Assembly: GCF_000730285.1 (NCBI RefSeq)
Contig: NZ_CP007174.1
Coordinates: 1,922,001-1,986,000, forward strand
Source of the DNA: Candidatus Nitrososphaera evergladensis SR1
Lineage (GTDB): Archaea; Thermoproteota; Nitrososphaeria; Nitrososphaerales; Nitrososphaeraceae
DNA: 64,000 nt
Direction of reading: 5' to 3'
The position numbers and the translations under genes were made by a program. The notes under the pieces were generated by a model. That model was not told the origin of the DNA. It did no database searches and saw nothing but the letters and a program-made list of their open reading frames with translations. Positions 1 to 64,000 of this stretch are shown here, one piece after another (the first letter of the stretch is position 1; every line of letters starts with the position of its first letter).

Positions 1-2
1 AA

Positions 3-635
3 AAGACGCAGGAAGGGCGCGACATGGCATCTACGCGCCTTGGGGTGATACTGGATGCTTATACGGTATATTTCGACCTGGTCCTGTGCGACATTGACGG
101 AAACGTCATTGCAAACGGCAGGCCGCAGCAGTTCAGGTCGCAGGGAACGAACCAGCGCAACGCCGCGTGGTTTGAATCGGCCATGAGCACCGCTTCAAAC
201 GACCAGTTTGGATTCCAGGCGGTACACAGGTCTCCTCTGGTAAACGACCAGATGGCTGTCATCTTTTCATGCTGCGTCAGGGAAAACTGCCAGAGCAACG
301 GCAAGGTGCTTGGCGTCCTTGGAACGGTGTTCAACTGGGAGGCGCTGGCGCAAGAGATCGTCAACAAGACTCCTTTGAGCAGGGAAGAAAAAGCCAACAG
401 CAGGGTTTGCATAGTAGACGGAAAAGGCACCGTCCTTGCGGACACCGACGGCAAGGTGCTTGAAGACAGCATACACTTTGCCGGAGACGCAGAGGTGTAT
501 GGCACAAGCAAGGGTTTTGTGATGAAAAAGTACAACGACAACGATTCCTGCATCGCGTACGCGGCTTCAACCGGCTATGAAACCTATTCTTCTGGCTGGC
601 ATTCAATAGTCATCCAAAAGCTGAATTCAAGGTGA
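3..635 (+). CDS. Cache-type sensory protein, 5'-truncated by the window edge
   Basis: The frame is open from base 3, so the ATG at 24 is probably internal and the gene begins before the window. The visible part resembles the membrane-distal and proximal halves of a double Cache ligand sensor: a strand pair around YFDLVLCDIDGNVIANG, an NWEAL helix, a second DGKGTVLADTDGKVL strand pair, and a terminal GWHSIVIQ strand. Such domains bind small ligands in chemoreceptors. No membrane helix or methyl-accepting coiled coil follows the domain, so any signalling part must lie upstream. Its place directly before cheW fits a chemoreceptor (inference). Function of the missing part is unknown. Confidence 0.75.
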   Translation, partial: KTQEGRDMASTRLGVILDAYTVYFDLVLCDIDGNVIANGRPQQFRSQGTNQRNAAWFESAMSTASNDQFGFQAVHRSPLVNDQMAVIFSCCVRENCQSNGKVLGVLGTVFNWEALAQEIVNKTPLSREEKANSRVCIVDGKGTVLADTDGKVLEDSIHFAGDAEVYGTSKGFVMKKYNDNDSCIAYAASTGYETYSSGWHSIVIQKLNSR

Positions 636-856
636 TTTTCCACCATGCAGGTTATTTTTGCGCGGTCGGCTGGCGGTTTGTCACGTGCGCGATTTGACAT
701 ACTTGGCCATATTAACGCCAGCGCCTACAGGATAAACGTGAGTGAGATGGTCGTCGTCGGCAGCAACAAAAGAACGATAACGCGTATAACAAACAACAGC
801 AAAAAGATGCGTCATAATCGCACCCCGCACATGCTGAAGGAGGGACGGCGCACATC

Positions 857-1360
857 ATGAGCGCAGCGTCAACGGCCCTGGCAGCGGCGGCAGACGGCTC
901 GTCGCAGATTCTAGTATTCAGCCTTTTTGAAGAAGGGATGTCAAGGAGAATGGACTATGGGGTCGAGGTGGGCCAGGTCCAAGAGATCGGGCTTTTGGAA
1001 AACATCAGCATGGTGCCAAACGCTCCGGCGTACGTAAAGGGAGTCATGAACCTGCGCGGCAAGATAATCACCATAATTGACGTCAAGCAGAAACTTGGCT
1101 TTCAGGCCATAAAGGAGGTCAACGCCTACACAAGAATCCTGATAGTGGGAGTGGGTTCGACACTCACAGGCCTGCTTGTGGACGAAGTGGACGAGGTCAT
1201 ACGCATATCCGCAAGCAACATCGAGCCAAACCCTGCCAGCGTTGCGGAAACGTCCCCGTACGTCAAGGGGATAGCCAAGATCCAAGACAGGCTTGTCGTC
1301 ATACTTGACCTGAAGATGCTGCTTGGCGAGGGCAATAGCGGCGGCAGCCAGGCAACATAG
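857..1360 (+). CDS. cheW: Chemotaxis coupling protein CheW
   Basis: 167 residues, normal CheW length. The protein shows the CheW fold pattern: EVGQVQEIGLLENIS, then NAPAYVKGVMNLRGKIITIID, the hallmark of the receptor/kinase coupling surface, and a second half with GLLVDEVDEVIRI and VKGIAKIQDRLVVILDL. In characterised systems CheW bridges chemoreceptors and the P5 domain of CheA. A strong ribosome binding site (aaggaggg, 839-846) sits before the ATG at 857 and fixes the start. First clearly complete gene of the che operon; cheY follows after 32 bases. Confidence 0.95.
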   Translation: MSAASTALAAAADGSSQILVFSLFEEGMSRRMDYGVEVGQVQEIGLLENISMVPNAPAYVKGVMNLRGKIITIIDVKQKLGFQAIKEVNAYTRILIVGVGSTLTGLLVDEVDEVIRISASNIEPNPASVAETSPYVKGIAKIQDRLVVILDLKMLLGEGNSGGSQAT

Positions 1361-1392
1361 AACACACATACAGGAGGGGCAAAAAAGACAAA

Positions 1393-1773
1393 ATGTCATC
1401 AAGAAGTTCGACAAAAATCCTCGTGGTTGACGACGCTCTCTTTATGAGGACGATACTCAAAGACATACTCCAGTCCAACGGTTTTACAAACATACTTGAA
1501 GCAGGCGACGGCGCTGCCGCTATAGACGCGTACCGCAAGAACAAGCCAGACCTTGTCACGATGGACATCAACATGCCCGGAACAGACGGCATACAGGCGC
1601 TCAAGTCGATAATCTCGATAGACCCTACGGCCAAGATAATCATGGTCACTTCTGTTGAGCAAAAGCAGATCATGCAGGAGGCCATCAAGGTCGGCGCCAA
1701 GGACTATGTGGTCAAGCCGTTTGACAGGGCAATGGTGGCTGCGGTGCTGAACAAGGTCATGAGGGGCAGGTGA
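1393..1773 (+). CDS. cheY: Chemotaxis response regulator CheY
   Basis: A stand-alone receiver domain of 126 residues. The acidic pocket is VVDD (residues 11-14), the phospho-acceptor is Asp58 in TMDINMPG, the conserved Thr/Ser is in MVTS, and the conserved Lys is in VKPFD. No output domain is present. By family knowledge CheA phosphorylates it and phospho-CheY acts on the motor, in archaea through the adaptor CheF; no cheF gene is visible in this window. It overlaps the GTG start of cheB by four bases, which suggests translational coupling. Confidence 0.95.
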   Translation: MSSRSSTKILVVDDALFMRTILKDILQSNGFTNILEAGDGAAAIDAYRKNKPDLVTMDINMPGTDGIQALKSIISIDPTAKIIMVTSVEQKQIMQEAIKVGAKDYVVKPFDRAMVAAVLNKVMRGR

Positions 1774-2909
1774 CTGGCAGGAAAATGATGACTTCGTCAT
1801 CCACAGCCTTTGCAAGCGGCAATAGTAGCAGTAGTAACGACAAGATTCAGGTCATGATAGTCAACGATTCGATGTACATGCGCAGCCTGTTTAGCGACTT
1901 GATATCCACAAGCCAGAGGCTCCAGGTGTCTGACACCGCAAACGACGGAGTCGATGCCTTGAGGAAGGTCCGCAAGAGCAGGCCGGATGTAGTGCTCCTT
2001 GACTTGGAGATGCCCAACATGGACGGGCTTTCGTTCATAGAAAACGTCATGCCCGCAGACCCTCTGCCAGTGGTCCTTGTGAGTAGCTACGGGCAAAAAG
2101 GAGCGGACGTGGTCTTTGACGCTTTGGAAATGGGCGCAGTGGACTTTGTGCCAATACCGCAGGACGACCCAGAAAAGATGCGCGACCTCCGCAGCACGCT
2201 TGTATCAAAGTTAGAGATAGCCGCGCAGACAAAAAACCGCCTGCGGCTGAAGATGGCAAAGGCTGCGCGCAAGCAAGCAAGCACGGCTGTACGTGCTCGT
2301 ACGCCGCCTTCTTTAAAGACTATGGCCAATGGCCATGAAGATTCTGCAGTTGTGGTCATTGGCGCTTCCACAGGAGGCCCAGGCGTGGTAGGCGAAATAA
2401 TGTCCAGGCTTTCTGCAGACTTGCCGGCAGGAGTCCTCATAGTGCAGCACATGCCCGAAGGATTCACAAAGAGCTTTGCAGACCGCCTTAACGGGATTTC
2501 CAAGATGCCAGTACGGGAGGCAAGAGAAGGTGACGCCATCAGGCCAGGCACGGCGCTGCTTGCGCCGGGGGACTACCACCTGCTGGTCAAGCCGTCTCGC
2601 GTAGTGGAGCTTAACAAGTCTCCAAGAAGGTTCGGGGTCAGGCCGGCCATAAACATGAGCATGGTTTCTGCCTCGCAGGTGTATGGCCGCAAGACTGTCG
2701 GGGTGCTGCTGACAGGCATGGGGCATGACGGAGCCTTTGGCATGAAGATGATCAAAAGAAAGGGCGGGATGACTGTCGGCCAGGACGAGTCTTCTTCGGT
2801 CGTCTTTGGCATGGCCAAGGCGGCGGCAGAGATGGACGCAGTGGACCGGCTGCTTCCAACAGAGTTGATACCAGAAGAGATCGAGAGGATGGTGGCAAGC
2901 GTACAATGA
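1770..2909 (+). CDS. cheB: Chemoreceptor glutamate methylesterase CheB
   Basis: 379 residues with an N-terminal receiver domain (LLDLEMPNMDG carries the phospho-acceptor Asp) joined by a basic linker to the CheB methylesterase domain. The catalytic elements are visible: Ser in GASTGGPG, His in VQHMPEGFT, and Asp in GMGHDGA. The enzyme removes methyl groups from, or deamidates, receptor glutamates/glutamines during adaptation. The listed start is a GTG overlapping the cheY stop; in-frame ATGs at 1785 and 1788 are alternatives that would cost only five or six residues. The stop overlaps the ATG of cheA (ATGA). Confidence 0.95.
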   Translation: MTGRKMMTSSSTAFASGNSSSSNDKIQVMIVNDSMYMRSLFSDLISTSQRLQVSDTANDGVDALRKVRKSRPDVVLLDLEMPNMDGLSFIENVMPADPLPVVLVSSYGQKGADVVFDALEMGAVDFVPIPQDDPEKMRDLRSTLVSKLEIAAQTKNRLRLKMAKAARKQASTAVRARTPPSLKTMANGHEDSAVVVIGASTGGPGVVGEIMSRLSADLPAGVLIVQHMPEGFTKSFADRLNGISKMPVREAREGDAIRPGTALLAPGDYHLLVKPSRVVELNKSPRRFGVRPAINMSMVSASQVYGRKTVGVLLTGMGHDGAFGMKMIKRKGGMTVGQDESSSVVFGMAKAAAEMDAVDRLLPTELIPEEIERMVASVQ

Positions 2910-4519
2910 GCGACGACAAATCTGCGTACAGGGACCTCTTTGTGCAGGAGGCGCACGAACACGTGCAGAACATGAACCAAGCGCTCCTAAAGCTCGAAGA
3001 AGATCCAAAGAACAAGGAGCACCTAGATTCCGCTTTCCGCTCGGCCCACACGCTCAAGGGAATGGCAGCGACTATGGGCTATGACCAGATAAAGGAGCTT
3101 TGCAAGGCAATCGAGGAGCTGTTTGACAAGTTCCGCAAAGGCGAAGAAAAGATGTCGTCAGAGATGGCCAGCTACCTCTTCAAGTGCTTTGACGCCGTGC
3201 AAGAGATGGTAGACGACGAGAACAAGAAGGTAAACATCGAGCAGTACCTAAGCGACCTGCGCAACCCCGCGGCGATGGGCGGCGGCAACGCCGCAGGCCA
3301 AGAGGGCGCCTCTCAACAGCAACAGCAACAGCAGCATTCTGCCCTCCCCCAGACCATAAGGGTCAAGATGCAGGATCTGGACGCGCTCGTGGACCTCGTG
3401 GGCGAGCTTTTGATAGCCAAGATGCGCCTTGAGCAGATGGTCGGCAACACCACGACTGACAACAGGGTGCGGCATACCTTTATGAGCCTTGGAAGGCTCG
3501 TCTCTGACCTGCAGTACCAGACCATGAAGCTGAGGCTGGTGCCGGTTGAGCAGATCTTTAACAGGTTCCCCCGCATGATAAGGGACCTTTCTTCAAGTCA
3601 GGGCAAGAGCGTAAAACTGGAAATTGAGGGTCTTGGGATAGAGCTTGACCGCACCGTCCTTGACGCCATCACCGATCCGCTCCTCCACATGCTGAGAAAC
3701 GCCGCGGACCACGCCATAGAAATGCCGGAAGAAAGAGAGGCCGCCGGCAAGCCTCAGACTGGAACAATCAAGCTGATCGCTTCAAAGGTGGGCGACAGGG
3801 TCATGATAACCGTTGAAGACGACGGCAGGGGCATAGATCTTGAAAAGGTCAAGGCAAAGGCAATAGAGAAAAAAATAGTCACCAAGGAAGAGGCAGACTC
3901 GATGTCAGAGCAGGACGTCCTTGACCTGCTAGGCACCCCGGGCCTGTCCACCGCAAAGCAGGTCACCGACATATCCGGCCGCGGAGTCGGCATGGACGTC
4001 GTGTTCAGCCAGATCGAGTCAGTTGGAGGCCAGGTCAAGATTGAAACCAAAAAGGGCCAGGGAACGCGCTTTACCATGATAATACCACTCAGCCTTGCCA
4101 TAATAGGCGGGCTTTTGGTCACGATAAGCAACGAAAAGTACGTGCTGCCACTGTCAAGCGTCATTTCCACGATGCGCGTGGACAAAAAAGACGTCAGAAT
4201 AGTCCACGGCAAAGAAGTGATACTGTTCAGAGAACAGGTGGTCCCTCTGCTCAGGACGGGCAAGACCTTGGGGATATCCCAACAGCAACAGCAGCAGGCT
4301 GACAACAATAATGATGATGACGACAACCGCTACCTGACGGTTGTAATAGTAAACAAGAACGGCAGGCCGTACGGCCTTATCGTTGACGAGTTTGAGAGCA
4401 AACAGGAGATAGTCGTAAAGCGCCTGGATAGTTCCAGTGCCCCATCTTCAGTGTCGTCTGAAGCTACGATACTTGGCGACGGGAAGGTGGCGCTGATACT
4501 GGACCCGGCGCGGCTGTAG
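2906..4519 (+). CDS. cheA: Chemotaxis histidine kinase CheA lacking a P2 domain
   Basis: 537 residues. The HPt domain (about 1-115) carries the phospho-acceptor His48 in SAHTLKGMAATMGY. After a Gly/Gln-rich linker (about 130-150) the dimerisation domain begins directly, followed by the HATPase with N box HMLRNAADHAIE, G1 EDDGRGID and G2 GRGVGMD, and a C-terminal CheW-like P5 domain containing a second Gln/Asp-rich insert. No P2 CheY/CheB-docking domain can be recognised between HPt and dimerisation domain, so this is a short CheA. Overlap ATGA with cheB. Role: ATP-dependent phosphorylation of CheY and CheB. Confidence 0.95.
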   Translation: MSDDKSAYRDLFVQEAHEHVQNMNQALLKLEEDPKNKEHLDSAFRSAHTLKGMAATMGYDQIKELCKAIEELFDKFRKGEEKMSSEMASYLFKCFDAVQEMVDDENKKVNIEQYLSDLRNPAAMGGGNAAGQEGASQQQQQQQHSALPQTIRVKMQDLDALVDLVGELLIAKMRLEQMVGNTTTDNRVRHTFMSLGRLVSDLQYQTMKLRLVPVEQIFNRFPRMIRDLSSSQGKSVKLEIEGLGIELDRTVLDAITDPLLHMLRNAADHAIEMPEEREAAGKPQTGTIKLIASKVGDRVMITVEDDGRGIDLEKVKAKAIEKKIVTKEEADSMSEQDVLDLLGTPGLSTAKQVTDISGRGVGMDVVFSQIESVGGQVKIETKKGQGTRFTMIIPLSLAIIGGLLVTISNEKYVLPLSSVISTMRVDKKDVRIVHGKEVILFREQVVPLLRTGKTLGISQQQQQQADNNNDDDDNRYLTVVIVNKNGRPYGLIVDEFESKQEIVVKRLDSSSAPSSVSSEATILGDGKVALILDPARL

Positions 4520-4531
4520 ATATGGAGGATA

Positions 4532-5146
4532 ATGGTCATGATGACATCACTAAGTGAAATGGAACTGAAAACACTGAAGGAACTGCTGAACTCGTACATA
4601 CGTACAAAGACGATGCCGGCATTTTCGATGATCCTGGGCGAGGAAGTCGAATACTCTGTGCGCAGCATGAACATGCTGCACCTGCAGGACATTGACGGCA
4701 TCCTCCTGCCGTTCATGAACCAGGAGATGTGCGCTATCTACCTGAGGGCGGAAGGAGATGTGCACATAGGGATGCTCCTCTTCATGCAAGAGTCCCAGGC
4801 GCTGACCCTTGCCGCGCGCCTTTTGGGCAAGGAGGCAATGGACCGGCTGGACACGCTTGGCAAGTCGTCGCTTGCGGAGGTGGGCAACATACTCTTGGCA
4901 GGGTCGTTCCTGAATGCCATCTCAAATTCCACAGGGTTCAGGATAGACTGCTCGGTGCCCGGTTTTGCAATCGAGTCCCTCGGAGCGATCCTTGGCGACC
5001 CGATATCAGAAATTGCGGCAAGGACAAACAGCCTTATTCTTGCAGGCGTCGAGCTTCGCAGCCTGAAAAGCAATGTCAGGGTCTACATATTCCTGTTCTT
5101 TGGCCCAGAGGACATAAAGAAACTGCTTGCACATGCGAAGGAATGA
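4532..5146 (+). CDS. cheC: CheC-type CheY phosphatase
   Basis: 204 residues with the CheC/CheX/FliY pattern. A membrane-facing first half (IDGILLPFMNQEMCAIYLRAEGDVHIGMLLFM) is followed by the helix SSLAEVGNILLAGSFLNAIS, where the E-x2-N motif is the known phosphatase signature; a second E-x2-N is not evident to me. CheC removes phosphate from CheY and is stimulated by CheD in characterised systems. The start at 4532 is preceded by ggagg (4524-4528). CheD follows immediately, the usual pairing. Confidence 0.9.
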   Translation: MVMMTSLSEMELKTLKELLNSYIRTKTMPAFSMILGEEVEYSVRSMNMLHLQDIDGILLPFMNQEMCAIYLRAEGDVHIGMLLFMQESQALTLAARLLGKEAMDRLDTLGKSSLAEVGNILLAGSFLNAISNSTGFRIDCSVPGFAIESLGAILGDPISEIAARTNSLILAGVELRSLKSNVRVYIFLFFGPEDIKKLLAHAKE

Positions 5147-5160
5147 GGGTTTGAGTCCCC

Positions 5161-5670
5161 ATGGATGCAGAAACCAGTGTAGGGATGGGAGAGCTGTACG
5201 TGGCTGACAAAAAAGACACTGTTCTTACCACCTTTGTCGGGTCGTGCATAGCCCTGTGCCTCTATGACCCGCGGTCCAAAGTCGGTGGGATGGCTCATAT
5301 CATGCTCCCAGAAAATGGAAGCAGAAATAGCTATAATGATTCTCCTTCTTCTGCAGATGAAAGCGCCAAGTACGCAGACGAGGCACTTGAAAATACCCTT
5401 AGGATGATGGTCGAAAAGGGAGCTCTGCCGGGCAGGCTTGTAGCCAAGATTGCCGGCGGCGCCAAGATATTTTCGCATGAAGGAAGCAGCGACGACATGT
5501 TCAGCATAGGCTCAAGGAACACAGAGTCCATCAAGCGTCTCTTGACCCAGAAAGGGATCAAGATAGCAGGGGAAGACGTCGGGCTGAACCACGGCCGGTG
5601 GGTCAGGTTCAACCTGAATTCTGGACGCGTAGTCGTGAGCATGAGAAACAGCGGTGAAAAGGTGCTATGA
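5161..5670 (+). CDS. cheD: Chemoreceptor glutamine deamidase CheD
   Basis: 169 residues. The catalytic Cys lies in TFVGSCIALCLYD and the catalytic His in GGMAHIMLPE, both standard CheD signatures; AKIAGGAKIF and the N-terminal GELYVADKKD strand also fit. CheD deamidates receptor glutamines and binds CheC. A Ser/Asn-rich stretch after the His motif (about residues 55-70) is slightly longer than in the bacterial forms I know. The stop overlaps the start of cheR (ATGA), showing tight operon organisation. Confidence 0.93.
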   Translation: MDAETSVGMGELYVADKKDTVLTTFVGSCIALCLYDPRSKVGGMAHIMLPENGSRNSYNDSPSSADESAKYADEALENTLRMMVEKGALPGRLVAKIAGGAKIFSHEGSSDDMFSIGSRNTESIKRLLTQKGIKIAGEDVGLNHGRWVRFNLNSGRVVVSMRNSGEKVL

Positions 5671-6512
5671 TTCGCGGCATGACATCAGCTTCAGCAGCAA
5701 AAGCAGGCGCGGATCTGGGCTCAAGCATGGTGGTAGAAAGGGTGCTTGAAAGGGGAGTAGATCTCAGGCAGTACAAGGAGAATTTTTTGAAAAGGAGGCT
5801 TGACATAAGGCTAAAGGCAAGGGGCATAAGCGACTACTCGCAGTACGCGCTATTGCTGGACAGCGACCCGTCAGAATTCCACTCGCTTTTGGCAACGTTT
5901 TCCATCAACGTGACGGAATTCTTTAGAGACGTCGACTTTTACAACGCATTTTATTCCCATATAATACCGGACATGCACATTGCGGCAGGAGGAAGAGGCG
6001 AAATCAAGGTATGGAGCGCCGGCTGCGCGTCCGGCGAGGAAGCCTATGCCCTTGCAATCATGTTTTCAGAGGCTGCAGAAAGCCTTGCAGGATTTAGAGG
6101 AAGAATAATAGCCACCGACTTTAGCAGCAAGTCCATCGAAGCCGCCAGGCTTGGAAGATACGATGCGGCCAGGCTGGCAAACGTGCCGGAAGACATATTG
6201 GCAAAGTATTTCACGCACCTGCCAAACGGCAAGCACCAGGTATCTGAAAAACTGAAAAACATGATCGATTTTGACATTGGCAATCTGGCTACCATGAATG
6301 CCCCGCAGCAGGTCGACGCCATATTTTGCAGAAACGTCCTGATGTACTTTGACAAGGACATGCAGCTCAAGATCCTGACAAAGTTCCACAAGAGCCTAAT
6401 AGACGGCGGCTACTTCATCCTGGGCCAGTCAGAAGCGGTGATGGGCGAATCGTCTGCCTTGTTTGAGACGGTCATGCCAAAGGAAAGGATCTACCGCAAA
6501 AAAAGACGATAG
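5667..6512 (+). CDS. cheR: Chemoreceptor methyltransferase CheR
   Basis: 281 residues, typical CheR. An N-terminal helical domain (about 25-90) precedes the SAM-binding methyltransferase fold: the glycine loop is VWSAGCASGEEAYALAI, followed by ATDFSSKSIEAA and IFCRNVLMYFD, then the C-terminal YFILGQSEAV. It methylates glutamates of chemoreceptors. The coding sequence overlaps cheD by four bases and is the last gene of the che operon. Its stop lies nine bases from the convergent end of arlI. Confidence 0.95.
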   Translation: MIRGMTSASAAKAGADLGSSMVVERVLERGVDLRQYKENFLKRRLDIRLKARGISDYSQYALLLDSDPSEFHSLLATFSINVTEFFRDVDFYNAFYSHIIPDMHIAAGGRGEIKVWSAGCASGEEAYALAIMFSEAAESLAGFRGRIIATDFSSKSIEAARLGRYDAARLANVPEDILAKYFTHLPNGKHQVSEKLKNMIDFDIGNLATMNAPQQVDAIFCRNVLMYFDKDMQLKILTKFHKSLIDGGYFILGQSEAVMGESSALFETVMPKERIYRKKRR

Positions 6513-6521
6513 TGCAACAAG

Positions 6522-8201
6522 TTACATCTTGCCAAGTTCTTTATACGCCGCTTCCAGCCCGATTTCCCTTGTCTTTACCAGGTGGTCGTACACTTCGTAA
6601 TAGTTGAATATCTTTTTCTGAATTAGCCTTTCAAGAAAAGCCGCACGCAGTTCCAGCTCGTCGTACAGGAGGCCCTCGTCTTTTCGCGCCATTCCCCTCT
6701 TCAGGAGCAACTTTGAAACAAACAGGTTGCTGCTGCCCCTTCCCCTGAACGTAACAGAATCGGTGGACGGATCCCACGTAAAGATCGGGATAAACATCAC
6801 CGAGTCGCTTCCGCTGTTGTAGCCCACTATCTCGTTTATCGACAGCACCCTCCTTATCGGCTTGCCTTCCTTTCCCTGCACGGCAGCCTGGAAGAGCGCA
6901 ATGTTTAGGTTTTCGACGTTGGGCTTGGGCACCTTGATGGGGTCGCCTGTGAGCCTCTGAATAAGACTTGACATCTGCGCTGCGTGGAACGTGCTGACGA
7001 CAGGATGGCCGGTCTGCATGGCCTGAAAAGCAATGTTGCCCTCCACACCTCTAATCTCGCCCACAAGTATGTAATTTGGCCTCTGCCTGAGGGCGGCCTT
7101 TAGCAGGTCAAACATGGTCACGCTAGAAGAGGCGCTGCCCGTGTCCCGTGTGACCTCGCTTATCCAGTTGTTGTGCGGGAGCGTGATTTCGGGCGTGTCC
7201 TCGATAGTGACCACCTTCCAGGTGGGCGGTATGAACAGCGTTATGCCCATCATGGTGGTTGTCTTGCCGGAGGCCGTCTCGCCGTTGATAAAGCAGCTCA
7301 TCCCCTCGCTTACCATCATCCACATGTATGCGGCCTCTCGCTTGTCGAGGGTCTTGGATGAAATAATCTGCGTAATAGAGAGGGGCACGCTGGCAAACCT
7401 TCTGATTGTGGCGTTTGTGCCCTTTCTGCTGACGTCCTTGCCAAAGACGATGTTGATTCTGGACCCTTCAGGCAGCGTGGCGTCGATGACAGGCCTTGCA
7501 TGGGACACGGTCTTGCCAAACTGCTCCGACATGCCTATGACCAAGCCGTCAATGTCGTCGTTTGTGAGCCACACAGGCGACTTGAGCGGCCCAAACACCT
7601 TGTGCACCACAAACACGTTGCCCTGACCGATGATAGAGATATCCTCAAGGTACGGGTCTGTCAGAAAAGGCTCCAGCAGGCCTAGCCCTGCGCGCTTGCG
7701 TATAAAATGGTAAACAAGACTTGTAAAGTCTTTCTCGTACACCGGCAGGGTTTTGGCTTTTGGGTCTAGCTTGCCATAGTCGACTTCGGCTTTTGAAATG
7801 GTGCATATCTTTTTGAGGAATTCTTCAAGGTACACCATCTTTTGCTGGAACTCGCTTGCCGGCTCTGTCGCGGCAGAGTTTATCGCAAAGTTCCTGTCAA
7901 CGGCCGAAGAGAGAAGCACGTTTGGCTCCGGCGGGTCCACGATCACGTATTCCGTGTACCCGTCGCTTGTCCCGATGCTGTTGATGTGTATGCAGATCTG
8001 GTCTGTGACAGGATAGATAAGGTTCAGGACCTTAAAGTTCTTCATGCCCCCGTCCAGCTTCTCGTAAAACGTCGGCATGGGTATGCCTGTGCCTGAAAGT
8101 TTTTGGAGGTAGTCTGAAAGGTGTGGAACTCTCCGGGCCAGTTCAAGCAGTTTCTTGTCAATTATAGTAGAAGAAGAAGAAGCCTGTGCTGCCAACTCCA
8201 T
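6522..8201 (-). CDS. arlI: Archaellum assembly/rotation ATPase ArlI (FlaI)
   Basis: 559 residues of the type II/IV secretion ATPase family. Walker A is GETASGKT (307-314), Walker B lies in YILVGEIRG (377-385), and the His box region is TGHPVVSTFHA (397-407); a KETVSHARPVID-type region lies around 230-240. The N-terminal 140 residues form the variable ArlI domain. In studied archaea a hexamer with ArlJ and ArlH powers both assembly and rotation. Unlike the other archaellum genes this one is on the minus strand, facing away from the archaellins and convergent with cheR. A pilus ATPase is the alternative, but the arlH/arlJ context favours ArlI. Confidence 0.88.
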   Translation of the reverse strand: MELAAQASSSSTIIDKKLLELARRVPHLSDYLQKLSGTGIPMPTFYEKLDGGMKNFKVLNLIYPVTDQICIHINSIGTSDGYTEYVIVDPPEPNVLLSSAVDRNFAINSAATEPASEFQQKMVYLEEFLKKICTISKAEVDYGKLDPKAKTLPVYEKDFTSLVYHFIRKRAGLGLLEPFLTDPYLEDISIIGQGNVFVVHKVFGPLKSPVWLTNDDIDGLVIGMSEQFGKTVSHARPVIDATLPEGSRINIVFGKDVSRKGTNATIRRFASVPLSITQIISSKTLDKREAAYMWMMVSEGMSCFINGETASGKTTTMMGITLFIPPTWKVVTIEDTPEITLPHNNWISEVTRDTGSASSSVTMFDLLKAALRQRPNYILVGEIRGVEGNIAFQAMQTGHPVVSTFHAAQMSSLIQRLTGDPIKVPKPNVENLNIALFQAAVQGKEGKPIRRVLSINEIVGYNSGSDSVMFIPIFTWDPSTDSVTFRGRGSSNLFVSKLLLKRGMARKDEGLLYDELELRAAFLERLIQKKIFNYYEVYDHLVKTREIGLEAAYKELGKM

Positions 8202-8295
8202 TGCGACGACGATGCACTCCTATATGAGAGACCAGACAGCGGGGTTAAAACAAATAGTATGTAAAAAATCAGCCACAAAAAGAGGCAGGCATGGC

Positions 8296-8319
8296 GTGCA
8301 CACACACGTGTGTGTGCAC
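8296..8319. repeat. Perfect 24-bp alternating purine-pyrimidine palindrome
   Basis: Between the end of the TrmB-like regulator gene and the start of arlI lies a perfect 12+12 palindrome made wholly of alternating purines and pyrimidines (GT/CA steps with a central CG). It could extrude as a cruciform, adopt Z-DNA, or act as a hairpin at the 3' end of the regulator transcript. Related CA/TG-rich tracts occur at several other gene ends in the window. Confidence 0.7.
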
Positions 8320-8330
8320 GTGCATGATAG

Positions 8331-9242
8331 TCAAGCGCCACCAGTCTTGTTGAACATGAACTTGAAGGCCGCTATCAGTGACTGGTTGTTTGTGTAAAAG
8401 CCGCAAGACTCTTGCTTTTTGCTCGGCGCCGGGCGGCTGTTCAGCAGGATTATCATTTCCTGATCGTCGACTATGACAAAGTCCACCGGCGTGCTTGCGC
8501 CATCGACCACCTTCAGGCCCACTGCCCGCATGTCGACTTCTGTTTCGTCGTTTATGAATTTCGATATCTTGGCACACGACGTGTGGAGCCTGACCTTTAC
8601 CCCCTTTTCTGCCAGACCGAACAGGGCGTCAGTCATTTCAGAATAATAAAGGTCGACCATGTACCTGTCAGAAAGGAGCACAGAAGCTTCAGTTTTTGCC
8701 GCAGACAGCATCCTGGCTATCTTGGCGTGCACCGGGTCTTCGCCGACTATGACCTGGTAGCTTTCCTTTCCGCCCTGCTCTGGCACCACCATGCCCTCGA
8801 CTATGCTGTTGATTATGTTCTGGTGCTCGTCCTTGTTTTCCGACACGGCGCGAAGAGCATTCTGCTTTGCCCTTACCAGGCAGTCGACTGCCTCTGTGTA
8901 CGGCAGGGCATAGTATTTCTGCGGCCTGTCAAAAGTGGAAAGGACGACTCCCTTTGAAAGAAGGTTTGAAAGGTAGTGGTACGTTTCCGTGCGGCCTATT
9001 CCAGTATACTTGGATACATCAGTCGCAGTAGAATGCTTGCGGATCATAAGAAAGAGCAGGATCCTTGCTTCGTTCAGGCTGAGATCCAGCTTTTGCAGAT
9101 CAGGCAAAAGCTTTTTCTGGACGGTAAGGAAGTACTTGGCAAACGCATAGTCAATCTTGTTGCGGCCATAGATAGAGCTGTCCTCGATTTCAGACAAATC
9201 AAGGTCGACGTCATAGACCTTTTTGATTGATGATGAAGCCAT
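8331..9242 (-). CDS. TrmB-like transcriptional regulator beside the archaellin genes
   Basis: 303 residues from the ATG at 9242. The open frame runs further upstream but would overlap arlB, and a TATA-like element (about 9267-9275) sits 26 bases before the ATG, indicating a leaderless start. A winged helix-turn-helix (about 50-115; LSLNEARILLFLMIRKHSTA, then GIGRTETYHYLSNLLSKGVV) is followed by a helical linker and a C-terminal domain like the TrmB effector domain, ending in GFYTNNQSLIAAFKFMF. A paralogue lies at 18905-19756 on the other side of the archaellum genes. Control of archaellum expression is an inference from position. Confidence 0.85.
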   Translation of the reverse strand: MASSSIKKVYDVDLDLSEIEDSSIYGRNKIDYAFAKYFLTVQKKLLPDLQKLDLSLNEARILLFLMIRKHSTATDVSKYTGIGRTETYHYLSNLLSKGVVLSTFDRPQKYYALPYTEAVDCLVRAKQNALRAVSENKDEHQNIINSIVEGMVVPEQGGKESYQVIVGEDPVHAKIARMLSAAKTEASVLLSDRYMVDLYYSEMTDALFGLAEKGVKVRLHTSCAKISKFINDETEVDMRAVGLKVVDGASTPVDFVIVDDQEMIILLNSRPAPSKKQESCGFYTNNQSLIAAFKFMFNKTGGA

Positions 9243-9429
9243 TATAGAAGGCCAATCTAGAAAAAAATTATTTAATACTTTGTAAGTTGAATAGCTACAT
9301 ACATGAAAATACGTCGCGTAGCGTATTTTGTTCGTCATTTGCCTAACTTTTAGGTGGTATTTTGCAGTTTGCAGGGTTTGCCAGCGAAAATGCCCTGTAC
9401 ACAAGACTTTACACTTTGGTAAATTATGT

Positions 9430-9438
9430 TTTATATAA
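9430..9438 (+). promoter_or_regulatory. TATA box of the first archaellin gene
   Basis: The sequence tttatataa is a strong archaeal TATA element. Expected transcription start is about 26 bases downstream, near 9460, close to the ATG at 9461 and the TTG start at 9472. It lies in the 229-base space between the divergent regulator and archaellin genes. Confidence 0.6.
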
Positions 9439-9471
9439 CGAAAGTTAAGAACAAGATACCATGCTGTATCG

Positions 9472-10128
9472 TTGATTCCAAGGCGCGGCGTAACAGGCGT
9501 CGAGTCAGCCATAGTGCTGATAGCGTTCGTAATAGTTGCCGCGGCAATAGCGTATGTTGTCCTAAATTCAGGATTCCAGACTACTGAAAAAGCCAAGAGC
9601 GCCATCACGTCTGGACTTTCAGAAGCCAGTTCGGGCATTGAAGTTGCCGGCGCAGCGACCGGAAAGGGCAACGTGACAAACGCAGTGGTGGCGGCCTATA
9701 CCATACCTGCCAAGCTGGCAGCGGGCGGCTCGTCAATCGACATTGCACCGGACAAGATGATCATCAGATACTCTAGCAAGGCTGTGTCGTACGACAACAT
9801 CTATTCCGGGATCATGAGCAACACCACGTTTGCCTCCATGGACGACGCCATCCAGCAGGCCAAGGACGAAAACATGATTGTAAGAAAGCCCGGAGAAGGC
9901 GCAGGACCGGCCAATACTGCGGCCATCGTCTACTTTACTACAAACACCAACAACAACAAAGTCCTCGACCCTGCAGAGCAGATAATGATCCTTGTAGTGT
10001 TCAAGGACGCAGAAAGGCCAGCGGCGCTTGATGTTGCGAGGCTCGAAGTGATCCCTGCTTCAGGTGCCCCGCTAAGCGTGGAAAGAACGATACCGCCTGT
10101 AGCAGATGCAGTGATAAGGCTGGATTAG
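9472..10128 (+). CDS. arlB1: Archaellin, major filament subunit 1
   Basis: 218 residues. It has a very short class III signal peptide: basic MIPRRG then VTGVESAIVLIAFVIVAAAIAY, with cleavage expected after Gly6 by the prepilin peptidase ArlK. The hydrophobic N-terminal helix and following beta-rich domain match archaellins. The start must be a TTG because no ATG or GTG exists in frame; an ATG at 9461 lies in another frame and ends at once. It is about half identical to the second archaellin at 10454 by eye. Exported and polymerised into the archaellum filament. Confidence 0.9.
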   Translation: MIPRRGVTGVESAIVLIAFVIVAAAIAYVVLNSGFQTTEKAKSAITSGLSEASSGIEVAGAATGKGNVTNAVVAAYTIPAKLAAGGSSIDIAPDKMIIRYSSKAVSYDNIYSGIMSNTTFASMDDAIQQAKDENMIVRKPGEGAGPANTAAIVYFTTNTNNNKVLDPAEQIMILVVFKDAERPAALDVARLEVIPASGAPLSVERTIPPVADAVIRLD

Positions 10129-10181
10129 GCGCGCAGGCTCTTTTCTTTGAGTATCGTTATTTGTGCAAACAAGTTGTTAAA

Positions 10182-10257
10182 AGGAAGTCCCGACCGATAG
10201 AGGGATATGTGTGTAGTAGCATGGTGGTGTATGAACAAGTCGGTCGGGACTGTTCCT
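10182..10257 (+). repeat. Long inverted repeat between the two archaellin genes
   Basis: An 11-bp perfect inverted repeat (gtcccgaccga at 10187-10197 with tcggtcgggac at 10240-10250) is extended by aggaa/ttcct after a two-base bulge, with a 42-base loop. It lies 54 bases after the arlB1 stop. It could be a 3' stabilising hairpin, a partial terminator that sets the ratio of the two archaellins, or a small RNA. A smaller perfect hairpin (gcaggc/gcctgc) follows at 10355-10372. The rest of 10129-10453 holds no gene that I can see, only the promoter of the next archaellin. Confidence 0.6.
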
Positions 10258-10453
10258 GGTTGGCTGTTCAGACAGGATAGATAAACAGAATGTGCAATTA
10301 AAGGTGTTTTATGTCAAAAACCTACATACAACAACAACTGTCGTTTTTTTGCCCGCAGGCGTACAAGCCTGCATATTTCGACGGTGCATACGCAGCGGTA
10401 GTATAATGGCGAACATACTCTAGGTTTTAACATCAACCCCCTATACAGGGTTC

Positions 10454-11146
10454 ATGGAAGTCAGAAGGACTCCAAACAACAACAGAAACAGACACAATAG
10501 GCGCGGAGTAGTGGGCATTGAATCTGCAATAGTTTTGATAGCATTCGTTATCGTTGCAGCAGCCCTGTCTTTCGTCGTCCTAAACATGGGATTTTCGACA
10601 ACGCAGAAGGCAAAGAGCACAATCACGTCAGGACTTGGTGAAGCAAGCAGCGCGATTGAAATCGCAGGCCAGGTAACAGGCAAGGGCAACACAACTGCAT
10701 CAAAGGTTGATGCATACACCATACCCATCAAGCTGGCGTCCGGCGGTTCGTCAGTCGACATCACGGCGTCAAAGACTGCAGTGAAATACTTCAGCAAGAG
10801 CGTAACCTACGACAACATCTTCAAGGGAACGCTGACCAGCGGAACATACACAGACATCAACAGCGCACTTACTGCAGCCAAGACAGCAGGATACATCAAC
10901 GAGATCCCAGGCGTAGGCGCAGGTTCCAACTCGACTGCCGCATTCATCTACTTCACGGCCAACGTGAACAACAACTCCATCGTCGACGCAGGGGAGCAGG
11001 CAGTTTTGGCCATAGCGTACAAGAACGGCGACAGGCCAGCAGCACTGGACACGGTCAACACCGAAATCATAGTTTCGGCAGGTGCACCGCTGACAGTGGT
11101 AAGAAGCGTGCCAACAATCACTGACGCAGTGTTGAACCTCGGTTAA
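10454..11146 (+). CDS. arlB2: Archaellin, filament subunit 2
   Basis: 230 residues. The signal peptide is longer and Asn/Arg-rich, ending RHNRRG, then VVGIESAIVLIAFVIVAAALSF; cleavage is expected after Gly18. The mature part parallels archaellin 1 through AKSTITSGLGEASSAIEIAG, KLASGGSSVDI, TAAFIYFTANVNNN and the terminal PTITDAVLNLG. TATA-like sequences lie upstream (tataatg near 10402 and ttttaac near 10427). A 325-base spacer with a long inverted repeat separates it from arlB1, so the two subunits may be expressed from separate promoters. Confidence 0.92.
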   Translation: MEVRRTPNNNRNRHNRRGVVGIESAIVLIAFVIVAAALSFVVLNMGFSTTQKAKSTITSGLGEASSAIEIAGQVTGKGNTTASKVDAYTIPIKLASGGSSVDITASKTAVKYFSKSVTYDNIFKGTLTSGTYTDINSALTAAKTAGYINEIPGVGAGSNSTAAFIYFTANVNNNSIVDAGEQAVLAIAYKNGDRPAALDTVNTEIIVSAGAPLTVVRSVPTITDAVLNLG

Positions 11147-11162
11147 GGGAGCGGACCACAAA

Positions 11163-12692
11163 ATGGTCTTCCCATCCAACTTTTTTTTAAAACTCAAGCC
11201 ATCGTCATCATCAGCATCTCGATTAAAGATATCCGGCGCAGGCTTTAGAGGAATGATTGCTGGCGCTGCTACGGGAGCGTTCTACGTTGCCGCTAATTTC
11301 ATGATTCCAGAACACTTTGCATTTGGCAAATTTGATCCGGCCTATATCACAAGCCCTGATAACGCCGCTTCGGCGGTCGTACTGTTTTGTCCTGCAATAG
11401 CAGGCGCAGCAGGCTTTGTTCTGCCGCCACACATCAAAAATATACTTCAGATATTCAAAATTGTGCCACGCCGTGGAGAGGCAACAATGGCTTCAGGCTC
11501 AGCTACGGCGGAAGCAGCAACGGCGGCTCCTTCTGCTGCCGCAGGGCAGCAGGCTGTTGAAGTCGTAACGGCGGCTCCTGCATCTGCCGCGCAAGAGCAG
11601 GCAAGCGCACAGCTTGCGCCACCGCCGCCTCTGCAAGCGCCCAACAACAACAGCATGGAAGACACGGTAGCCATGATAGAAGACATGGTGACCAAGAAGG
11701 TCGGAGAAGTCGTGACTGACGTGACCAGCATGAAGAATGAGGTAGCGTCTTTCAGAGACGACATAAGCAAGCTGAAAGGTGACATACAGAACCTCACGTT
11801 GTCGTTTGAATCGTCCCTGACCGACCTGAAGGCATTTCAGGCGGAGATGGTGAACCCCCTGAATTTCATGCGCAAGTACTTTGAGACGATGGACATCAAG
11901 AACCTGTCAGACCCCATTCAGGGCTTGCCCCACGTCGAACTGCCGGCAGCAAAGGTTCAGGGCCAAAAAAAGGAAGAACAAACGGCAGCAGTAGAGGAAC
12001 AAAAACCAAAAGTTCATGACAATGACGACGATAAGCAACAAACCGATATTATTCCGGCCGAAAAAAAGCCCCTTGCGGGCTACGAACGCGGTGATGATGA
12101 CAGCGACGTTGCCACCTCGAAGGCCTCGCTTGAAAAACTGCTACAACAACAGGCGACAGCAGAAGCCAGGGATGGAGAAGCAACGTTTCAGCAGCAGCAT
12201 CAGCATCTACTTTCGCAGGCTGAAAAACTTGGAGATGAGGTTTCAATGGTAACAGGCTACTACAAGCAAGGCAACGAGAACGGAAATGGGAATGGAAATG
12301 GGAATGGAAACGGTCACGCAAACCCGCTTTTTCAGGGAAACCTAACCCTCGGCAAATTGATGTCGATGGTCTCGATACTGGACAAGCTGCTGTGCGACAT
12401 GGGACCTGACGAGCTTGAGGCGCTGATCGAGCAATACAGGCAGTTTGGCCTCAAGGCAGAAGACGAAGCGGCGATATACAAAGTCGTAGGCATGCTGAAA
12501 GATTTTGGCATGTCTGCCGATGAGGCCATGATCAGGCTCTACAGGCTGGGCCAGATAATGGGCATCAAAGACGCCCAGGCAGATCTAGAGTATGCCAAGC
12601 TAAAGGCAAGGTCAAAATCTGCCAAGAATGCACCAGCCGCCGCTGCGGCGGCAAGCCGCGCAGGGACGTACAGGAGGAACGCGGATGGTTAG
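11163..12692 (+). CDS. Membrane-anchored coiled-coil protein, possible archaellum scaffold
   Basis: 509 residues, no clear family name. Two N-terminal hydrophobic segments (about 27-50 and 62-82) are followed by an Ala/Pro-rich linker, a coiled coil (about 160-250; MIEDMVTKKVGEVVTDVTSM...), a long charged low-complexity region with Gln, Asp and an Asn/Gly run, and a helical C-terminal domain (about 395-495; LTLGKLMSMVSILDKLL). The order anchor, coiled coil, C-terminal domain recalls crenarchaeal ArlX, and the C-terminal part recalls the ArlC/D/E family, neither of which is otherwise present here. I infer a motor-ring or switch component. It sits between arlB2 and arlG, overlapping arlG by eight bases. 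Confidence 0.75.
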   Translation: MVFPSNFFLKLKPSSSSASRLKISGAGFRGMIAGAATGAFYVAANFMIPEHFAFGKFDPAYITSPDNAASAVVLFCPAIAGAAGFVLPPHIKNILQIFKIVPRRGEATMASGSATAEAATAAPSAAAGQQAVEVVTAAPASAAQEQASAQLAPPPPLQAPNNNSMEDTVAMIEDMVTKKVGEVVTDVTSMKNEVASFRDDISKLKGDIQNLTLSFESSLTDLKAFQAEMVNPLNFMRKYFETMDIKNLSDPIQGLPHVELPAAKVQGQKKEEQTAAVEEQKPKVHDNDDDKQQTDIIPAEKKPLAGYERGDDDSDVATSKASLEKLLQQQATAEARDGEATFQQQHQHLLSQAEKLGDEVSMVTGYYKQGNENGNGNGNGNGNGHANPLFQGNLTLGKLMSMVSILDKLLCDMGPDELEALIEQYRQFGLKAEDEAAIYKVVGMLKDFGMSADEAMIRLYRLGQIMGIKDAQADLEYAKLKARSKSAKNAPAAAAAASRAGTYRRNADG

Positions 12693-13155
12693 CGCGGGGA
12701 TAACTGAGGGCATACTGCTGGTTGCCTCAGTCATCGTGGCCGCTTCTCTGTCAGGGATGGTCATAAGCAAGACCGGCGCCCTGAACTCGTCGTTTACGAT
12801 CTCTGCCGAAGCGCAGAAAGACGTGATCCTGACAAAGATAAAAACGGTATATGTTTCGGGCAACAGCTCGTCGCCGGCCGTGACGGTGTGGGCCAAAAAC
12901 ATTGGCAGCACCCCGATAACCAACACGGACAAGCTGGACGTGTATTTTGGCAAGGTAGGATCGACAGCCAAGATACCCTACAATGCAGGGTCCGCTCCAA
13001 AATGGGCCTATAGCGCAAACATGACGCAGTGGCAGATCAAAGACACCGTCCAGATAGACATCACCACCGCAAGCAACCTCTCTCCAGGCAGCACATACGT
13101 TGTAAGGCTTGTGGCGCCAAACGGGGTTACGGACGAGTACCTGTTCTCAACTTAG
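12685..13155 (+). CDS. arlG: Archaellum stator protein ArlG (FlaG)
   Basis: 156 residues from the ATG at 12685, chosen because caggagga (12671-12678) precedes it; the longer open frame would run deep into the previous gene. A single N-terminal hydrophobic helix, GITEGILLVASVIVAASLSGMVI, is typical of ArlG, followed by a beta-sandwich domain (VTVWAKNIGSTPITNTDKL). In studied archaea ArlG and ArlF form the periplasmic stator complex that touches the S-layer. Next to arlF as usual. Confidence 0.82.
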   Translation: MVSAGITEGILLVASVIVAASLSGMVISKTGALNSSFTISAEAQKDVILTKIKTVYVSGNSSSPAVTVWAKNIGSTPITNTDKLDVYFGKVGSTAKIPYNAGSAPKWAYSANMTQWQIKDTVQIDITTASNLSPGSTYVVRLVAPNGVTDEYLFST

Positions 13156-13191
13156 CATATGACAATGATAGGGATGGGCTGAAAAAAGAAG

Positions 13192-13731
13192 ATGGGCATA
13201 AGCAACGCGGTGTCTGGCGGGATAATGATGATCACTATGGTGTACGTCATGCTGACCATACCGGGTATGCTTGACAGAGATGCCGCGATGAGCAACACCA
13301 TCGCCCAGAGGGCAAGGTCAGACGACGCAGAGCTAAAGACAGGCATCAGCATCACGTCAATATCGCTTGTGCCGGGAGGCTCTGCGATAAGCGTAGAGCT
13401 TGCCAACGACGGCAGCACCAAGCTGTGGGAGTATTCCAAGTTCACGGTGATAGCCGCCTACGACGCCAACGTCACGGGGAACAGGGCCAGGACTACAGAG
13501 GAGTTAGAGTACGGCGGCATTTCCGCCACGCCTGCGCAGGCAGGCCAGTGGGTCATCTCCTCTTTTGACTCGTCGATGGATTCGTACGTCGACCCGCAGG
13601 TGGTAAACCCCGGCGAGCAGTTTACCATCAAGCTAAAGCCCCAGAACCCCATATACGCGTCAAGCCCCTCTGCCTACATAACCGTGTCCACGCAGAACGG
13701 CGTGACTGCAAGCAAGGGAGGTACGCTCTAG
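13192..13731 (+). CDS. arlF: Archaellum stator protein ArlF (FlaF)
   Basis: 179 residues: one N-terminal membrane helix (AVSGGIMMITMVYVMLTIPG) and a beta-rich extracellular domain (SITSISLVPGGSAISVELANDGSTKL...). This topology and place directly after arlG match ArlF, which binds the S-layer in Sulfolobus. Sequence identity to well-studied ArlF proteins is low, so assignment rests on topology and synteny. arlH begins seven bases after its stop, indicating one transcript. Confidence 0.8.
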   Translation: MGISNAVSGGIMMITMVYVMLTIPGMLDRDAAMSNTIAQRARSDDAELKTGISITSISLVPGGSAISVELANDGSTKLWEYSKFTVIAAYDANVTGNRARTTEELEYGGISATPAQAGQWVISSFDSSMDSYVDPQVVNPGEQFTIKLKPQNPIYASSPSAYITVSTQNGVTASKGGTL

Positions 13732-13737
13732 CACGGC

Positions 13738-14442
13738 ATGATAAGCACGGTTTCTACCAGCAACGAGGAAGTCGACAGGCAGTTTGGCGGAGGGCTCCCG
13801 CTTCCGTCGCTTGTGCTCGTGGAAGGCGAGCACGGCACGGGCAAGAGCGCGCTCACGGCGCAGTTCATGAAGGGGATGCTTGACTCAAAGCTGAAGGTGC
13901 TCTACATCACTACAGAGAGCAACATCAAAGACTACATTGCCAAGATGAAAAAGATAACGTTTGATTTCAGCCACCCCTTCCTGCAGAACAGGCTTTCAAT
14001 ACTGCAGGTGCAGGCTGACGGCATAACATGGTCTGAAAACCTGTCCAAGTATCTTCTTCCGGTTGTGAGCAGGTACATGAGTATAAACCTGAAAAAGTAC
14101 GACGTGACGGTCATCGATTCCCTGTCCGTCCTTAGCATGCACTCTGACGCAAACACCGTTATGGACTTTTTCACGCGCTGCAAGTACCTTGTCTCAAACG
14201 GCATGTCCATCGTCATGACATTGCACCCCGGCGCCGTCAGCGAGGACGTTGCGCTGCGCATAAGGTCGACGTGCGACGGCTACCTGAAGATCCAGAACGC
14301 CATCGTGAGCGGCAGGAGCGTCAAGGTCATGGAGGTGGTAAAGCTCATAGGCTCATCGTCGCAGGTAACGTCGCAGTTCAGCTTCGAAGTCGACCAGAAC
14401 TTTGGGATCAAGATAGTGCCAATATCGATGGCCAACGCATAA
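13738..14442 (+). CDS. arlH: Archaellum motor ATP-binding protein ArlH (FlaH)
   Basis: 234 residues of the RecA/KaiC-like superfamily. Walker A is GEHGTGKS (30-37); Walker B region is YDVTVIDSLSVLSM. ArlH typically keeps Walker A but has an atypical catalytic region, and binds ATP as a ring at the base of the archaellum motor where it interacts with ArlI and ArlJ. It starts with ATG at 13738 and lies between arlF and arlJ in the canonical order F-H-J. Confidence 0.92.
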   Translation: MISTVSTSNEEVDRQFGGGLPLPSLVLVEGEHGTGKSALTAQFMKGMLDSKLKVLYITTESNIKDYIAKMKKITFDFSHPFLQNRLSILQVQADGITWSENLSKYLLPVVSRYMSINLKKYDVTVIDSLSVLSMHSDANTVMDFFTRCKYLVSNGMSIVMTLHPGAVSEDVALRIRSTCDGYLKIQNAIVSGRSVKVMEVVKLIGSSSQVTSQFSFEVDQNFGIKIVPISMANA

Positions 14443-14466
14443 GAGGAGAAAAAGAGAGAAGAGACA

Positions 14467-15969
14467 ATGAAAGCCGGCCTTGACCTGAAAAAAATCCTGC
14501 CCTTTCTTCCGGGCCAATCCAAGTCGAGCAGCACGCTTGACGAGACGCTGGTGTACTTTGTGACGTTTCTTTTCTCGCTGGCCACGGCAGAGATATCGCC
14601 GGCAAACCTGCTTAAAACCGCCGGCTCTGTTGGGTACGGAACTTATTCAAAGACGGTGACAGAGATCTACAACCTCGGCCTCAGGTGGCAGTACGGCATT
14701 GCAACTGCAGCTGGCATTGTCGCATCCCAGATGCCAAACGAGGAGTTCAAGCTGTTCCTCATGAAGCTGGAGCAGGTCATAAGGCTAGGAGACAGCCTGC
14801 GCGACTTCCTAAAGAGCGAGATGGCGGCCGTCGTCAATGCCTATGCCGCGGCGTACGAGAGGAGCATGGAGTCGCTCAAGCTCCTTCTTGGCATGTTCTC
14901 CACTCTGATGTCTACGGCGTCTTTCATGATAGCCGCGATGATGATAATGTCGATGATAGGGGGCGGAGACAGTTCTACGATAATCGTAGTCGCGTTTGCC
15001 ACGATATCAGGCCTTGGAGCGTTTGCGTTTATGATGTACATGATATTCCCAAAGGACAAGTTGATGAATGAAAACGGGGAGCACCTGAGGCAGTTCAAGA
15101 AGATCTTTTTGCCGTCCGTGGGTGCAAGCGTGGCTATTGGCGTTGCTCTTTTGTTTGTCCCGCAGGTCCCAAGGGAGATTATCGTAAGCGCCGTTGGAGG
15201 ACCGCTCATCCTGCCGGGCTTTATGGCTAGGAGGGTGGAAGGCAGGATCAAAAAACTGGACGAGTCGTTCCCTTCTTTCATACGCCACCTCACAGAGATA
15301 TACTCAACCGTGGGCTCTCTTGGGCAGGCGCTCAAGACAGTAATGAAGAGCGATTTTGGCGGCCTGTCGACGCACGCAAGGTCCATGCTGAACAGGGTGC
15401 TGAACAGGGTCACGATGGAGCACGCCTTTGACCTCTTTTCCATTGACACGGGAAACGAGCTTATCACGGCAAGCAACAAGGTAATCTCAATCTCGATGGT
15501 CAAGGGGGCCAACATGATAGAGGTCGGAGAGACGCTGGCGCAGCTTACGGCAAGATTCAATGACCTGAGAAAAAAGAGGCAGCAGGTGTCAAAGGCTTTC
15601 GAGACAACAGTGCTCATCCTGCACGTCCTGACGGTGGCCGTCATGAGCTTTATGAAGGGCGTCTTTCAGTTCTTTGCAGACATATTTGGCCACCTTGACA
15701 AGAGCATGGGAGCAAGCGTCATCCAGCCAATTCCGCCAGACACAATGAACATTGTACTGCCGCTGATGATAGTCGCCCTGGCGTGCATAAACGGGCTTGT
15801 GATCAAGATCTCCCAGGGAGGGCTGTACAAGACGATGTGGTTTAACATCGGCCTGCTGCTTGTCATAGGCGGCGTAGTGTCGTTTGGAGTGCAGCAATTC
15901 GTAGGCGAGATGTTTGGCGACATCATTGGCGCAAACCCATTTGGCGACCTTGCCACTCAGGTCCCGTGA
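14467..15969 (+). CDS. arlJ: Archaellum membrane platform protein ArlJ (FlaJ)
   Basis: 500 residues, a polytopic protein of the type II/IV secretion platform (T2SSF) family. It has an N-terminal cytoplasmic helical part, membrane helices near 145-190 and 215-250, a cytoplasmic region rich in basic residues, and a C-terminal hydrophobic cluster. ArlJ anchors the growing filament and couples it to ArlI. Start ATG at 14467, 24 bases after arlH, after aagaggagaaaaagag. It closes the recognisable archaellum operon. Confidence 0.9.
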   Translation: MKAGLDLKKILPFLPGQSKSSSTLDETLVYFVTFLFSLATAEISPANLLKTAGSVGYGTYSKTVTEIYNLGLRWQYGIATAAGIVASQMPNEEFKLFLMKLEQVIRLGDSLRDFLKSEMAAVVNAYAAAYERSMESLKLLLGMFSTLMSTASFMIAAMMIMSMIGGGDSSTIIVVAFATISGLGAFAFMMYMIFPKDKLMNENGEHLRQFKKIFLPSVGASVAIGVALLFVPQVPREIIVSAVGGPLILPGFMARRVEGRIKKLDESFPSFIRHLTEIYSTVGSLGQALKTVMKSDFGGLSTHARSMLNRVLNRVTMEHAFDLFSIDTGNELITASNKVISISMVKGANMIEVGETLAQLTARFNDLRKKRQQVSKAFETTVLILHVLTVAVMSFMKGVFQFFADIFGHLDKSMGASVIQPIPPDTMNIVLPLMIVALACINGLVIKISQGGLYKTMWFNIGLLLVIGGVVSFGVQQFVGEMFGDIIGANPFGDLATQVP

Positions 15970-16130
15970 CATACGCATACATACACATAAAAAAAGAAAA
16001 ACAGTAAGAAGGCCATACGCACTTTTTTGCTGCTGCATATTTTTCTTGCGCCCTCTTCTACCGCCACCTCAAGTGTATGTAAATCGCTTGACTTGCTTGA
16101 GGATATAAAATCAGAAGTAGAATTCATGCC

Positions 16131-16415
16131 ATGAAGGAGATAATGGACGCGGTGACTGACACGTTCAGCATTTTCGGGCCTAACACGTCAAAGGTCCTGA
16201 TGTTTCATCTTGAAAACCAGTTTGGCCTAAAGCCAAAAGACATTCCAGACAAGCCGGAACGCTTTCACGCCATTTTGCAGCAGCTTTTTGGCAACTACGC
16301 GGCTTCGCTTGAGGTGGCCATCTGCAAGCAGATAAGGAATTCCAATCCGTCGCACAATTCAGAATTCGTGCGGTTTTTGGAGCACCACTCGCTACAGGAG
16401 GTAAAGGCAGCTTGA
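16131..16415 (+). CDS. Small conserved-looking protein upstream of the KaiC-like gene
   Basis: 94 residues, not recognised. It is a mostly helical cytoplasmic protein without membrane segment or metal motif (KEIMDAVTDTFSIFGPNTSK, later NYAASLEVAICKQI). Its stop TGA overlaps the TTG start of the next gene, so the two are probably translated together. A TATA-like ggatataaaa element (16100-16109) precedes it, indicating its own promoter separate from arlJ. Association with the following winged-helix protein and KaiC-like ATPase suggests a signalling accessory role (inference). Confidence 0.7.
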   Translation: MKEIMDAVTDTFSIFGPNTSKVLMFHLENQFGLKPKDIPDKPERFHAILQQLFGNYAASLEVAICKQIRNSNPSHNSEFVRFLEHHSLQEVKAA

Positions 16416-16705
16416 GCACGTCCATTGACATTGTCAACACAATCCTGTCGTCAGTTACGACGGTAGAACTCATGAAGCTCTTCCAAAAGAATCCAAACCT
16501 CATAGACACGATGGAAGGCGTGGCCAAGAGAATAGGGCAGACCGCGATGCAGGTTGAAAACGACGTCGACAAGCTGGTAGACCTTGGCGTACTTGTCAAG
16601 ATTCCATCTGGCAAGACGACAGTGCTCGTGCTTGACAAAAAGAGGGCCCATGAAATAGACACCAAGATTGAGAACATGCTTGGGCGACAGCAGGGAGGTG
16701 CCTGA
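16412..16705 (+). CDS. Small winged-helix-like protein
   Basis: 97 residues beginning at a TTG that overlaps the previous stop. The pattern SVTTVELMKLFQKNPNLIDT, then VAKRIGQTAMQVENDVDKLVDLGVLVKI, then a short wing ending in VLVLDKK fits a winged helix-turn-helix. The C-terminus is short and charged. Such proteins can bind DNA or serve as protein-interaction modules; I cannot tell which. It ends eight bases before the ATG of the KaiC-like ATPase, whose ribosome binding site (gggaggtg) lies within its last codons. Confidence 0.75.
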   Translation: MSTSIDIVNTILSSVTTVELMKLFQKNPNLIDTMEGVAKRIGQTAMQVENDVDKLVDLGVLVKIPSGKTTVLVLDKKRAHEIDTKIENMLGRQQGGA

Positions 16706-16712
16706 AAGAAAA

Positions 16713-17465
16713 ATGGCAAAGGGCCGCGCACCGACAGGCATTTCAGAGTTTGACGCCATGCTCAACGGCGGGTTCATGAAGGGAGACTGCGTCCTAGTAA
16801 CTGGAGCGGCAGGAACGGGTAAGACCAACCTTGCGCTGCAGTTCCTGTACAACGGCGTGGTAAAGTACGGCGAAAACGCGGTGTACGTCACGTTTGAGCA
16901 GATGCCGGACCAGATTTACCGCGACGCAAAAAACCTTGGCATGAATCTGGAAAAGCTCGAGGAAGAAAACAGGCTCAAGGTCATTTCCACGTCGCCGGAC
17001 GTCCTTGTCCAGAACCAGGACATGATCTCCGAGTTTTCATCCGAACGCGCTGAAAGAATAGTCATAGACTCGATAAGCTACTTTGAGCTGTCCCGCAAGA
17101 ATTCCGTCAGAGACGAGATATACACGCTCATAAGATACCTCAAGACAAAGGGCGCGACGTCGATGCTCCTGCACGAGGCGCAGGCAGACACTGCACACGG
17201 CTTTGGGTCCTACGACCACGGCCTCAGTTTCCTGGCAGACACTGTCGTCGTGCTAAAGTACGTGGAGATCGAGTCGGCCATCAGGCGCGCAGTTGCAATA
17301 CTAAAGATGCGCGGAAGCGACCACGAAAAGACGCTCCGTGAGATCAGGATAACGTCCAAAGGGATCGAAGTCGGCGGATCGTTTGAGCAGTGGGAAGGAG
17401 TGCTAAGTGGAGCCCCGCACAAGTCCTTTGCCCTCAGGGTATCAAAGGCGTTTGGCGGGATCTGA
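16713..17465 (+). CDS. KaiC-like RecA-family ATPase
   Basis: 250 residues from the ATG at 16713; the longer frame starting at 16668 would overlap the previous gene. A single KaiC domain: Walker A GAAGTGKT (31-38), catalytic Glu in VTFEQMP, Walker B RIVIDSIS, and ALRVSKAFGGI at the C-terminus. Archaeal single-domain KaiC-like proteins are ATPases in signalling complexes and are related to ArlH. Position behind the archaellum operon and next to a winged-helix protein and a seven-helix membrane protein suggests a signalling module linked to motility (inference). Confidence 0.9.
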   Translation: MAKGRAPTGISEFDAMLNGGFMKGDCVLVTGAAGTGKTNLALQFLYNGVVKYGENAVYVTFEQMPDQIYRDAKNLGMNLEKLEEENRLKVISTSPDVLVQNQDMISEFSSERAERIVIDSISYFELSRKNSVRDEIYTLIRYLKTKGATSMLLHEAQADTAHGFGSYDHGLSFLADTVVVLKYVEIESAIRRAVAILKMRGSDHEKTLREIRITSKGIEVGGSFEQWEGVLSGAPHKSFALRVSKAFGGI

Positions 17466-17501
17466 TACACTGTGGTAGTAAAATGATGGGATGCCAATAT
17501 C

Positions 17502-18311
17502 ATGCTCTCATCCCACCAGACTCAATCAAGGAAATGGCAGGCATTTGTCTTTGCGCTGGCAATAGCAGGCTCCTCTGCAGGCATACTTGCTGCAACAGTC
17601 ATTGCAGGCGATTTTGAAAGCCGCCAGGCAAGCAGCGTGCTTTTCCTGGCTTCAGGAGCCATGGGCCTGATAGTATTCTTTCAAGAAATGTACGCGTTTT
17701 ACGTCACAAACAGCAGGAGGATCCTGTGGATGTCTGCAGGGTTCTTTACGCTTGGCATAGGCATGATAGGAAACGCCATAACCACTGGCGGAAGCCTGGA
17801 TGCCGCCCTTGACTCGTACGTAAGCGCGTCAGAGCTGTTCAGGGGGACGAGCGAGTTTGCGGCGGCAATTTTCATCCTACTTGGCACCTTGCGGTCAGAC
17901 AAGAGCATCCGGGAGAACATGGAGTTCAAGGCGTACATCCTAGTCGCAGTCATCATGGTCACCACGGCGTCAATCATAATCTACATCTCTACAATCCAGG
18001 AAAGCCTTTCCGTGCCGCTTTACAGCAGCCAGTACGGGTGGAGCCCCTTTTCTCTGTACATAGAATTGCACGTCTTGATATTTTTCGCAGTGACCTGCAC
18101 AGTATACGTCAGCATCCGCAAAAAGAACAACAACAGCCAGATCCTCTTTTGGTTCATCATCGGTTTTGTTCTTTTGACGTTCTCGGAGCTGTCCTTTACC
18201 ATCGACAAGGTTCTCGACCTTGGCGCGTCCAGCTCCCTGATATGGATGGGAAGGCTTTTCCTGCTTGCAGGCTTTGCTACTTTTGTACTAGGCCTCAATA
18301 GGACCCGCTGA
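17502..18311 (+). CDS. Seven-helix membrane protein, possible sensor
   Basis: 269 residues with about seven or eight hydrophobic helices spread evenly (roughly 12-33, 43-63, 74-92, 108-127, 141-163, 182-204, 216-235, 246-264) and no soluble domain. This resembles the N-terminal membrane sensor domains found on some archaeal histidine kinases, here as a free protein. No retinal-binding Lys in a rhodopsin-like context is apparent. It follows the KaiC-like gene by 36 bases in the same direction and may feed signals to it (inference). Confidence 0.75.
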   Translation: MLSSHQTQSRKWQAFVFALAIAGSSAGILAATVIAGDFESRQASSVLFLASGAMGLIVFFQEMYAFYVTNSRRILWMSAGFFTLGIGMIGNAITTGGSLDAALDSYVSASELFRGTSEFAAAIFILLGTLRSDKSIRENMEFKAYILVAVIMVTTASIIIYISTIQESLSVPLYSSQYGWSPFSLYIELHVLIFFAVTCTVYVSIRKKNNNSQILFWFIIGFVLLTFSELSFTIDKVLDLGASSSLIWMGRLFLLAGFATFVLGLNRTR

Positions 18312-18476
18312 CAGCAGAAGAGCGGCAGTAGCTAGTCAATTACGTCATTATAAGGACATTTTTCGGACATTAGGCATTAAGCGTGAGTGCATAAACTGAT
18401 ACTATTCTTACCGATTAACATACTATGTTTAAATGTAGATTTAAATAATGGTTCGTATAATCATTTACATACAGAA

Positions 18477-18872
18477 ATGGTGGACGAGGTGCGGTTGGCG
18501 GCTCTGGTAGTTATTGTCACCGTAGCTATACCCGTATTTCTCATTACAAGCGGGGCCAAGACCATGCTGTCCGGCTTTTCTCTGCCAGTGCCCCGTTCTG
18601 CTGTCGCAATGTCAAGCGACAGCAATAGTAATCCACCATCATCGTCATCTGTAGAACATTTTGCAAAAAATAACCCGGAGCAGGCGCTTTACGCCATGTA
18701 TGACTCTCAAGCGGCAGAAGAGCTGGACCGCTGTTACGACTCTTCTTCAGATAAAGAACTGTGCGACGGATCGGTGGACCTCATAGTTGACAGCTGTACA
18801 AACTCGCAAGTGGACCTGACCGTGTGCCACGATCCGAGAATAGAACAGATTGTAGCCTCCAAGAAGGCCTGA
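18477..18872 (+). CDS. Small secreted or membrane-anchored Cys-containing protein
   Basis: 131 residues from the ATG at 18477; AT-rich TATA-like tracts (tttaaat, 18428-18446) lie upstream. One N-terminal hydrophobic helix (VRLAALVVIVTVAIPVFLI) is followed by a Ser/Asn-rich linker and a short domain with four cysteines (DRCYDSS, KELCDGS, DSCTNS, TVCHDP) spaced for two disulfides. Probably exported and anchored. Not recognised. It lies tail to tail with the TrmB-like regulator at 18905. Confidence 0.65.
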   Translation: MVDEVRLAALVVIVTVAIPVFLITSGAKTMLSGFSLPVPRSAVAMSSDSNSNPPSSSSVEHFAKNNPEQALYAMYDSQAAEELDRCYDSSSDKELCDGSVDLIVDSCTNSQVDLTVCHDPRIEQIVASKKA

Positions 18873-18904
18873 TTCGCAGGTACATAGAGCATCATCATCT
18901 CGCT

Positions 18905-19756
18905 TTACTTGGTATTTTCAAAGAACGTCTTGAAAACGCTGATTATTGGCAGGTTGTTGGTGTAAAAGCCGTGTGGCTTTATCTTGTCAGACTTGCTTGC
19001 GCCAAGCAGCATCACTACAATGTCCTTGTTGTCGATTAGCACGAAATCCACCATCTTTTCTTCAATGCCGCTGTTTACCACGATGTTGCTACCCTCAAGG
19101 TTTGTGCCGATGTAGTCCTGGATGTTCTTGCAGGACGTTTGCAGGTGCACCGAGATGCCCCTCTTTGTCAGCGCCGTCAGATCATCTACGATGCCAGTGT
19201 GGTAAAAACTGGCAAACGTCTTTTCGCTGACAAGCAGCATAATCTCCTCGTGGGCATCAAGGATCACACGCTTGACCGTCGAGATTATGGAATTTTCCCC
19301 GCTCAGTATCTGGTAGCTCTCTTTTTCTTCAATGGACGAAAGCGACATGCTGCGGGACAGCCTTTCTAGCATGCTGCAATAGTCAGCCTTGGATTCGGCA
19401 AGTCGCTGCAACGCCCCGCGGCGCGTCTCGATCAAGTGATCCAAGGCCTTCTCGAGAGGAAGCGCATAGTATTTCTGCGGCCTGTCAAAAGTGGAAAAGA
19501 CTACGCCTTTTCGCATGAGGCCGGTTATGTAGTTGTAGGTTTCGGTGCGACCGATGTCATTGTAGCGCGAGATGTCGGTCGCAGTGGACTGTTTGCGGAT
19601 TATTAGATAGACTAGAATACGGGCCTCCTTTGCGCTCAATCCCAGTTCCTGCAGGCCCGCAAGCACTTCATCATACATTGCGTAAATTGACGGATCGTAG
19701 GTAGAAGTACCGAATTTTTGCAGGAATCCGTTCAACTGCCCGAGGATCGGCTCCAT
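18905..19756 (-). CDS. TrmB-like regulator, paralogue flanking the archaellum region
   Basis: 283 residues, the same architecture as the regulator at 8331-9242: winged helix (about 35-100; LSAKEARILVYLIIRKQSTA, GIGRTETYNYITGLMRKGVV), linker with STFDRPQKYYALPLEKALDHLI, and a C-terminal effector-like domain ending GFYTNNLPIISVFKTFF. A TATA-like gtatttaagc on the plus strand near 19786-19795 puts transcription start within a few bases of the ATG. The two paralogues bracket the archaellum genes and share a 34-bp identical DNA segment. Confidence 0.85.
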   Translation of the reverse strand: MEPILGQLNGFLQKFGTSTYDPSIYAMYDEVLAGLQELGLSAKEARILVYLIIRKQSTATDISRYNDIGRTETYNYITGLMRKGVVFSTFDRPQKYYALPLEKALDHLIETRRGALQRLAESKADYCSMLERLSRSMSLSSIEEKESYQILSGENSIISTVKRVILDAHEEIMLLVSEKTFASFYHTGIVDDLTALTKRGISVHLQTSCKNIQDYIGTNLEGSNIVVNSGIEEKMVDFVLIDNKDIVVMLLGASKSDKIKPHGFYTNNLPIISVFKTFFENTK

Positions 19757-19878
19757 TTTTAGGAACTAGTCAAGGTAAATCAAAGTATTTAAGCTTGAGC
19801 TTTTCATGAGATTGAAAGCAATAGTGTAGAAAGGGCCCTGTACGCGCCCAACATGCGGCGGGGTACATGGTGCGGTCG

Positions 19879-20007
19879 TCAGTTGTAGAATTCGCCGGGG
19901 ATATGTGCAGTCATTTTCTGCCAGCATTCAACGCAGTAGTTCAGGTCGTCATCCTGAAAGATCTCTGCCTCTTTGTCGCACATGCAGCATCGCTCGTCAT
20001 ATTCCAT
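19879..20007 (-). CDS. Micro-protein with two CxxC pairs
   Basis: 42 codons on the minus strand from the ATG at 20007, found by hand. The product begins MEYDERCCMCDKEAEIFQ and carries Cys7-x2-Cys10 and Cys25-x2-Cys28 (YCVECW), a compact zinc-ribbon or knuckle arrangement. Many such micro-proteins occur in ammonia-oxidising archaea. It lies 62 bases downstream of arlK in the same direction and may share its transcript. Function unknown. Confidence 0.55.
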   Translation of the reverse strand: MEYDERCCMCDKEAEIFQDDDLNYCVECWQKMTAHIPGEFYN

Positions 20008-20069
20008 GAGAAATCACTTGCAGTCTGGTTACTACAATGTTTGCACGTAAAAACAAAGACATATGCGTA

Positions 20070-20816
20070 TTACAAGATCCCTGCAAAAGAAGAAAGGAGA
20101 GCAATTGCCAAGTCGCCTATGAACACCATTGCCGCAAGGCCTGCAAGCATGTATACAAGGAATGGAATGCCGGGCATGACCCAGACGCCCACTTGAGATT
20201 CAAAAGGCGTATCCTCTGCAGGCTTTAGTGAAAAATCAAATTTCCTGACGCCTCCGCAGTTTTTTTCCATCAAGAAGGCAAAACCAGAACCATTGGAGCG
20301 GTGCCCAAGCAGGACAGCCAGCGCTTTTCTCGTGGTTGTCTCCCCTTCCATGCCGGCAAAAAGTGAGGATCGGTGCCTCGCTCCGTACTGCGCGTTTTTT
20401 ACCATGTTGACAACCAAGTGCGTAAAAGACAGAATGGCTGCATTTGAGAGCAGCATGAGCGGCGACAGCGGGTGCGCTTGTCCTTTCGCTGAAATGCCTT
20501 CCAGAAAAAACCTGCCGTCATACGTAGGAAGGAGAGCAGCAAAGACCACCAGCGCAAGGGCATCGGCACCGCCAAACAGCCCCGTCCGGTAAAGCAGGTA
20601 GGAGGCCGCACCGCCAAGGCCCATCGAGAGTGTGGCAATCGTAATGTCCATTTGCCGAAAGTCAAAAAAGTAGAGCACGGCTGCGACGGCTCCAAACGCC
20701 ACCCACAAGCGATCATCCACATACCGCTGCCTCATGTCCATGGCTGCGGCTATTCCAAACATGCCAAAGGCTATGCAGATGCGCACTAGTGCAAGGTCGG
20801 CAGTACCATCCATCAT
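20070..20816 (-). CDS. arlK: Prepilin/archaellin signal peptidase ArlK (FlaK/PibD family)
   Basis: 248 residues of the A24 aspartic peptidase family. The first catalytic Asp lies in AAAMDMRQRYVDDRLW at the end of membrane helix 1; the second lies in the GxGD-type motif GLFGGADALAL. Further hydrophobic helices follow, with a cytoplasmic loop around the middle and a final helix pair (VWVMPGIPFLVYMLAGLAAMVF). It removes the class III signal peptides of archaellins and related pilins at the membrane. Encoded close to but separate from the archaellum operon and on the opposite strand. Confidence 0.88.
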   Translation of the reverse strand: MMDGTADLALVRICIAFGMFGIAAAMDMRQRYVDDRLWVAFGAVAAVLYFFDFRQMDITIATLSMGLGGAASYLLYRTGLFGGADALALVVFAALLPTYDGRFFLEGISAKGQAHPLSPLMLLSNAAILSFTHLVVNMVKNAQYGARHRSSLFAGMEGETTTRKALAVLLGHRSNGSGFAFLMEKNCGGVRKFDFSLKPAEDTPFESQVGVWVMPGIPFLVYMLAGLAAMVFIGDLAIALLSSFAGIL

Positions 20817-21003
20817 ACAATATGGTGCTTCTGGTACTCGGCGTGCTGCCTCTTAATGGCCTGCACGGACTAGATTTGACACACACGCATATACGCGCAC
20901 AAGGCAGTTTCAGGAACCGCCTTTGGCAGGGCTGAGACATTTTGTGGTTGTTGTCAATGGGAGGGCAGAAGCGACGAGAAAGAGAATCAGGCCTTGACTG
21001 TTT

Positions 21004-21390
21004 TCAAAATATTCCCTTGGAACCCATCACAAATGGCGATATCTTGTTTTTCATCACCGAGACGACATCCGACCCTGAATCCAAAAGCAGCAGGACAAAG
21101 AATTTCTGGTTTCCAACAACTATGGGCAGAGTGACCCGGGCGATGTCGTCATGGTACGTCACCGTATACTGTATTCTGCCCAGCCGATTTTCAAAGTGAG
21201 CCAAAAGTATTGCTGCAATAGTCATCTGTATCGCGTACTGCATGGCTTCCTTTTCGTCGACAAAGGGCGTCTCCCGGTAAGTCATGGCGACAATATCGCC
21301 AATGTGGTCCACCAAGGCGAAAAATATTACTGCAGTATCCAGAGCAAGAATCTTTTCGCAAAATTCATGGAACCTGTCTTGTGAAGCCAT
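21004..21390 (-). CDS. Roadblock-like conserved thaumarchaeal protein
   Basis: 128 residues. A helix (FHEFCEKILALD) followed by strand AVIFFALVDHIGDIVAMTY, a helix with AIQMTIAAILLAHFENRLGR, and strands YTVTYHDDIARVTLPIV and KFFVLLLLD gives the alternating pattern of roadblock/LC7-type or similar small sensory domains, a type I know to be common in ammonia-oxidising archaea. No catalytic motif. Probably a cytoplasmic interaction domain; partner unknown. A plus-strand hairpin (gctgccgc/gcggcagc, about 21420-21437) lies in its promoter region. Confidence 0.7.
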   Translation of the reverse strand: MASQDRFHEFCEKILALDTAVIFFALVDHIGDIVAMTYRETPFVDEKEAMQYAIQMTIAAILLAHFENRLGRIQYTVTYHDDIARVTLPIVVGNQKFFVLLLLDSGSDVVSVMKNKISPFVMGSKGIF

Positions 21391-21616
21391 CTGATAATAC
21401 CTTTTATCTTACTAGTTCAGCTGCCGCTGCGGCAGCGGCGGCAAGATGGCATATTCAGAATACGCAAAGAGGTTTTTTGTGATTCCAAGACGAGACGACA
21501 TCATCATAAGCATTTGTCGAACATGGAGCAATTACCTTGGCGATTAATAAATCAAGTGATAGTATAACGCATAGTGCAGCATTAATTAATTAAAGGCATC
21601 AGGGCCACTGCAGAAT

Positions 21617-22066
21617 GTGAAGTTTACGCTTGCCGACGCCCATGCAAGGCAGTTATCCAGAAAACAAGTCGCGCAACTTTTTGCACGGCCAAACCTGCTG
21701 AGGCTCGCATTTCTGGATGAAAAGGGCAGGCCAATGGTCCACCCCGTCTGGTACTACTATAGCAGGGGCAAGTTCTATTTTGCCACCGACAGAAATGGCA
21801 GAAAGGCAGGCGCCCTCCGCAAGAATCCCGACGTCTATTTCCTTGTCGATGAAAACCCATCAGGCGAGCCGCCGCTTGGCGTCAGGGGCAGGGGCACCGC
21901 CAAAGTGATTGACGATTCGAAGTACGCGACCAGAGTCACGAGGCGCTGCGTGAAAAGGTACCTTGGCACGACAAAGAGCAAGAGCGCCAAGATGGTGATT
22001 GCAATGGGCCCCGATTCGTGCGTGGTAGAGGTAACGCCAAGTGCAATGGCGAGCTGGAAGTTCTAG
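21617..22066 (+). CDS. FMN-binding split-barrel (pyridoxamine 5'-phosphate oxidase-like) protein
   Basis: 149 residues beginning at a GTG. The split-barrel pattern is clear: LLRLAFLDEKGRPMVHPVWYYY, KFYFATDRNGRKAGALRKNPDVYFLVDE, GVRGRGTAKVI. This family binds FMN or F420 and reduces or senses diverse substrates. The tail KMVIAMGPDSCVVEVTPSAMASWKF is typical of the group. It converges with acs, sharing a four-base overlap at the stops. Substrate cannot be predicted. Another member of the superfamily lies at 62482. Confidence 0.85.
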   Translation: MKFTLADAHARQLSRKQVAQLFARPNLLRLAFLDEKGRPMVHPVWYYYSRGKFYFATDRNGRKAGALRKNPDVYFLVDENPSGEPPLGVRGRGTAKVIDDSKYATRVTRRCVKRYLGTTKSKSAKMVIAMGPDSCVVEVTPSAMASWKF

Positions 22067-24012
22067 CCTACTGCTTTTTTCAATTCATCATAGGCGTGCC
22101 TTACCTCATCAATGGCAGCCCCGTCCTCAAGCGTGGTGATGTCGCCTATCTTGTCGCCACATGCAATCGCCTTTAGCAGCCGGCGCATTATCTTGCCAGA
22201 GCGTGTCTTTGGAAGCTTGCCGACAAAATACACCTCGTCAGGCGTCGCTATCGGCCCCACGGTCTTGCGTATGTGCTCTACGATCTCTTTGCGCAGCGCA
22301 TCAGGTGCCGCTGTCGTCCCTTCCTTTACGACAAGAAATGCGATTATCGACTCGCCTTTTGTCGTGTCAGGCTTGCTTGCCACGGCAGCTTCAGCTATGG
22401 CCCTGTGCGACACAAACGCGCTTTCAAGCTCCATCGTGCCAAGCCTGTGACCCGCCACTTTTAGCACGTCGTCTGCCCTGCCAAGGAGCCACAGGTAGCC
22501 GTCCTTGTCCACAAGCGCATAGTCGCCTGGATAGTAGACGCCTTCAAACTTGCTCCAGTAGGTTTTCTTGTATTTCTCGTCGTCGCCCCACAGCGAAAGG
22601 AGCATCCCCGGCCAAGGCTTTCTCACCACGATGTAGCCCTTTGTCCCCGGCGGTACTGGATTGCCGTTGTCGTCAACCACCGCCGCGTCGACTCCGGGCA
22701 CGGGAAAGGTTGCAGAGCCGGGCTTCATCGGCACAAAGTCGATGCCGGTGCAGGCAGAGAGCATGATGCCTCCGGTTTCAGTCTGCCACCAGGTATCGAT
22801 TATCGGCCGGCGCCTTTTTCCAATTGTCGTAAAGTACCACTGCCACACCTCCGGGTTTATCGGCTCGCCCACCGTGCCAAGCAGGCGCAGCGACGAAAGG
22901 TCAAACGAGTTTGGCACCGCGTCGCCATACTTCATGTACATGCGCAGCGCAGTCGGCGTCGTGTAGAGGATGGTTGCGCCGTGCTTTTCTGCAACAGCCC
23001 AGTACCTGTCCGGCCTTGGGTGGTCCGGCGCGCCGTCGTACATTATCTCCGTGACCCCGTGCATCAGAGGCGCGTACACCATATAGCTGTGGCCCGTCAC
23101 CCAGCCAATGTCTGCGGTGCAAAAGAATATGTCATCTTTTTTAAAGTCAAAGACCCACTTGGCGGTGGCGTACAGGTGCACCAGGTAGCCGGCCGTCCCG
23201 TGCATCACGCCCTTTGGCTTGCCAGTCGTTCCCGAAGTATACAGTATGTAAAGCGGGTGCGTGCTCTCTACCATTTCCGGCTCGCAAAACGCCGGCACTT
23301 TATCAATGGCCTCGTGCCACCACACGTCCTTTGGCCCCATCCTCACCTCGTTTCCTGCACGGCGCAACACCACCACGTGCTGGACGGAGGGCGTCTGTAC
23401 AAGCGACTCGTCTACGACCTTTTTCAGGTCGACCAATTTTCCCTTGCGAAAGCCGCCGTCTGCCGTCACTATCACTTTGGACTGCGCGTCATTTACTCTA
23501 TCAATTAGCGCCTGCGAGCTAAAGCCTGAAAAAACTACAGAGTGAGTCGCCCCAATCCTTGCGCACGCAAGCATCGCCACGGGGAGCTCTGGCACCAGCG
23601 GCATGTATATCGTGACCCTGTCGCCCTTTTGCACGCCAAGGCTCTTGAGGACGTTTGCAAACCTGTTGACAAGCCGGTACAGCTGGAAATACGTGAGCGT
23701 ACGGGACTCGCCGCTTTCGCTCTCCCAGATGATTGCGGCCTTGTTCTTGACGTCTGTAGCAATGTGCCGGTCAAGGCAGTTGACAGAGGCATTGAGAAGG
23801 CCGCCGGAAAACCAGCGCGCAAAGGGCGGGTTCCAGTCAAGCACGCGGTCCCACGGCCTGTGCCAGTCAAGGCCCCGGGCCTGCTTTGCCCAGAATTTTT
23901 CCGGGTCTGAAAGCGCTTCCTTTGACATATCCTCCAGCGCCGTGCCGGGCCGGACAGTCACCTTGACTCCGCTTGACTCTTCGTACAGCTTTGAAGGCTT
24001 GCCTGACGACAA
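22063..24012 (-). CDS. acs: Acetyl-CoA synthetase (AMP-forming)
   Basis: 649 residues, usual Acs length. The adenylation motif is YTSGTTGKPKG, followed by VMHGTAGYL, TWWQTETGG, and the C-terminal catalytic lysine motif RSGKIMRR. It makes acetyl-CoA from acetate, ATP and CoA. A stop codon lies directly upstream of TTG 24012, so the start is this TTG or a downstream ATG at residue 29. The adenine methylase gene lies 25 bases upstream in the same direction. In autotrophic ammonia oxidisers the enzyme probably recycles acetate or a related acid (inference). Confidence 0.93.
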   Translation of the reverse strand: MSSGKPSKLYEESSGVKVTVRPGTALEDMSKEALSDPEKFWAKQARGLDWHRPWDRVLDWNPPFARWFSGGLLNASVNCLDRHIATDVKNKAAIIWESESGESRTLTYFQLYRLVNRFANVLKSLGVQKGDRVTIYMPLVPELPVAMLACARIGATHSVVFSGFSSQALIDRVNDAQSKVIVTADGGFRKGKLVDLKKVVDESLVQTPSVQHVVVLRRAGNEVRMGPKDVWWHEAIDKVPAFCEPEMVESTHPLYILYTSGTTGKPKGVMHGTAGYLVHLYATAKWVFDFKKDDIFFCTADIGWVTGHSYMVYAPLMHGVTEIMYDGAPDHPRPDRYWAVAEKHGATILYTTPTALRMYMKYGDAVPNSFDLSSLRLLGTVGEPINPEVWQWYFTTIGKRRRPIIDTWWQTETGGIMLSACTGIDFVPMKPGSATFPVPGVDAAVVDDNGNPVPPGTKGYIVVRKPWPGMLLSLWGDDEKYKKTYWSKFEGVYYPGDYALVDKDGYLWLLGRADDVLKVAGHRLGTMELESAFVSHRAIAEAAVASKPDTTKGESIIAFLVVKEGTTAAPDALRKEIVEHIRKTVGPIATPDEVYFVGKLPKTRSGKIMRRLLKAIACGDKIGDITTLEDGAAIDEVRHAYDELKKAVG

Positions 24013-24037
24013 TCACCAACCAAAAGCCGAATTTGTT

Positions 24038-24970
24038 TTAAAAACGGATCGCTTGCACGGCGGCAGTAGTAGCAGGAGCGGCAAGGCGCGCCCTGCAGAC
24101 ATCCTTCTTTTTCTTTCTGGCGCGCACGACGGCATTTGGCGATGATGACAATATCATCAGTTCGCGCTGGCCCGTCCGGCGCGATGCGTTGCAGTTTATC
24201 AGGCGCTCGACCCTTGCAGTCTTTATCGTAAAGTCGCCGTACAGGTCGCGTATTTTGCGCGTGTCGGAATTAGAGAGGATTACAGCGCATCCAAGGTCGT
24301 GCAGGCGTACAAACTCGCCGGCAAGCTCCACATGGTCATGCCAGCCAAAACTCTCACGGGTGTAATCTACAAAGTTTGCAGTCTTGGTCAGCGGCAAATA
24401 GGGAGGGTCAAAGTACACGACGTCGCCTTTTGCGCACGACCTCGTTGTCTGGGTGTAGCTTGCGTGTGTTATCCTGACGCCGTCGCGCGCAAGCACGCCG
24501 GCGGCTGAAAAAAGCGCGTCTCGGTTGCATATCGTCGGGCGCTCGTACGTGCCGTGCGGGACGTTGAACCTGCCGGACCGGTTAACGCGAAAGAGTCCGT
24601 TGTAGCAGGTCCGGTTCAAAAAGATCATCCTTGCGGCCCGCTCGACCCCGCTTGTAGGCTCTAGGTCGCGTACAGAGTAATAGTACCTCTCCCGTCCTGC
24701 ATAGTAGTTTTGCTGGTGCTCTTGCAGCAACTCGACCAGCTCGGCGGTCCTGTCGCGCACCTGCAGGTACACGTTAATCAATTCGTAATTGGAATCAGAA
24801 AGCACTGCTTCAAAGCGCGGCCTTGACTGTACAAGGTGAAAGAACAGGGCCCCGCTTCCGAGAAAGGGCTCAAAGTAGCGGTCGAGCCTTTCAGGGCAGA
24901 ACTGGGCAAGCATGTGCACAAGACGGCGTTTGCCGCCAGCCCATTTCAGAAAAGGCCCCACGTTTTCCAA
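24038..24970 (-). CDS. D12-class DNA adenine-N6 methyltransferase (Dam-like)
   Basis: About 310 residues from the TTG at 24970, which gives the family's usual beginning just before GPFLKWAGGKRRL (SAM motif I); the open frame extends to a TTG at 25057 without family resemblance. Motif IV is DPPY in GDVVYFDPPYLPLT, and RYFEPFLGSGALFFHL, NRTCYNGLFRVN and VILSNSD are standard for the D12 family. It probably methylates adenine in a short palindrome such as GATC. A basic, Ala-rich tail of about 35 residues after MILSSS is unusual. No restriction endonuclease gene is adjacent, so it looks solitary. Confidence 0.88.
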   Translation of the reverse strand: MENVGPFLKWAGGKRRLVHMLAQFCPERLDRYFEPFLGSGALFFHLVQSRPRFEAVLSDSNYELINVYLQVRDRTAELVELLQEHQQNYYAGRERYYYSVRDLEPTSGVERAARMIFLNRTCYNGLFRVNRSGRFNVPHGTYERPTICNRDALFSAAGVLARDGVRITHASYTQTTRSCAKGDVVYFDPPYLPLTKTANFVDYTRESFGWHDHVELAGEFVRLHDLGCAVILSNSDTRKIRDLYGDFTIKTARVERLINCNASRRTGQRELMILSSSPNAVVRARKKKKDVCRARLAAPATTAAVQAIRF

Positions 24971-25127
24971 GATGCATTGAGATGTGTTTTCAAGCTTAAA
25001 AAAAGCCGGGTGCAAACAGTACGATCCCGGGCGATCTAAACCCTGACTTGCGCACAACTTTTGTCCTAAAACATACTGACTAGTGCTTTTATACGTACAG
25101 CATGGACAACCCAGAGTCTTTCAAAAC

Positions 25128-25388
25128 TTGCCAGAGGGGGAGGGTGGTGACGACAGTGTCCAGATAAGCGGAGACAGGCTCAAGGTGCTCCTTGAAAGTG
25201 CGCTTGCCATGTTTGGCGGTCCAGGCAAGGAGTACATAATGGAAGACCTTGCCCGCCACGGGATTACGTTTGACAGTAAATCGCACTACACCCTCGTACA
25301 GATAAAAAACGCCCTTTCAATAATCCTCGGCGAGGATGGCGCGGCTCTTGTCACGGACAGGATGTGCAGGGAACTAGGACGCGCCTAG
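25128..25388 (+). CDS. Small hypothetical protein
   Basis: 86 residues if read from the TTG at 25128; a GTG at 25083 would give 101. A TATA-like ttttatac (25087-25094) overlaps the earlier start, which favours the later one. The product is acidic at the start and helical (DRLKVLLESALAMFGGPGKE, YTLVQIKNALSIILGEDGAALV). Not recognised. The 3' end overlaps the convergent histone gene by four bases. Confidence 0.65.
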   Translation: MPEGEGGDDSVQISGDRLKVLLESALAMFGGPGKEYIMEDLARHGITFDSKSHYTLVQIKNALSIILGEDGAALVTDRMCRELGRA

Positions 25389-25612
25389 AGACGTATGACG
25401 TTCTTTGACGCAAGCCGGATGTCTTCGGGTTTTATCGTCTTTCTGCCGGCGTGTATCGAGAATTCTGCGGCCTGCTTGGCTATCCTCTCTGCCGCCTCCT
25501 CCAGAACCTTCCGAAGCTCGTCTGCCGCGTCGTCGCTCACGCGCTCGGCGCCGGACTTTTTCATTATGCGGTACATGGCCGCAAGGCCAAACTCTGGACC
25601 TGATGAAGACAC
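25385..25612 (-). CDS. Archaeal histone
   Basis: 75 residues, a single histone fold of the HMf type with three helices: GLAAMYRIMKKSG, then SDDAADELRKVLEEAAERIA, then TIKPEDIRLASKNVI. The RKT-x-KPEDI loop is the DNA-binding signature. A GTG at 25612 is the apparent start. It wraps chromosomal DNA as dimers and multimers. Its transcript would face the convergent small gene at 25128, and its promoter region overlaps that of the divergent tatD-like gene. Confidence 0.93.
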   Translation of the reverse strand: MSSSGPEFGLAAMYRIMKKSGAERVSDDAADELRKVLEEAAERIAKQAAEFSIHAGRKTIKPEDIRLASKNVIRL

Positions 25613-25671
25613 AGGTCAGGGATGGCGGCCGTCTGTTAAAAGTTTTAATTCCATTTCGCAGGCATGCAGCC

Positions 25672-26445
25672 GTGTTGCTGTACGACGCGCACGTGCACCT
25701 GACAGACAGCGAGTACTCTGGCTATCTCGATCACGTATTTTCGTCTCTTTACGCAATGAGGATTGTAGCGTGCTCGGTCGCAGTCGACCTAGAGACCACC
25801 AAGAAAAGCTTGCGGCTGTTCAAGGACCGCAAGGATGTCATAAAGCAGTTTGTCGGCATCCACCCCGAGTTTGCCGCCAGAGAAGACCTAGACAAGTTTG
25901 TGCAGGTGGCAAGGGACAACATGGCATCGATTGACGGTATTGGCGAGATAGGGCTGGACGGCACGTACGAGGCAGAAAGAGGCGTCCCGTACGAGAGGCA
26001 AAAGCAGGTGTTTCATGCCATGCTTGCGCTTGCAGAATCTGAAGGCAAGCCGGTGTCGATACATTCCCGGCGGGCCCTTGACGACATACTTGCCATCCTG
26101 CCGTCTTTTCGCCTAAGGGGTGCGCTCTTGCACTGGTTTGCAGGAAGCAAAAAGCAGCTTGCCAGGTCGATGGACATGGGCCTGTACGTGTCGTACGGCC
26201 CGGCGCTTGTCTACTCTGACGACAAGAAAGTGCTTCTGAAACACACGCGCCGTGACCGCTTTCTTGTCGAAACAGACGGGCCGGTCAGGTATTCGAGGTG
26301 TTTTGAAGGCAAGCCGGCGCTTCCCACGTCGTTTCTGCCAAGCGTCGTCGCCTCTGCCGCCGCAGTCTTGGGCGTCTCGTACGGCGAGGCCGCGGAAACG
26401 ACAGCCCGAAACACAGAAGCGTTCCTTGGGTCACAACAATTATAA
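25672..26445 (+). CDS. TatD-family metal-dependent hydrolase
   Basis: 257 residues from the GTG at 25672 (or TTG at 25675); the frame is open far upstream but family resemblance begins at LLYDAHVHLTDSEY, whose HxH is the first metal ligand pair. Further ligands: Glu in GIGEIGLDG, His in KPVSIHSRRA, His in ALLHWFAG, Asp in FLVETDGP. TatD proteins act as 3'-5' exonucleases in DNA or RNA quality control. A ttttaat element (25642-25648) about 26 bases before the GTG is a likely TATA box. Divergent from the histone gene. Confidence 0.88.
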   Translation: MLLYDAHVHLTDSEYSGYLDHVFSSLYAMRIVACSVAVDLETTKKSLRLFKDRKDVIKQFVGIHPEFAAREDLDKFVQVARDNMASIDGIGEIGLDGTYEAERGVPYERQKQVFHAMLALAESEGKPVSIHSRRALDDILAILPSFRLRGALLHWFAGSKKQLARSMDMGLYVSYGPALVYSDDKKVLLKHTRRDRFLVETDGPVRYSRCFEGKPALPTSFLPSVVASAAAVLGVSYGEAAETTARNTEAFLGSQQL

Positions 26446-26483
26446 ATTATGTCGCACTCGCCTCCTCCGTAGAGAGATATATA

Positions 26484-26735
26484 ATGAACCGAATAAAGCG
26501 CATTTCCACCGAGCTCCTCCAAAAGTACCCTGACAAGTTTGGGCTCGAATTTGACGCTAACAAAAAGGCCCTCAGCGAAGTGGCCGTCGTCAAGTCCAAG
26601 GTCCTGAGAAACGAGCTTGCAGGCTACATAACCTCCCACCTTCGCAAAAAGGCGGCGCAGGAAAAGGCATCCTCTGCCATGGCTGAAGAAGAGGAAGCGG
26701 AAGAAGCAGGGACCGAGGAAGAATCGACCGAATAA
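26484..26735 (+). CDS. rps17e: 30S ribosomal protein S17e
   Basis: 83 residues. The core NRIKRISTELLQKYPDKFGL, then NKKALSEVAVVKSKVLRNELAGYIT is the eukaryal/archaeal S17e signature. The C-terminus is a Glu-rich tail (about 67-83) longer than the core needs. It is a small-subunit ribosomal protein absent from bacteria. A ttataaatt TATA-like element lies at 26441-26449. The downstream ThiS-Cgi121 fusion starts seven bases after its stop, so they are probably cotranscribed. Confidence 0.95.
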   Translation: MNRIKRISTELLQKYPDKFGLEFDANKKALSEVAVVKSKVLRNELAGYITSHLRKKAAQEKASSAMAEEEEAEEAGTEEESTE

Positions 26736-26741
26736 GCGCAT

Positions 26742-27521
26742 ATGATAAAAATCAGGCTGCTGGGCGGCGCAAAAAAAGCCGTCGGCAGGTCTTCTCTCGA
26801 CTTTGACAGGAAGCAGGCATCTGTTTCAGAGATTTTGACGTTTTTGCAAGGCATCTCGCAAGAGCCAAGGCTCTTGCAGGCAGGCAACCTCATTATAGCG
26901 GTAAACGGAGTCGACTCGCAGGCGCTGTCCGGCCCAGACACCATGGCCAAGGAGGGCGATACGGTTACAATAGTCACGGTGGTGCATGGCGGGATGGAAG
27001 ACAACAGGTTGTCGTTGTGGAATGTCCTTGTGGCTGGCGTGTACAAGTTAGACGATAAGGACACAGGCAAGCTGCTTGACAGGCTGCGGGCGGAAAATCC
27101 GAAAGTGATGGTGCAGGCAGCCGATGCGGCCGCAGTTTACGGGCGCGACCACGCGCTTGGAGCCCTCGACATTGTCCTTGAAGCGATGGCAAGAAACATC
27201 ATGATTGCAAACAGGCCGGAGACAGAGGTGCTGCTGCGCCTTGCGTGCACAGACCAGATAGCAGAGGCCTTGAAAAGGGCGCGCCTTAGAGAAGGCGAGG
27301 CAGGATGCTTTATTGCGTTTTCAACTGACGCGCAGGCCTTGAAAAAATTTGGCGAGCAGATCTCGCACGAGTTTACGCTTGACGACTCGGTCATTTTGCA
27401 GAGCAGAGAAAAAAGAAAAGCGCTTGCAAAAACAGTCGGCATTTCCCAAGAGGTTGATGACGACAAAGAATTCCTTGATTTGCTGCTAGAGCGTGCAGCG
27501 ATACTGATAAGGAAGAACTAG
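26742..27521 (+). CDS. ThiS/MoaD-like domain fused to KEOPS subunit Cgi121
   Basis: 259 residues with two domains. Residues 1-84 are a beta-grasp, ubiquitin-like domain (MIKIRLLGGAKKAVG, LIIAVNGVD, EGDTVTIVTVVHGG) that ends in the diglycine expected at the C-terminus of ThiS/MoaD/SAMP proteins, here at 83-84. Residues 91-259 match Cgi121: NRPETEVLLRLACTDQIAEALKRAR and CFIAFSTD. Cgi121 is the KEOPS subunit that brings tRNA to the complex for t6A37 synthesis. The neighbouring Sua5 makes the threonylcarbamoyl-AMP substrate, supporting the assignment. Whether the protein is cleaved after the GG is unknown. Confidence 0.85.
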   Translation: MIKIRLLGGAKKAVGRSSLDFDRKQASVSEILTFLQGISQEPRLLQAGNLIIAVNGVDSQALSGPDTMAKEGDTVTIVTVVHGGMEDNRLSLWNVLVAGVYKLDDKDTGKLLDRLRAENPKVMVQAADAAAVYGRDHALGALDIVLEAMARNIMIANRPETEVLLRLACTDQIAEALKRARLREGEAGCFIAFSTDAQALKKFGEQISHEFTLDDSVILQSREKRKALAKTVGISQEVDDDKEFLDLLLERAAILIRKN

Positions 27522-27524
27522 TTG

Positions 27525-28055
27525 TCACTCGCCTGACTCGCGCTTTGCGACAACAGAGCTAAAGAACTTGTCCGGCGTTATCACCGAGACGCCGGCGTGC
27601 CTGCCCACGATTTCAACGAGCACCACCCATGACGGGTTTTCAAGGTCAACCTTGCGCTTGACCTCCTGCGCGACATAGTCGATTATTTCACGAGAGTGCA
27701 AGTCGCTGTGGCGCTTTTCCACCATTATCTTGAACGACGCGCCCTCAGGTATCCTTGCCGCCATCGACCCCACAGCGCCTGAAATGTCCTCAAGCTCGGC
27801 AGGCACGACCTTCTCTATCGGAAGCACGCGCATGACGTAGCGGATTTCCCACGGGTCAGAAGCCACAAGCTCTTTTAGTTTTTCAACGACCGTAACAGGA
27901 TGAATTGACGTTCTGGCAAGTATGATTCCTGCAACCCGGGTTATCTGGACCTCGGCGTCGGGGTCGCCAAACGCGTCAAGGAGGTCGAGAATTTCGTCAG
28001 ACGCGTCCTCTTCGCGGAACCTCGGACTTGACACTAGAAGGTTAAAGTCATTCAT
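27525..28055 (-). CDS. THUMP-domain RNA-binding protein
   Basis: 176 residues from the ATG at 28055, preceded by ggagaa; the upstream ATG at 28076 lies further inside sua5. The sequence [72 protein letters not shown] and PSWVVLVEIVGRHAGVSVI is the THUMP pattern of Tan1-type tRNA acetylation adaptors. It lacks a catalytic domain. Probably binds the tRNA acceptor arm and guides a modification enzyme such as the ac4C acetyltransferase. Overlaps sua5 by eight bases, so the two are coupled. Confidence 0.82.
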   Translation of the reverse strand: MNDFNLLVSSPRFREEDASDEILDLLDAFGDPDAEVQITRVAGIILARTSIHPVTVVEKLKELVASDPWEIRYVMRVLPIEKVVPAELEDISGAVGSMAARIPEGASFKIMVEKRHSDLHSREIIDYVAQEVKRKVDLENPSWVVLVEIVGRHAGVSVITPDKFFSSVVAKRESGE

Positions 28056-28656
28056 TTTCTCCAAGCACCTTTTCAATTTCGCCGGCGCTTATTGCGCCCT
28101 GCCGGATTATCCTGGGAATTCCAGTTACATCAACTATGGTAGACTCTAACCCGATGAGCGCGGCCTTGTCGACAAGGAGGGCGTCATAGCCTTCAATCGC
28201 CACTTCCTGCGCGCTCCTAGGCGACGGCCTGCCGGAAGGGTTTGCGCTCGTCCCAACAATGTACTTGCATATCGACAGAAGGTTCAACAGGCACTTGTTT
28301 GCAGGGACGCGGACCGCAAGGCTTTGCCTGCCTGCCAGCACCCTGTCAGAGATCTTGGGGTCTGCAAGCGGGGCGACAATCGTAAGTGCGCCGGGCCAGA
28401 ATTTTTTTGCAAGCGCCCTGCCGGCCTTGCCCAGTTTTACTATTTTCTCTGCGTCCTTCATGCTTGCGGCAAGCACGGGAAGGGGCTTGTCCTCCTGCCT
28501 TCCCTTTATCTCAAATATCCTCGCAACAGAAGAATCGCTGTACGGGTCGCACCCTATCCCGTAGACGGTGTCTGTCGGAAAAACAACCACCCCGCCTTCT
28601 TTTACAATGGATGCGCACCGGACCACCCCTTCAGGGCAGTCGAGGATCTCTGTCAA
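28048..28656 (-). CDS. sua5: Threonylcarbamoyl-AMP synthase Sua5/YrdC
   Basis: 202 residues, the short YrdC-type form without the C-terminal Sua5 domain. Diagnostic segments: [33 protein letters not shown] (substrate-binding K-x-R), [28 protein letters not shown] and [10 protein letters not shown]-like sequence in [14 protein letters not shown]. It makes threonylcarbamoyl-AMP from Thr, bicarbonate and ATP for t6A37 formation by KEOPS. Neighbours encode Cgi121 and a THUMP protein, so the area is a tRNA-modification group. Confidence 0.93.
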
Positions 28657-28657
28657 C

Positions 28658-30787
28658 TCATTGCAACCTCACGATTGCGGCCACGTCTTTGGCGGCCGCC
28701 TTTTTCAGCTCGTCACGCACTGCCTTTGCGACGTGCTCTGGCGCGGTAAGGCTTGAAAAGTCCATCAGTTTTACGCCGTCCAGTATGTGCACCTGCGGCG
28801 CAAGGTCCTTGCCGCTGTCCCGGTGCTCGTGCAAGAGCTCGTCCACCCTGTCGGCCACGTCGTCGGGCGCGCCATTGAATATTGCCGCGTTATCGACTGA
28901 AAGCCGGACGCGGCCGTACTTGTCAAGGACAAGCACCGGCTGCTTTTTTGATTTCAAGAACAGTTTTTTCTTGCTCATCTCGCAGGCAAAAATGTGGTAG
29001 TTCTTCATGTCAAATATGCGCTGGACGCCCTCGTTGACGCCAAACAGCTCGCAGGCAAGCACGTGCGCCTCGCTGTCGCCTATCTCTGGCGCGTTTGCGG
29101 TGCCTATGTCAAGCGACACGTTGCCCATCGCAGTCACGCGCAGAAGCGAGCGCTCGCTTATGAACTCTGACTGTATCGTTATCGATTCTGGAAGTGCGCC
29201 ACGCTCAAGGGCCGTTTTTTTCACCTGCTCGGCAAGCTCGGTAATGTCTTCCGGCTTTGGGTTGCTCACCGTCTTTTCGACCTCTTCGTGTATCATGGCC
29301 GCCGCCACGCCTATTGACGAAATGACCTCCGCGTGTTCGGCTATCTTGTGGGACAGCTGCATCTTGCGCGCGACGTACGGGACCAGCACGGACGCGCCGC
29401 CCCCGCCCCCAACAAAGACAATCCTCTCGCGCTTTAGCTTGTACTCCTTTACCATGGGCTCGACTATGTCCAGCACTTTTTTTGCAGAAATGTCAAGTAT
29501 CATGCCTGCCGCCTGCTCCATCGTCGTGCCTATGCGGGATGCAAGGATTGAAAGGGCGGTTTTTGCAGACTCTACATTTGCATAGGCATAGTCGCCCTTT
29601 GGAACAAGGCCGAGCGCGTTTGCCGCACACGTGTTTGTTATCGCAAAGCGCTTGCCGCCAGCCTCTATTGCGACATAGTCTATCGGGTCGCCTTCTTTTG
29701 GGCTGAATGTAATTATCTGCCCGCCTTCAAGCTCGTCCGGCTGCGCAAAGCAAGAATACGGCAGGCCGGCAATGTGCGCCGAGCGGGGCCCCACGTCGGT
29801 TATCTTGCGGCCCGACCAGCGCACGAGCGAGCCTCCTGCGACGCCGGCGACCCTGACATCAAGGGACCGTATGCACGTGGGATGCTGCGTTATCGTGACG
29901 TACCGGATCTCCGGCCGGCCGTCCTTTATCACGCAGACGTTGGTGGACGTGCCGCCCACCTCGATAAAGACCCCGTCGATTACCCGCAGGTGCAAGAGCG
30001 CGCCGGCGACGCTTGCCGCCGGTCCCGACAGCACGGTGATGATGGGCTTGCTCTGAAAGGTGCGCATGCTGGTGACGCCCCCGTCGCCCTTCATGATGAG
30101 CACCGGCGCGGTTATGCCCTCGTTTCGGACCGCAGACTCGACGAATTTTGCAGTGCCGGTCGCCTTGGGCAGTATGCCGGCGTTGATTGCTGCAGTAAGC
30201 GTCCTTATCTCAAGGCCGTAGATGCCTGTCAGCTCGTGGCCGGCGGTCGCCGGCACGTCTGACTTTAGCATGACAAACTGCTCGTTTGACGGGTCGTCTA
30301 CCCCGTACGCCTCGCTCACCACTATTACCTGCGCGCCTTCTGATTTTAGTTCGGAAATGGTTTCTTTGACCTCATCGTCCTGCAGGTATTTTGAAGTGTC
30401 AAGGAACCGGTAGCAGGTGTGCAGGTACTTGTTTGGCGCAAGCTCGATGTCGCGGACGTTGGTGCGCTTTATCACGTTTGATTTTTCAAGGCCGACTCCC
30501 ATGCCGACGATTCCGACCTTGGCGGTGTCGCCTTCCAAGAGCGCGTTTACGGCCTGCGTCGTGCTGTGCGAGATAAGTTCAATTTCCGAGTTTGTGATGG
30601 CGTGCCTTTGCATAAGCGTCTTTAATGCCTGGACGATGCCGGTAGAGACGCCTTCTCCTGAAGAGTGAGTCGTAGGCACTGTCACCTTGCCGATGATGCT
30701 TCCCTCGACCATGTCAATTGCAACGGCCTTGGTGAACGTGCCCCCTACGTCGATGCCAACCCGGATCCTTCTTGCTGCCGCATGCAT
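28658..30787 (-). CDS. Hydantoinase/oxoprolinase (HyuA) family protein
   Basis: 709 residues. The N-terminal ASKHA ATPase phosphate loop is [33 protein letters not shown] is the second phosphate-binding segment and [20 protein letters not shown] the adenosine-binding segment. This is the HyuA-type half of ATP-dependent hydantoinases/oxoprolinases. No HyuB partner is adjacent, and the C-terminal region (about 570-709) with a Cys-rich [20 protein letters not shown] part appears specific. The substrate may be a cyclic amide but cannot be fixed. It lies one base upstream of sua5 in the same direction, so they may be cotranscribed. Confidence 0.88.
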
Positions 30788-30841
30788 AAGATGTTAGGCA
30801 AACCTAACCTCGCCTGCTTGTAATTTAAACCCTGTGCGCGC

Positions 30842-30908
30842 AGGTTCTGTATCGCTGGCGTCGGATCGGTATTGAAAATCTGGCTGTAACAATTCGTCGG
30901 ATGCTATT
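30842..30908 (+). pseudogene. Degenerate 3' fragment of a mobile-element gene, copy 1
   Basis: About 66 bases match, with roughly three quarters identity by eye, a segment at 34373-34438. Both read in one frame as RFCI-x4-G-x2-LKI-x-L followed by a shared TAA, and most codon differences are synonymous or conservative. This suggests two decayed copies of the end of one gene, perhaps a transposase, with similarity running a few bases past the stop. No intact relative exists in the window. Confidence 0.4.
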
Positions 30909-30925
30909 ACTCTGATTTCAATTGA

Positions 30926-31462
30926 TTAGACCTTTGGCAAAATTCTATTATATACACACGCCAAGACCAAAACAGTAATTCCTAATACACTCCATATAAC
31001 GACCATTGGCAAACCCGCATTATAAGCAGCCAGCCCATGCGCACATATCGCTTCTTCGGCATTTGCCATGCACTGCTTACCGAGATATTCGTTTCCCATT
31101 CCCCATCCTGTCAGTCCTAAAAAAATAATTGGGATAGGGGCTAGAATAGCAAGAACCGACGCCACACGAGGCGAACCTTTAGGGTTAAGGTTAGCATTCT
31201 TTTGGTTTCGAAGATGTACCGCCAATAAATAAAGCCCAATAATAATAGGAGCCAATAGGATGACTCCAAGGAAAGAATTTGTAAATACACTGAAATTGCA
31301 AAAAGCATCATTCTGCTCGCCTAGGTATTTTCTGTCAATATCACAAAGAACAGTTGCGAAGTAGAATGTTGATAGTAATACAGTTACGCTTCCACCCAAA
31401 TAAAATACAATAAACCATGCAGACTCGAATGACGTAGGTAATTTCAACGATCTTTGCAACAA
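30926..31462 (-). CDS. Four-helix membrane protein, hypothetical
   Basis: 178 residues with four hydrophobic segments (about 15-37, 63-85, 105-127, 147-172) separated by short loops, one carrying four cysteines (VLCDIDRK, AFCNFS, KQCMAN, AICAHG) that could form extracellular disulfides. No known family. Its base composition is clearly more AT-rich than the preceding genes, in line with the surrounding accessory stretch. Confidence 0.65.
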   Translation of the reverse strand: MLQRSLKLPTSFESAWFIVFYLGGSVTVLLSTFYFATVLCDIDRKYLGEQNDAFCNFSVFTNSFLGVILLAPIIIGLYLLAVHLRNQKNANLNPKGSPRVASVLAILAPIPIIFLGLTGWGMGNEYLGKQCMANAEEAICAHGLAAYNAGLPMVVIWSVLGITVLVLACVYNRILPKV

Positions 31463-31703
31463 TCTTATGAACTACATCTTCTGTGATAAACCTTGTAATG
31501 TTACATACTAGTAGGAAGTGACAACTTGGAATTAATTTTGCATTTAGTTAGTATTTTGGTTCTGTATAATTATCGTTGGACACCATTTCATCCCATTGTT
31601 GAACCAACCGACGCGAACGATACAGTACCTGCGAAGGATTACTGTTATCTAAAATGCGACAGCGAGGATAAATAATCAAAACAACTAGCACCATTCACCA
31701 ATA

Positions 31704-32117
31704 ATGCCTGCAACAAGCAAGGTCAGTATCGGCTGGCAGATAGTTTTTACCTTCGTACCGATTCTAAACCTTTGGGCATTTTATCGAGTCAGAAAATTAA
31801 CCAAATTTGTATTGTATGTAATAATACCTGCATTAGCCGCGTTGATTATTATTGGCACACTTTTTGTCTATTTTACTTCGAAACCACTGATTGATAGTTC
31901 AATAAATGACGCCAGTGATAAGATAATCAATGGTAGTGCTACATTACCACAAATAAACGTCGAACATGTGCGACCAGAACCTTGGCCCGGTGTATTCCGA
32001 ATGACTACCCTTGCTGCACAAGTAATAAGCATTGGCCTTCAAGTCTGGTCTATCTACCTTGTAATAATCTGGTCAAGGCAACATAACAATCAATTTGATA
32101 AGCCATCCGTGAGATAG
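31704..32117 (+). CDS. Small membrane protein, hypothetical
   Basis: 137 residues with hydrophobic segments at about 8-25, 33-56 and 107-127 (QISWQIVFTFVPILNLWAF-like start, then FVLYVIIPALAALIIIGTLF, and VISIGLQVWSIYLVIIW). The first part recalls small archaeal membrane proteins with an NLWAFYRV motif. AT-rich. Not assigned. It is alone on its strand between two divergent or convergent hypothetical genes. Confidence 0.65.
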   Translation: MPATSKVSIGWQIVFTFVPILNLWAFYRVRKLTKFVLYVIIPALAALIIIGTLFVYFTSKPLIDSSINDASDKIINGSATLPQINVEHVRPEPWPGVFRMTTLAAQVISIGLQVWSIYLVIIWSRQHNNQFDKPSVR

Positions 32118-32296
32118 GTCATAGAACGATGTGTTATAATGACAAAATCAAACGGTAACGATACAGAACCTTTTTCTATGAAGAATCCGGCCTTTTCGGG
32201 CAACTCGTAAAGAATTTCTGGCCGTCAAACGGCAAAGGTAGCTGCTGGATCAAGATGCAGGGTCGGTAAAAAGAATAGGAAAAAGGGATTCTATTA

Positions 32297-32578
32297 TTAT
32301 GGAAAGCGAAAGCTTTCTGGAATCCCATAGACTGCCAAGACATATTGCTGTCTGGCAACGCCGCCAAGCCGGACAAACGCCTTTTCTACAATCTCGTCCT
32401 TTATCTCGACAACAACAAAGACCTGCTCGCCACTTACTAGCCTCTTTTCCACTTCTTTGAGGTTCATTCCCGACGTGTCCACGTGTGCCGTTATGTCCCA
32501 GTTGTCTAGCTTTGACGCTATGAACTGGAACGAGTTGTTGTCGCCGCCTCGATGTTTCACTTCTGCGAGGGTCTTCAT
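32297..32578 (-). CDS. Small cytoplasmic protein, hypothetical
   Basis: 93 residues, no membrane segment, mixed alpha/beta pattern (FQFIASKLDNWDITAHVDTS, EVEKRLVSGEQVFVVVEIKD, AVYGIPESF). Not recognised. The open frame on the same strand upstream (32575-32874) has no convincing features. It sits in the AT-rich accessory stretch. Confidence 0.55.
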   Translation of the reverse strand: MKTLAEVKHRGGDNNSFQFIASKLDNWDITAHVDTSGMNLKEVEKRLVSGEQVFVVVEIKDEIVEKAFVRLGGVARQQYVLAVYGIPESFRFP

Positions 32579-32742
32579 ATACGTGTGCCCTCGATAATTA
32601 TGGCAACGGCGTATATTAGCTTGCGGCTCTTATCACCCCAAGTTACCAGCTCGTACCTCGAAGTTAACAGGCCGGGGAAATGATCCCAAGAATTACCAGT
32701 GTATGAGAAGGGGTTCTGGTAAGTTGTCGGGTGACGGACTAG

Positions 32743-32759
32743 GGTGTCAAGTGTCGGGT
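32743..32759 (+). repeat. 17-bp repeat, inverted copy at 35129-35145
   Basis: The sequence ggtgtcaagtgtcgggt occurs here and in exact reverse complement at 35129-35145. A partial copy (gttgtcgggtga) lies 20 bases upstream in direct orientation. Flanking bases differ. The pair spans 2.4 kb of the accessory stretch and may mark old element ends. Confidence 0.6.
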
Positions 32760-32833
32760 GATGGAAAACAAATCTTTCAATTGTAAAAGTATATACAGAA
32801 TATTTTTCTATGTCTTGAAAAATAAAGTACTTC

Positions 32834-33040
32834 TTGCACAAAACGCTTAGGATAGTGCTAGGGATAATTCTCATTGTGATAGCATCTGGCTTCTTCTTGA
32901 GCTATTTGTCATCTTTTCTAAATAATCTCCAGAAGGTAAGCTTAGGTAGTATCATTTTGGGCACTATCGACGGGCTGCTTCTTGCATTAACTGCAGCTGG
33001 AGTCTATGGCGGATATCGCTTGATCAAGTCAGGAGTTTGA
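32834..33040 (+). CDS. Two-helix membrane micro-protein
   Basis: 68 residues from a TTG. Two hydrophobic helices (IVLGIILIVIASGFFLSYL and LGTIDGLLLALTAAGVYGGY) are joined by a short polar loop. A good TATA box (tatatac near 32790) lies at the right distance for a short leader. Not recognised. Confidence 0.5.
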   Translation: MHKTLRIVLGIILIVIASGFFLSYLSSFLNNLQKVSLGSIILGTIDGLLLALTAAGVYGGYRLIKSGV

Positions 33041-33109
33041 ATTACCCTCTATAGCGATCTTGAAATCTAAGGTTTGCTTGCATTTTGAATTACTGTGATC
33101 CATTTATTT

Positions 33110-33426
33110 TCACCCTCCAATCTTTATGCCTGCTATCTCCGCAGGTGTCTTTCCGTTCAACCCTTCATGCTCTCTAAAGTAGTTATGATAGAGCTGATAG
33201 CCGGGCAGTGCAACCGTATCCATCTTTTTCAGGCCACGCATGACCTTTCCCTGTCTCTTATTTCGCCGTTCATCCTCTCCATTTTGTTATTGCTATGATC
33301 GCCTGCTAGGTGAATGCGGCGCATGTGCTTTGTACGCGGCAGGGTGTGAGTCCAGTACTCCTTTTGGTACGCGTTGTGGAAGTTACCCGCGCCGTCAGAG
33401 ATTATAGTCGCTGGCTTTGAAAAAAA
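33110..33426 (-). pseudogene. Truncated, frameshifted DDE transposase C-terminal fragment
   Basis: Read on the minus strand, about 105 codons give a DDE transposase C-terminal part: ISDGAGNFHNAYQKEYW, then THTLPRTKHMRRIHLAGDHS, NNKMERMNGEIRDRE and, after a one-base deletion near 33243-33250, VMRGLKKMDTV, NYFREHEGLNGKTPAEIAGI. The N-terminal half is missing. This is a relic of an insertion sequence of the IS6-like or related DDE type common in soil ammonia-oxidising archaea. It cannot be functional. Confidence 0.8.
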
Positions 33427-33473
33427 GAGAAAGAGGCAAAGATCACCCCTTTTGGTATTCCTAGAGCGGGCGA

Positions 33474-34058
33474 CTAGTAGTTCTTGCCTTTGTAGTCATC
33501 GCGGTTGTCGTACCTGCTGTAGTCGCTGTCGTGCCTGTCGTCCTTGGAGTCGTGCTTGTCATAGTTGTCGTGGTTGCGGTAGTCATCGTGCTTGCTGTCC
33601 TTGTAGTCGTGACCGTTGTCATGGCTGTAGTCATAGTGACCAGAGTAATCGTGGCTGTCGTGGCCGCTGTTGTCATCACAGTTGTCATCGCCGTTGCTGT
33701 CATAGCTTGACCAGTGATAGTCGCCGTTGTCATCGTTGCTGCTGCAGTCACAGTTGTTGTCATGGTTGTAGTCGCTGCTATAGTCGTGACCATTGTCATC
33801 ATTGTTGTCATCGTTGTTGTCGTTGCAATCGCAGCTGTTGTCATCATCTCTGCTGTTCTTGTCATCACCATAGCTTGACCAGTGATAGTCGCTATTGCTA
33901 TAGTCACAGTTGTTGTCGTCATCATGCCTGTTGTCATCGTGGCCTGAGGTTGCAAATGCGGCCGTCGGCAGTCCTATTGCCGATGATGCAAGTACAAAGC
34001 CCATTGCCAAGATTGCAACAGTCAGCACGTTCTTCTTATTTCCTGTTAGACTTGACAT
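33474..34058 (-). CDS. Secreted Asp/Asn/His/Tyr-rich repetitive protein
   Basis: 194 residues from the ATG at 34058. A clear signal peptide (NVLTVAILAMGFVLASSAIG...AFA) is followed by about 160 residues composed almost only of Asp, Asn, His, Ser, Tyr, Lys and a few Cys. A module of the form DYHWSSY followed by Asp/Asn-rich sequence with Cys pairs occurs twice; the C-terminal third is basic-acidic (KDSKHDDYRNHDNYDKHD). Likely disordered and extracellular, with strong potential to bind divalent metals. No family known to me. The regular GTC/GTT-rich DNA on the plus strand is the coding repeat, not a CRISPR. Confidence 0.7.
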   Translation of the reverse strand: MSSLTGNKKNVLTVAILAMGFVLASSAIGLPTAAFATSGHDDNRHDDDNNCDYSNSDYHWSSYGDDKNSRDDDNSCDCNDNNDDNNDDNGHDYSSDYNHDNNCDCSSNDDNGDYHWSSYDSNGDDNCDDNSGHDSHDYSGHYDYSHDNGHDYKDSKHDDYRNHDNYDKHDSKDDRHDSDYSRYDNRDDYKGKNY

Positions 34059-34292
34059 TACGACGAGGCAGACCTCCATCACTTTAAGGGCTTGATTAAC
34101 AAGGGAATGTTATTACCTTACCCAATTTTCTAATCCCTATCGCACTCTATGTAAAACTACAAGAGACACAGGGGTATAACGTGCCTCGTTAGAAGAACTG
34201 AGTTAAACCATTGTTTTATCGAACGATGTGGGGTATTGTTGTACTGTGTGGATGCATCTTCACAGAAATGTCGTCGCCGTTGCAAAGGCATT

Positions 34293-34341
34293 GAGGGGCC
34301 TATTCCTGTGAGTTGTGACATCAATACTGGATGGGCCCCTC
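34293..34341 (+). repeat. Hairpin with 8-bp GC-rich stem
   Basis: gaggggcc (34293-34300) pairs with ggcccctc (34334-34341), one more U.G pair possible, around a loop of about 33 bases. A T-rich run (tttatt) follows. It may be a terminator or RNA element; it lies just upstream of the relic fragment. Confidence 0.45.
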
Positions 34342-34372
34342 TTTATTCTCCATCAGCCCGAAAGCATTTTTC

Positions 34373-34438
34373 CGGTTCTGCATAGTTGCCGCCGGACAGG
34401 CCCTGAAAATTAGGCTGTAACGATTTGTCTGATGGCTT
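34373..34438 (+). pseudogene. Degenerate 3' fragment of a mobile-element gene, copy 2
   Basis: In frame this reads RFCIVAAGQALKIRL and stop, matching the fragment at 30842. The frame is open upstream back to an ATG at 34330 but the segment is too short to be a working gene. See copy 1. Confidence 0.4.
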
Positions 34439-34508
34439 GAATAGGAATTCCTTCGGCTGCAAACCGTCAGGTGATAGGTTAAATCATGGTTGAAGCTATA
34501 TTATCTAC

Positions 34509-34820
34509 TTGCCATTCAGCTTTGTAACATACTGCAAGATTTGCAAGCTGGATAGGCAGTTTGCGCTTTATCAAACCGACATGATGCAAGATGGCCAAAT
34601 GTTAATGCATGGCACTTGCGTTATTTGCAATAATGAGGCTGTCAAGAATATGGGGGAAGTCATCTCGATTCAAGCAAGGTGCCCCAAATGCAGAAATGAA
34701 GTTGGAATAATTACTTTTGATGGCGATCCTACAGAGCCGCTGAAGGGCTGCTCGATATGTGGTTACTCTGAACAGCTTGATGTTATAGAAATGAGGTGTG
34801 GCCGTGAGAACATTCGTTAG
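34509..34820 (+). CDS. Small multi-zinc-ribbon protein
   Basis: 103 residues from a TTG. Four CxxC pairs are visible: YCKICK (near 9-12), TCVICN (about 37-40), RCPKCR (about 58-61) and GCSICG (about 81-84), enough for two zinc ribbons. No other domain. Probably nucleic-acid or protein binding. A start at an internal ATG (34581) would lose the first CxxC pair, so the TTG is preferred although a TATA-like sequence lies close to it. Confidence 0.65.
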   Translation: MPFSFVTYCKICKLDRQFALYQTDMMQDGQMLMHGTCVICNNEAVKNMGEVISIQARCPKCRNEVGIITFDGDPTEPLKGCSICGYSEQLDVIEMRCGRENIR

Positions 34821-34911
34821 GAACTTGTCTTTTGCCTGTGAAAATCCATAGCACGCAAAGATACTTTTTGTGTGCACTTCCTCTCACTTTCAGGCAGAGT
34901 TCATCTGTGCG

Positions 34912-34960
34912 CCCGCTGCCCCGTGAGACCAGAAGGCTAACAGGATGGCGGGGCAGCGGG
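34912..34960. repeat. Perfect 12-bp GC-rich inverted repeat with 25-base loop
   Basis: cccgctgccccg (34912-34923) and cggggcagcggg (34949-34960) are exact reverse complements. The stem would be very stable in RNA on either strand. No T-run follows on the plus strand. Candidates are a small structured RNA or the end of a decayed element. Confidence 0.6.
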
Positions 34961-35060
34961 GCATATGACTCTGTCAGATCCCCAAGAGCAGAGGGAACTG
35001 GCAAAATGCTATAGAGTTATGATCCATAATAGACTGCAGTTCAGGTCAGGCTTGGATTTT

Positions 35061-35082
35061 GCAATTGTCGAACAACAATTGC
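35061..35082. repeat. Perfect 8-bp hairpin
   Basis: gcaattgt and acaattgc pair around a six-base loop. The site lies downstream of the V4R gene on its transcript and could be a 3' hairpin or an operator. Confidence 0.45.
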
Positions 35083-35128
35083 GGTTATTCTTGAGTTAAA
35101 AAATCACAGTTTGAAGTGAATGTTTACT

Positions 35129-35145
35129 ACCCGACACTTGACACC
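35129..35145 (-). repeat. 17-bp repeat, inverted copy of 32743-32759
   Basis: Exact reverse complement of the repeat at 32743-32759; located 51 bases past the 3' end of the V4R gene. Confidence 0.6.
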
Positions 35146-35195
35146 TTGTAGAACACAGAAGATGAATGGAATCCTTGCAGGTTCTATGTGGTGTA

Positions 35196-35819
35196 CTAGT
35201 CGCCGGGTCTCCGCGTAAGGACAAACTCGCAGTAATCGTCGCCGCAAGCCAAGCATTTTGTCTCAAGACAGTTGTAGCCGGTTGAAAATGTCCCTTCTGC
35301 CATCCCTGCAAGCAGACCTGACAAAAAGAAACAGCTTGGGTTGCCAGTCTCGCTTTTGGCCGCCTTTGCAAAGAAACTGTCATGGACTTTGACAGTGGCC
35401 TTGCGCGGGGGCGCGTTGTCCTTTAACTTTAACTCAGATACCTCAAACCGGCCCCAGCCGGACATCAGGACATAGTACGTAAAAAAGTCGATGTCGTTTC
35501 CCCTGGTCTTGGACTTGGCCTTGCCCTGAAATCCCATGTCAAAACCGTATTCCAGCCCAAGTTCGTACATCACCAAGGGCCCGGCATCTTTTAGCAGGTC
35601 CAAAATGGAGGACCTTATCTTGTTCCAGAACCTTTCGTTTACCAGTATCGCCCGGCAGCCAAACGCCGAATCTTCGATGACTTTGGTTTTTTGGGAAAAG
35701 TGGTAGAATGGGTTTTCTCCAGAGCCTATACTAGCGGGGTCGGTAGACCCTCCAGACATGCGAAGCTGACGCAATACCATAGTTGCAGCATATTCTAATA
35801 TAAGAACAGCACTGTGCAA
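35196..35819 (-). CDS. V4R-domain (4-vinyl reductase-like) sensory protein
   Basis: 207 residues; an internal ATG at residue 21 (MSGGSTDPAS) is an alternative start. The V4R domain spans most of the protein: a helix with GPLVMYELGLEYGFDMGFQ, WGRFEVSELKLKD, DSFFAKA, FLSGLLAGMAEGTF and the metal-site end CLACGDDYCEFVLTRR. V4R domains bind small hydrophobic molecules or metals and occur in regulators. No DNA-binding domain is attached, so it may act with a neighbour such as the Lrp-like regulator at 35969. That link is an inference. Confidence 0.8.
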   Translation of the reverse strand: MHSAVLILEYAATMVLRQLRMSGGSTDPASIGSGENPFYHFSQKTKVIEDSAFGCRAILVNERFWNKIRSSILDLLKDAGPLVMYELGLEYGFDMGFQGKAKSKTRGNDIDFFTYYVLMSGWGRFEVSELKLKDNAPPRKATVKVHDSFFAKAAKSETGNPSCFFLSGLLAGMAEGTFSTGYNCLETKCLACGDDYCEFVLTRRPGD

Positions 35820-35968
35820 ATTCTATTACTTTTTTCTGTTACAAATAACCTAAAATGCTGAAATAATGATATTCATATGGAGTTTTGCACATTTTCATAA
35901 ATTTCTGAAATTATCACAATGATATTGCCTTAATAACAAGCTGTGCCCATTCTGTAAAGGAGATCAGT

Positions 35969-36445
35969 ATGAAATCTCCTATAGCTTTAACCGAGATAGA
36001 CCGCAAGATCCTGAAAAGCCTAATTGCCCCAAAAAATGTCAGGGCATCGTCAAAAACAATGTCAGAGCAGCTAGGGATTCCGCAAACGACTTTGCAGCGG
36101 CGAAGAAAAAAGCTGGAAGAGTTTACCAGCAACCAGTGCTTTCTGAACCTGAGCAAGTTTGGATGGAGAAAGGTAGAATTTTTCCTTTCAACCAACAGCG
36201 GCAAGACAATGGACATTGCCAGGATCCTGCTTCAAAGAGACGAGGTCATGTATGTGAGCAGGAACATTGGCGAGCGCACAATAGACCTCAGAGTCAAGAC
36301 AATAGTCAGGACAAATGCAGAGATAGCAAGCCTTCTGGAAGAAATCAAAAGCATAGAAGGGGTCAGGGACGCCGTGTGGACAGAAACCGTCCAGGTCATC
36401 GGAAAAAAGGACCAGCTCCCAGACTCCATTATTTCGCAACTATAG
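35969..36445 (+). CDS. Lrp/AsnC-like helix-turn-helix regulator
   Basis: 158 residues. A helix-turn-helix (about 8-60; LTEIDRKILKSLIA, then SSKTMSEQLGIPQTTLQRRRKKLEEF) is joined to an alpha/beta domain resembling the Lrp RAM domain (FGWRKVEFFLSTNSGKTMDIARILL, EVMYVSRNIGERTIDLRV, LLEEIKSIEGVRDAVWTE). The same overall sequence pattern is found in the two regulators at 39773 and 41026, so the three form a local paralogue family. Divergent from the V4R gene with about 150 bases between them. Confidence 0.85.
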   Translation: MKSPIALTEIDRKILKSLIAPKNVRASSKTMSEQLGIPQTTLQRRRKKLEEFTSNQCFLNLSKFGWRKVEFFLSTNSGKTMDIARILLQRDEVMYVSRNIGERTIDLRVKTIVRTNAEIASLLEEIKSIEGVRDAVWTETVQVIGKKDQLPDSIISQL

Positions 36446-36498
36446 CATGAGTGGCGCCTAGATAACGCGTGGGCGGTACGTACAAGCCCTCTCTATAG

Positions 36499-37389
36499 CT
36501 ACAGCTCTGTCTTGGCCTTGCCCAGTTCTACCTGCGGAGCTATCGGCTTTTGGCTCAGGTAGAACCTGTACTTGTGGTCCACCATCTTGGCAGCAGACAC
36601 GATGCTTGAATCCAGCGCGTTCTTGGCTACCGACAGGAACATCTCTGTATCTTTTGGCAGGCAGTGGCCGCCAATTCCCTCCCGGGCTTCGAGTATCTTG
36701 ATGTTCCACTTTGTGTTTACCGCTTTTCTCAGCTCGTCAAAGTCAATGCCGGCAGATTCGCTCACCATCTTCAGCTCTTCCGCAAAGGCGATTTCAAGGA
36801 ACCTGTACGAGTTTTCCACTATCTTGGTCATCTCGGCGACCTCGATGGCGCTTACTTCATGGAGTGGTATACCAAGCATCTGGCCGTAGAACTTTTTACC
36901 CTCTGCCATGCAGCACGGCTCGCATCCGCCAATCACGCGTGTCTGGTTCACGCCGTGCTCCTTCTTTTCAGGACCATAGTACCTGTGGGGAACGTGCACC
37001 ACGTGCATCTTGTGGTTCAAGAGCGCAAGCACCTTTCTGGAAGTCCCTTTTGGGATGGTGCTGTCGATTCCCACAAGCGCGCCCTGCCTGCCTTCCGTCG
37101 CTATCCTGTACGCGACTTCCATTATGCCGTCCTGGTACGGCGTGAACATGTCATTTGGCTGATGGGTCGATATGCATATCAGGTAATAGTCGTAGCCGGC
37201 AAAATCTGCGGCTTTTTTGTCGATTATGCCGTCTTTGATGGCGCGCTCGACTGCCTTTTCGCTGATATCAAAGCCGTCCACGCGCAATCCACCAAGCGAG
37301 CGCAGGTATTCTGCGTTGCTGTATCCTATTTGACCAAGTCCTATGACGAGTATTTTTTTGTCGTGACCATTGTTGTTGCTCTCATGCAT
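36499..37389 (-). CDS. UDP-glucose/UDP-ManNAc dehydrogenase family protein
   Basis: 296 residues. NAD-binding Rossmann motif ILVIGLGQIGYSNAEYL at the start, then ICISTHQPND, GIDSTIPKGTSRKVL, HVPHRYYGPEKKEHGVNQTRVIGG, and the central-domain segment NIKILEAREGIGGHCLPKDTE; EIAFAEELKM is also typical. The C-terminal UDP-binding domain that completes normal family members (about 400 residues or more) is missing, so the substrate site may be different or completed by a partner. It probably oxidises a nucleotide sugar to the uronic acid or a related product for surface polysaccharides (family inference). Confidence 0.8.
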   Translation of the reverse strand: MHESNNNGHDKKILVIGLGQIGYSNAEYLRSLGGLRVDGFDISEKAVERAIKDGIIDKKAADFAGYDYYLICISTHQPNDMFTPYQDGIMEVAYRIATEGRQGALVGIDSTIPKGTSRKVLALLNHKMHVVHVPHRYYGPEKKEHGVNQTRVIGGCEPCCMAEGKKFYGQMLGIPLHEVSAIEVAEMTKIVENSYRFLEIAFAEELKMVSESAGIDFDELRKAVNTKWNIKILEAREGIGGHCLPKDTEMFLSVAKNALDSSIVSAAKMVDHKYRFYLSQKPIAPQVELGKAKTEL

Positions 37390-37696
37390 ATGTAGCTTCG
37401 CGGCTACTAGTCGATTTCCGTATGAAAGACTGATGACCGAATTTTCACATCATGATGCTCCCGTGCAGTCAAGGGTGCCCAGACATGTGACTGTTTTTAT
37501 CAGATTATTGATAATAAATCCCAACAAGCACCCAAAGAAAAAGCCTGCGGGGTAAAGTTTAACACCACTCTAGAATAGAAATATGAAAAAAATCAGCCTG
37601 ATCGTCCGCAGAAGGGTCTCGGAGATCCTGTTGATCAGGCCGCCGGCCGTGATGATGGCCGATGACGATGGCGGTGTGGTCCTTTCGGTTAGTTCC
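37390..37696. other. Intergenic stretch without a supported gene
   Basis: I see no gene here. An 8-bp inverted repeat (gcctgatc near 37597, gatcaggc near 37635) could form a hairpin downstream of the winged-helix gene that reads into this stretch. Confidence 0.4.
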
Positions 37697-37957
37697 CTAG
37701 CTGCTGATGTTATCGTCGTTCAGGATCTGGCTGGCTGCCAGGGATGCCTTGAGGAACGCCTTACCCTTGTCCGTCGAAACCCACCTTCGGTCTTCTTCCC
37801 TTATGAGCTTCTTTTCGAGAAGGTACTTGTGGTAGAACTGCAGTTGAGCGTAACTGAGGCGGGATTTGTACATTATCGCAGTCCTACTTTCGGGTTCATC
37901 AAGGCCGGAAAGGATCTCCGTCAGTATTTCATCTCTGCTGCGGTTTTTCATGTACAT
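37697..37957 (-). CDS. Small winged-helix DNA-binding protein
   Basis: 86 residues. Helix RDEILTEILSGLDEPESR, then TAIMYKSRLSYAQLQFYHKYLLEKKLI and the wing RRWVSTDKGKAFLKAS form a single winged helix of the PadR/MarR-like archaeal type. It is a relative of the protein at 63430-63717, which shows the same R-x-IMYK and T-x-KG-x2-FLK motifs. Likely a transcription factor; target unknown. Confidence 0.75.
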   Translation of the reverse strand: MYMKNRSRDEILTEILSGLDEPESRTAIMYKSRLSYAQLQFYHKYLLEKKLIREEDRRWVSTDKGKAFLKASLAASQILNDDNISS

Positions 37958-38212
37958 ATTTCTAACCAGAATATGAATAGGCCGGTTCTAAGTGATATGG
38001 TCACTTTTGTAGCCAAGAATTGGCGAAAAAAACGCCGGCAATACAGATAATGACTGCAGATACCATTTTTGTAGCATAATAGTGGACGCGGCTTTTGTAA
38101 TCAGCGTGCAGTAAAAAGAGCTGCAAGCTGCGGGGTGTTTTTAGCTCCAGGGAGGCGATTATTGAACTGCATGCAGGTGGTGCGGAGCTTTCCGGTGATA
38201 CATACGTGCGTA

Positions 38213-39523
38213 TCATGGCCCAGGCTGGACAATCACGTTTGTTGTTTTCCAGTACGTGTTTCCTGCATTATCCGTTACCCTCACTATTACCTGGTGGGAC
38301 CCGCTGGTTGTGAACGTCACGTTGTACGACCACGATGACCAGTCGCCGGGCGTGTCTGGAACAGCCTGGCCGTATCCAGAGACGTCCGTCCTTACTTCCA
38401 CCTTCTGCACACCTCTGGCAAAGTCAGTGGCTGTGCCGGTCACGTGAAGCGGACTTGAAACCACTGCCCCTTCAGACGGGTTTGTGGTGATCTTGTCTTT
38501 CGTGAACGAGACTGTAAACGTCACCACCTTCCACTTTTTGTTCCCCACATTGTCAGTGGCCTTGGCCAAGATGGTTTTTTCTCCAGGAGTGTCGAACTTG
38601 ATGCCGTCGTAGCTCCAGTTCGACCAGTTGTCCGGCCCTGCAGGCGTGGCCATGCGGTATCCAGTCAAGCCCCACGCGGCAGTCCACCTTACTTCGACGC
38701 TGGCGATATTGCTTGCGTCAGAGGCGGTGCCCTCGACCCTGACCGGCACCCCAAACGAAGAGCCGTTGAGGAGTTGTCCGTTGGCAGGTGCGGTGATCTT
38801 TAGCTCCGGGACTGTTACGTCACCAGCAAAAGAGCTGTGATGTACTGGAGTAGTAGCTTGGATGATTTCAAAAGGCTCTGTGCAGGAAGCAGCAGTGTTT
38901 CCGTCAAGGGCCGCAGTGACGCTATAAGTTCCAGGTGCAAGGCCAGACAGATCGATGGCAGGAGCCGCTGTCCCGTCGGGCTTTGTCACAGAGGAAAATG
39001 AATGGCTACCCGGCGACACTTGCCACACGATTGTCCTGCCAGATACAGGCTGCAGGCTAGAGTCGAGAAGGATGGCTGACCAGCCCGATTGCGAATCTTG
39101 CGAAATGCTTGCAGGCACCGAGCAATCAAGGACAAGAGAATCAGGATTGGCTGTTGCTGTTTCCGGCTCGACGCTGACACCATCAGGCAGGGGCGGGCCT
39201 GTGACAACATTATCAACAAGAGTCATACCATCGCTGATTGCGACTTCTTTTTTCGTTCCGGTTTCTGTTGTTTCAGCAATTGGCATAGTAGTTGTTGTGG
39301 CGGTGTTTTCAAGCATGGCAGCGGCATTCTGTACGTCATTATTGCTGGCAGAACCTTCTTGTGACTCGCCTGAAGATGTTTCGCTACTGGCCGGCGCAGA
39401 GTTTGATGCTTTATTATCCTTCAGTAGAGGACCGCCGTATGCAATTAGTGCAAGCACGACACCAGCAGCCACTATAACCGAGCATAGCGCAGCTTTGTCA
39501 CCATTTGCAAGTGCCATAGGCAT
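38213..39523 (-). CDS. Secreted, membrane-anchored protein with Ig-like domains
   Basis: 436 residues. One N-terminal hydrophobic helix (LCSVIVAAGVVLALIAYGG) is followed by a Ser/Thr/Ala-rich linker and at least three beta-sandwich modules: a Big/CARDB-like part (SLVLDCSVPASISQDSQSGW), then two modules beginning with PANGQLLNGSSFGVPVRVEG and PSEGAVVSSPLHVTGTA. The last module, with VEVRTDVSG, PGDWSSW and TDNAGNTYWK, closely matches one in the secreted protein at 46457. Probably a cell-surface adhesion or scaffold protein. No catalytic motif. Confidence 0.75.
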   Translation of the reverse strand: MPMALANGDKAALCSVIVAAGVVLALIAYGGPLLKDNKASNSAPASSETSSGESQEGSASNNDVQNAAAMLENTATTTTMPIAETTETGTKKEVAISDGMTLVDNVVTGPPLPDGVSVEPETATANPDSLVLDCSVPASISQDSQSGWSAILLDSSLQPVSGRTIVWQVSPGSHSFSSVTKPDGTAAPAIDLSGLAPGTYSVTAALDGNTAASCTEPFEIIQATTPVHHSSFAGDVTVPELKITAPANGQLLNGSSFGVPVRVEGTASDASNIASVEVRWTAAWGLTGYRMATPAGPDNWSNWSYDGIKFDTPGEKTILAKATDNVGNKKWKVVTFTVSFTKDKITTNPSEGAVVSSPLHVTGTATDFARGVQKVEVRTDVSGYGQAVPDTPGDWSSWSYNVTFTTSGSHQVIVRVTDNAGNTYWKTTNVIVQPGP

Positions 39524-39772
39524 ATTGTCTTTGGATTCTTGTGATAAGCGTTGGAGCTAAAACCGCAAAATTGATTGAAGTTCTAGGTCAAGTCGTGACC
39601 ATATGCAGGGTAAAAACCTCGCAAAATGCGAGCCCTTTTTACACATGACTGCCAGAACGACGCAAAAAGTAATTAAGCATGAATAAAATTGTGCGATAAT
39701 AATAAAGAGAAAATGAGGGACAGGTATATGAGCGAGCAGTGCGTGTGTGCACGCATACACACTTTTTGTCGA

Positions 39773-40531
39773 TCAGTCGGCTTCAATAACGCGTTCGGCA
39801 AAGTCGGTGTTTTTACCCATCGGCTCTATCAACTCTATCCAGAACACGTTTCCAACGCCGTTTATCGACTTCATTTTTTCCACCATGTTGAGAAGCTCTG
39901 CGTTATTGCGAAAGATTATTTCCACCATCAGGTCCGCCGAGTTCTCGCCCAGAATGCGATTGACCGACTTGACGCCATCGGACAGAGACAGTATCTCCTT
40001 CCCCACAGCAGCAGTCATCCCGTTCCTTGTGGATATGAAAAGCGTGGCAGTCCTCCAGCCGAACCTTTCCACCTTGAGCGTGTACGACATCTCCAGGAGG
40101 TTGGCCTCCAGCCGCTTGCGCCTCCTCTGCACTGTACTGAGAGGAATGTCAAGCTCTTTTGAAAGTGTGAGTGACGACACGCCGCCAGTGGACGAAAGCA
40201 GCGCTTTTAGGATCTTCTTATCGACCGTGGAGAGGATGGGCGGGCTACTGGGACCGCCACTGTGGACCTTGGGATATCTCTGCTCTGTAGCAGCTGTCTT
40301 GATGTTTTCCAGCAAGCGTGCCAGAGTGTTTGTAGGCACAGAGCTGAATACGTTATCTGTGACACCCATTTCCCGGAACTCGGCAAGAATCTCATCTCTC
40401 GAAGTAGCCTTTTTGAATGGCGAAGTCTCGTGTTTTATCATGTCAGCGACATCCTCTTGGCGACCCTCCAGCATGCCCTGATCCACGAAAGGATTTTTTA
40501 GGATAGCCGACGAGTCGTTTTCACGCTTCAT
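39773..40531 (-). CDS. Lrp-like regulator A carrying one arm of a 233-bp inverted repeat
   Basis: 252 residues. A unique N-terminal region of about 100 residues (SRDEILAEFREMGVTDNVFSS-like) precedes a helix-turn-helix (LTLSKELDIPLSTVQRRRKR) and an Lrp-type effector domain (FGWRTATLFISTRNGM..., NSADLMVEIIF, INGVGNVFWIE). Codons for the HTH and the first part of the effector domain (39987-40219) are identical over 233 bases to the divergent regulator at 41026. N-terminal and C-terminal parts are only similar. Likely DNA-binding; regulon unknown, possibly each other's promoter in the 494-base space between them. Confidence 0.85.
   Translation of the reverse strand: MKRENDSSAILKNPFVDQGMLEGRQEDVADMIKHETSPFKKATSRDEILAEFREMGVTDNVFSSVPTNTLARLLENIKTAATEQRYPKVHSGGPSSPPILSTVDKKILKALLSSTGGVSSLTLSKELDIPLSTVQRRRKRLEANLLEMSYTLKVERFGWRTATLFISTRNGMTAAVGKEILSLSDGVKSVNRILGENSADLMVEIIFRNNAELLNMVEKMKSINGVGNVFWIELIEPMGKNTDFAERVIEAD
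39987..40219 (-). repeat. 233-bp perfect inverted repeat, left arm
   Basis: Every base checked by hand is the reverse complement of 41251-41483. The arm lies inside regulator A, in the same reading frame as its partner in regulator B. The centre-to-centre distance is about 1.26 kb. Confidence 0.95.
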
Positions 40532-41025
40532 GTCTACCAGTAGCCGGCTGTAGATAAAAGTCAGACTTCCTTTTCAGGTTGCTTGGGTGAGTAAAATAGC
40601 CACTATCTTTAATTTAGATAGAGAAAAAAAACCATTTTGTATTTATTATTATGGTTATCCGCCAAGCGACACATTAAATAAAATTAGCAGGTAGATGGAA
40701 TTACCCATGATGACACTACTTTTTGGCACTTATTGTCAAAATACCATAATATAGTGATTAACAAAAGCTTGTTCCGGAAAACACAAGCTTGCTAATGACC
40801 CGGAAAACCGGCATATAAGATACAAGACAAGGCGGAGAGAATAATTTAACCATTATCCGGCTTTGAATCGAGTCGAATTAGCCATAAACGTGAGGCCAGA
40901 TGGGCTACAGGGGAATATACTTTCTATAGAAATACCTTCCGTAACATGATACTAGCCAATAGGTGTCAACACGATGTACGGACGCAAACACGCAGCAGCA
41001 CAATTGCAGGAGAGCTTGAGCAGAA
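40532..41025. promoter_or_regulatory. Divergent control region between the twin regulators
   Basis: This AT-rich 494-base space holds no supported gene. It contains repeated elements: aagcttg at 40765 and 40785, each followed by ccggaaaac (40774 and 40800), which look like tandem operator sites. Poly-A and AT-rich tracts suitable for TATA boxes lie on both strands. An ATG at 40974 opens a 32-codon frame in another phase that is probably meaningless. Confidence 0.5.
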
Positions 41026-41697
41026 TTGATAGTCCAGCACGAAGCCCAGATCGAGCCAAGTTCAAGATTTGAGATACTTGAAAACCTGGAAAAACTTGGC
41101 GTGAACCCTGAAATGCTTGACCAGCTGTCAATCCCGGCGCTGAACCACCTGCTAAAGACCCTTCAAAAAGCCGCAAGTTCCAGCTCTGTCCAGAGCAGGC
41201 CAGGAAGGCGCAAGTCGCATGAACTTTCTCGAGTCGTTTCCCCTGCGGACAAGAAGATCCTAAAAGCGCTGCTTTCGTCCACTGGCGGCGTGTCGTCACT
41301 CACACTTTCAAAAGAGCTTGACATTCCTCTCAGTACAGTGCAGAGGAGGCGCAAGCGGCTGGAGGCCAACCTCCTGGAGATGTCGTACACGCTCAAGGTG
41401 GAAAGGTTCGGCTGGAGGACTGCCACGCTTTTCATATCCACAAGGAACGGGATGACTGCTGCTGTGGGGAAGGAGATACTGTCCTGGAAGGACAGCGTTT
41501 CTTGCGTCAGTCGCACGATGGGCGAGAATTCTATCGACCTCAAAGCAGACATTGTGTTCAAAGACAACGAAGAACTCGTTGAAACGATAGGGCGCATAAA
41601 GGCGATAGAAGGCGTCGAAAAAGTGTCATGGACTGAGCAGATTAGAGCAGTGGGCCACAACAACAATTTGATATCGTACATCCTAGACAAGATATGA
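41026..41697 (+). CDS. Lrp-like regulator B carrying the other arm of the 233-bp inverted repeat
   Basis: 223 residues from a TTG, the only available start that keeps the N-terminal region aligned with regulator A (SRFEILENLEKLGVNPEML). The HTH and first effector strands are identical to regulator A at DNA level; the C-terminal part diverges (SCVSRTMGENSIDLKADIVF, AIEGVEKVSWTEQIRAV). Same family as 35969. Divergently transcribed from regulator A. Confidence 0.83.
   Translation: MIVQHEAQIEPSSRFEILENLEKLGVNPEMLDQLSIPALNHLLKTLQKAASSSSVQSRPGRRKSHELSRVVSPADKKILKALLSSTGGVSSLTLSKELDIPLSTVQRRRKRLEANLLEMSYTLKVERFGWRTATLFISTRNGMTAAVGKEILSWKDSVSCVSRTMGENSIDLKADIVFKDNEELVETIGRIKAIEGVEKVSWTEQIRAVGHNNNLISYILDKI
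41251..41483 (+). repeat. 233-bp perfect inverted repeat, right arm
   Basis: Partner of 39987-40219. Identity ends sharply at both sides: C against T just before the arm, and ctgg against tctg just after it. Confidence 0.95.
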
Positions 41698-41926
41698 TGA
41701 AAGAGAATAGCGCGTGTCAAAGACGCGCCTTTCTCTTCTACCAAAAAATAATATTTCATACAGCACAACAACAAACAAAAAGACGCTCGCCGGCGCACAT
41801 ACGCGTGCTGTGTTTTGGTCCAGGAAAACTGCAGGCAGATGACTTTACTGGAATCTTTTTCCGAAAAATCTTTCCTTAATGACCATAGTGTTGTTATAAT
41901 TATTATCAAGAATTTCATGGCGTATT

Positions 41927-42229
41927 ATGACACATGCGTGCAGAGACATGTGCAGCGCGCTCTATGTTAGAAAGGAGAAGGAGAGAGGGCGCTACGAAAC
42001 AGGATGCAAATATTGCATGATTTGCGCCATTTGGGTGAGGATTGATGGAAACTTTTGCCCATGTTGCAAGACCCAATTGCGAACAAGACCTCGCACGCGC
42101 AAAGGAAAAGAGCGCCTGAAGCAGATCAGATCCTGCCAAGACCCACCATTATTGCCGCTGCCGCAACGGCAGCCAGGCAACCTTGGCAATGATAATAACA
42201 ACAATGCGTTATTTTTCTGCCAAAGATAG
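41927..42229 (+). CDS. Small zinc-finger protein of a thaumarchaeal family
   Basis: 100 residues. The core RYETGCKYCMICAIWVRIDG, then NFCPCCKTQLRTRPR is a pattern I associate with repeated small proteins in ammonia-oxidising archaea: CxxC in CMICAIW and CPCC with a basic LRTRPR tail. The part after about residue 65 (Pro/Gln/Asn-rich) is atypical and may be read-through of a degenerate end. An internal ATG start near residue 8 is possible. Function unknown, perhaps nucleic-acid binding. Confidence 0.6.
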   Translation: MTHACRDMCSALYVRKEKERGRYETGCKYCMICAIWVRIDGNFCPCCKTQLRTRPRTRKGKERLKQIRSCQDPPLLPLPQRQPGNLGNDNNNNALFFCQR

Positions 42230-42638
42230 CAGTGCAAGGCACACGTTTGCAGCGGCTGTCGTCATCTAGAAAAATCCCCACTGGCAGAGAAATTCAAAGC
42301 CAGTACGAGGCAAGATGATGCCGTCGTCACCTGTTCAAGGGATGGAGGAGAAAAGATAACGGCATGGGCGGTGTGGAACGGGGGAGGGAGTAACACCGCC
42401 TATGCCTTTCTTGCGGCTAGAAGCAATGTCATACAAGTAGTATAAATCCTACCAAGTAATTTGGTTACCTGAAATTATGTCATTTCTATTTCACAGAAAA
42501 CAATTCAGGAATGCCATTATCCTTGACCAGTAAAGAAAGAGCACATTCATTTTTTCTGCAAACAATGATTCTCATTGCCAAAAACGCTCGTGCAAAATAA
42601 GCAACCTGCTTTAATAGCTACAAACCATAGATGCTCGC
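42230..42638. other. Non-coding stretch with a strong hairpin
   Basis: No gene seen in 409 bases apart from the hairpin at 42361-42406 and, near 42440, a tataaatc element that may be a promoter for an unrecognised transcript or for the next small gene. Confidence 0.45.
42361..42406 (+). repeat. 14-bp hairpin with purine-rich loop
   Basis: ggcatgggcggtgt (42361-42374) and acaccgcctatgcc (42393-42406) pair along 14 positions with a single G.U, leaving an 18-base G-rich loop; tttctt follows. The stem is long for a terminator, so a small RNA is also possible. The loop includes gggagg, complementary to the 16S 3' end. Confidence 0.6.
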
Positions 42639-42836
42639 GTGCGCGCATCTAACGAGATAAAGTGTCCAATATGCAACAGCAAAATGGGTGAACTTAACCC
42701 GGATAAAGCACCCCTTTCCAGTACGCTGGTATACACTATAAACAAAGACAGGCGGTTTGCCAGGACCGTTGTCTACATGTGTGCGTCCTGCCGGAACATA
42801 CAGTCATTCCTTCTGGAAATACCAAGACCAGAATAG
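42639..42836 (+). CDS. Small zinc-ribbon protein
   Basis: 65 residues from a GTG. Two CxxC pairs, KCPICNSKM (near 9-12) and YMCASCRNI (near 48-51), are separated by a beta-rich stretch (STLVYTINKDRRFARTVV), a classic zinc ribbon. Probably cytoplasmic. Not named. Confidence 0.65.
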   Translation: MRASNEIKCPICNSKMGELNPDKAPLSSTLVYTINKDRRFARTVVYMCASCRNIQSFLLEIPRPE

Positions 42837-43063
42837 TGTAGAAGATACTACACAGACAATACCGCACAGCAGGGAACTTTTACAGCCAGAAGGAGTGTAT
42901 GCATATTTTTTGCCACATATTTTGTTGCCACGCCTTTTTAATCTGGACTGCAGGCCCTGCATAAAAAAACCATCTAGTAGATGTTTAGATGCGGCAAGAA
43001 CCATGTTATTTGCAAGAATGGAACCTTTGCTTATCAATCCGACAGCCCGCCTCCGTACATACA

Positions 43064-43612
43064 TTGGTCCAGAAAAACTTGCAAAAAGCAGTCATTGCAG
43101 GAGGGACGGCGGCGTTGGCAGTTGCGATTGTAGCCTTCGCACTGGTGTTCTTTGCGCAAGGGGCCAAACCAAGCGTCCCGGCATCTGAAGAAGTTGATGA
43201 TAATAATGATAATTATAACAACGGTAGCGCCAGTGATAACACAAGTACTACTACTACCACCGTTGTCGGCAAAACGGCATCAGCCACCAGCCTAGAGTGC
43301 CACAACGACTCGCAGGCAGGAACGACAACAATAGTTATTTCCGCCAAGCTTGCTGACAAGTCCAGTGGCCATGGCGTCCCGGGCAAGCAGGTGATATTTA
43401 CAATCTTGCCGGGAAACCCCGTTGCAGTGTTGTCAACTGACAGCCTAGGACAGGCCAGCGTATCGCTGAACGCATCGGAATTTAGCGAAGAAAGGTCTGC
43501 AGTATTCATATTTTTTGATGGCGACGAGGAGTACGAGTTTTCATCGTGCAGACTGGACATCGTAACACCCCACGCTTCGCCCGGCGAACCTGCCGCTGGA
43601 GCAAACAGCTAA
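43064..43612 (+). CDS. Secreted single-domain Ig-like protein
   Basis: 182 residues from a TTG at 43064; an ATG at 42989 would add 25 residues that do not look like an export signal. A hydrophobic N-terminal helix (AVIAGGTAALAVAIVAFALVFF) and an Asn/Asp/Thr-rich linker precede one beta-sandwich domain (TTIVISAKLADKSSGHGVPG, QVIFTILPG, GQASVSLNAS) like bacterial Ig-like group 1 domains. Two cysteines (LECHND, SSCRLD) could form a disulfide. Surface protein of unknown partner, the same general class as 38213. Confidence 0.65.
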   Translation: MVQKNLQKAVIAGGTAALAVAIVAFALVFFAQGAKPSVPASEEVDDNNDNYNNGSASDNTSTTTTTVVGKTASATSLECHNDSQAGTTTIVISAKLADKSSGHGVPGKQVIFTILPGNPVAVLSTDSLGQASVSLNASEFSEERSAVFIFFDGDEEYEFSSCRLDIVTPHASPGEPAAGANS

Positions 43613-43887
43613 TATAATAATGCACTCAGGCTGTTGTCGCTACTGCCGATTGCAAGATAACGTGCGTGCGCGTTCCCTGCAGTTGTAGTCCGGATATAGA
43701 TTTCCAGCCTAGATGAATCATCAATCCTTATCAAAAAAGACAAACGCAGAAGGGATACATCATCTCAAGGCGCCAAAGTTGGCGCGTACATCCATCAACT
43801 TGCATAGCCATGACGGATTAATGCTGGCTAATTGTCCCGGTTGAAATCATTGCATTCATAGTACATTTGCCGAGTCATACCACAAAT

Positions 43888-45654
43888 ATGTGCTCCATAC
43901 TAGGATACAAGGGAAGCAAGGACGCCGCTTCGTTGCTGGTAAATGGCCTCAAACTCATGGAATATCGCGGATATGACAGCGTGGGAATAGCGACCCTCCA
44001 CGACGACAAGATAGACATTGCAAAAGGCGTCGGCAGGGTCATAGAGGTCAGCAAGAACCTTTTCATGGAAAACATGCAGGGCACGACAGGCGTGGGGCAC
44101 ACCAGGTGGGCCACCCATGGCGGGGTGACTGACATCAATGCCCACCCGCACACATCCTGCGATGGCAAAGTAGCGGTGGTGCATAATGGCATAATAGAGA
44201 ACTACAAAGAACTAAAGGAGGAGCTGATTGCTGCCGGCCATGTTTTCAAGAGCCAGACAGACAGCGAAGTCATTGCGCATTTGTTTGAAGGCGCAAAGGG
44301 CGATACCCGGCAGGCCATGCTTTCCGTTTGCAGCAGGCTGCGCGGATCTTATGCTTTTGTTGCAGTATTCAAGGATGGGACGATAGCAGGGGCAAGGTGG
44401 GAGGAGCCGCTGATAGTAGGCATTGCAGATTCTGAATATTTCCTCTCAAGCGACGTCCTTGGGTTTATCAAGTTTACAGACAGGGCAATGTTTCTTGAAA
44501 ACGGCGACATTGTAGTAATCGACGGCAAGAGCCTCCAGCTTTATGATGTAGACGGCAAGCCGGTAAGCAGGGCAGTGTCACCAATCGCGTGGGAGCTTGG
44601 AGCGGCCGACAAGGGAATATACGCGCACCATACTCTCAAAGAGATTAACGAGCAAGGCAGGACCATTACAGGCGCGCTGGCGGCAAACCAGCAAAAGCTG
44701 GGCGAGTTTGCGCACATGATTTCTAGCGCCAAGCACGTGTACCTGACTGGAAGCGGCACAAGCAGCCATGCCGCAATGGTTGGCAAGCAGCTGTTTTCCA
44801 AGTACGCAAAAATAAAGTCAGACGTGATAATTTCAAGCGAGTTCCAGTATGCGCTTGATATGATTGACTCTGGCTCTGTCCTGATTGCCATTTCGCAGAG
44901 CGGCGAATCTGCAGACGTCCTCCAGTCAGTCAAGAACGCAAGGCAGAGAGGCGCAAAAATCCTTTCAATAGTCAACGTGTCCACGTCGTCGCTTGCCCGC
45001 GCAAGCGACATGTTCCTGGACATCGGCTGCGGGCCGGAGATCGGAGTAGCTGCGACAAAGAGCTTTACGGCGCAACTGGCGGTGCTTTATTCCATCGCAG
45101 GCCAGCTATCACAATCATCAGAGAACAAGGAAATCTTTCTTCATAGCAATAAGGACATCGCTTCTGCAGTAGACAAGGCCCTTGCACTGTATCCTGCAGT
45201 CGCGCACGTGGCCGAAGTCCTCAGTACAGTCAACGACATTTACCTGCTTGGAAGGTTCCTCCATTACCCTATTGCGCTTGAAGGCGCGCTGAAACTCAAG
45301 GAACTTGCGTACGTACATGCGGAGGGAATCGCCGCAGGGGAGCTCAAGCACGGCCCGCTTGCGCTCATGGACAAGGGAACCCTTGTGGTCCTGATAAACC
45401 CGACCGACAATACGTTTATGGACACGCTTTCAAACGCGCACGAAATGAAGGCAAGGGGAGCCACCATTGTTGGGGTTTCTGACCAGAACAACGAGCTGTA
45501 TGACTATTGGATCCAGCTGCCCAAGGTACAAGACGTATTCTATCCCCTCGTAGAGGCGATCCCACTGCAGATACTTGCCTACTGCATGGCCGTCGGGAAA
45601 AAGGTCGACCCGGACTATCCAAGAAACCTGGCAAAGTCAGTGACGGTCAAGTAA
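43888..45654 (+). CDS. glmS: Glucosamine-6-phosphate synthase GlmS
   Basis: 588 residues from the ATG at 43888. This start makes Cys2 (MCSILGYKG) the N-terminal nucleophile needed for glutamine hydrolysis; the upstream ATG at 43867 would bury it. The glutaminase part has GVGHTRWATHG, HPHTSCDGKVAVVHNGII; two SIS isomerase domains follow (VYLTGSGTSSHAA, LIAISQSGESADV; then DIYLLGRFLHYPIALEGALKLKE), ending in the conserved LAKSVTVK. It converts fructose-6-phosphate and glutamine to glucosamine-6-phosphate, the entry to UDP-GlcNAc for surface glycans. Confidence 0.95.
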   Translation: MCSILGYKGSKDAASLLVNGLKLMEYRGYDSVGIATLHDDKIDIAKGVGRVIEVSKNLFMENMQGTTGVGHTRWATHGGVTDINAHPHTSCDGKVAVVHNGIIENYKELKEELIAAGHVFKSQTDSEVIAHLFEGAKGDTRQAMLSVCSRLRGSYAFVAVFKDGTIAGARWEEPLIVGIADSEYFLSSDVLGFIKFTDRAMFLENGDIVVIDGKSLQLYDVDGKPVSRAVSPIAWELGAADKGIYAHHTLKEINEQGRTITGALAANQQKLGEFAHMISSAKHVYLTGSGTSSHAAMVGKQLFSKYAKIKSDVIISSEFQYALDMIDSGSVLIAISQSGESADVLQSVKNARQRGAKILSIVNVSTSSLARASDMFLDIGCGPEIGVAATKSFTAQLAVLYSIAGQLSQSSENKEIFLHSNKDIASAVDKALALYPAVAHVAEVLSTVNDIYLLGRFLHYPIALEGALKLKELAYVHAEGIAAGELKHGPLALMDKGTLVVLINPTDNTFMDTLSNAHEMKARGATIVGVSDQNNELYDYWIQLPKVQDVFYPLVEAIPLQILAYCMAVGKKVDPDYPRNLAKSVTVK

Positions 45655-45817
45655 TAAAGGCATACACATTTCTGTGTGCGCGCGTGTTATTTTATCGCGC
45701 ACAGCAGATCTTGTCTTTTTTGAACATTTCACACGCGCAGAAGCGCCGCTGCTAATTCAGCAAATGCTGCTGTAGCAGCATATAATTAACTGCAGAAGAG
45801 GCGAGAGATTTTTTCAT

Positions 45818-45952
45818 TCAGTTTACTAACGCAAGGTAATGATCATTGTGATCCGTCTTCCAGGATATCTTGCAATCTCGCTTGTCAAGAGGACATGAAT
45901 ACAGCTCGTTGCAGTACACGCACCTGTGCGCGTGGTCGCCTCCGCGCGTCAT
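45818..45952 (-). CDS. Micro-protein with Cys/His metal site
   Basis: 44 residues, found by hand. MTRGGDHAHRCVYCNELYSC... has Cys11-x2-Cys14, then Cys20 and Cys27, and a His-rich end (KTDHNDHY). Its ATG overlaps the TGA of the upstream 69-residue gene (ATGA), the strongest sign that both are genes in one operon. Function unknown. Confidence 0.6.
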   Translation of the reverse strand: MTRGGDHAHRCVYCNELYSCPLDKRDCKISWKTDHNDHYLALVN

Positions 45953-46158
45953 GTCGTTGGAATGGCCTCTATTTGCTCTTCAATGTCGGAAAGTGCCTTT
46001 CGTATATAGTCGGCAGTGATAAGCGACGGTATCTTCAGCTGCATCGATGGAGGAAGCATGGCATTTGCCCTGATCAGGATCGAGACCTGCCTGTCGATGT
46101 CGTTGTCGTTGCGACATTCGGAAACAAGGCGCCTTACAGAATCCACGACCTCTTGCAT
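45949..46158 (-). CDS. Small helical protein, hypothetical
   Basis: 69 residues, helical and charged (MQEVVDSVRRLVSECRND, RQVSILIRANAMLPPSMQLK, DYIRKALSDIEEQIEAI). No family recognised. It is coupled by a start-stop overlap to the Cys/His micro-protein gene at 45818. Confidence 0.6.
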   Translation of the reverse strand: MQEVVDSVRRLVSECRNDNDIDRQVSILIRANAMLPPSMQLKIPSLITADYIRKALSDIEEQIEAIPTT

Positions 46159-46456
46159 GAGGTATGTGGTAGCCGCAAGCGCTCTTTATCATTATGACCG
46201 GTTTGCGTTGATAAAATGAGGGATAATGCCAAGGGAGGCGTCAGGGTGAAAGAGGCAGACAACTAAAGGGTGCAATATAGAGAAAAGTTTCTGGTATTGT
46301 CTATGTCGTTGACGTGTTTATTGATATATCTTGCCCGTGTCTGACGATCGGACTTGTGCTGTTACTACTATCACTACAACAACAAACGATAAATCACAAG
46401 AAAGTGTGGGGAAAGGGCCGCCTGCAGGTTGCTATTATTATAGAGTTGGAATCGGT

Positions 46457-48211
46457 ATGCAAAAAATCCGCATGAAACAGTCTTTGTTATTGCGATTAAC
46501 AATTTTTGCTCTTTTTGCTGCAACTCTGGTAATACTACCCCCCATCGCGACAGGCGCTGGCAAAGCAGTCATTTCTGCAAGTGCGGCAGAAGAACAAGTC
46601 GCTCACCCATCATCATCATCACCATCCTGCGTGGCTTTGCCGATAGCAAAGGCAGAGGCATCAGGAAACGAGATTGGAAACGTGCCAAGCAATGTTGCTG
46701 ACGGCCAGCCTGTTACGAAATGGTCATTTTTTGGGAAAGGCGCGTGGGTATCGGTTGACCTTGGAACGCTTGCAGACATCTGCCATGTCGACGTGGAATG
46801 GTACAGGGGTAACACTAGGCAGAGCACGTTTACCATATCGTATTCTTCTGATGCTGCAACGTATACCCAGCTTTATTCGGGCAAGAGCTCTGGAAACACG
46901 TCTGGCTTTGAGAGGTACGACTTTGCAAACGTCGACGCCAGATATGTCAGGATCACGGTAAACGGGAACACCCAAGACGATTGGTCGGCCATTGCAGAGA
47001 TCAAGGTGTACGGCGACGTTTCTGCAGTGCCAGACAATACCAAGCCTTTCATAATGGTGGACCAGCCTGCAAACAACAGCAAAGTAATAGCGTCGTCATC
47101 AGCAGCATCTTCTGATGCCGCCACGGTCAGCATCAGGGGCAAGGCGGAAGATTTTGGAAGTGGAGTGAAAATAGTCGAAGTCAGGACAGACGGCACGGCA
47201 TACGTGCCTGCAACGCCTGCTGCCTCAGGCGACTGGTCAGCATGGACCCATTCGCTCAAGCTTTCCTCAGGGGCGCACAACATAGTGGTGCGCGCGACTG
47301 ACAACGCTGGAAACCAGCAGTGGCACGTCTCGGTCGTAAGGGTTTTCCAAGAGCCCAGTTCTACGGTACTGGCCGCAAGTCCTCTGAAACCAAAGGACAG
47401 GTTTGGCATCACACAGCTGTACCCGTCTGCTGCCGGCGGGCTTGAATGGTCTTCAAAGTGGGACAATGGAAATGCCCGGCAGTTTGGCAATGTCGTTGAC
47501 CCGGACGACAGCTGGTTTGAGACGACACACGGCATAGGGAACTACACCGTCGACGGCAACGGCACCCTGACGGCGGCCGGCAACTTTACACGGATGTACG
47601 TGCACGACCCTGCCAATGTCAGGGAATGGTCAGAGAACCTGGAGATAACAATATACATCAACAGGATAAACGAAACGCAGCTTATCGACTATTCCGGCCT
47701 GCAGATATTTGCCCGTACAAACCACGGCACGAACGGCAACGAAAACAGGAATTTCTGCGACGACAGGGGGTACGGCGTCCTGGTACTTACTGACGGCAGG
47801 TGGAAGCTTGAAAAAGAGACAGCCCACCACCTGTCAAACGGCTATGTGGACCTGCCGGGCCAAAAGCCCTGGAGCGAGCTTCCAAAGAACACCTGGGTGG
47901 GCATCAAGTTTGTGCTCCGCAACATGGACAACGACACCAAGGTAAAGCTGGAACTGTACCGCGACATGACTGGAGGATTGAACGGCGGCAGGTGGGAAAA
48001 GATGTACGAGTTTATAGACAACGGCACGAACTTTGGGGCAGGATACGGAGCTTGCAAGCCCGGCGTAAACCCTGCACTGCCACTCGTGCACTCGTTCATA
48101 GATCCAACCAGCGAGACAAGAAAGCCGATGCTTTCTGTCTATGCAAGAAACGAGTACGGGACGATGGAGTACGCCAACTTTACCATAAGGGAAATCAACC
48201 CGCTTCCCTGA
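46457..48211 (+). CDS. Secreted discoidin-like and Ig-like carbohydrate-binding protein
   Basis: 584 residues from the ATG at 46457, which gives a signal peptide (MQKIRMKQSLLLRLTIFALF...). Domains: an F5/8 type C (discoidin) domain (about 60-190; NVADGQPVTKWSFFGKGAWV, WYRGNTRQSTFTISYSSDA, VDARYVRITVNGNT); an Ig-like module (about 200-300) with VEVRTDGT, GDWSAW and ATDNAGNQQWH, shared with 38213; and a C-terminal beta-jelly-roll-like region (about 320-584; WSENLEITIYINRI, NTWVGIKFVLRN) resembling polysaccharide-binding or lyase folds. Catalytic residues are not evident. Likely binds the cell's own or environmental polysaccharide. Confidence 0.75.
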   Translation: MQKIRMKQSLLLRLTIFALFAATLVILPPIATGAGKAVISASAAEEQVAHPSSSSPSCVALPIAKAEASGNEIGNVPSNVADGQPVTKWSFFGKGAWVSVDLGTLADICHVDVEWYRGNTRQSTFTISYSSDAATYTQLYSGKSSGNTSGFERYDFANVDARYVRITVNGNTQDDWSAIAEIKVYGDVSAVPDNTKPFIMVDQPANNSKVIASSSAASSDAATVSIRGKAEDFGSGVKIVEVRTDGTAYVPATPAASGDWSAWTHSLKLSSGAHNIVVRATDNAGNQQWHVSVVRVFQEPSSTVLAASPLKPKDRFGITQLYPSAAGGLEWSSKWDNGNARQFGNVVDPDDSWFETTHGIGNYTVDGNGTLTAAGNFTRMYVHDPANVREWSENLEITIYINRINETQLIDYSGLQIFARTNHGTNGNENRNFCDDRGYGVLVLTDGRWKLEKETAHHLSNGYVDLPGQKPWSELPKNTWVGIKFVLRNMDNDTKVKLELYRDMTGGLNGGRWEKMYEFIDNGTNFGAGYGACKPGVNPALPLVHSFIDPTSETRKPMLSVYARNEYGTMEYANFTIREINPLP

Positions 48212-48374
48212 CTGCTTGCGCTTTTTTTCTGTCATAGTGTGCACGCACTCTTTTGCTGCCTACGGCTGCTGTGTGTGTACATGCACACGATGATGAAGAT
48301 TTTTTCGGATCATGGTTTTGTAGAGAATAAGAAAAAAGGATCGGCTAGCCAGTGCGGGCGTAGAGAAAAAAATC

Positions 48375-50099
48375 TCAGCCCGCGGAGACAGAGTACCTGT
48401 TGTCCCGCATGGTGTTGCCGGTGCTGTCAGCGTCGATTCTGAATCTTTCAAGCACATTGTCTGCCACGACGTTGTTTGCGACGGTGTTGCGCGACGACCC
48501 TTCAAGGATTCCGACGCCGTACTTGTTGCCGACTATGATGTTGTTTTCAACAGAGTTGTTGTAGCTTTCTTTCTGGATGAACACTCCGTACTTTTCATTG
48601 AAGCGCACGACGTTGTCCTTTACTATGCTAGAGTTGGTGAGCCAGTGGAGCCCTATGCCCTCGACGTTGTACTCGACTATGTTGTTAGTGATTGTGACGT
48701 TGTTGCACCACAGCGAGCAGATGATCCCTTGGTTGCCGTTGTCGTGCACATTGTTAGAGTCGACTACAAAGTTGACTGACCGGGTGTGCGGGTCAAGCCC
48801 GTAGCGGGTCTGCCCGTAGATCTCGTTGTTCAGTATCCTAAAGTCGCTTGAATCCTCCGAATAGAACCCGTAATAGTTGAAGGCAATGGTAGAGTTGGCA
48901 ACTACAAAGTCTTTGGCGTTGTAGTATTCAAGTGCGGCGTGGGCGTACCTGGTGTCTTTGAGTCCGCCAAGAGAGTATCCAAGGTGCGTTATGGTAGAGT
49001 TCAGGACATCCATGTGCCCTCCCCTTACCACGATGTACGGGCGCGGGATGTACGGGTCTATCTCGGGGCGTGCACGGACAGGGTCCCACGAAGTCACGGT
49101 CGAGTTTGCAATCGCCGCGTTTCCGCGGATCTCAAGGTAGGTTGGATTAGGGTTGCGCTCAGACGAAGAGAGCAGTAGCACCCGGACCCCGTTTATCTCA
49201 AGGGTTGTGTTGTTTCCCATTATGATGGGCCTTGTGACAAGGTAGGCAGATTCTTGCTCGTTGTAGCGTACCGCGGAAGGATACTGCTTGGACAGCAGGT
49301 CCATGGTCCATTTCCCTTCGTTTACCCGCGTTGCGGAATTGTTGCCGTCGGAGATGAGCACGAGGGGCGGAACCTGCGAATCGGAAGGCTGCTGCGGACT
49401 TGCAGCCGCGGCAGGCTGGTCAGAGAACACGATCCCTTTTCCGTCCTGCTTTAGCACGTCTTCAAGCACAATCTTGTGCGCCATTATTTTTGGAGAGAAC
49501 GCAATGACTGATGAGTCAGCGTGACGCAGTGCCACCCGGATGAACTCCATCGCGTCGCGGTCCCTGCCAGTCTGGCCAAGGATTTCGTTTTCGACTAGCG
49601 GCACGCCCCTGTATACGGACGGGAGGTATCCCGCCGCCTTGTAGCCGCTCAGGTCATCCCATGTCTTGATAACGTACCCCTGGTCCTGGATTCTCTTGGC
49701 CACAAAGTCGTGTTCTTTTAGGAACCTGTCTTCTATGAAGAACACCGCCTTGCTGACGTTGTAGTTCTGGAGCAAGTCAAGCAGTGGCAGCAGGTTCTCC
49801 TGATTTCCGTACTGCACGTAAAAAGTCAGAGTCACCGTGCTTGGCATACTTGGGTCGTACAGTATCCTTGGGCCCACGTTTGGCAGAGGAGGAGCAGGTC
49901 CAAGGCCGAGCTGTGTCGCAATGGGCGTGATGTTGTTTTTCAGAAAGTCATTGTTGTTGTACGCCTTTTTGGCCGAATAGCCCAAGTAGTCAATGAACTC
50001 GGCGTTTCTGTTGCTTGATACGGGCAGGTACATGTTCCATATCACGATGCCAAAGGTGCTCGCAAGGAGCGCACACAGCAGGACGGAGGTGTATTTCAT
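48375..50099 (-). CDS. Membrane-anchored deacetylase-like plus beta-helix protein
   Basis: 574 residues. An N-terminal membrane anchor (VLLCALLASTFGIVIWNMYL) is followed by a region with NodB-type deacetylase flavour (about 85-230; STVTLTFYVQYGNQENLLPLLDLL, NVSKAVFFIEDRFLKEHD) but without a clear D/H/H metal triad. Then comes a right-handed parallel beta-helix of NosD or C5-epimerase type (about 300-570; many N-S/N-x-I-x-N repeats such as NNVTITNNIVEYN). Together with the GT2 upstream (16-base gap) it suggests modification of a newly made polysaccharide outside the cell. Mannuronan epimerase-like activity is one possibility. Confidence 0.75.
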   Translation of the reverse strand: MKYTSVLLCALLASTFGIVIWNMYLPVSSNRNAEFIDYLGYSAKKAYNNNDFLKNNITPIATQLGLGPAPPLPNVGPRILYDPSMPSTVTLTFYVQYGNQENLLPLLDLLQNYNVSKAVFFIEDRFLKEHDFVAKRIQDQGYVIKTWDDLSGYKAAGYLPSVYRGVPLVENEILGQTGRDRDAMEFIRVALRHADSSVIAFSPKIMAHKIVLEDVLKQDGKGIVFSDQPAAAASPQQPSDSQVPPLVLISDGNNSATRVNEGKWTMDLLSKQYPSAVRYNEQESAYLVTRPIIMGNNTTLEINGVRVLLLSSSERNPNPTYLEIRGNAAIANSTVTSWDPVRARPEIDPYIPRPYIVVRGGHMDVLNSTITHLGYSLGGLKDTRYAHAALEYYNAKDFVVANSTIAFNYYGFYSEDSSDFRILNNEIYGQTRYGLDPHTRSVNFVVDSNNVHDNGNQGIICSLWCNNVTITNNIVEYNVEGIGLHWLTNSSIVKDNVVRFNEKYGVFIQKESYNNSVENNIIVGNKYGVGILEGSSRNTVANNVVADNVLERFRIDADSTGNTMRDNRYSVSAG

Positions 50100-50115
50100 T
50101 TTTTCTTGCCACCAC

Positions 50116-51510
50116 TCACCTTGTCAGCCACGACTTGTTCCTCACTGTGAGGAAAGAATAGTATTCCAGCGAGCTGAGGAAAAAGCCCATCACCGACCAC
50201 GTAAGCCGGTAAGCCCACTTGCCGCCCGTATCTGGGTTTCGCAACTTGAACTCTGCTGCAAACAAGAGCCCAATGAATAGCAGGCCGGCGACGTACACAA
50301 CTGCCGACCAGTACTCGCCCTGAAGCGGAAGAAGGATGAGCGAGCGGATAGCTACCACTGGCGAAAGGAACGACCATATCATCTGCAGGTAATATACGGC
50401 TGCGGCAAACGGGTTTCTGTCCTTGTAATAGTATGGCGCGGTAAAGAAGAACACGCGCAGCCAGCTTTTCTTCCAGCGTATCTGCTGCCACATGAATTTC
50501 TTGAACCTGTGCGGGACCTCTGTGTAGACGATTGCGCTTTCAGAGTACATGGCCTTCCACACCTTTTGCTCCTTGTCAAGGTAGTGCTTGTTGCCGCCAA
50601 TGACATAGCTTGTCAGGTGGCGGTCGTCGCCCAGCGTGAAATCGGCTCCCAAAAAGACGTCGTTTGCCCACTTGTCAAGCGCAGGCATGATGGCCTCCTT
50701 CCTGTAAGCTGACAGGATTCCGGGGCAGCAGGTCACGGTGCCAAAGGCGCTTTCCATCGCCTTCATTATGGAAAACTGGCCGTCGTACCAGGTGTCCTGC
50801 ATTTTTGTCAGCGTGTTCTGTTCCGCGTTCACCGCGCGGCCGTGGCCGGAGACGGCGCCCACATCAGGGTCGTCAAAGACCTTTACCATCCGCTCTATGG
50901 CGGTCTTTTCAATTATGCAGTCAGAGTCGATGAGCAGTATGATGTCGCCCTTGGCCGGCCCTGACACTATTCCCTCCCGGACGGCCTTTCTCTTGCCGAC
51001 GTTTTGGGCAAGGTGTATGACAGATATCCTGTCAGGGAACTCTTTTCGCAGGAGGTCCATCGCGTGGCCGGTGTCGTCTGTCGAGCCGTCGTTTACCATT
51101 ATTACCTCGATGTTCTGGTACGTAGATGCAAGGCACGACTTGGCGGCCTCGATTATCATGACAGGATCGTTCTTGGCAGGTATTATCACGCTTACAAGAG
51201 GCTCTTGTGCGCTAAAGGGAGCGCCGGCGCCGCCATCACCGTTGACATTCTTGCCATCTTCTTCTTTCTTTCCCTTCTTTTTGCCGTAAACAGGATCCCT
51301 GTACATCGTGTAAGAAACAATGAATGAGCTAAAGACCAGAAACGTAGTAAGAAAGCTGTATATGCCGAGAATCGGGTCCAGATAGAAAAACAGCATGTAT
51401 AGCTTTGTGGCGATAAGCGCGCCTGCCCCCGCTATGATAAGCGACCTTACAGCTTTCTTTCGGGGCGTAAGCTTTTGCGGTGTGTAATTTTCTCTTGTGA
51501 CTAGCTCCAC
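50116..51510 (-). CDS. Processive GT2 glycosyltransferase (chitin/hyaluronan/cellulose synthase-like)
   Basis: 464 residues. Two N-terminal membrane helices precede the GT-A domain: VSVIIPAKND, the metal-binding IDSD (DxD), the catalytic GDDRHLTSY and the processivity motif QQIRWKKSW. Three or so C-terminal membrane helices follow. This layout is that of processive synthases that export beta-linked polymers as they form. An acidic Gly/Lys linker (about 85-105) is unusual. Substrate could be UDP-GlcNAc, given glmS nearby, or another UDP-sugar. First gene of a likely two-gene operon with 48375. Confidence 0.88.
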   Translation of the reverse strand: MELVTRENYTPQKLTPRKKAVRSLIIAGAGALIATKLYMLFFYLDPILGIYSFLTTFLVFSSFIVSYTMYRDPVYGKKKGKKEEDGKNVNGDGGAGAPFSAQEPLVSVIIPAKNDPVMIIEAAKSCLASTYQNIEVIMVNDGSTDDTGHAMDLLRKEFPDRISVIHLAQNVGKRKAVREGIVSGPAKGDIILLIDSDCIIEKTAIERMVKVFDDPDVGAVSGHGRAVNAEQNTLTKMQDTWYDGQFSIMKAMESAFGTVTCCPGILSAYRKEAIMPALDKWANDVFLGADFTLGDDRHLTSYVIGGNKHYLDKEQKVWKAMYSESAIVYTEVPHRFKKFMWQQIRWKKSWLRVFFFTAPYYYKDRNPFAAAVYYLQMIWSFLSPVVAIRSLILLPLQGEYWSAVVYVAGLLFIGLLFAAEFKLRNPDTGGKWAYRLTWSVMGFFLSSLEYYSFLTVRNKSWLTR

Positions 51511-51966
51511 TTATGCAGTCCCCCCGTAATGCGAGCGCAAATGGGAAAACCGGCGTGCAGGCATTGGTCTACGAACAAGTATTCTCGACAAGTGTGAAAT
51601 GCTCCCTTGTACGTGGCTAAAAGAAACAGCGTCTTGGGCGAAATCCTAGGTGATGCGAATTGTCAGGCCGGCGGTATCTATGGAGAAAATAACTCACATT
51701 ATCGCATGTAAACGGCGAAAGAGACAGACTCTATAAGAGTGCAAGTGAGTATGTATGCATGCTTTGGTTCAGGGTGATTCAACAGGTCCTTTCATGCTTC
51801 TATGGCCGTTATGATTCTCTGCACAGAGAAATCGTTTGCTATTTCTTTAACAATAGTGCATGCAAAAACAGCAGTACTAGTCCGTTCATCATTTTTTGCC
51901 CGCCATATATATACATAGAAGCAAGATAAATAACTCCAGGCAGGCTCTGATATAGCGTCTACCATC
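51511..51966. other. Intergenic stretch upstream of ridA and the GT2 gene
   Basis: I see no convincing gene. A strong AT-rich element (tatatatac near 51906-51914) could serve as a TATA box on either strand. Its plus-strand distance to ridA (53 bases) is too large for a leaderless start; gataaata near 51926 fits that gene better. Confidence 0.4.
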
Positions 51967-52446
51967 ATGACGACTACATCATCAACAACAGCAGCAGAAC
52001 AGACCCTCAAGTCGCTTGGCATAACGCTTCCAACCCCGCCTGCGCCCGCCGGCTCGTACGTGCCAGTCGTAGTTAGCGGCAACTTGGCATTTGTGGCAGG
52101 CCAGATCCCAGTAGAGGCAGGGCAGGTGAAATTCAAAGGCAAGGTCGGCAGGGACGTTTCGATAGAGGCAGGGCAGCAGGCTGCACGACTTTGCACTATA
52201 AATGCGGTTGCGCAGCTAAAGGCCGCGCTTGGCTCACTTGGGCGCATAAAGCGCATAGTAAAAGTGACAGGGTTTGTCAACTGCGAGCCGTCTTTTGCGG
52301 ACCAGCCCAAGGTCATAAACGGCGCATCTGATCTCCTTGTACAAATCTTTGGAGAAAGCGGCAAGCACGCCCGCGCCGCAGTTGGCGTCAGCAGCCTGCC
52401 CCTCGAAAGCGCGGTGGAAGTAGAGTTCATCGTCGAGATAAAGTAA
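51967..52446 (+). CDS. RidA/YjgF/YER057c family protein
   Basis: 159 residues. A family with VVVSGNLAFVAGQIPVEAG, AARLCTINAVAQLKAALGSL, KVTGFVNCEPSFADQPKVIN and AVGVSSLPLESAVEVEFIVEI is the RidA pattern, here the longer YjgF-like form. The conserved Arg that contacts the substrate carboxylate is at HARAAVGV. RidA enzymes hydrolyse reactive enamine/imine intermediates to protect pyridoxal enzymes. Cytoplasmic trimer by family knowledge. Confidence 0.9.
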   Translation: MTTTSSTTAAEQTLKSLGITLPTPPAPAGSYVPVVVSGNLAFVAGQIPVEAGQVKFKGKVGRDVSIEAGQQAARLCTINAVAQLKAALGSLGRIKRIVKVTGFVNCEPSFADQPKVINGASDLLVQIFGESGKHARAAVGVSSLPLESAVEVEFIVEIK

Positions 52447-52497
52447 AACACAACATATAGCAGGAAAAAGAAGAGAAAAAGGAGACTTTCTGGTCTA

Positions 52498-52674
52498 CTA
52501 GTCTTTATCGATTGCCAGAGTAAGAATTCCTCTGTGACCGGAGACTCTTTCATGCTCGAAAAGCTCAAAATCATGCGAAAACATCTTTTTACACTTGTCG
52601 CAGGCATAGCAGTGCTGCATTGGGCTCATATCATCATGCAACCAGCCTTTTTGCTGCAAGGGCCCATATTGCAT
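52498..52674 (-). CDS. C2H2-type zinc-finger micro-protein
   Basis: 58 residues, found by hand. A single finger with Cys25-x2-Cys28-x12-His41-x5-His47 (YACDKCKKMFSHDFELFEHE region) is preceded by about 20 polar residues. In-frame ATGs at residues 16 and 19 are alternative starts. Two tandem 16-bp repeats lie directly upstream in its presumed promoter. DNA, RNA or protein binding are all possible. Confidence 0.55.
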   Translation of the reverse strand: MQYGPLQQKGWLHDDMSPMQHCYACDKCKKMFSHDFELFEHERVSGHRGILTLAIDKD

Positions 52675-52690
52675 GTTAGGTCAGACACTG

Positions 52691-52722
52691 TTGGCCTAAA
52701 AGACAGTTGGCCTAAAAGACAG
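52691..52722. repeat. Tandem 16-bp direct repeat
   Basis: The unit ttggcctaaaagacag occurs twice without gap. It lies 17 bases upstream of the C2H2 micro-protein start on the minus strand, so it may be a duplicated operator or promoter element (cttttagg on that strand). Confidence 0.6.
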
Positions 52723-52771
52723 CCGCCTTTGCAGCCACGCAGCTAACAAATGATTTGTCAAGAATATGCTT

Positions 52772-53764
52772 CTATCCTGCTACCATCTTTGAATCCAGCG
52801 TCTTTATGAATTCGTTCAATCTGTCTTTTGGTATGACTGCACCGCACGCCTTGTCGTGGCCTCCGCCGCTCCCTCCAAGGCCGCTTGCGATGTCGTTTAC
52901 GAGCCGGCCAAGGTGCACTTTGCAGCTCTTTGAGCCGCGTATTGAAACCACGTACGAGCCAATGTCTTCCTTCAGCTTGTAGACCATCGCCGCCGGCTTG
53001 CCCGACGAGCCAAGCACAAAGTTGACCACCATGCTTGACGACAATTCGACGGTGCTTGGCGCGTGCGCCAGGTTGTCCAGTTTTACAATGCCGGAGCGTA
53101 TCGACTCGACGGCGTTTGCCACCTTCTTGGCGTACCTTTCTGCAAGCTCAAAGCCGCCCTTGACGTCGTGCGGGTACCTGCCCTTTGACAGCGTGTCGAC
53201 GATCCTTACGAGAAAGTCCTCGTCTTTTTGGCTTGCAGAGATCATGTACGAAAGCGAAGTTGCTTCAAGCATGAGAAACTGCCTGTCGTAGCGCGGAACA
53301 AGTTTTGCCGCGGCGGGCTTTTTCTCCATATAGTCGGTGAGCGCGCCCATTGCGGCAAGAAACGTCGCGCTTTCTGGCAGCTTTTTCTTGTACTTGCGGT
53401 ACACCTGGACGCTCGTGCATTCCTTGACCGTATGCACAAGCGTCACCTTTGCCTTTTTCAGGCCCGCAACAGTTTCCTTGCTGATGTCGTGGTGGTCGAC
53501 GTAGGTCACCTTTGTACCCTTGCCAGTGATTTTTGCAAGCAGCTCTACAAACCTCTGCTCGTTCTTTTTCGACAGCCCAAGGTCGCAGATGAACAGGCTG
53601 TCGATTTTCTTTTCAGAGGTGGCAAGCTTTTCCAGCTTGGGTATGAGCGCAGGGTAATCGGAAAGTATGACGGTCTGGGCGTCAAACGCGGCCTTGGCAA
53701 GGGCTGCAGAAGCAAGACCATCGACATCCTCCTTGTGAGACATCACTACAATTTCTCTAGACAA
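52772..53764 (-). CDS. DHH-family phosphoesterase (RecJ-like)
   Basis: 330 residues from a TTG at 53764, which supplies the first beta strand (REIVVMSHKEDVDGLASA); an ATG at 53743 would start inside it. The longer open frame runs into the 23S rRNA region and is spurious. The DHH motif set: HKEDVDG, FICDLGLSKK, and the histidine pair VDHHD. The C-terminal DHHA1 domain ends SGGGHDKACGAVIP. Such archaeal proteins are RecJ-like exonucleases (GAN type) or nanoRNA/cyclic-dinucleotide phosphodiesterases; I cannot separate these. Confidence 0.85.
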   Translation of the reverse strand: MSREIVVMSHKEDVDGLASAALAKAAFDAQTVILSDYPALIPKLEKLATSEKKIDSLFICDLGLSKKNEQRFVELLAKITGKGTKVTYVDHHDISKETVAGLKKAKVTLVHTVKECTSVQVYRKYKKKLPESATFLAAMGALTDYMEKKPAAAKLVPRYDRQFLMLEATSLSYMISASQKDEDFLVRIVDTLSKGRYPHDVKGGFELAERYAKKVANAVESIRSGIVKLDNLAHAPSTVELSSSMVVNFVLGSSGKPAAMVYKLKEDIGSYVVSIRGSKSCKVHLGRLVNDIASGLGGSGGGHDKACGAVIPKDRLNEFIKTLDSKMVAG

Positions 53765-53837
53765 CAATATACACAGAGCATAGCCGTGGCTGGCCGGGAT
53801 TAATAGTTTGAGAAAAAGAGAGAAAGAAGAAAACGCG

Positions 53838-53865
53838 GACCGCCGTGCACAGGAAACAGAAACAC
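53838..53865 (-). ncRNA. 23S rRNA processing stem, 3' arm
   Basis: This 28-base segment pairs with 57044-57071 along its whole length with one G.U, forming the long stem that encloses pre-23S rRNA. Adjacent acgaaa segments inside the stem could give the bulge-helix-bulge cut by the archaeal splicing endonuclease. Confidence 0.75.
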
Positions 53866-53959
53866 AACTACGAAATGGGCTTACACGTTCTTTGCGTGTT
53901 CCGGGACTGCGGAATAGTGCGTCCATGGCAACGGTGCCGATGGCTATCCACCAACAAAA

Positions 53960-56950
<2,991 letters not shown>

Positions 56951-57043
56951 CCGGCCAACACTATTGCAGCCCCGGAAACTCTACGCGAACGTTTGTTTCC
57001 GTAAAGCCACTTCGTTTTACATTTCCTCTATCGTTTTCGTGGC

Positions 57044-57071
57044 GTGTTTCTGTTTCCTGTGCACGACGGTC
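57044..57071 (-). ncRNA. 23S rRNA processing stem, 5' arm
   Basis: Partner of 53838-53865. It lies in the 16S-23S spacer (about 250 bases), which holds no tRNA gene. Confidence 0.75.
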
Positions 57072-57180
57072 ATTGCAGGCAGCGCCTGCTGCGTCCTTCG
57101 CCCCATGCTCACGCATGGAGTTGCATGTTTGTTTTTGCATAGGTCACACGTGCACCCTGACAATGGCAATCCTTTACACT

Positions 57181-57195
57181 CAAGTCGTCCGGCCG
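57181..57195 (-). ncRNA. 16S rRNA processing stem, 3' arm
   Basis: caagtcgtccggccg pairs with cggccggacaacttg at 58713-58727 with one G.U, enclosing pre-16S rRNA. It begins six bases past the 16S 3' end. Confidence 0.75.
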
Positions 57196-57200
57196 AAATC

Positions 57201-58673
<1,473 letters not shown>

Positions 58674-58712
58674 AATCCATTTTTTTTGTATTTTTTCTCG
58701 TTAATGAGAGTA

Positions 58713-58727
58713 CGGCCGGACAACTTG
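58713..58727 (-). ncRNA. 16S rRNA processing stem, 5' arm
   Basis: Partner of 57181-57195, about 40 bases upstream of the 16S 5' end. Confidence 0.75.
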
Positions 58728-58928
58728 GTAATTGTGCGGATCGCTATTGTCGTTATGTGTTATCGTTACGGGTTTGCACGTGTGACCTATGTCGGAAACG
58801 ATGTTGACATCGAATCCCCATGATATGAGCGCAACTGGAGGTCAGTGAATCACAAAATGGCTCATTACCAACATCATCACTGACGCCGCCTTGATGTTAC
58901 GTTCGTTCATTTCCTTTACAAGGCACCG

Positions 58929-58936
58929 ATATAAAT
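58929..58936 (-). promoter_or_regulatory. Putative rRNA operon TATA box
   Basis: On the minus strand the sequence reads atttatat within an AT-poor surround. A start about 26 bases downstream gives a leader of roughly 230 bases before 16S, enough to include the processing stem. The rest of 58737-59038 holds no gene that I can see. Confidence 0.45.
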
Positions 58937-59038
58937 CTTTCAGAACGAGCGTAAACCGTGAGAAGACACATCACTACCGGCCACTGCAAGCGTCCGATTT
59001 AGTGCTGGTTAAAGCTTGTACAAACCTGTTAATAAAGT

Positions 59039-59152
59039 CTATGCCTGATTTCTACAGGTAGAGCAATAGTTCCAGTTGATCATGTGCTTTGAAGCCAAGT
59101 AATTCAAGATTTTGTTGTTTTGTACGACTTTCACAGAAATTTTCTCTTCCAT
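59039..59152 (-). CDS. Possible micro-protein with CxxC
   Basis: 37 codons from the ATG at 59152: MEEKISVKVVQNNKILNYLA ... ending NYCSTCRNQA. The coding look is reasonable (charged, no rare pattern) and it ends in a CxxC like other local micro-proteins. No ribosome site or well-placed TATA box supports it. It lies upstream of the rRNA promoter in the same direction. Confidence 0.3.
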   Translation of the reverse strand: MEEKISVKVVQNNKILNYLASKHMINWNYCSTCRNQA

Positions 59153-59201
59153 AAAAACCACTACAAAGTCTAAATAGAGTGCTAGAGAAGCTGCAGGCAC
59201 A

Positions 59202-61325
59202 ATGCATGACAATCCCCATGCTGCCAACAGCGGTGGCAAACCAAACAGGCTCGTACAAGAGACCAGCCCGTACCTCTTGCAGCACGCATACAACCCTGTC
59301 GAGTGGTACGCGTGGGGGGAAGAAGCTTTGGAGCGCGCGAAAAAAGAGGACAAGCCCATCTTCCTAAGCGTCGGATATAGCGCGTGCCACTGGTGCCACG
59401 TGATGGCCCACGAGTCGTTTGAAGACGACGAGACTGCCAAGATAATGAACAAGCATTTCATCAACATCAAGGTCGACAGGGAGGAGCGCCCGGACATCGA
59501 CGACATTTACCAGCGCGTGTGCCAGCTTGCGACGGGCACCGGCGGCTGGCCGCTCTCGGTTTTCCTGACTCCAAACCAAAAGCCGTTCTACGTCGGCACG
59601 TATTTCCCAAAGGACGGCAGGCAGTACGGCCTGCCGGGCTTCAAGACCATATTGCACCAGCTGGCGGAGGCTTACAAGAGCAAAAAGAACGAGGTCGAGA
59701 TGGCAAGCGCCGAGTTCATGGACGCGCTATCGCAGACTGCCAGGGACGTTGCCGCTCTGCCCGCCGGCGAGGCAACCAAGGCAGACGTGGAGCGCTCAAT
59801 ACTGGACGAGGCAGCCATGGGACTGCTGCAGATGGGCGACACCATATATGGCGGATTTGGGCAGGCACCCAAGTTCCCAAACGCGTCGAACCTGCTTTTC
59901 CTCTTGCGCTACTATGACATTTCCGGCATCAACCGCTTTCGAGATTTCGTGGTATTTACGGCAGACAAGATGGCGCAGGGAGGCATACACGACCAGCTGG
60001 GAGGCGGCTTTGCGCGCTACTCGACTGACCAAAAGTGGCTCATCCCGCACTTTGAAAAGATGCTGTACGACAACGCGCTCCTTGCGCAGCTGTATGCCGA
60101 GCTGTTCCAGATAACCAAAGACGAGGAACATATTGCAGTCCTGAGAAAGACGCTTGACTTTGTAATCCGCGAGATGACGCACCCAGAGGGCGGGTTCTAC
60201 TCGGCGCAGGACGCAGACTCTGAGGGCGAAGAGGGCAAGTTCTACCTGTGGACCAAAGAAGAGATCCGCGAGATTCTGCAGGACCAGCTTGCAATAGACG
60301 CCTTTTGCGAGCGCTATGGCGTAACAGAAGGAGGCAATTTTGAGTTCAAGAACATACTCAACGTCAGGTCTTCTGTCGCAAGCATCGCGCAGAGGTACGG
60401 CAAGACGCCGGACGAGATAGCAAGGATAATCCAGGATTCATCTGCCAAGCTGTTTGCAGTCCGCGAAAAGCGCGTCAGGCCCGGCAGGGATGAAAAGATC
60501 CTGACGTCGTGGAACGGCCTGATGATATCGGGGTTTGCAAAAGGCTATGCGGTCACCGGCGACACACGATACATTGACGCGGCCAAAAATGCGGTCAGGT
60601 TCATCGAAAGCAGGCTTGCTTCTTCTTCTGATGATGACGATGACGGCAGGCTGATGCGCACGTTCAAGGACGGCCAGTCAAAGCTAAACGCGTACCTTGA
60701 CGACTATGCGTTTTACGTATCGGGACTTTTGGACCTCTTTGCAGTTGATTCAAGGCCAGAATACCTGGAAAAAGCTGCAAAATACACGGAATTTATGGTC
60801 AAGCACTTTTGGGACGACAAGGAGGGCAACCTGTTCTTTACCTCTGACGACCACGAGCAGCTGATCGTGCGGACCAAGAGCTTTTACGACCTTGCAATCC
60901 CGTCAGGCAACTCTGTGGCGGCGTCAAACCTTCTCCGGCTGTACCACTATACGCAGAATAACGGCTATCTAGACAAGGCGGCCCGCATAATGAAGTCTGG
61001 AGCTAGGCCGGCCGCTGAAAACCCGTTTGGCTTTGGGCAGCTATTGATTGCGATATACATGTACGTGAAAAGGCCAGTAGAAGTCACGGTCGTTGGCAAG
61101 GGCGGCGGCATGTCAGGGTGGCTAAAATCGCAGTTTCTGCCCGACGGCATCACCGCGTTTGTATCAGAAGAAAAGGACCTGCCAGCCCTGCAGAAATACC
61201 CTTTCTTCCAGGGCAGAAGCGCCGAAAAGGGCGAGACGGCGTTTGTGTGCAGGAACTTTACGTGTTCGCTGCCGATAACGACCGAAAAAGAGCTGGCGCG
61301 CCAGCTTGGGCGGCAGCAGAGGTAG
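59202..61325 (+). CDS. DUF255 thioredoxin-fold protein (YyaL/SPATA20 family)
   Basis: 707 residues, normal for the family. N-terminal thioredoxin-like domain with the signature [22 protein letters not shown]-type start and [20 protein letters not shown] (CxxC in ACHWCH), then REERPDID and [11 protein letters not shown]. The remainder is an alpha/alpha toroid like those of glycoside-processing enzymes ([50 protein letters not shown]). Function in archaea is not known. A ctaaatag TATA-like element (59167-59174) lies about 28 bases before the expected start, giving a near-leaderless ATG at 59202. Confidence 0.93.
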
Positions 61326-61330
61326 CCTGT

Positions 61331-61654
61331 CTAGGCCCTGCTGATGTCGACTGTGACCCTTTCGCCTACCCGGGGGCTCCCTATCTTTTCATAGCGCCTC
61401 TTGGGCATCGTTATCTGGATCATCGTCTGCGAGTACGACCTGACGACCGTCTGGGGCTGGGCGCGAAGTATCGCCTCCAATACGGGTTTTATCTGCTCCT
61501 TGACTTCCTTGTCCATCACGGCGCGGTCGATGGCCTCGATCATCATCTGCTGCTGCGACACCGTCTCTAGCTCGACATCCTCGGCAAGCGCAAGCGTGAC
61601 GTTTGTGCCCGTGTCTGTCATCTGGGTTATCCTGAATCTGGCTGAATCGTCCAT
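61331..61654 (-). CDS. Small conserved protein, DUF-like
   Basis: 107 residues from the ATG at 61654. A TATA-like gatattta sits about 26 bases upstream, overlapping the stop region of the next gene, so the start is probably leaderless; an ORF start at 61690 would lie inside that promoter. The product is alpha/beta (ARFRITQMTDTGTNVTLAL, MMIEAIDRAVMDKEVKEQIK, QTMIQITMPKRRYEKIG). Not assigned. Confidence 0.7.
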   Translation of the reverse strand: MDDSARFRITQMTDTGTNVTLALAEDVELETVSQQQMMIEAIDRAVMDKEVKEQIKPVLEAILRAQPQTVVRSYSQTMIQITMPKRRYEKIGSPRVGERVTVDISRA

Positions 61655-61690
61655 GCTCTGTAGATAGAGGGAGCCACTACTAAATATCAA

Positions 61691-61921
61691 TCAATCCCTG
61701 AACATTTCTTCTTGCTCGATGTCGCGCTCCTTCCACGACAGGTACACCATGATTCCCGCGCTTATTGTAAACACTACGACATTGACGATAATGATGTCGA
61801 ATCCGACGCGCTGGTTGAGGCCGTACAGCCTGACAAACGCGTACCCGACTGCCCCTACCATGGCCGCCATGCAGGAATAGATGCCATAGCGCAGCTGTTG
61901 TCGCTTGTTGTTCATGGCCAA
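61691..61921 (-). CDS. Two-helix membrane protein
   Basis: 76 residues (or 74 from the second ATG). Two hydrophobic helices (about 15-34 and 43-62; GIYSCMAAMVGAVGYAFVRL, IIIVNVVVFTISAGIMVYLS) end in an acidic tail (WKERDIEQEEMF). The pattern is frequent among small thaumarchaeal membrane proteins. Unknown function. Confidence 0.7.
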   Translation of the reverse strand: MAMNNKRQQLRYGIYSCMAAMVGAVGYAFVRLYGLNQRVGFDIIIVNVVVFTISAGIMVYLSWKERDIEQEEMFRD

Positions 61922-62168
61922 ACTTTGGCAAACGTGCGTATAACTTTTAGCGGCTTGGAAATTGCATATGTGGCGTCATTTGCAGCAACGGACCCTTGCA
62001 GCCAAAATGACACACTTTTTCTAAAAAGGTACAGGCCAAAAACCCTGTGTATGAGTAATTATATGCAAAAATCATGTTTATTTTGAACATAAATATGTTA
62101 TATCTATTTTCTATCTAGCAATCTATCAGACATGAACTCAAACGTGTCTGAGCAAGTATAGCTAGACC

Positions 62169-62200
62169 GCCTCTACTCAAGCTAAATGCAGAGTAGAGGC
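62169..62200. repeat. Perfect 9-bp hairpin
   Basis: gcctctact (62169-62177) and agtagaggc (62192-62200) are exact complements with a 14-base loop. See the surrounding non-coding stretch. Confidence 0.6.
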
Positions 62201-62339
62201 ATACACACATGTTTTTACCACAAACCTATAACATGACAGAACGTGTGCCAGCTTGCATGCTGTCCTGCAAAAATAACTCGATTGTATGAACAAAACCAGT
62301 TAGAAAGCTATCATAGCTAAATTGTTCTATAACATTCTG

Positions 62340-62377
62340 TCAGGTGCGCATACACACGTGTGCTCTAACGCACCTGA
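62340..62377. repeat. Perfect 9-bp hairpin with palindromic loop
   Basis: tcaggtgcg (62340-62348) and cgcacctga (62369-62377) pair; the 20-base loop itself contains cacacgtgtg. Confidence 0.6.
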
Positions 62378-62481
62378 ACGTCAAATGTCCCCTGTTGGCG
62401 CCCTCGCTGCTTGTTATCATCCTGCGGCGGGGGCATCTTGTTATCAGTACGCATAACTTTTAACAGCGCCTGCGTCATAGC

Positions 62482-63138
62482 ATGTGTACAGCAGAAGCAT
62501 ATATGCAGCTGGTCAAAAAGTTCGAGATAAAGTCAAGGGACAAGATTATCGATTTCCTAAACAGCCAGCCGGTGGGAAGGGTGGCTTCCATAGACAAGAA
62601 CGGCTACCCGCAGGTGATCCCGATGAACTTTGTGTGGTCGGAAGGCGCGGTGTACATGCACTCGCACCCGATGGGCGAAAAGCTGGAGAACATGCTGCGC
62701 GACCCCAAGGTCGGCTTTGAGGTAGACCAGCACGTGTGCTTTTTGCCGTCATACTACTTCCACCCGACTGACGCGTCGCAGGCTGACACGCTCTACATTT
62801 CAGTGGTGATAAAGGGCAGGGCGGTGCTTGTCAGCGACGGCAACGAAAAAGCAAGGGCGCTCAACGCACTGATGGAAAAATACCAGAAGGAAGGCAGGTA
62901 CGAGCCTCTCGCCGCAGAGATGCCCGTCGTGCACGAGGTTGCCATAATCAAGATAATCCCCGACGAGATGCGCGGCAAGTACAAGATAGGACAGCACTGG
63001 TCCCGGCCCTACCGGCTAAAGATGGCGCAGAACATAATCGAGCGCGAAGGGCTCGAGAACGCAAAACCCATACTGGCGATAATGGGCATCGAGACTAAGA
63101 ACGGCGCGCCAGAGGCAGCAAGCGAGCTGGAGATGTAG
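62482..63138 (+). CDS. FMN-binding split-barrel protein (pyridoxamine oxidase-like)
   Basis: 218 residues. The split-barrel core is SQPVGRVASIDKNGYPQVIPMNFVW, VYMHSHPMGEKLENMLRDPKVGFEVDQ, followed by a helical C-terminal part (SALNALMEKYQKEG-like) and IIPDEMRGKYKIGQHWS, IERE. This form resembles flavin-nucleotide-binding or nitroimidazole-resistance (NimA-like) proteins. The cttttaac element (62456-62463) about 24 bases before the ATG at 62482 indicates a leaderless start. The next small gene begins four bases after its stop. Confidence 0.85.
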   Translation: MCTAEAYMQLVKKFEIKSRDKIIDFLNSQPVGRVASIDKNGYPQVIPMNFVWSEGAVYMHSHPMGEKLENMLRDPKVGFEVDQHVCFLPSYYFHPTDASQADTLYISVVIKGRAVLVSDGNEKARALNALMEKYQKEGRYEPLAAEMPVVHEVAIIKIIPDEMRGKYKIGQHWSRPYRLKMAQNIIEREGLENAKPILAIMGIETKNGAPEAASELEM

Positions 63139-63142
63139 GTCC

Positions 63143-63433
63143 ATGCCCCGCTGCAGCGTGCACACTGACTTTTTTGACGACTCGTGCGAAGCTTGCAGGC
63201 AAGAGTACCTGGAAATGAAGGGCGTAGGCAAAGAAGAGCACATTATCGAAGAAGGAGGAGAAGGAAAAAAATACAAGGAATTCACGGAGGAGCGCGCAAA
63301 GAAATTGTTTGAGGAGGTTATGCTGCAGTACCTAAAGTCAGGGTCAACAGACCTTGAGGCGGTGGAAAAAGCCAAGGCCGTCGTGCGCAAGCAGTGCGCC
63401 ATCCGAGGGATGCCGTACTGGCCGTGGCTCTAG
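63143..63433 (+). CDS. Small protein with N-terminal Cys/His site
   Basis: 96 residues. The start MPRCSVHTDFFDDSCEACRQ has a C-x2-H and a later C-x2-C, likely a zinc site; the rest is helical and acidic (RAKKLFEEVMLQYLKSGST, AVEKAKAVVRKQCAIRG) ending MPYWPWL. Not named. It is probably cotranscribed with the FMN-binding gene, and its stop overlaps the convergent winged-helix gene by four bases. Confidence 0.65.
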   Translation: MPRCSVHTDFFDDSCEACRQEYLEMKGVGKEEHIIEEGGEGKKYKEFTEERAKKLFEEVMLQYLKSGSTDLEAVEKAKAVVRKQCAIRGMPYWPWL

Positions 63434-63717
63434 GCGGGGATCTTTTTCTTCCTGGCGCCGGGAAATATCATCTGCCCGACGTCTTTGTACATCTTTAGAA
63501 ACTGTCTGCCCTTTTCCGTTGTGTAGTACTCTTTTTCCTCGGCCACATAGTCAAGCAGCCCACCGTCCTGCAAAAGCTCAAGATACTCCTTCAGCTGCGG
63601 GAACGACAGGAAGGCCTTGTACATTATCCTGGTCTTTATTGCGCCGCCCTGTGCTATTTCCAGTATTGCGGCAGCTATGTCCATCCTGCTACGATACTTC
63701 ACGCCAGTTTTTTGCAA
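63430..63717 (-). CDS. Winged-helix DNA-binding protein
   Basis: 95 residues; an ATG at residue 12 (MDIAAAILEIAQGGA) is an alternative start. IKTRIMYKAFLSFPQLKEYLELLQDGGLL and the wing KEYYTTEKGRQFLKMYK match the archaeal winged-helix proteins such as the one at 37697. A short basic tail follows. Likely transcription factor. Confidence 0.78.
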   Translation of the reverse strand: MQKTGVKYRSRMDIAAAILEIAQGGAIKTRIMYKAFLSFPQLKEYLELLQDGGLLDYVAEEKEYYTTEKGRQFLKMYKDVGQMIFPGARKKKIPA

Positions 63718-63769
63718 TCATCAGTTAAATGTTTGCTCTAGTCGAACCCTAGAAAATAGTCCTGTATTG

Positions 63770-64000
63770 CTATTCCACATCTATCTTTTGTACGCGGTCG
63801 GAGCTGCGCGATTCATGTTTGTCAAGCTTTTCCAGCTCTGAAAGCAGGAACTGGCGGTATTTGGTGCGCTCCTCCTTTGAAAGGGTGTCTGCGTGCGAGC
63901 CTATCGCGCTGCCTATCGTGATGACGCGGTCCACAAGGTCGGTTGCGACTGCCGCGCCTATGGTCCCTACGCGGAGCATTGCATCCAGCTGCTTGTGCAC
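63770..64000 (-). CDS. Conserved small helical protein, cut by the window end
   Basis: 76 codons are visible and the frame is still open at the window edge, so the start is probably outside. The part seen is helical (LDAMLRVGTIGAAVATDLVD, KEERTKYRQFLLSELEKLDK) with a charged C-terminus. Not recognised. Confidence 0.55.
   Translation of the reverse strand: MHKQLDAMLRVGTIGAAVATDLVDRVITIGSAIGSHADTLSKEERTKYRQFLLSELEKLDKHESRSSDRVQKIDVE

Follow-up and report, generated by a model that had tools for sequence, protein, structure and literature searches.

Why does a ubiquitin-like (Ubl) domain that ends in a diglycine run on, without a stop codon, into Cgi121, a subunit of the KEOPS complex? The window analysed here is a stretch of 64,000 nucleotides from the closed 2.95 Mb genome of Candidatus Nitrososphaera evergladensis SR1, and its positions 26742–27521 (+ strand) hold one open reading frame (ORF) with an ATG start, encoding 259 amino acids. 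A first-pass annotation had described a beta-grasp domain ending in GG at residues 83–84 and followed by Cgi121. Profiles from Pfam and NCBIfam, the DNA at the joint and the folds predicted by AlphaFold2 all bear this out. Residues 1–84 (26742–26993) are a Urm1/MoaD/ThiS-type Ubl domain, identified by Pfam ThiS (residues 4–84, E 1.4e-7; 32.4 bits against a cut-off of 22.5), by structural matches of the AlphaFold2 model and by the family profile. The Cgi121 domain is matched by Pfam CGI-121 at residues 108–253 (27063–27500; E 6.9e-10; 39.6 bits, cut-off 25), by NCBIfam NF011465 (KEOPS subunit Cgi121; 74.6 bits, cut-off 40) and by Foldseek. The tail motif H82-G83-G84 lies inside the protein (26985–26993), and the point after G84 is the predicted cleavage point on the basis of conservation, split relatives and the model; it is followed by a linker, residues 85–100 (26994–27041), that is variable by column entropy. 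The joint reads GTG CAT GGC GGG ATG GAA, so that H82, G83 and G84 are followed in frame by M85. The gene is present in a single copy in the closed genome, and its closest relatives (G132 at 85% identity, others at about 55%) keep the frame intact, which excludes sequencing error as the source of the fusion. The joining of an N-terminal ThiS/MoaD/Urm1 beta-grasp domain, ending in HGG, to a Cgi121 domain is confirmed.

The AlphaFold2 model was computed from a 62-row alignment of fusions. It contains two confident domains (mean pLDDT 93.5), and pLDDT falls below 50 only at residues 82–86. Because this is the sole stretch of such low confidence, a packing role for the HGG is unlikely. Residues 1–84 are predicted to take the beta-grasp fold, a point on which the first-pass description depended. 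When the two halves were compared with the PDB by Foldseek, the N-terminal half matched MoaD (1fm0), Trypanosoma brucei Urm1 (2k9x) and SAMP1 (2l52), and the C-terminal half matched KEOPS-bound Cgi121 structures (8up5, 8unk and 7kjt; for 8up5_C, E 2.5e-8 and a TM-score by target of 0.78). The C-terminal half agrees with Cgi121 in both profile and fold, and the N-terminal half has the beta-grasp fold and the diglycine at the domain end that define Urm1, SAMP and MoaD proteins. The best PDB match of the Ubl family profile (A2) was Thermoplasma Ta0895 (3.5e-9), the tail of which is AGG. The Urm1 proteins of T. brucei (7e-9), yeast (2.7e-8) and S. solfataricus (2.5e-7) were matched better than MoaD (8.6e-4). 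These scores and the HGG tail would place the Ubl nearer to Urm1 than to MoaD, a placement that comes from profile matches and not from a family tree.

The fusion itself is already known, a point absent from the first-pass annotation. Makarova & Koonin (2010; PMC2948915) describe it as conserved in all thaumarchaeal genomes of that time, note cotranscription with S17 and suggest that KEOPS is SAMPylated or that the fusion acts in tRNA modification. The window gene, with the same fusion and the same S17 neighbour, is a member of this set. We found no later paper treating the fusion further in the open-licence literature, and a literature search found none on Nitrososphaera with Ubl, E1 and JAMM. 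New here is a comparative test on about 140 genomes. Whereas the 2010 survey has every genome fused, we find many split relatives and an HGG kept in all but one fusion, and we propose a precursor that is cut.

Of 400 genomes of the class searched at the protein level, 340 gave matches, and profile HMMs made for the survey were used to read loci from about 140 genomes. Of these loci, 70 were fused and 56 split, and others held a lone Ubl or a lone Cgi121. All 58 loci read in family f2 (Nitrosopumilaceae-type, including Nitrosotalea, Nitrosopumilus and Nitrosopelagicus) are fused; the others are in genus g1 (8, the window included), f13 (1), f22 (2) and f24 (1). Family f1 is mostly split, as are nearly all of the remaining families, and even the window's own genus has split members (G137, G169 and G121). 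The fusion is not universal, and the separate genes that the first-pass annotation had proposed to look for do occur. In the nearest split loci (L013 in G137 and L014 in G169), the stop codon of the Ubl overlaps the start of Cgi121 in a GTG/TGA junction. That this junction is common to both genomes, together with the number of split loci, rules out sequencing error as the cause of the splits. At the same joint, a GTG within the GGTGGC codons could start Cgi121 while TGA ends the Ubl, an arrangement that suggests translational coupling.

Some searches and loci were kept apart from these counts. Genome contigs searched with a single protein gave no matches, while a profile search of them did; one of its two patterns contains HGG, and it was left out of the count of HGG conservation. 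Loci L096 (G021), L103 and L104 (G018) have no adjacent Cgi121 match, at least two have other tails, and they were left out of the fused and split counts. In L096, the Ubl has the tail VVGG within a 238-residue ORF and is probably a MoaD-MoaE fusion.

In nearly all genomes listed from other classes of the phylum, the Ubl and Cgi121 matches are apart from each other; sometimes they are adjacent. Separate genes are therefore probably the older state. The few Ubl tails read from these classes are all HGG, mostly right at the stop codon. The Cgi121 tree needs at least seven changes between the fused and split states, yet the AU test rejects neither a single clade of the f1 fusions (p 0.21) nor a single clade of the f1 and f2 fusions (p 0.094), which leaves one and several origins of the fusion both compatible with the data.

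The first-pass annotation had staked its reading on the GG being kept in orthologues, and it is kept: the interior HGG is present in 69 of the 70 fused genes. The single exception is L064 in G271 (f13), which reads LHCS at this position. G83 is encoded by GGC in 20 fused genes, GGT in 16, GGA in 24 and GGG in 9, and the third codon positions of both glycines are fully mixed. An HGG kept over such mixed codons indicates selection on the protein and not recent common ancestry. Only 15 of the 259 columns are invariant in the alignment of 62 fusions, H82, G83 and G84 among them, and across 42 diverse Ubls, fused and free, the HGG makes up three of the four invariant columns. Averaged over columns, entropy rises from 0.00 bits in HGG through 1.54 in the Ubl body and 1.82 in Cgi121 to 2.51 in the 16 columns after HGG; the linker is more variable than all three other regions compared. 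In 59 of 69 fusions, GG is followed by a small residue (S, A, T or G). Among split or unlinked genes, 54 Ubls end exactly after GG and 15 end 1–9 residues later, so that the diglycine encoded in the interior of the window gene is terminal in 54 relatives.

The surroundings of the gene are also conserved. The gene of ribosomal protein S17e (26484–26735, +; Pfam Ribosomal_S17e, E 4e-15) lies 6 bases upstream of the fusion, and a TatD-family nuclease (25684–26445, +, start approximate; Pfam TatD_DNase, E 2e-47) stands further upstream in the same conserved gene block. Downstream and convergent are a THUMP-domain protein (27525–28076, −; Pfam THUMP, E 1.9e-9), kept in most loci, and Sua5/TsaC (28048–28656, −; TIGR00057, 148 bits, cut-off 123), the L-threonylcarbamoyladenylate synthase that performs the first step of t6A synthesis. 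TatD and Sua5/TsaC are conserved neighbours across the surveyed loci, and S17e is found upstream of the Ubl on the same strand in 128 of them. In genus g2, the Ubl is still behind S17e and Cgi121 is elsewhere, beside THUMP. Further upstream in the window, near an archaeal histone gene, an ORF at 24038–25057 (−) reads like a Dam-type adenine DNA methyltransferase.

The partner of the Ubl also varies. In L078 (G282), a phosphoribosyltransferase takes the place of Cgi121 at this HGG joint, and the Cgi121 gene is separate and comes next. In families f12 and f18, a phosphoribosyltransferase gene sits between Ubl and Cgi121, and in L204 (G032; 2308–3933) an E1 gene lies directly 3′ of the fused Ubl-Cgi121 gene. 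The Ubl seems to join whatever gene comes next with its working tail retained, and Cgi121 as the partner may be incidental. Separately, we note that a phosphoribosyltransferase gene precedes Cgi121 in L066 and L087 (f18), L086 and L102 (f12), L314–L317 and L320–L322. This adjacency spans several deep families and other classes of the phylum, and the enzyme is a possible unexplored neighbour of KEOPS.

In 18 near-complete fused genomes, the window's included, Pfam finds two ThiS-type domains each, one fused to Cgi121 and one fused to E1. Separate thiS/moaD genes, which the first-pass annotation had also raised, exist as free Ubl genes in the split relatives, and none was detected in these 18 genomes with the Pfam model and a family-specific profile; the latter gave just two extra, very weak matches (E 0.06 and 0.38). 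The second Ubl of the window's genome (G000) forms the front of an E1 (MoeB/ThiF) protein (G000:C1:57296-58249; L002 1447-2781) and keeps AVAGG before the E1 domain, a joint common to the other Ubl-E1 fusions read. Because its diglycine is also interior, both Ubls of this genome are locked in fusions. A third weak ThiS match (L004) was rejected as a free Ubl: it is the C-terminal part of a 412-residue GTPase-like protein adjoining a Kae1-like gene.

The enzymes that could act on the Ubl are widespread. JAMM proteases were found in 42 of 45 genomes tested (21 of 22 with the fusion), E1 in 11 of 12 fused genomes tested and a TIGR00269 thiolase match in all 38 genomes tested. The window's genome holds two JAMM/MPN+ copies, both with an intact E...HSHP-x6-S-x2-D pattern. 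In G271, the genome with the one fusion that lacks GG, neither E1 nor JAMM nor a second ThiS-family domain was detected, the thiolase is retained, and the assembly is 82% complete; the joint loss of GG, E1 and JAMM is a hint only. In G008, Cgi121 is present, Ubl and JAMM were not detected and the E1 match is marginal; Cgi121 is thus independent of the Ubl. No clear E1 match was found in the split genome G169.

We propose, with a probability of about 0.62, that the ORF is a Urm1 precursor polyprotein that is cut after HGG, probably by a JAMM metalloprotease, to give a modifier or sulfur carrier and Cgi121. The conservation pattern and the split relatives suggest such a processed precursor. The N-terminal half would be archaeal Urm1 in its Nitrososphaeria form, a carrier of sulfur and ubiquitin-like modifier with HGG as its working end, and the C-terminal half the tRNA-binding KEOPS subunit Cgi121. 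Loss of the stop codon after HGG would have joined the two genes, which stand in an operon behind S17e. One of the two JAMM/MPN+ metalloproteases would most likely cleave after G84 and expose a C-terminal glycine for adenylation and thiocarboxylation by the single E1 (MoeB/UbaA type). The released Ubl may then serve tRNA thiolation, protein urmylation or both, and the same cut would free Cgi121 for KEOPS.

Cutting after G84 is the simplest reading because the HGG is under selection and predicted to be disordered and no other free Ubl was detected. Activation of a Ubl by E1 requires a free C-terminal glycine carboxylate; that E1 and the TIGR00269 thiolase are kept while both Ubls are fused supports cleavage. 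Of the three roles the first-pass annotation had offered for the fusion, release of a modifier by proteolysis after GG appears the best supported, given an HGG that is near-invariant, predicted to be disordered and placed at the stop codon of split genes, and JAMMs that are intact. The HGG kept at the phosphoribosyltransferase joint and the E1 gene directly after the fusion in G032 would also count in favour of a precursor, and the joint absence of GG, E1 and JAMM in G271 is suggestive only. On the other side, JAMM presence is not specific, as most genomes with a free Ubl have one too, and the split genome without a clear E1 also counts against a precursor.

In eukaryotic ubiquitin–ribosomal protein precursors, a Ubl forms the N-terminal half and is released after GG; the window fusion has the same layout, whereas the partner and the protease class differ. 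HvJAMM1 cleaves SAMP1-MoaE behind the glycine of the Ubl; this cleavage is also observed in vivo, and without it the fusion has no activity (PMC4443979). The Deinococcus enzyme DRJAMM cuts MoaD-MoaE (PMC8832034). These proteins likewise have an N-terminal Ubl, an interior GG, a working partner and an available JAMM; their partner is MoaE and their cleavage known, whereas the window fusion has a KEOPS subunit and predicted cleavage. Urm1 of Sulfolobus acidocaldarius is free, ends in H82-G83-G84 and is conjugated to lysines (PMC4569737). The Sulfolobales Urm1 proteins (Saci_0669 and SiRe_1713) share the C-terminal HGG with the window Ubl and, according to PMC2948915, the S17 gene neighbour; unlike the window Ubl they are free proteins, and the same paper gives the Sulfolobales as lacking Cgi121. 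Since Sulfolobus Urm1 expressed in yeast is thioactivated and supports urmylation but not tRNA thiolation (PMC12645042), a thiolation role of the freed Ubl is uncertain.

The fusion might instead stay intact, with the Ubl permanently attached to Cgi121 as an additional domain that shapes or regulates KEOPS, and with the HGG as a binding motif or flexible hinge. Its stability in all 58 surveyed f2 loci is not readily explained if the product is always cut, translation and tRNA modification are suggested by its neighbours S17e, Sua5 and THUMP, and cutting by a protease is so far a prediction. Yet the HGG is the model's one unstructured piece, and a hinge has no need of an invariant HGG beside a highly variable linker. 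The free Ubl of split relatives ends at this HGG, the two genes are separate in many relatives and far apart in genus g2, and in L078 the Ubl is joined to another protein. We consider an intact fusion unlikely, and with it the first-pass suggestion of a structural part of KEOPS. A precursor that is cut agrees better with these observations.

That the Ubl carries sulfur to, or modifies, specifically KEOPS or its tRNA is improbable, although Cgi121 binds the CCA end of tRNA (PMC7718258), Sua5 is next door, and the gene of the Ubl frequently lies beside that of Cgi121, in further classes of the phylum as well. The fusion would here bring both partners to one tRNA and couple t6A37 with thiolation, a link that Makarova & Koonin (2010) had sketched, that the first-pass annotation had proposed and that our survey does not demonstrate: where the pair is broken, the Ubl stays with S17e and not with Cgi121, one genome has a phosphoribosyltransferase as the partner, and G008 has Cgi121 with no Ubl match, no JAMM and a marginal E1. 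In addition, a glycine in a peptide bond cannot be thiocarboxylated, so that cleavage would still be needed first. Very doubtful is a last possibility, in which internal starts of translation still yield the two proteins partly apart, the joined form being tolerated as a by-product. An ATG does follow the GG codons directly in the window gene, and the overlapping junction of G137 and G169 would couple translation, but a methionine follows GG in just 2 of 69 fused genes. Cgi121 on its own could come from internal starts, whereas a free Ubl with GG at its end could never do so, and the retention of HGG would go unexplained. The precursor reading accounts for it and predicts a product of 84 residues with HGG at its end.

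Ammonia-oxidising archaea rank among Earth's most abundant microbes, and literature searches found no experimental work on their ubiquitin-like system. If the precursor reading is true, the gene would be an archaeal counterpart of ubiquitin–ribosomal protein precursors, in a genome whose every detected Ubl is locked in a fusion, and archaeal JAMM proteases would gain a natural substrate. More tentatively, and at somewhat less than even odds, the sole Urm1 of Nitrosopumilaceae, and of some members of the window's genus, may be synthesised as the N-terminal half of a KEOPS subunit from which it must be cut free, and one protease step may set the supply of both a modifier and the t6A machinery. 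These archaea would then have a precursor system of the ubiquitin type with a tRNA-modification subunit as the partner.
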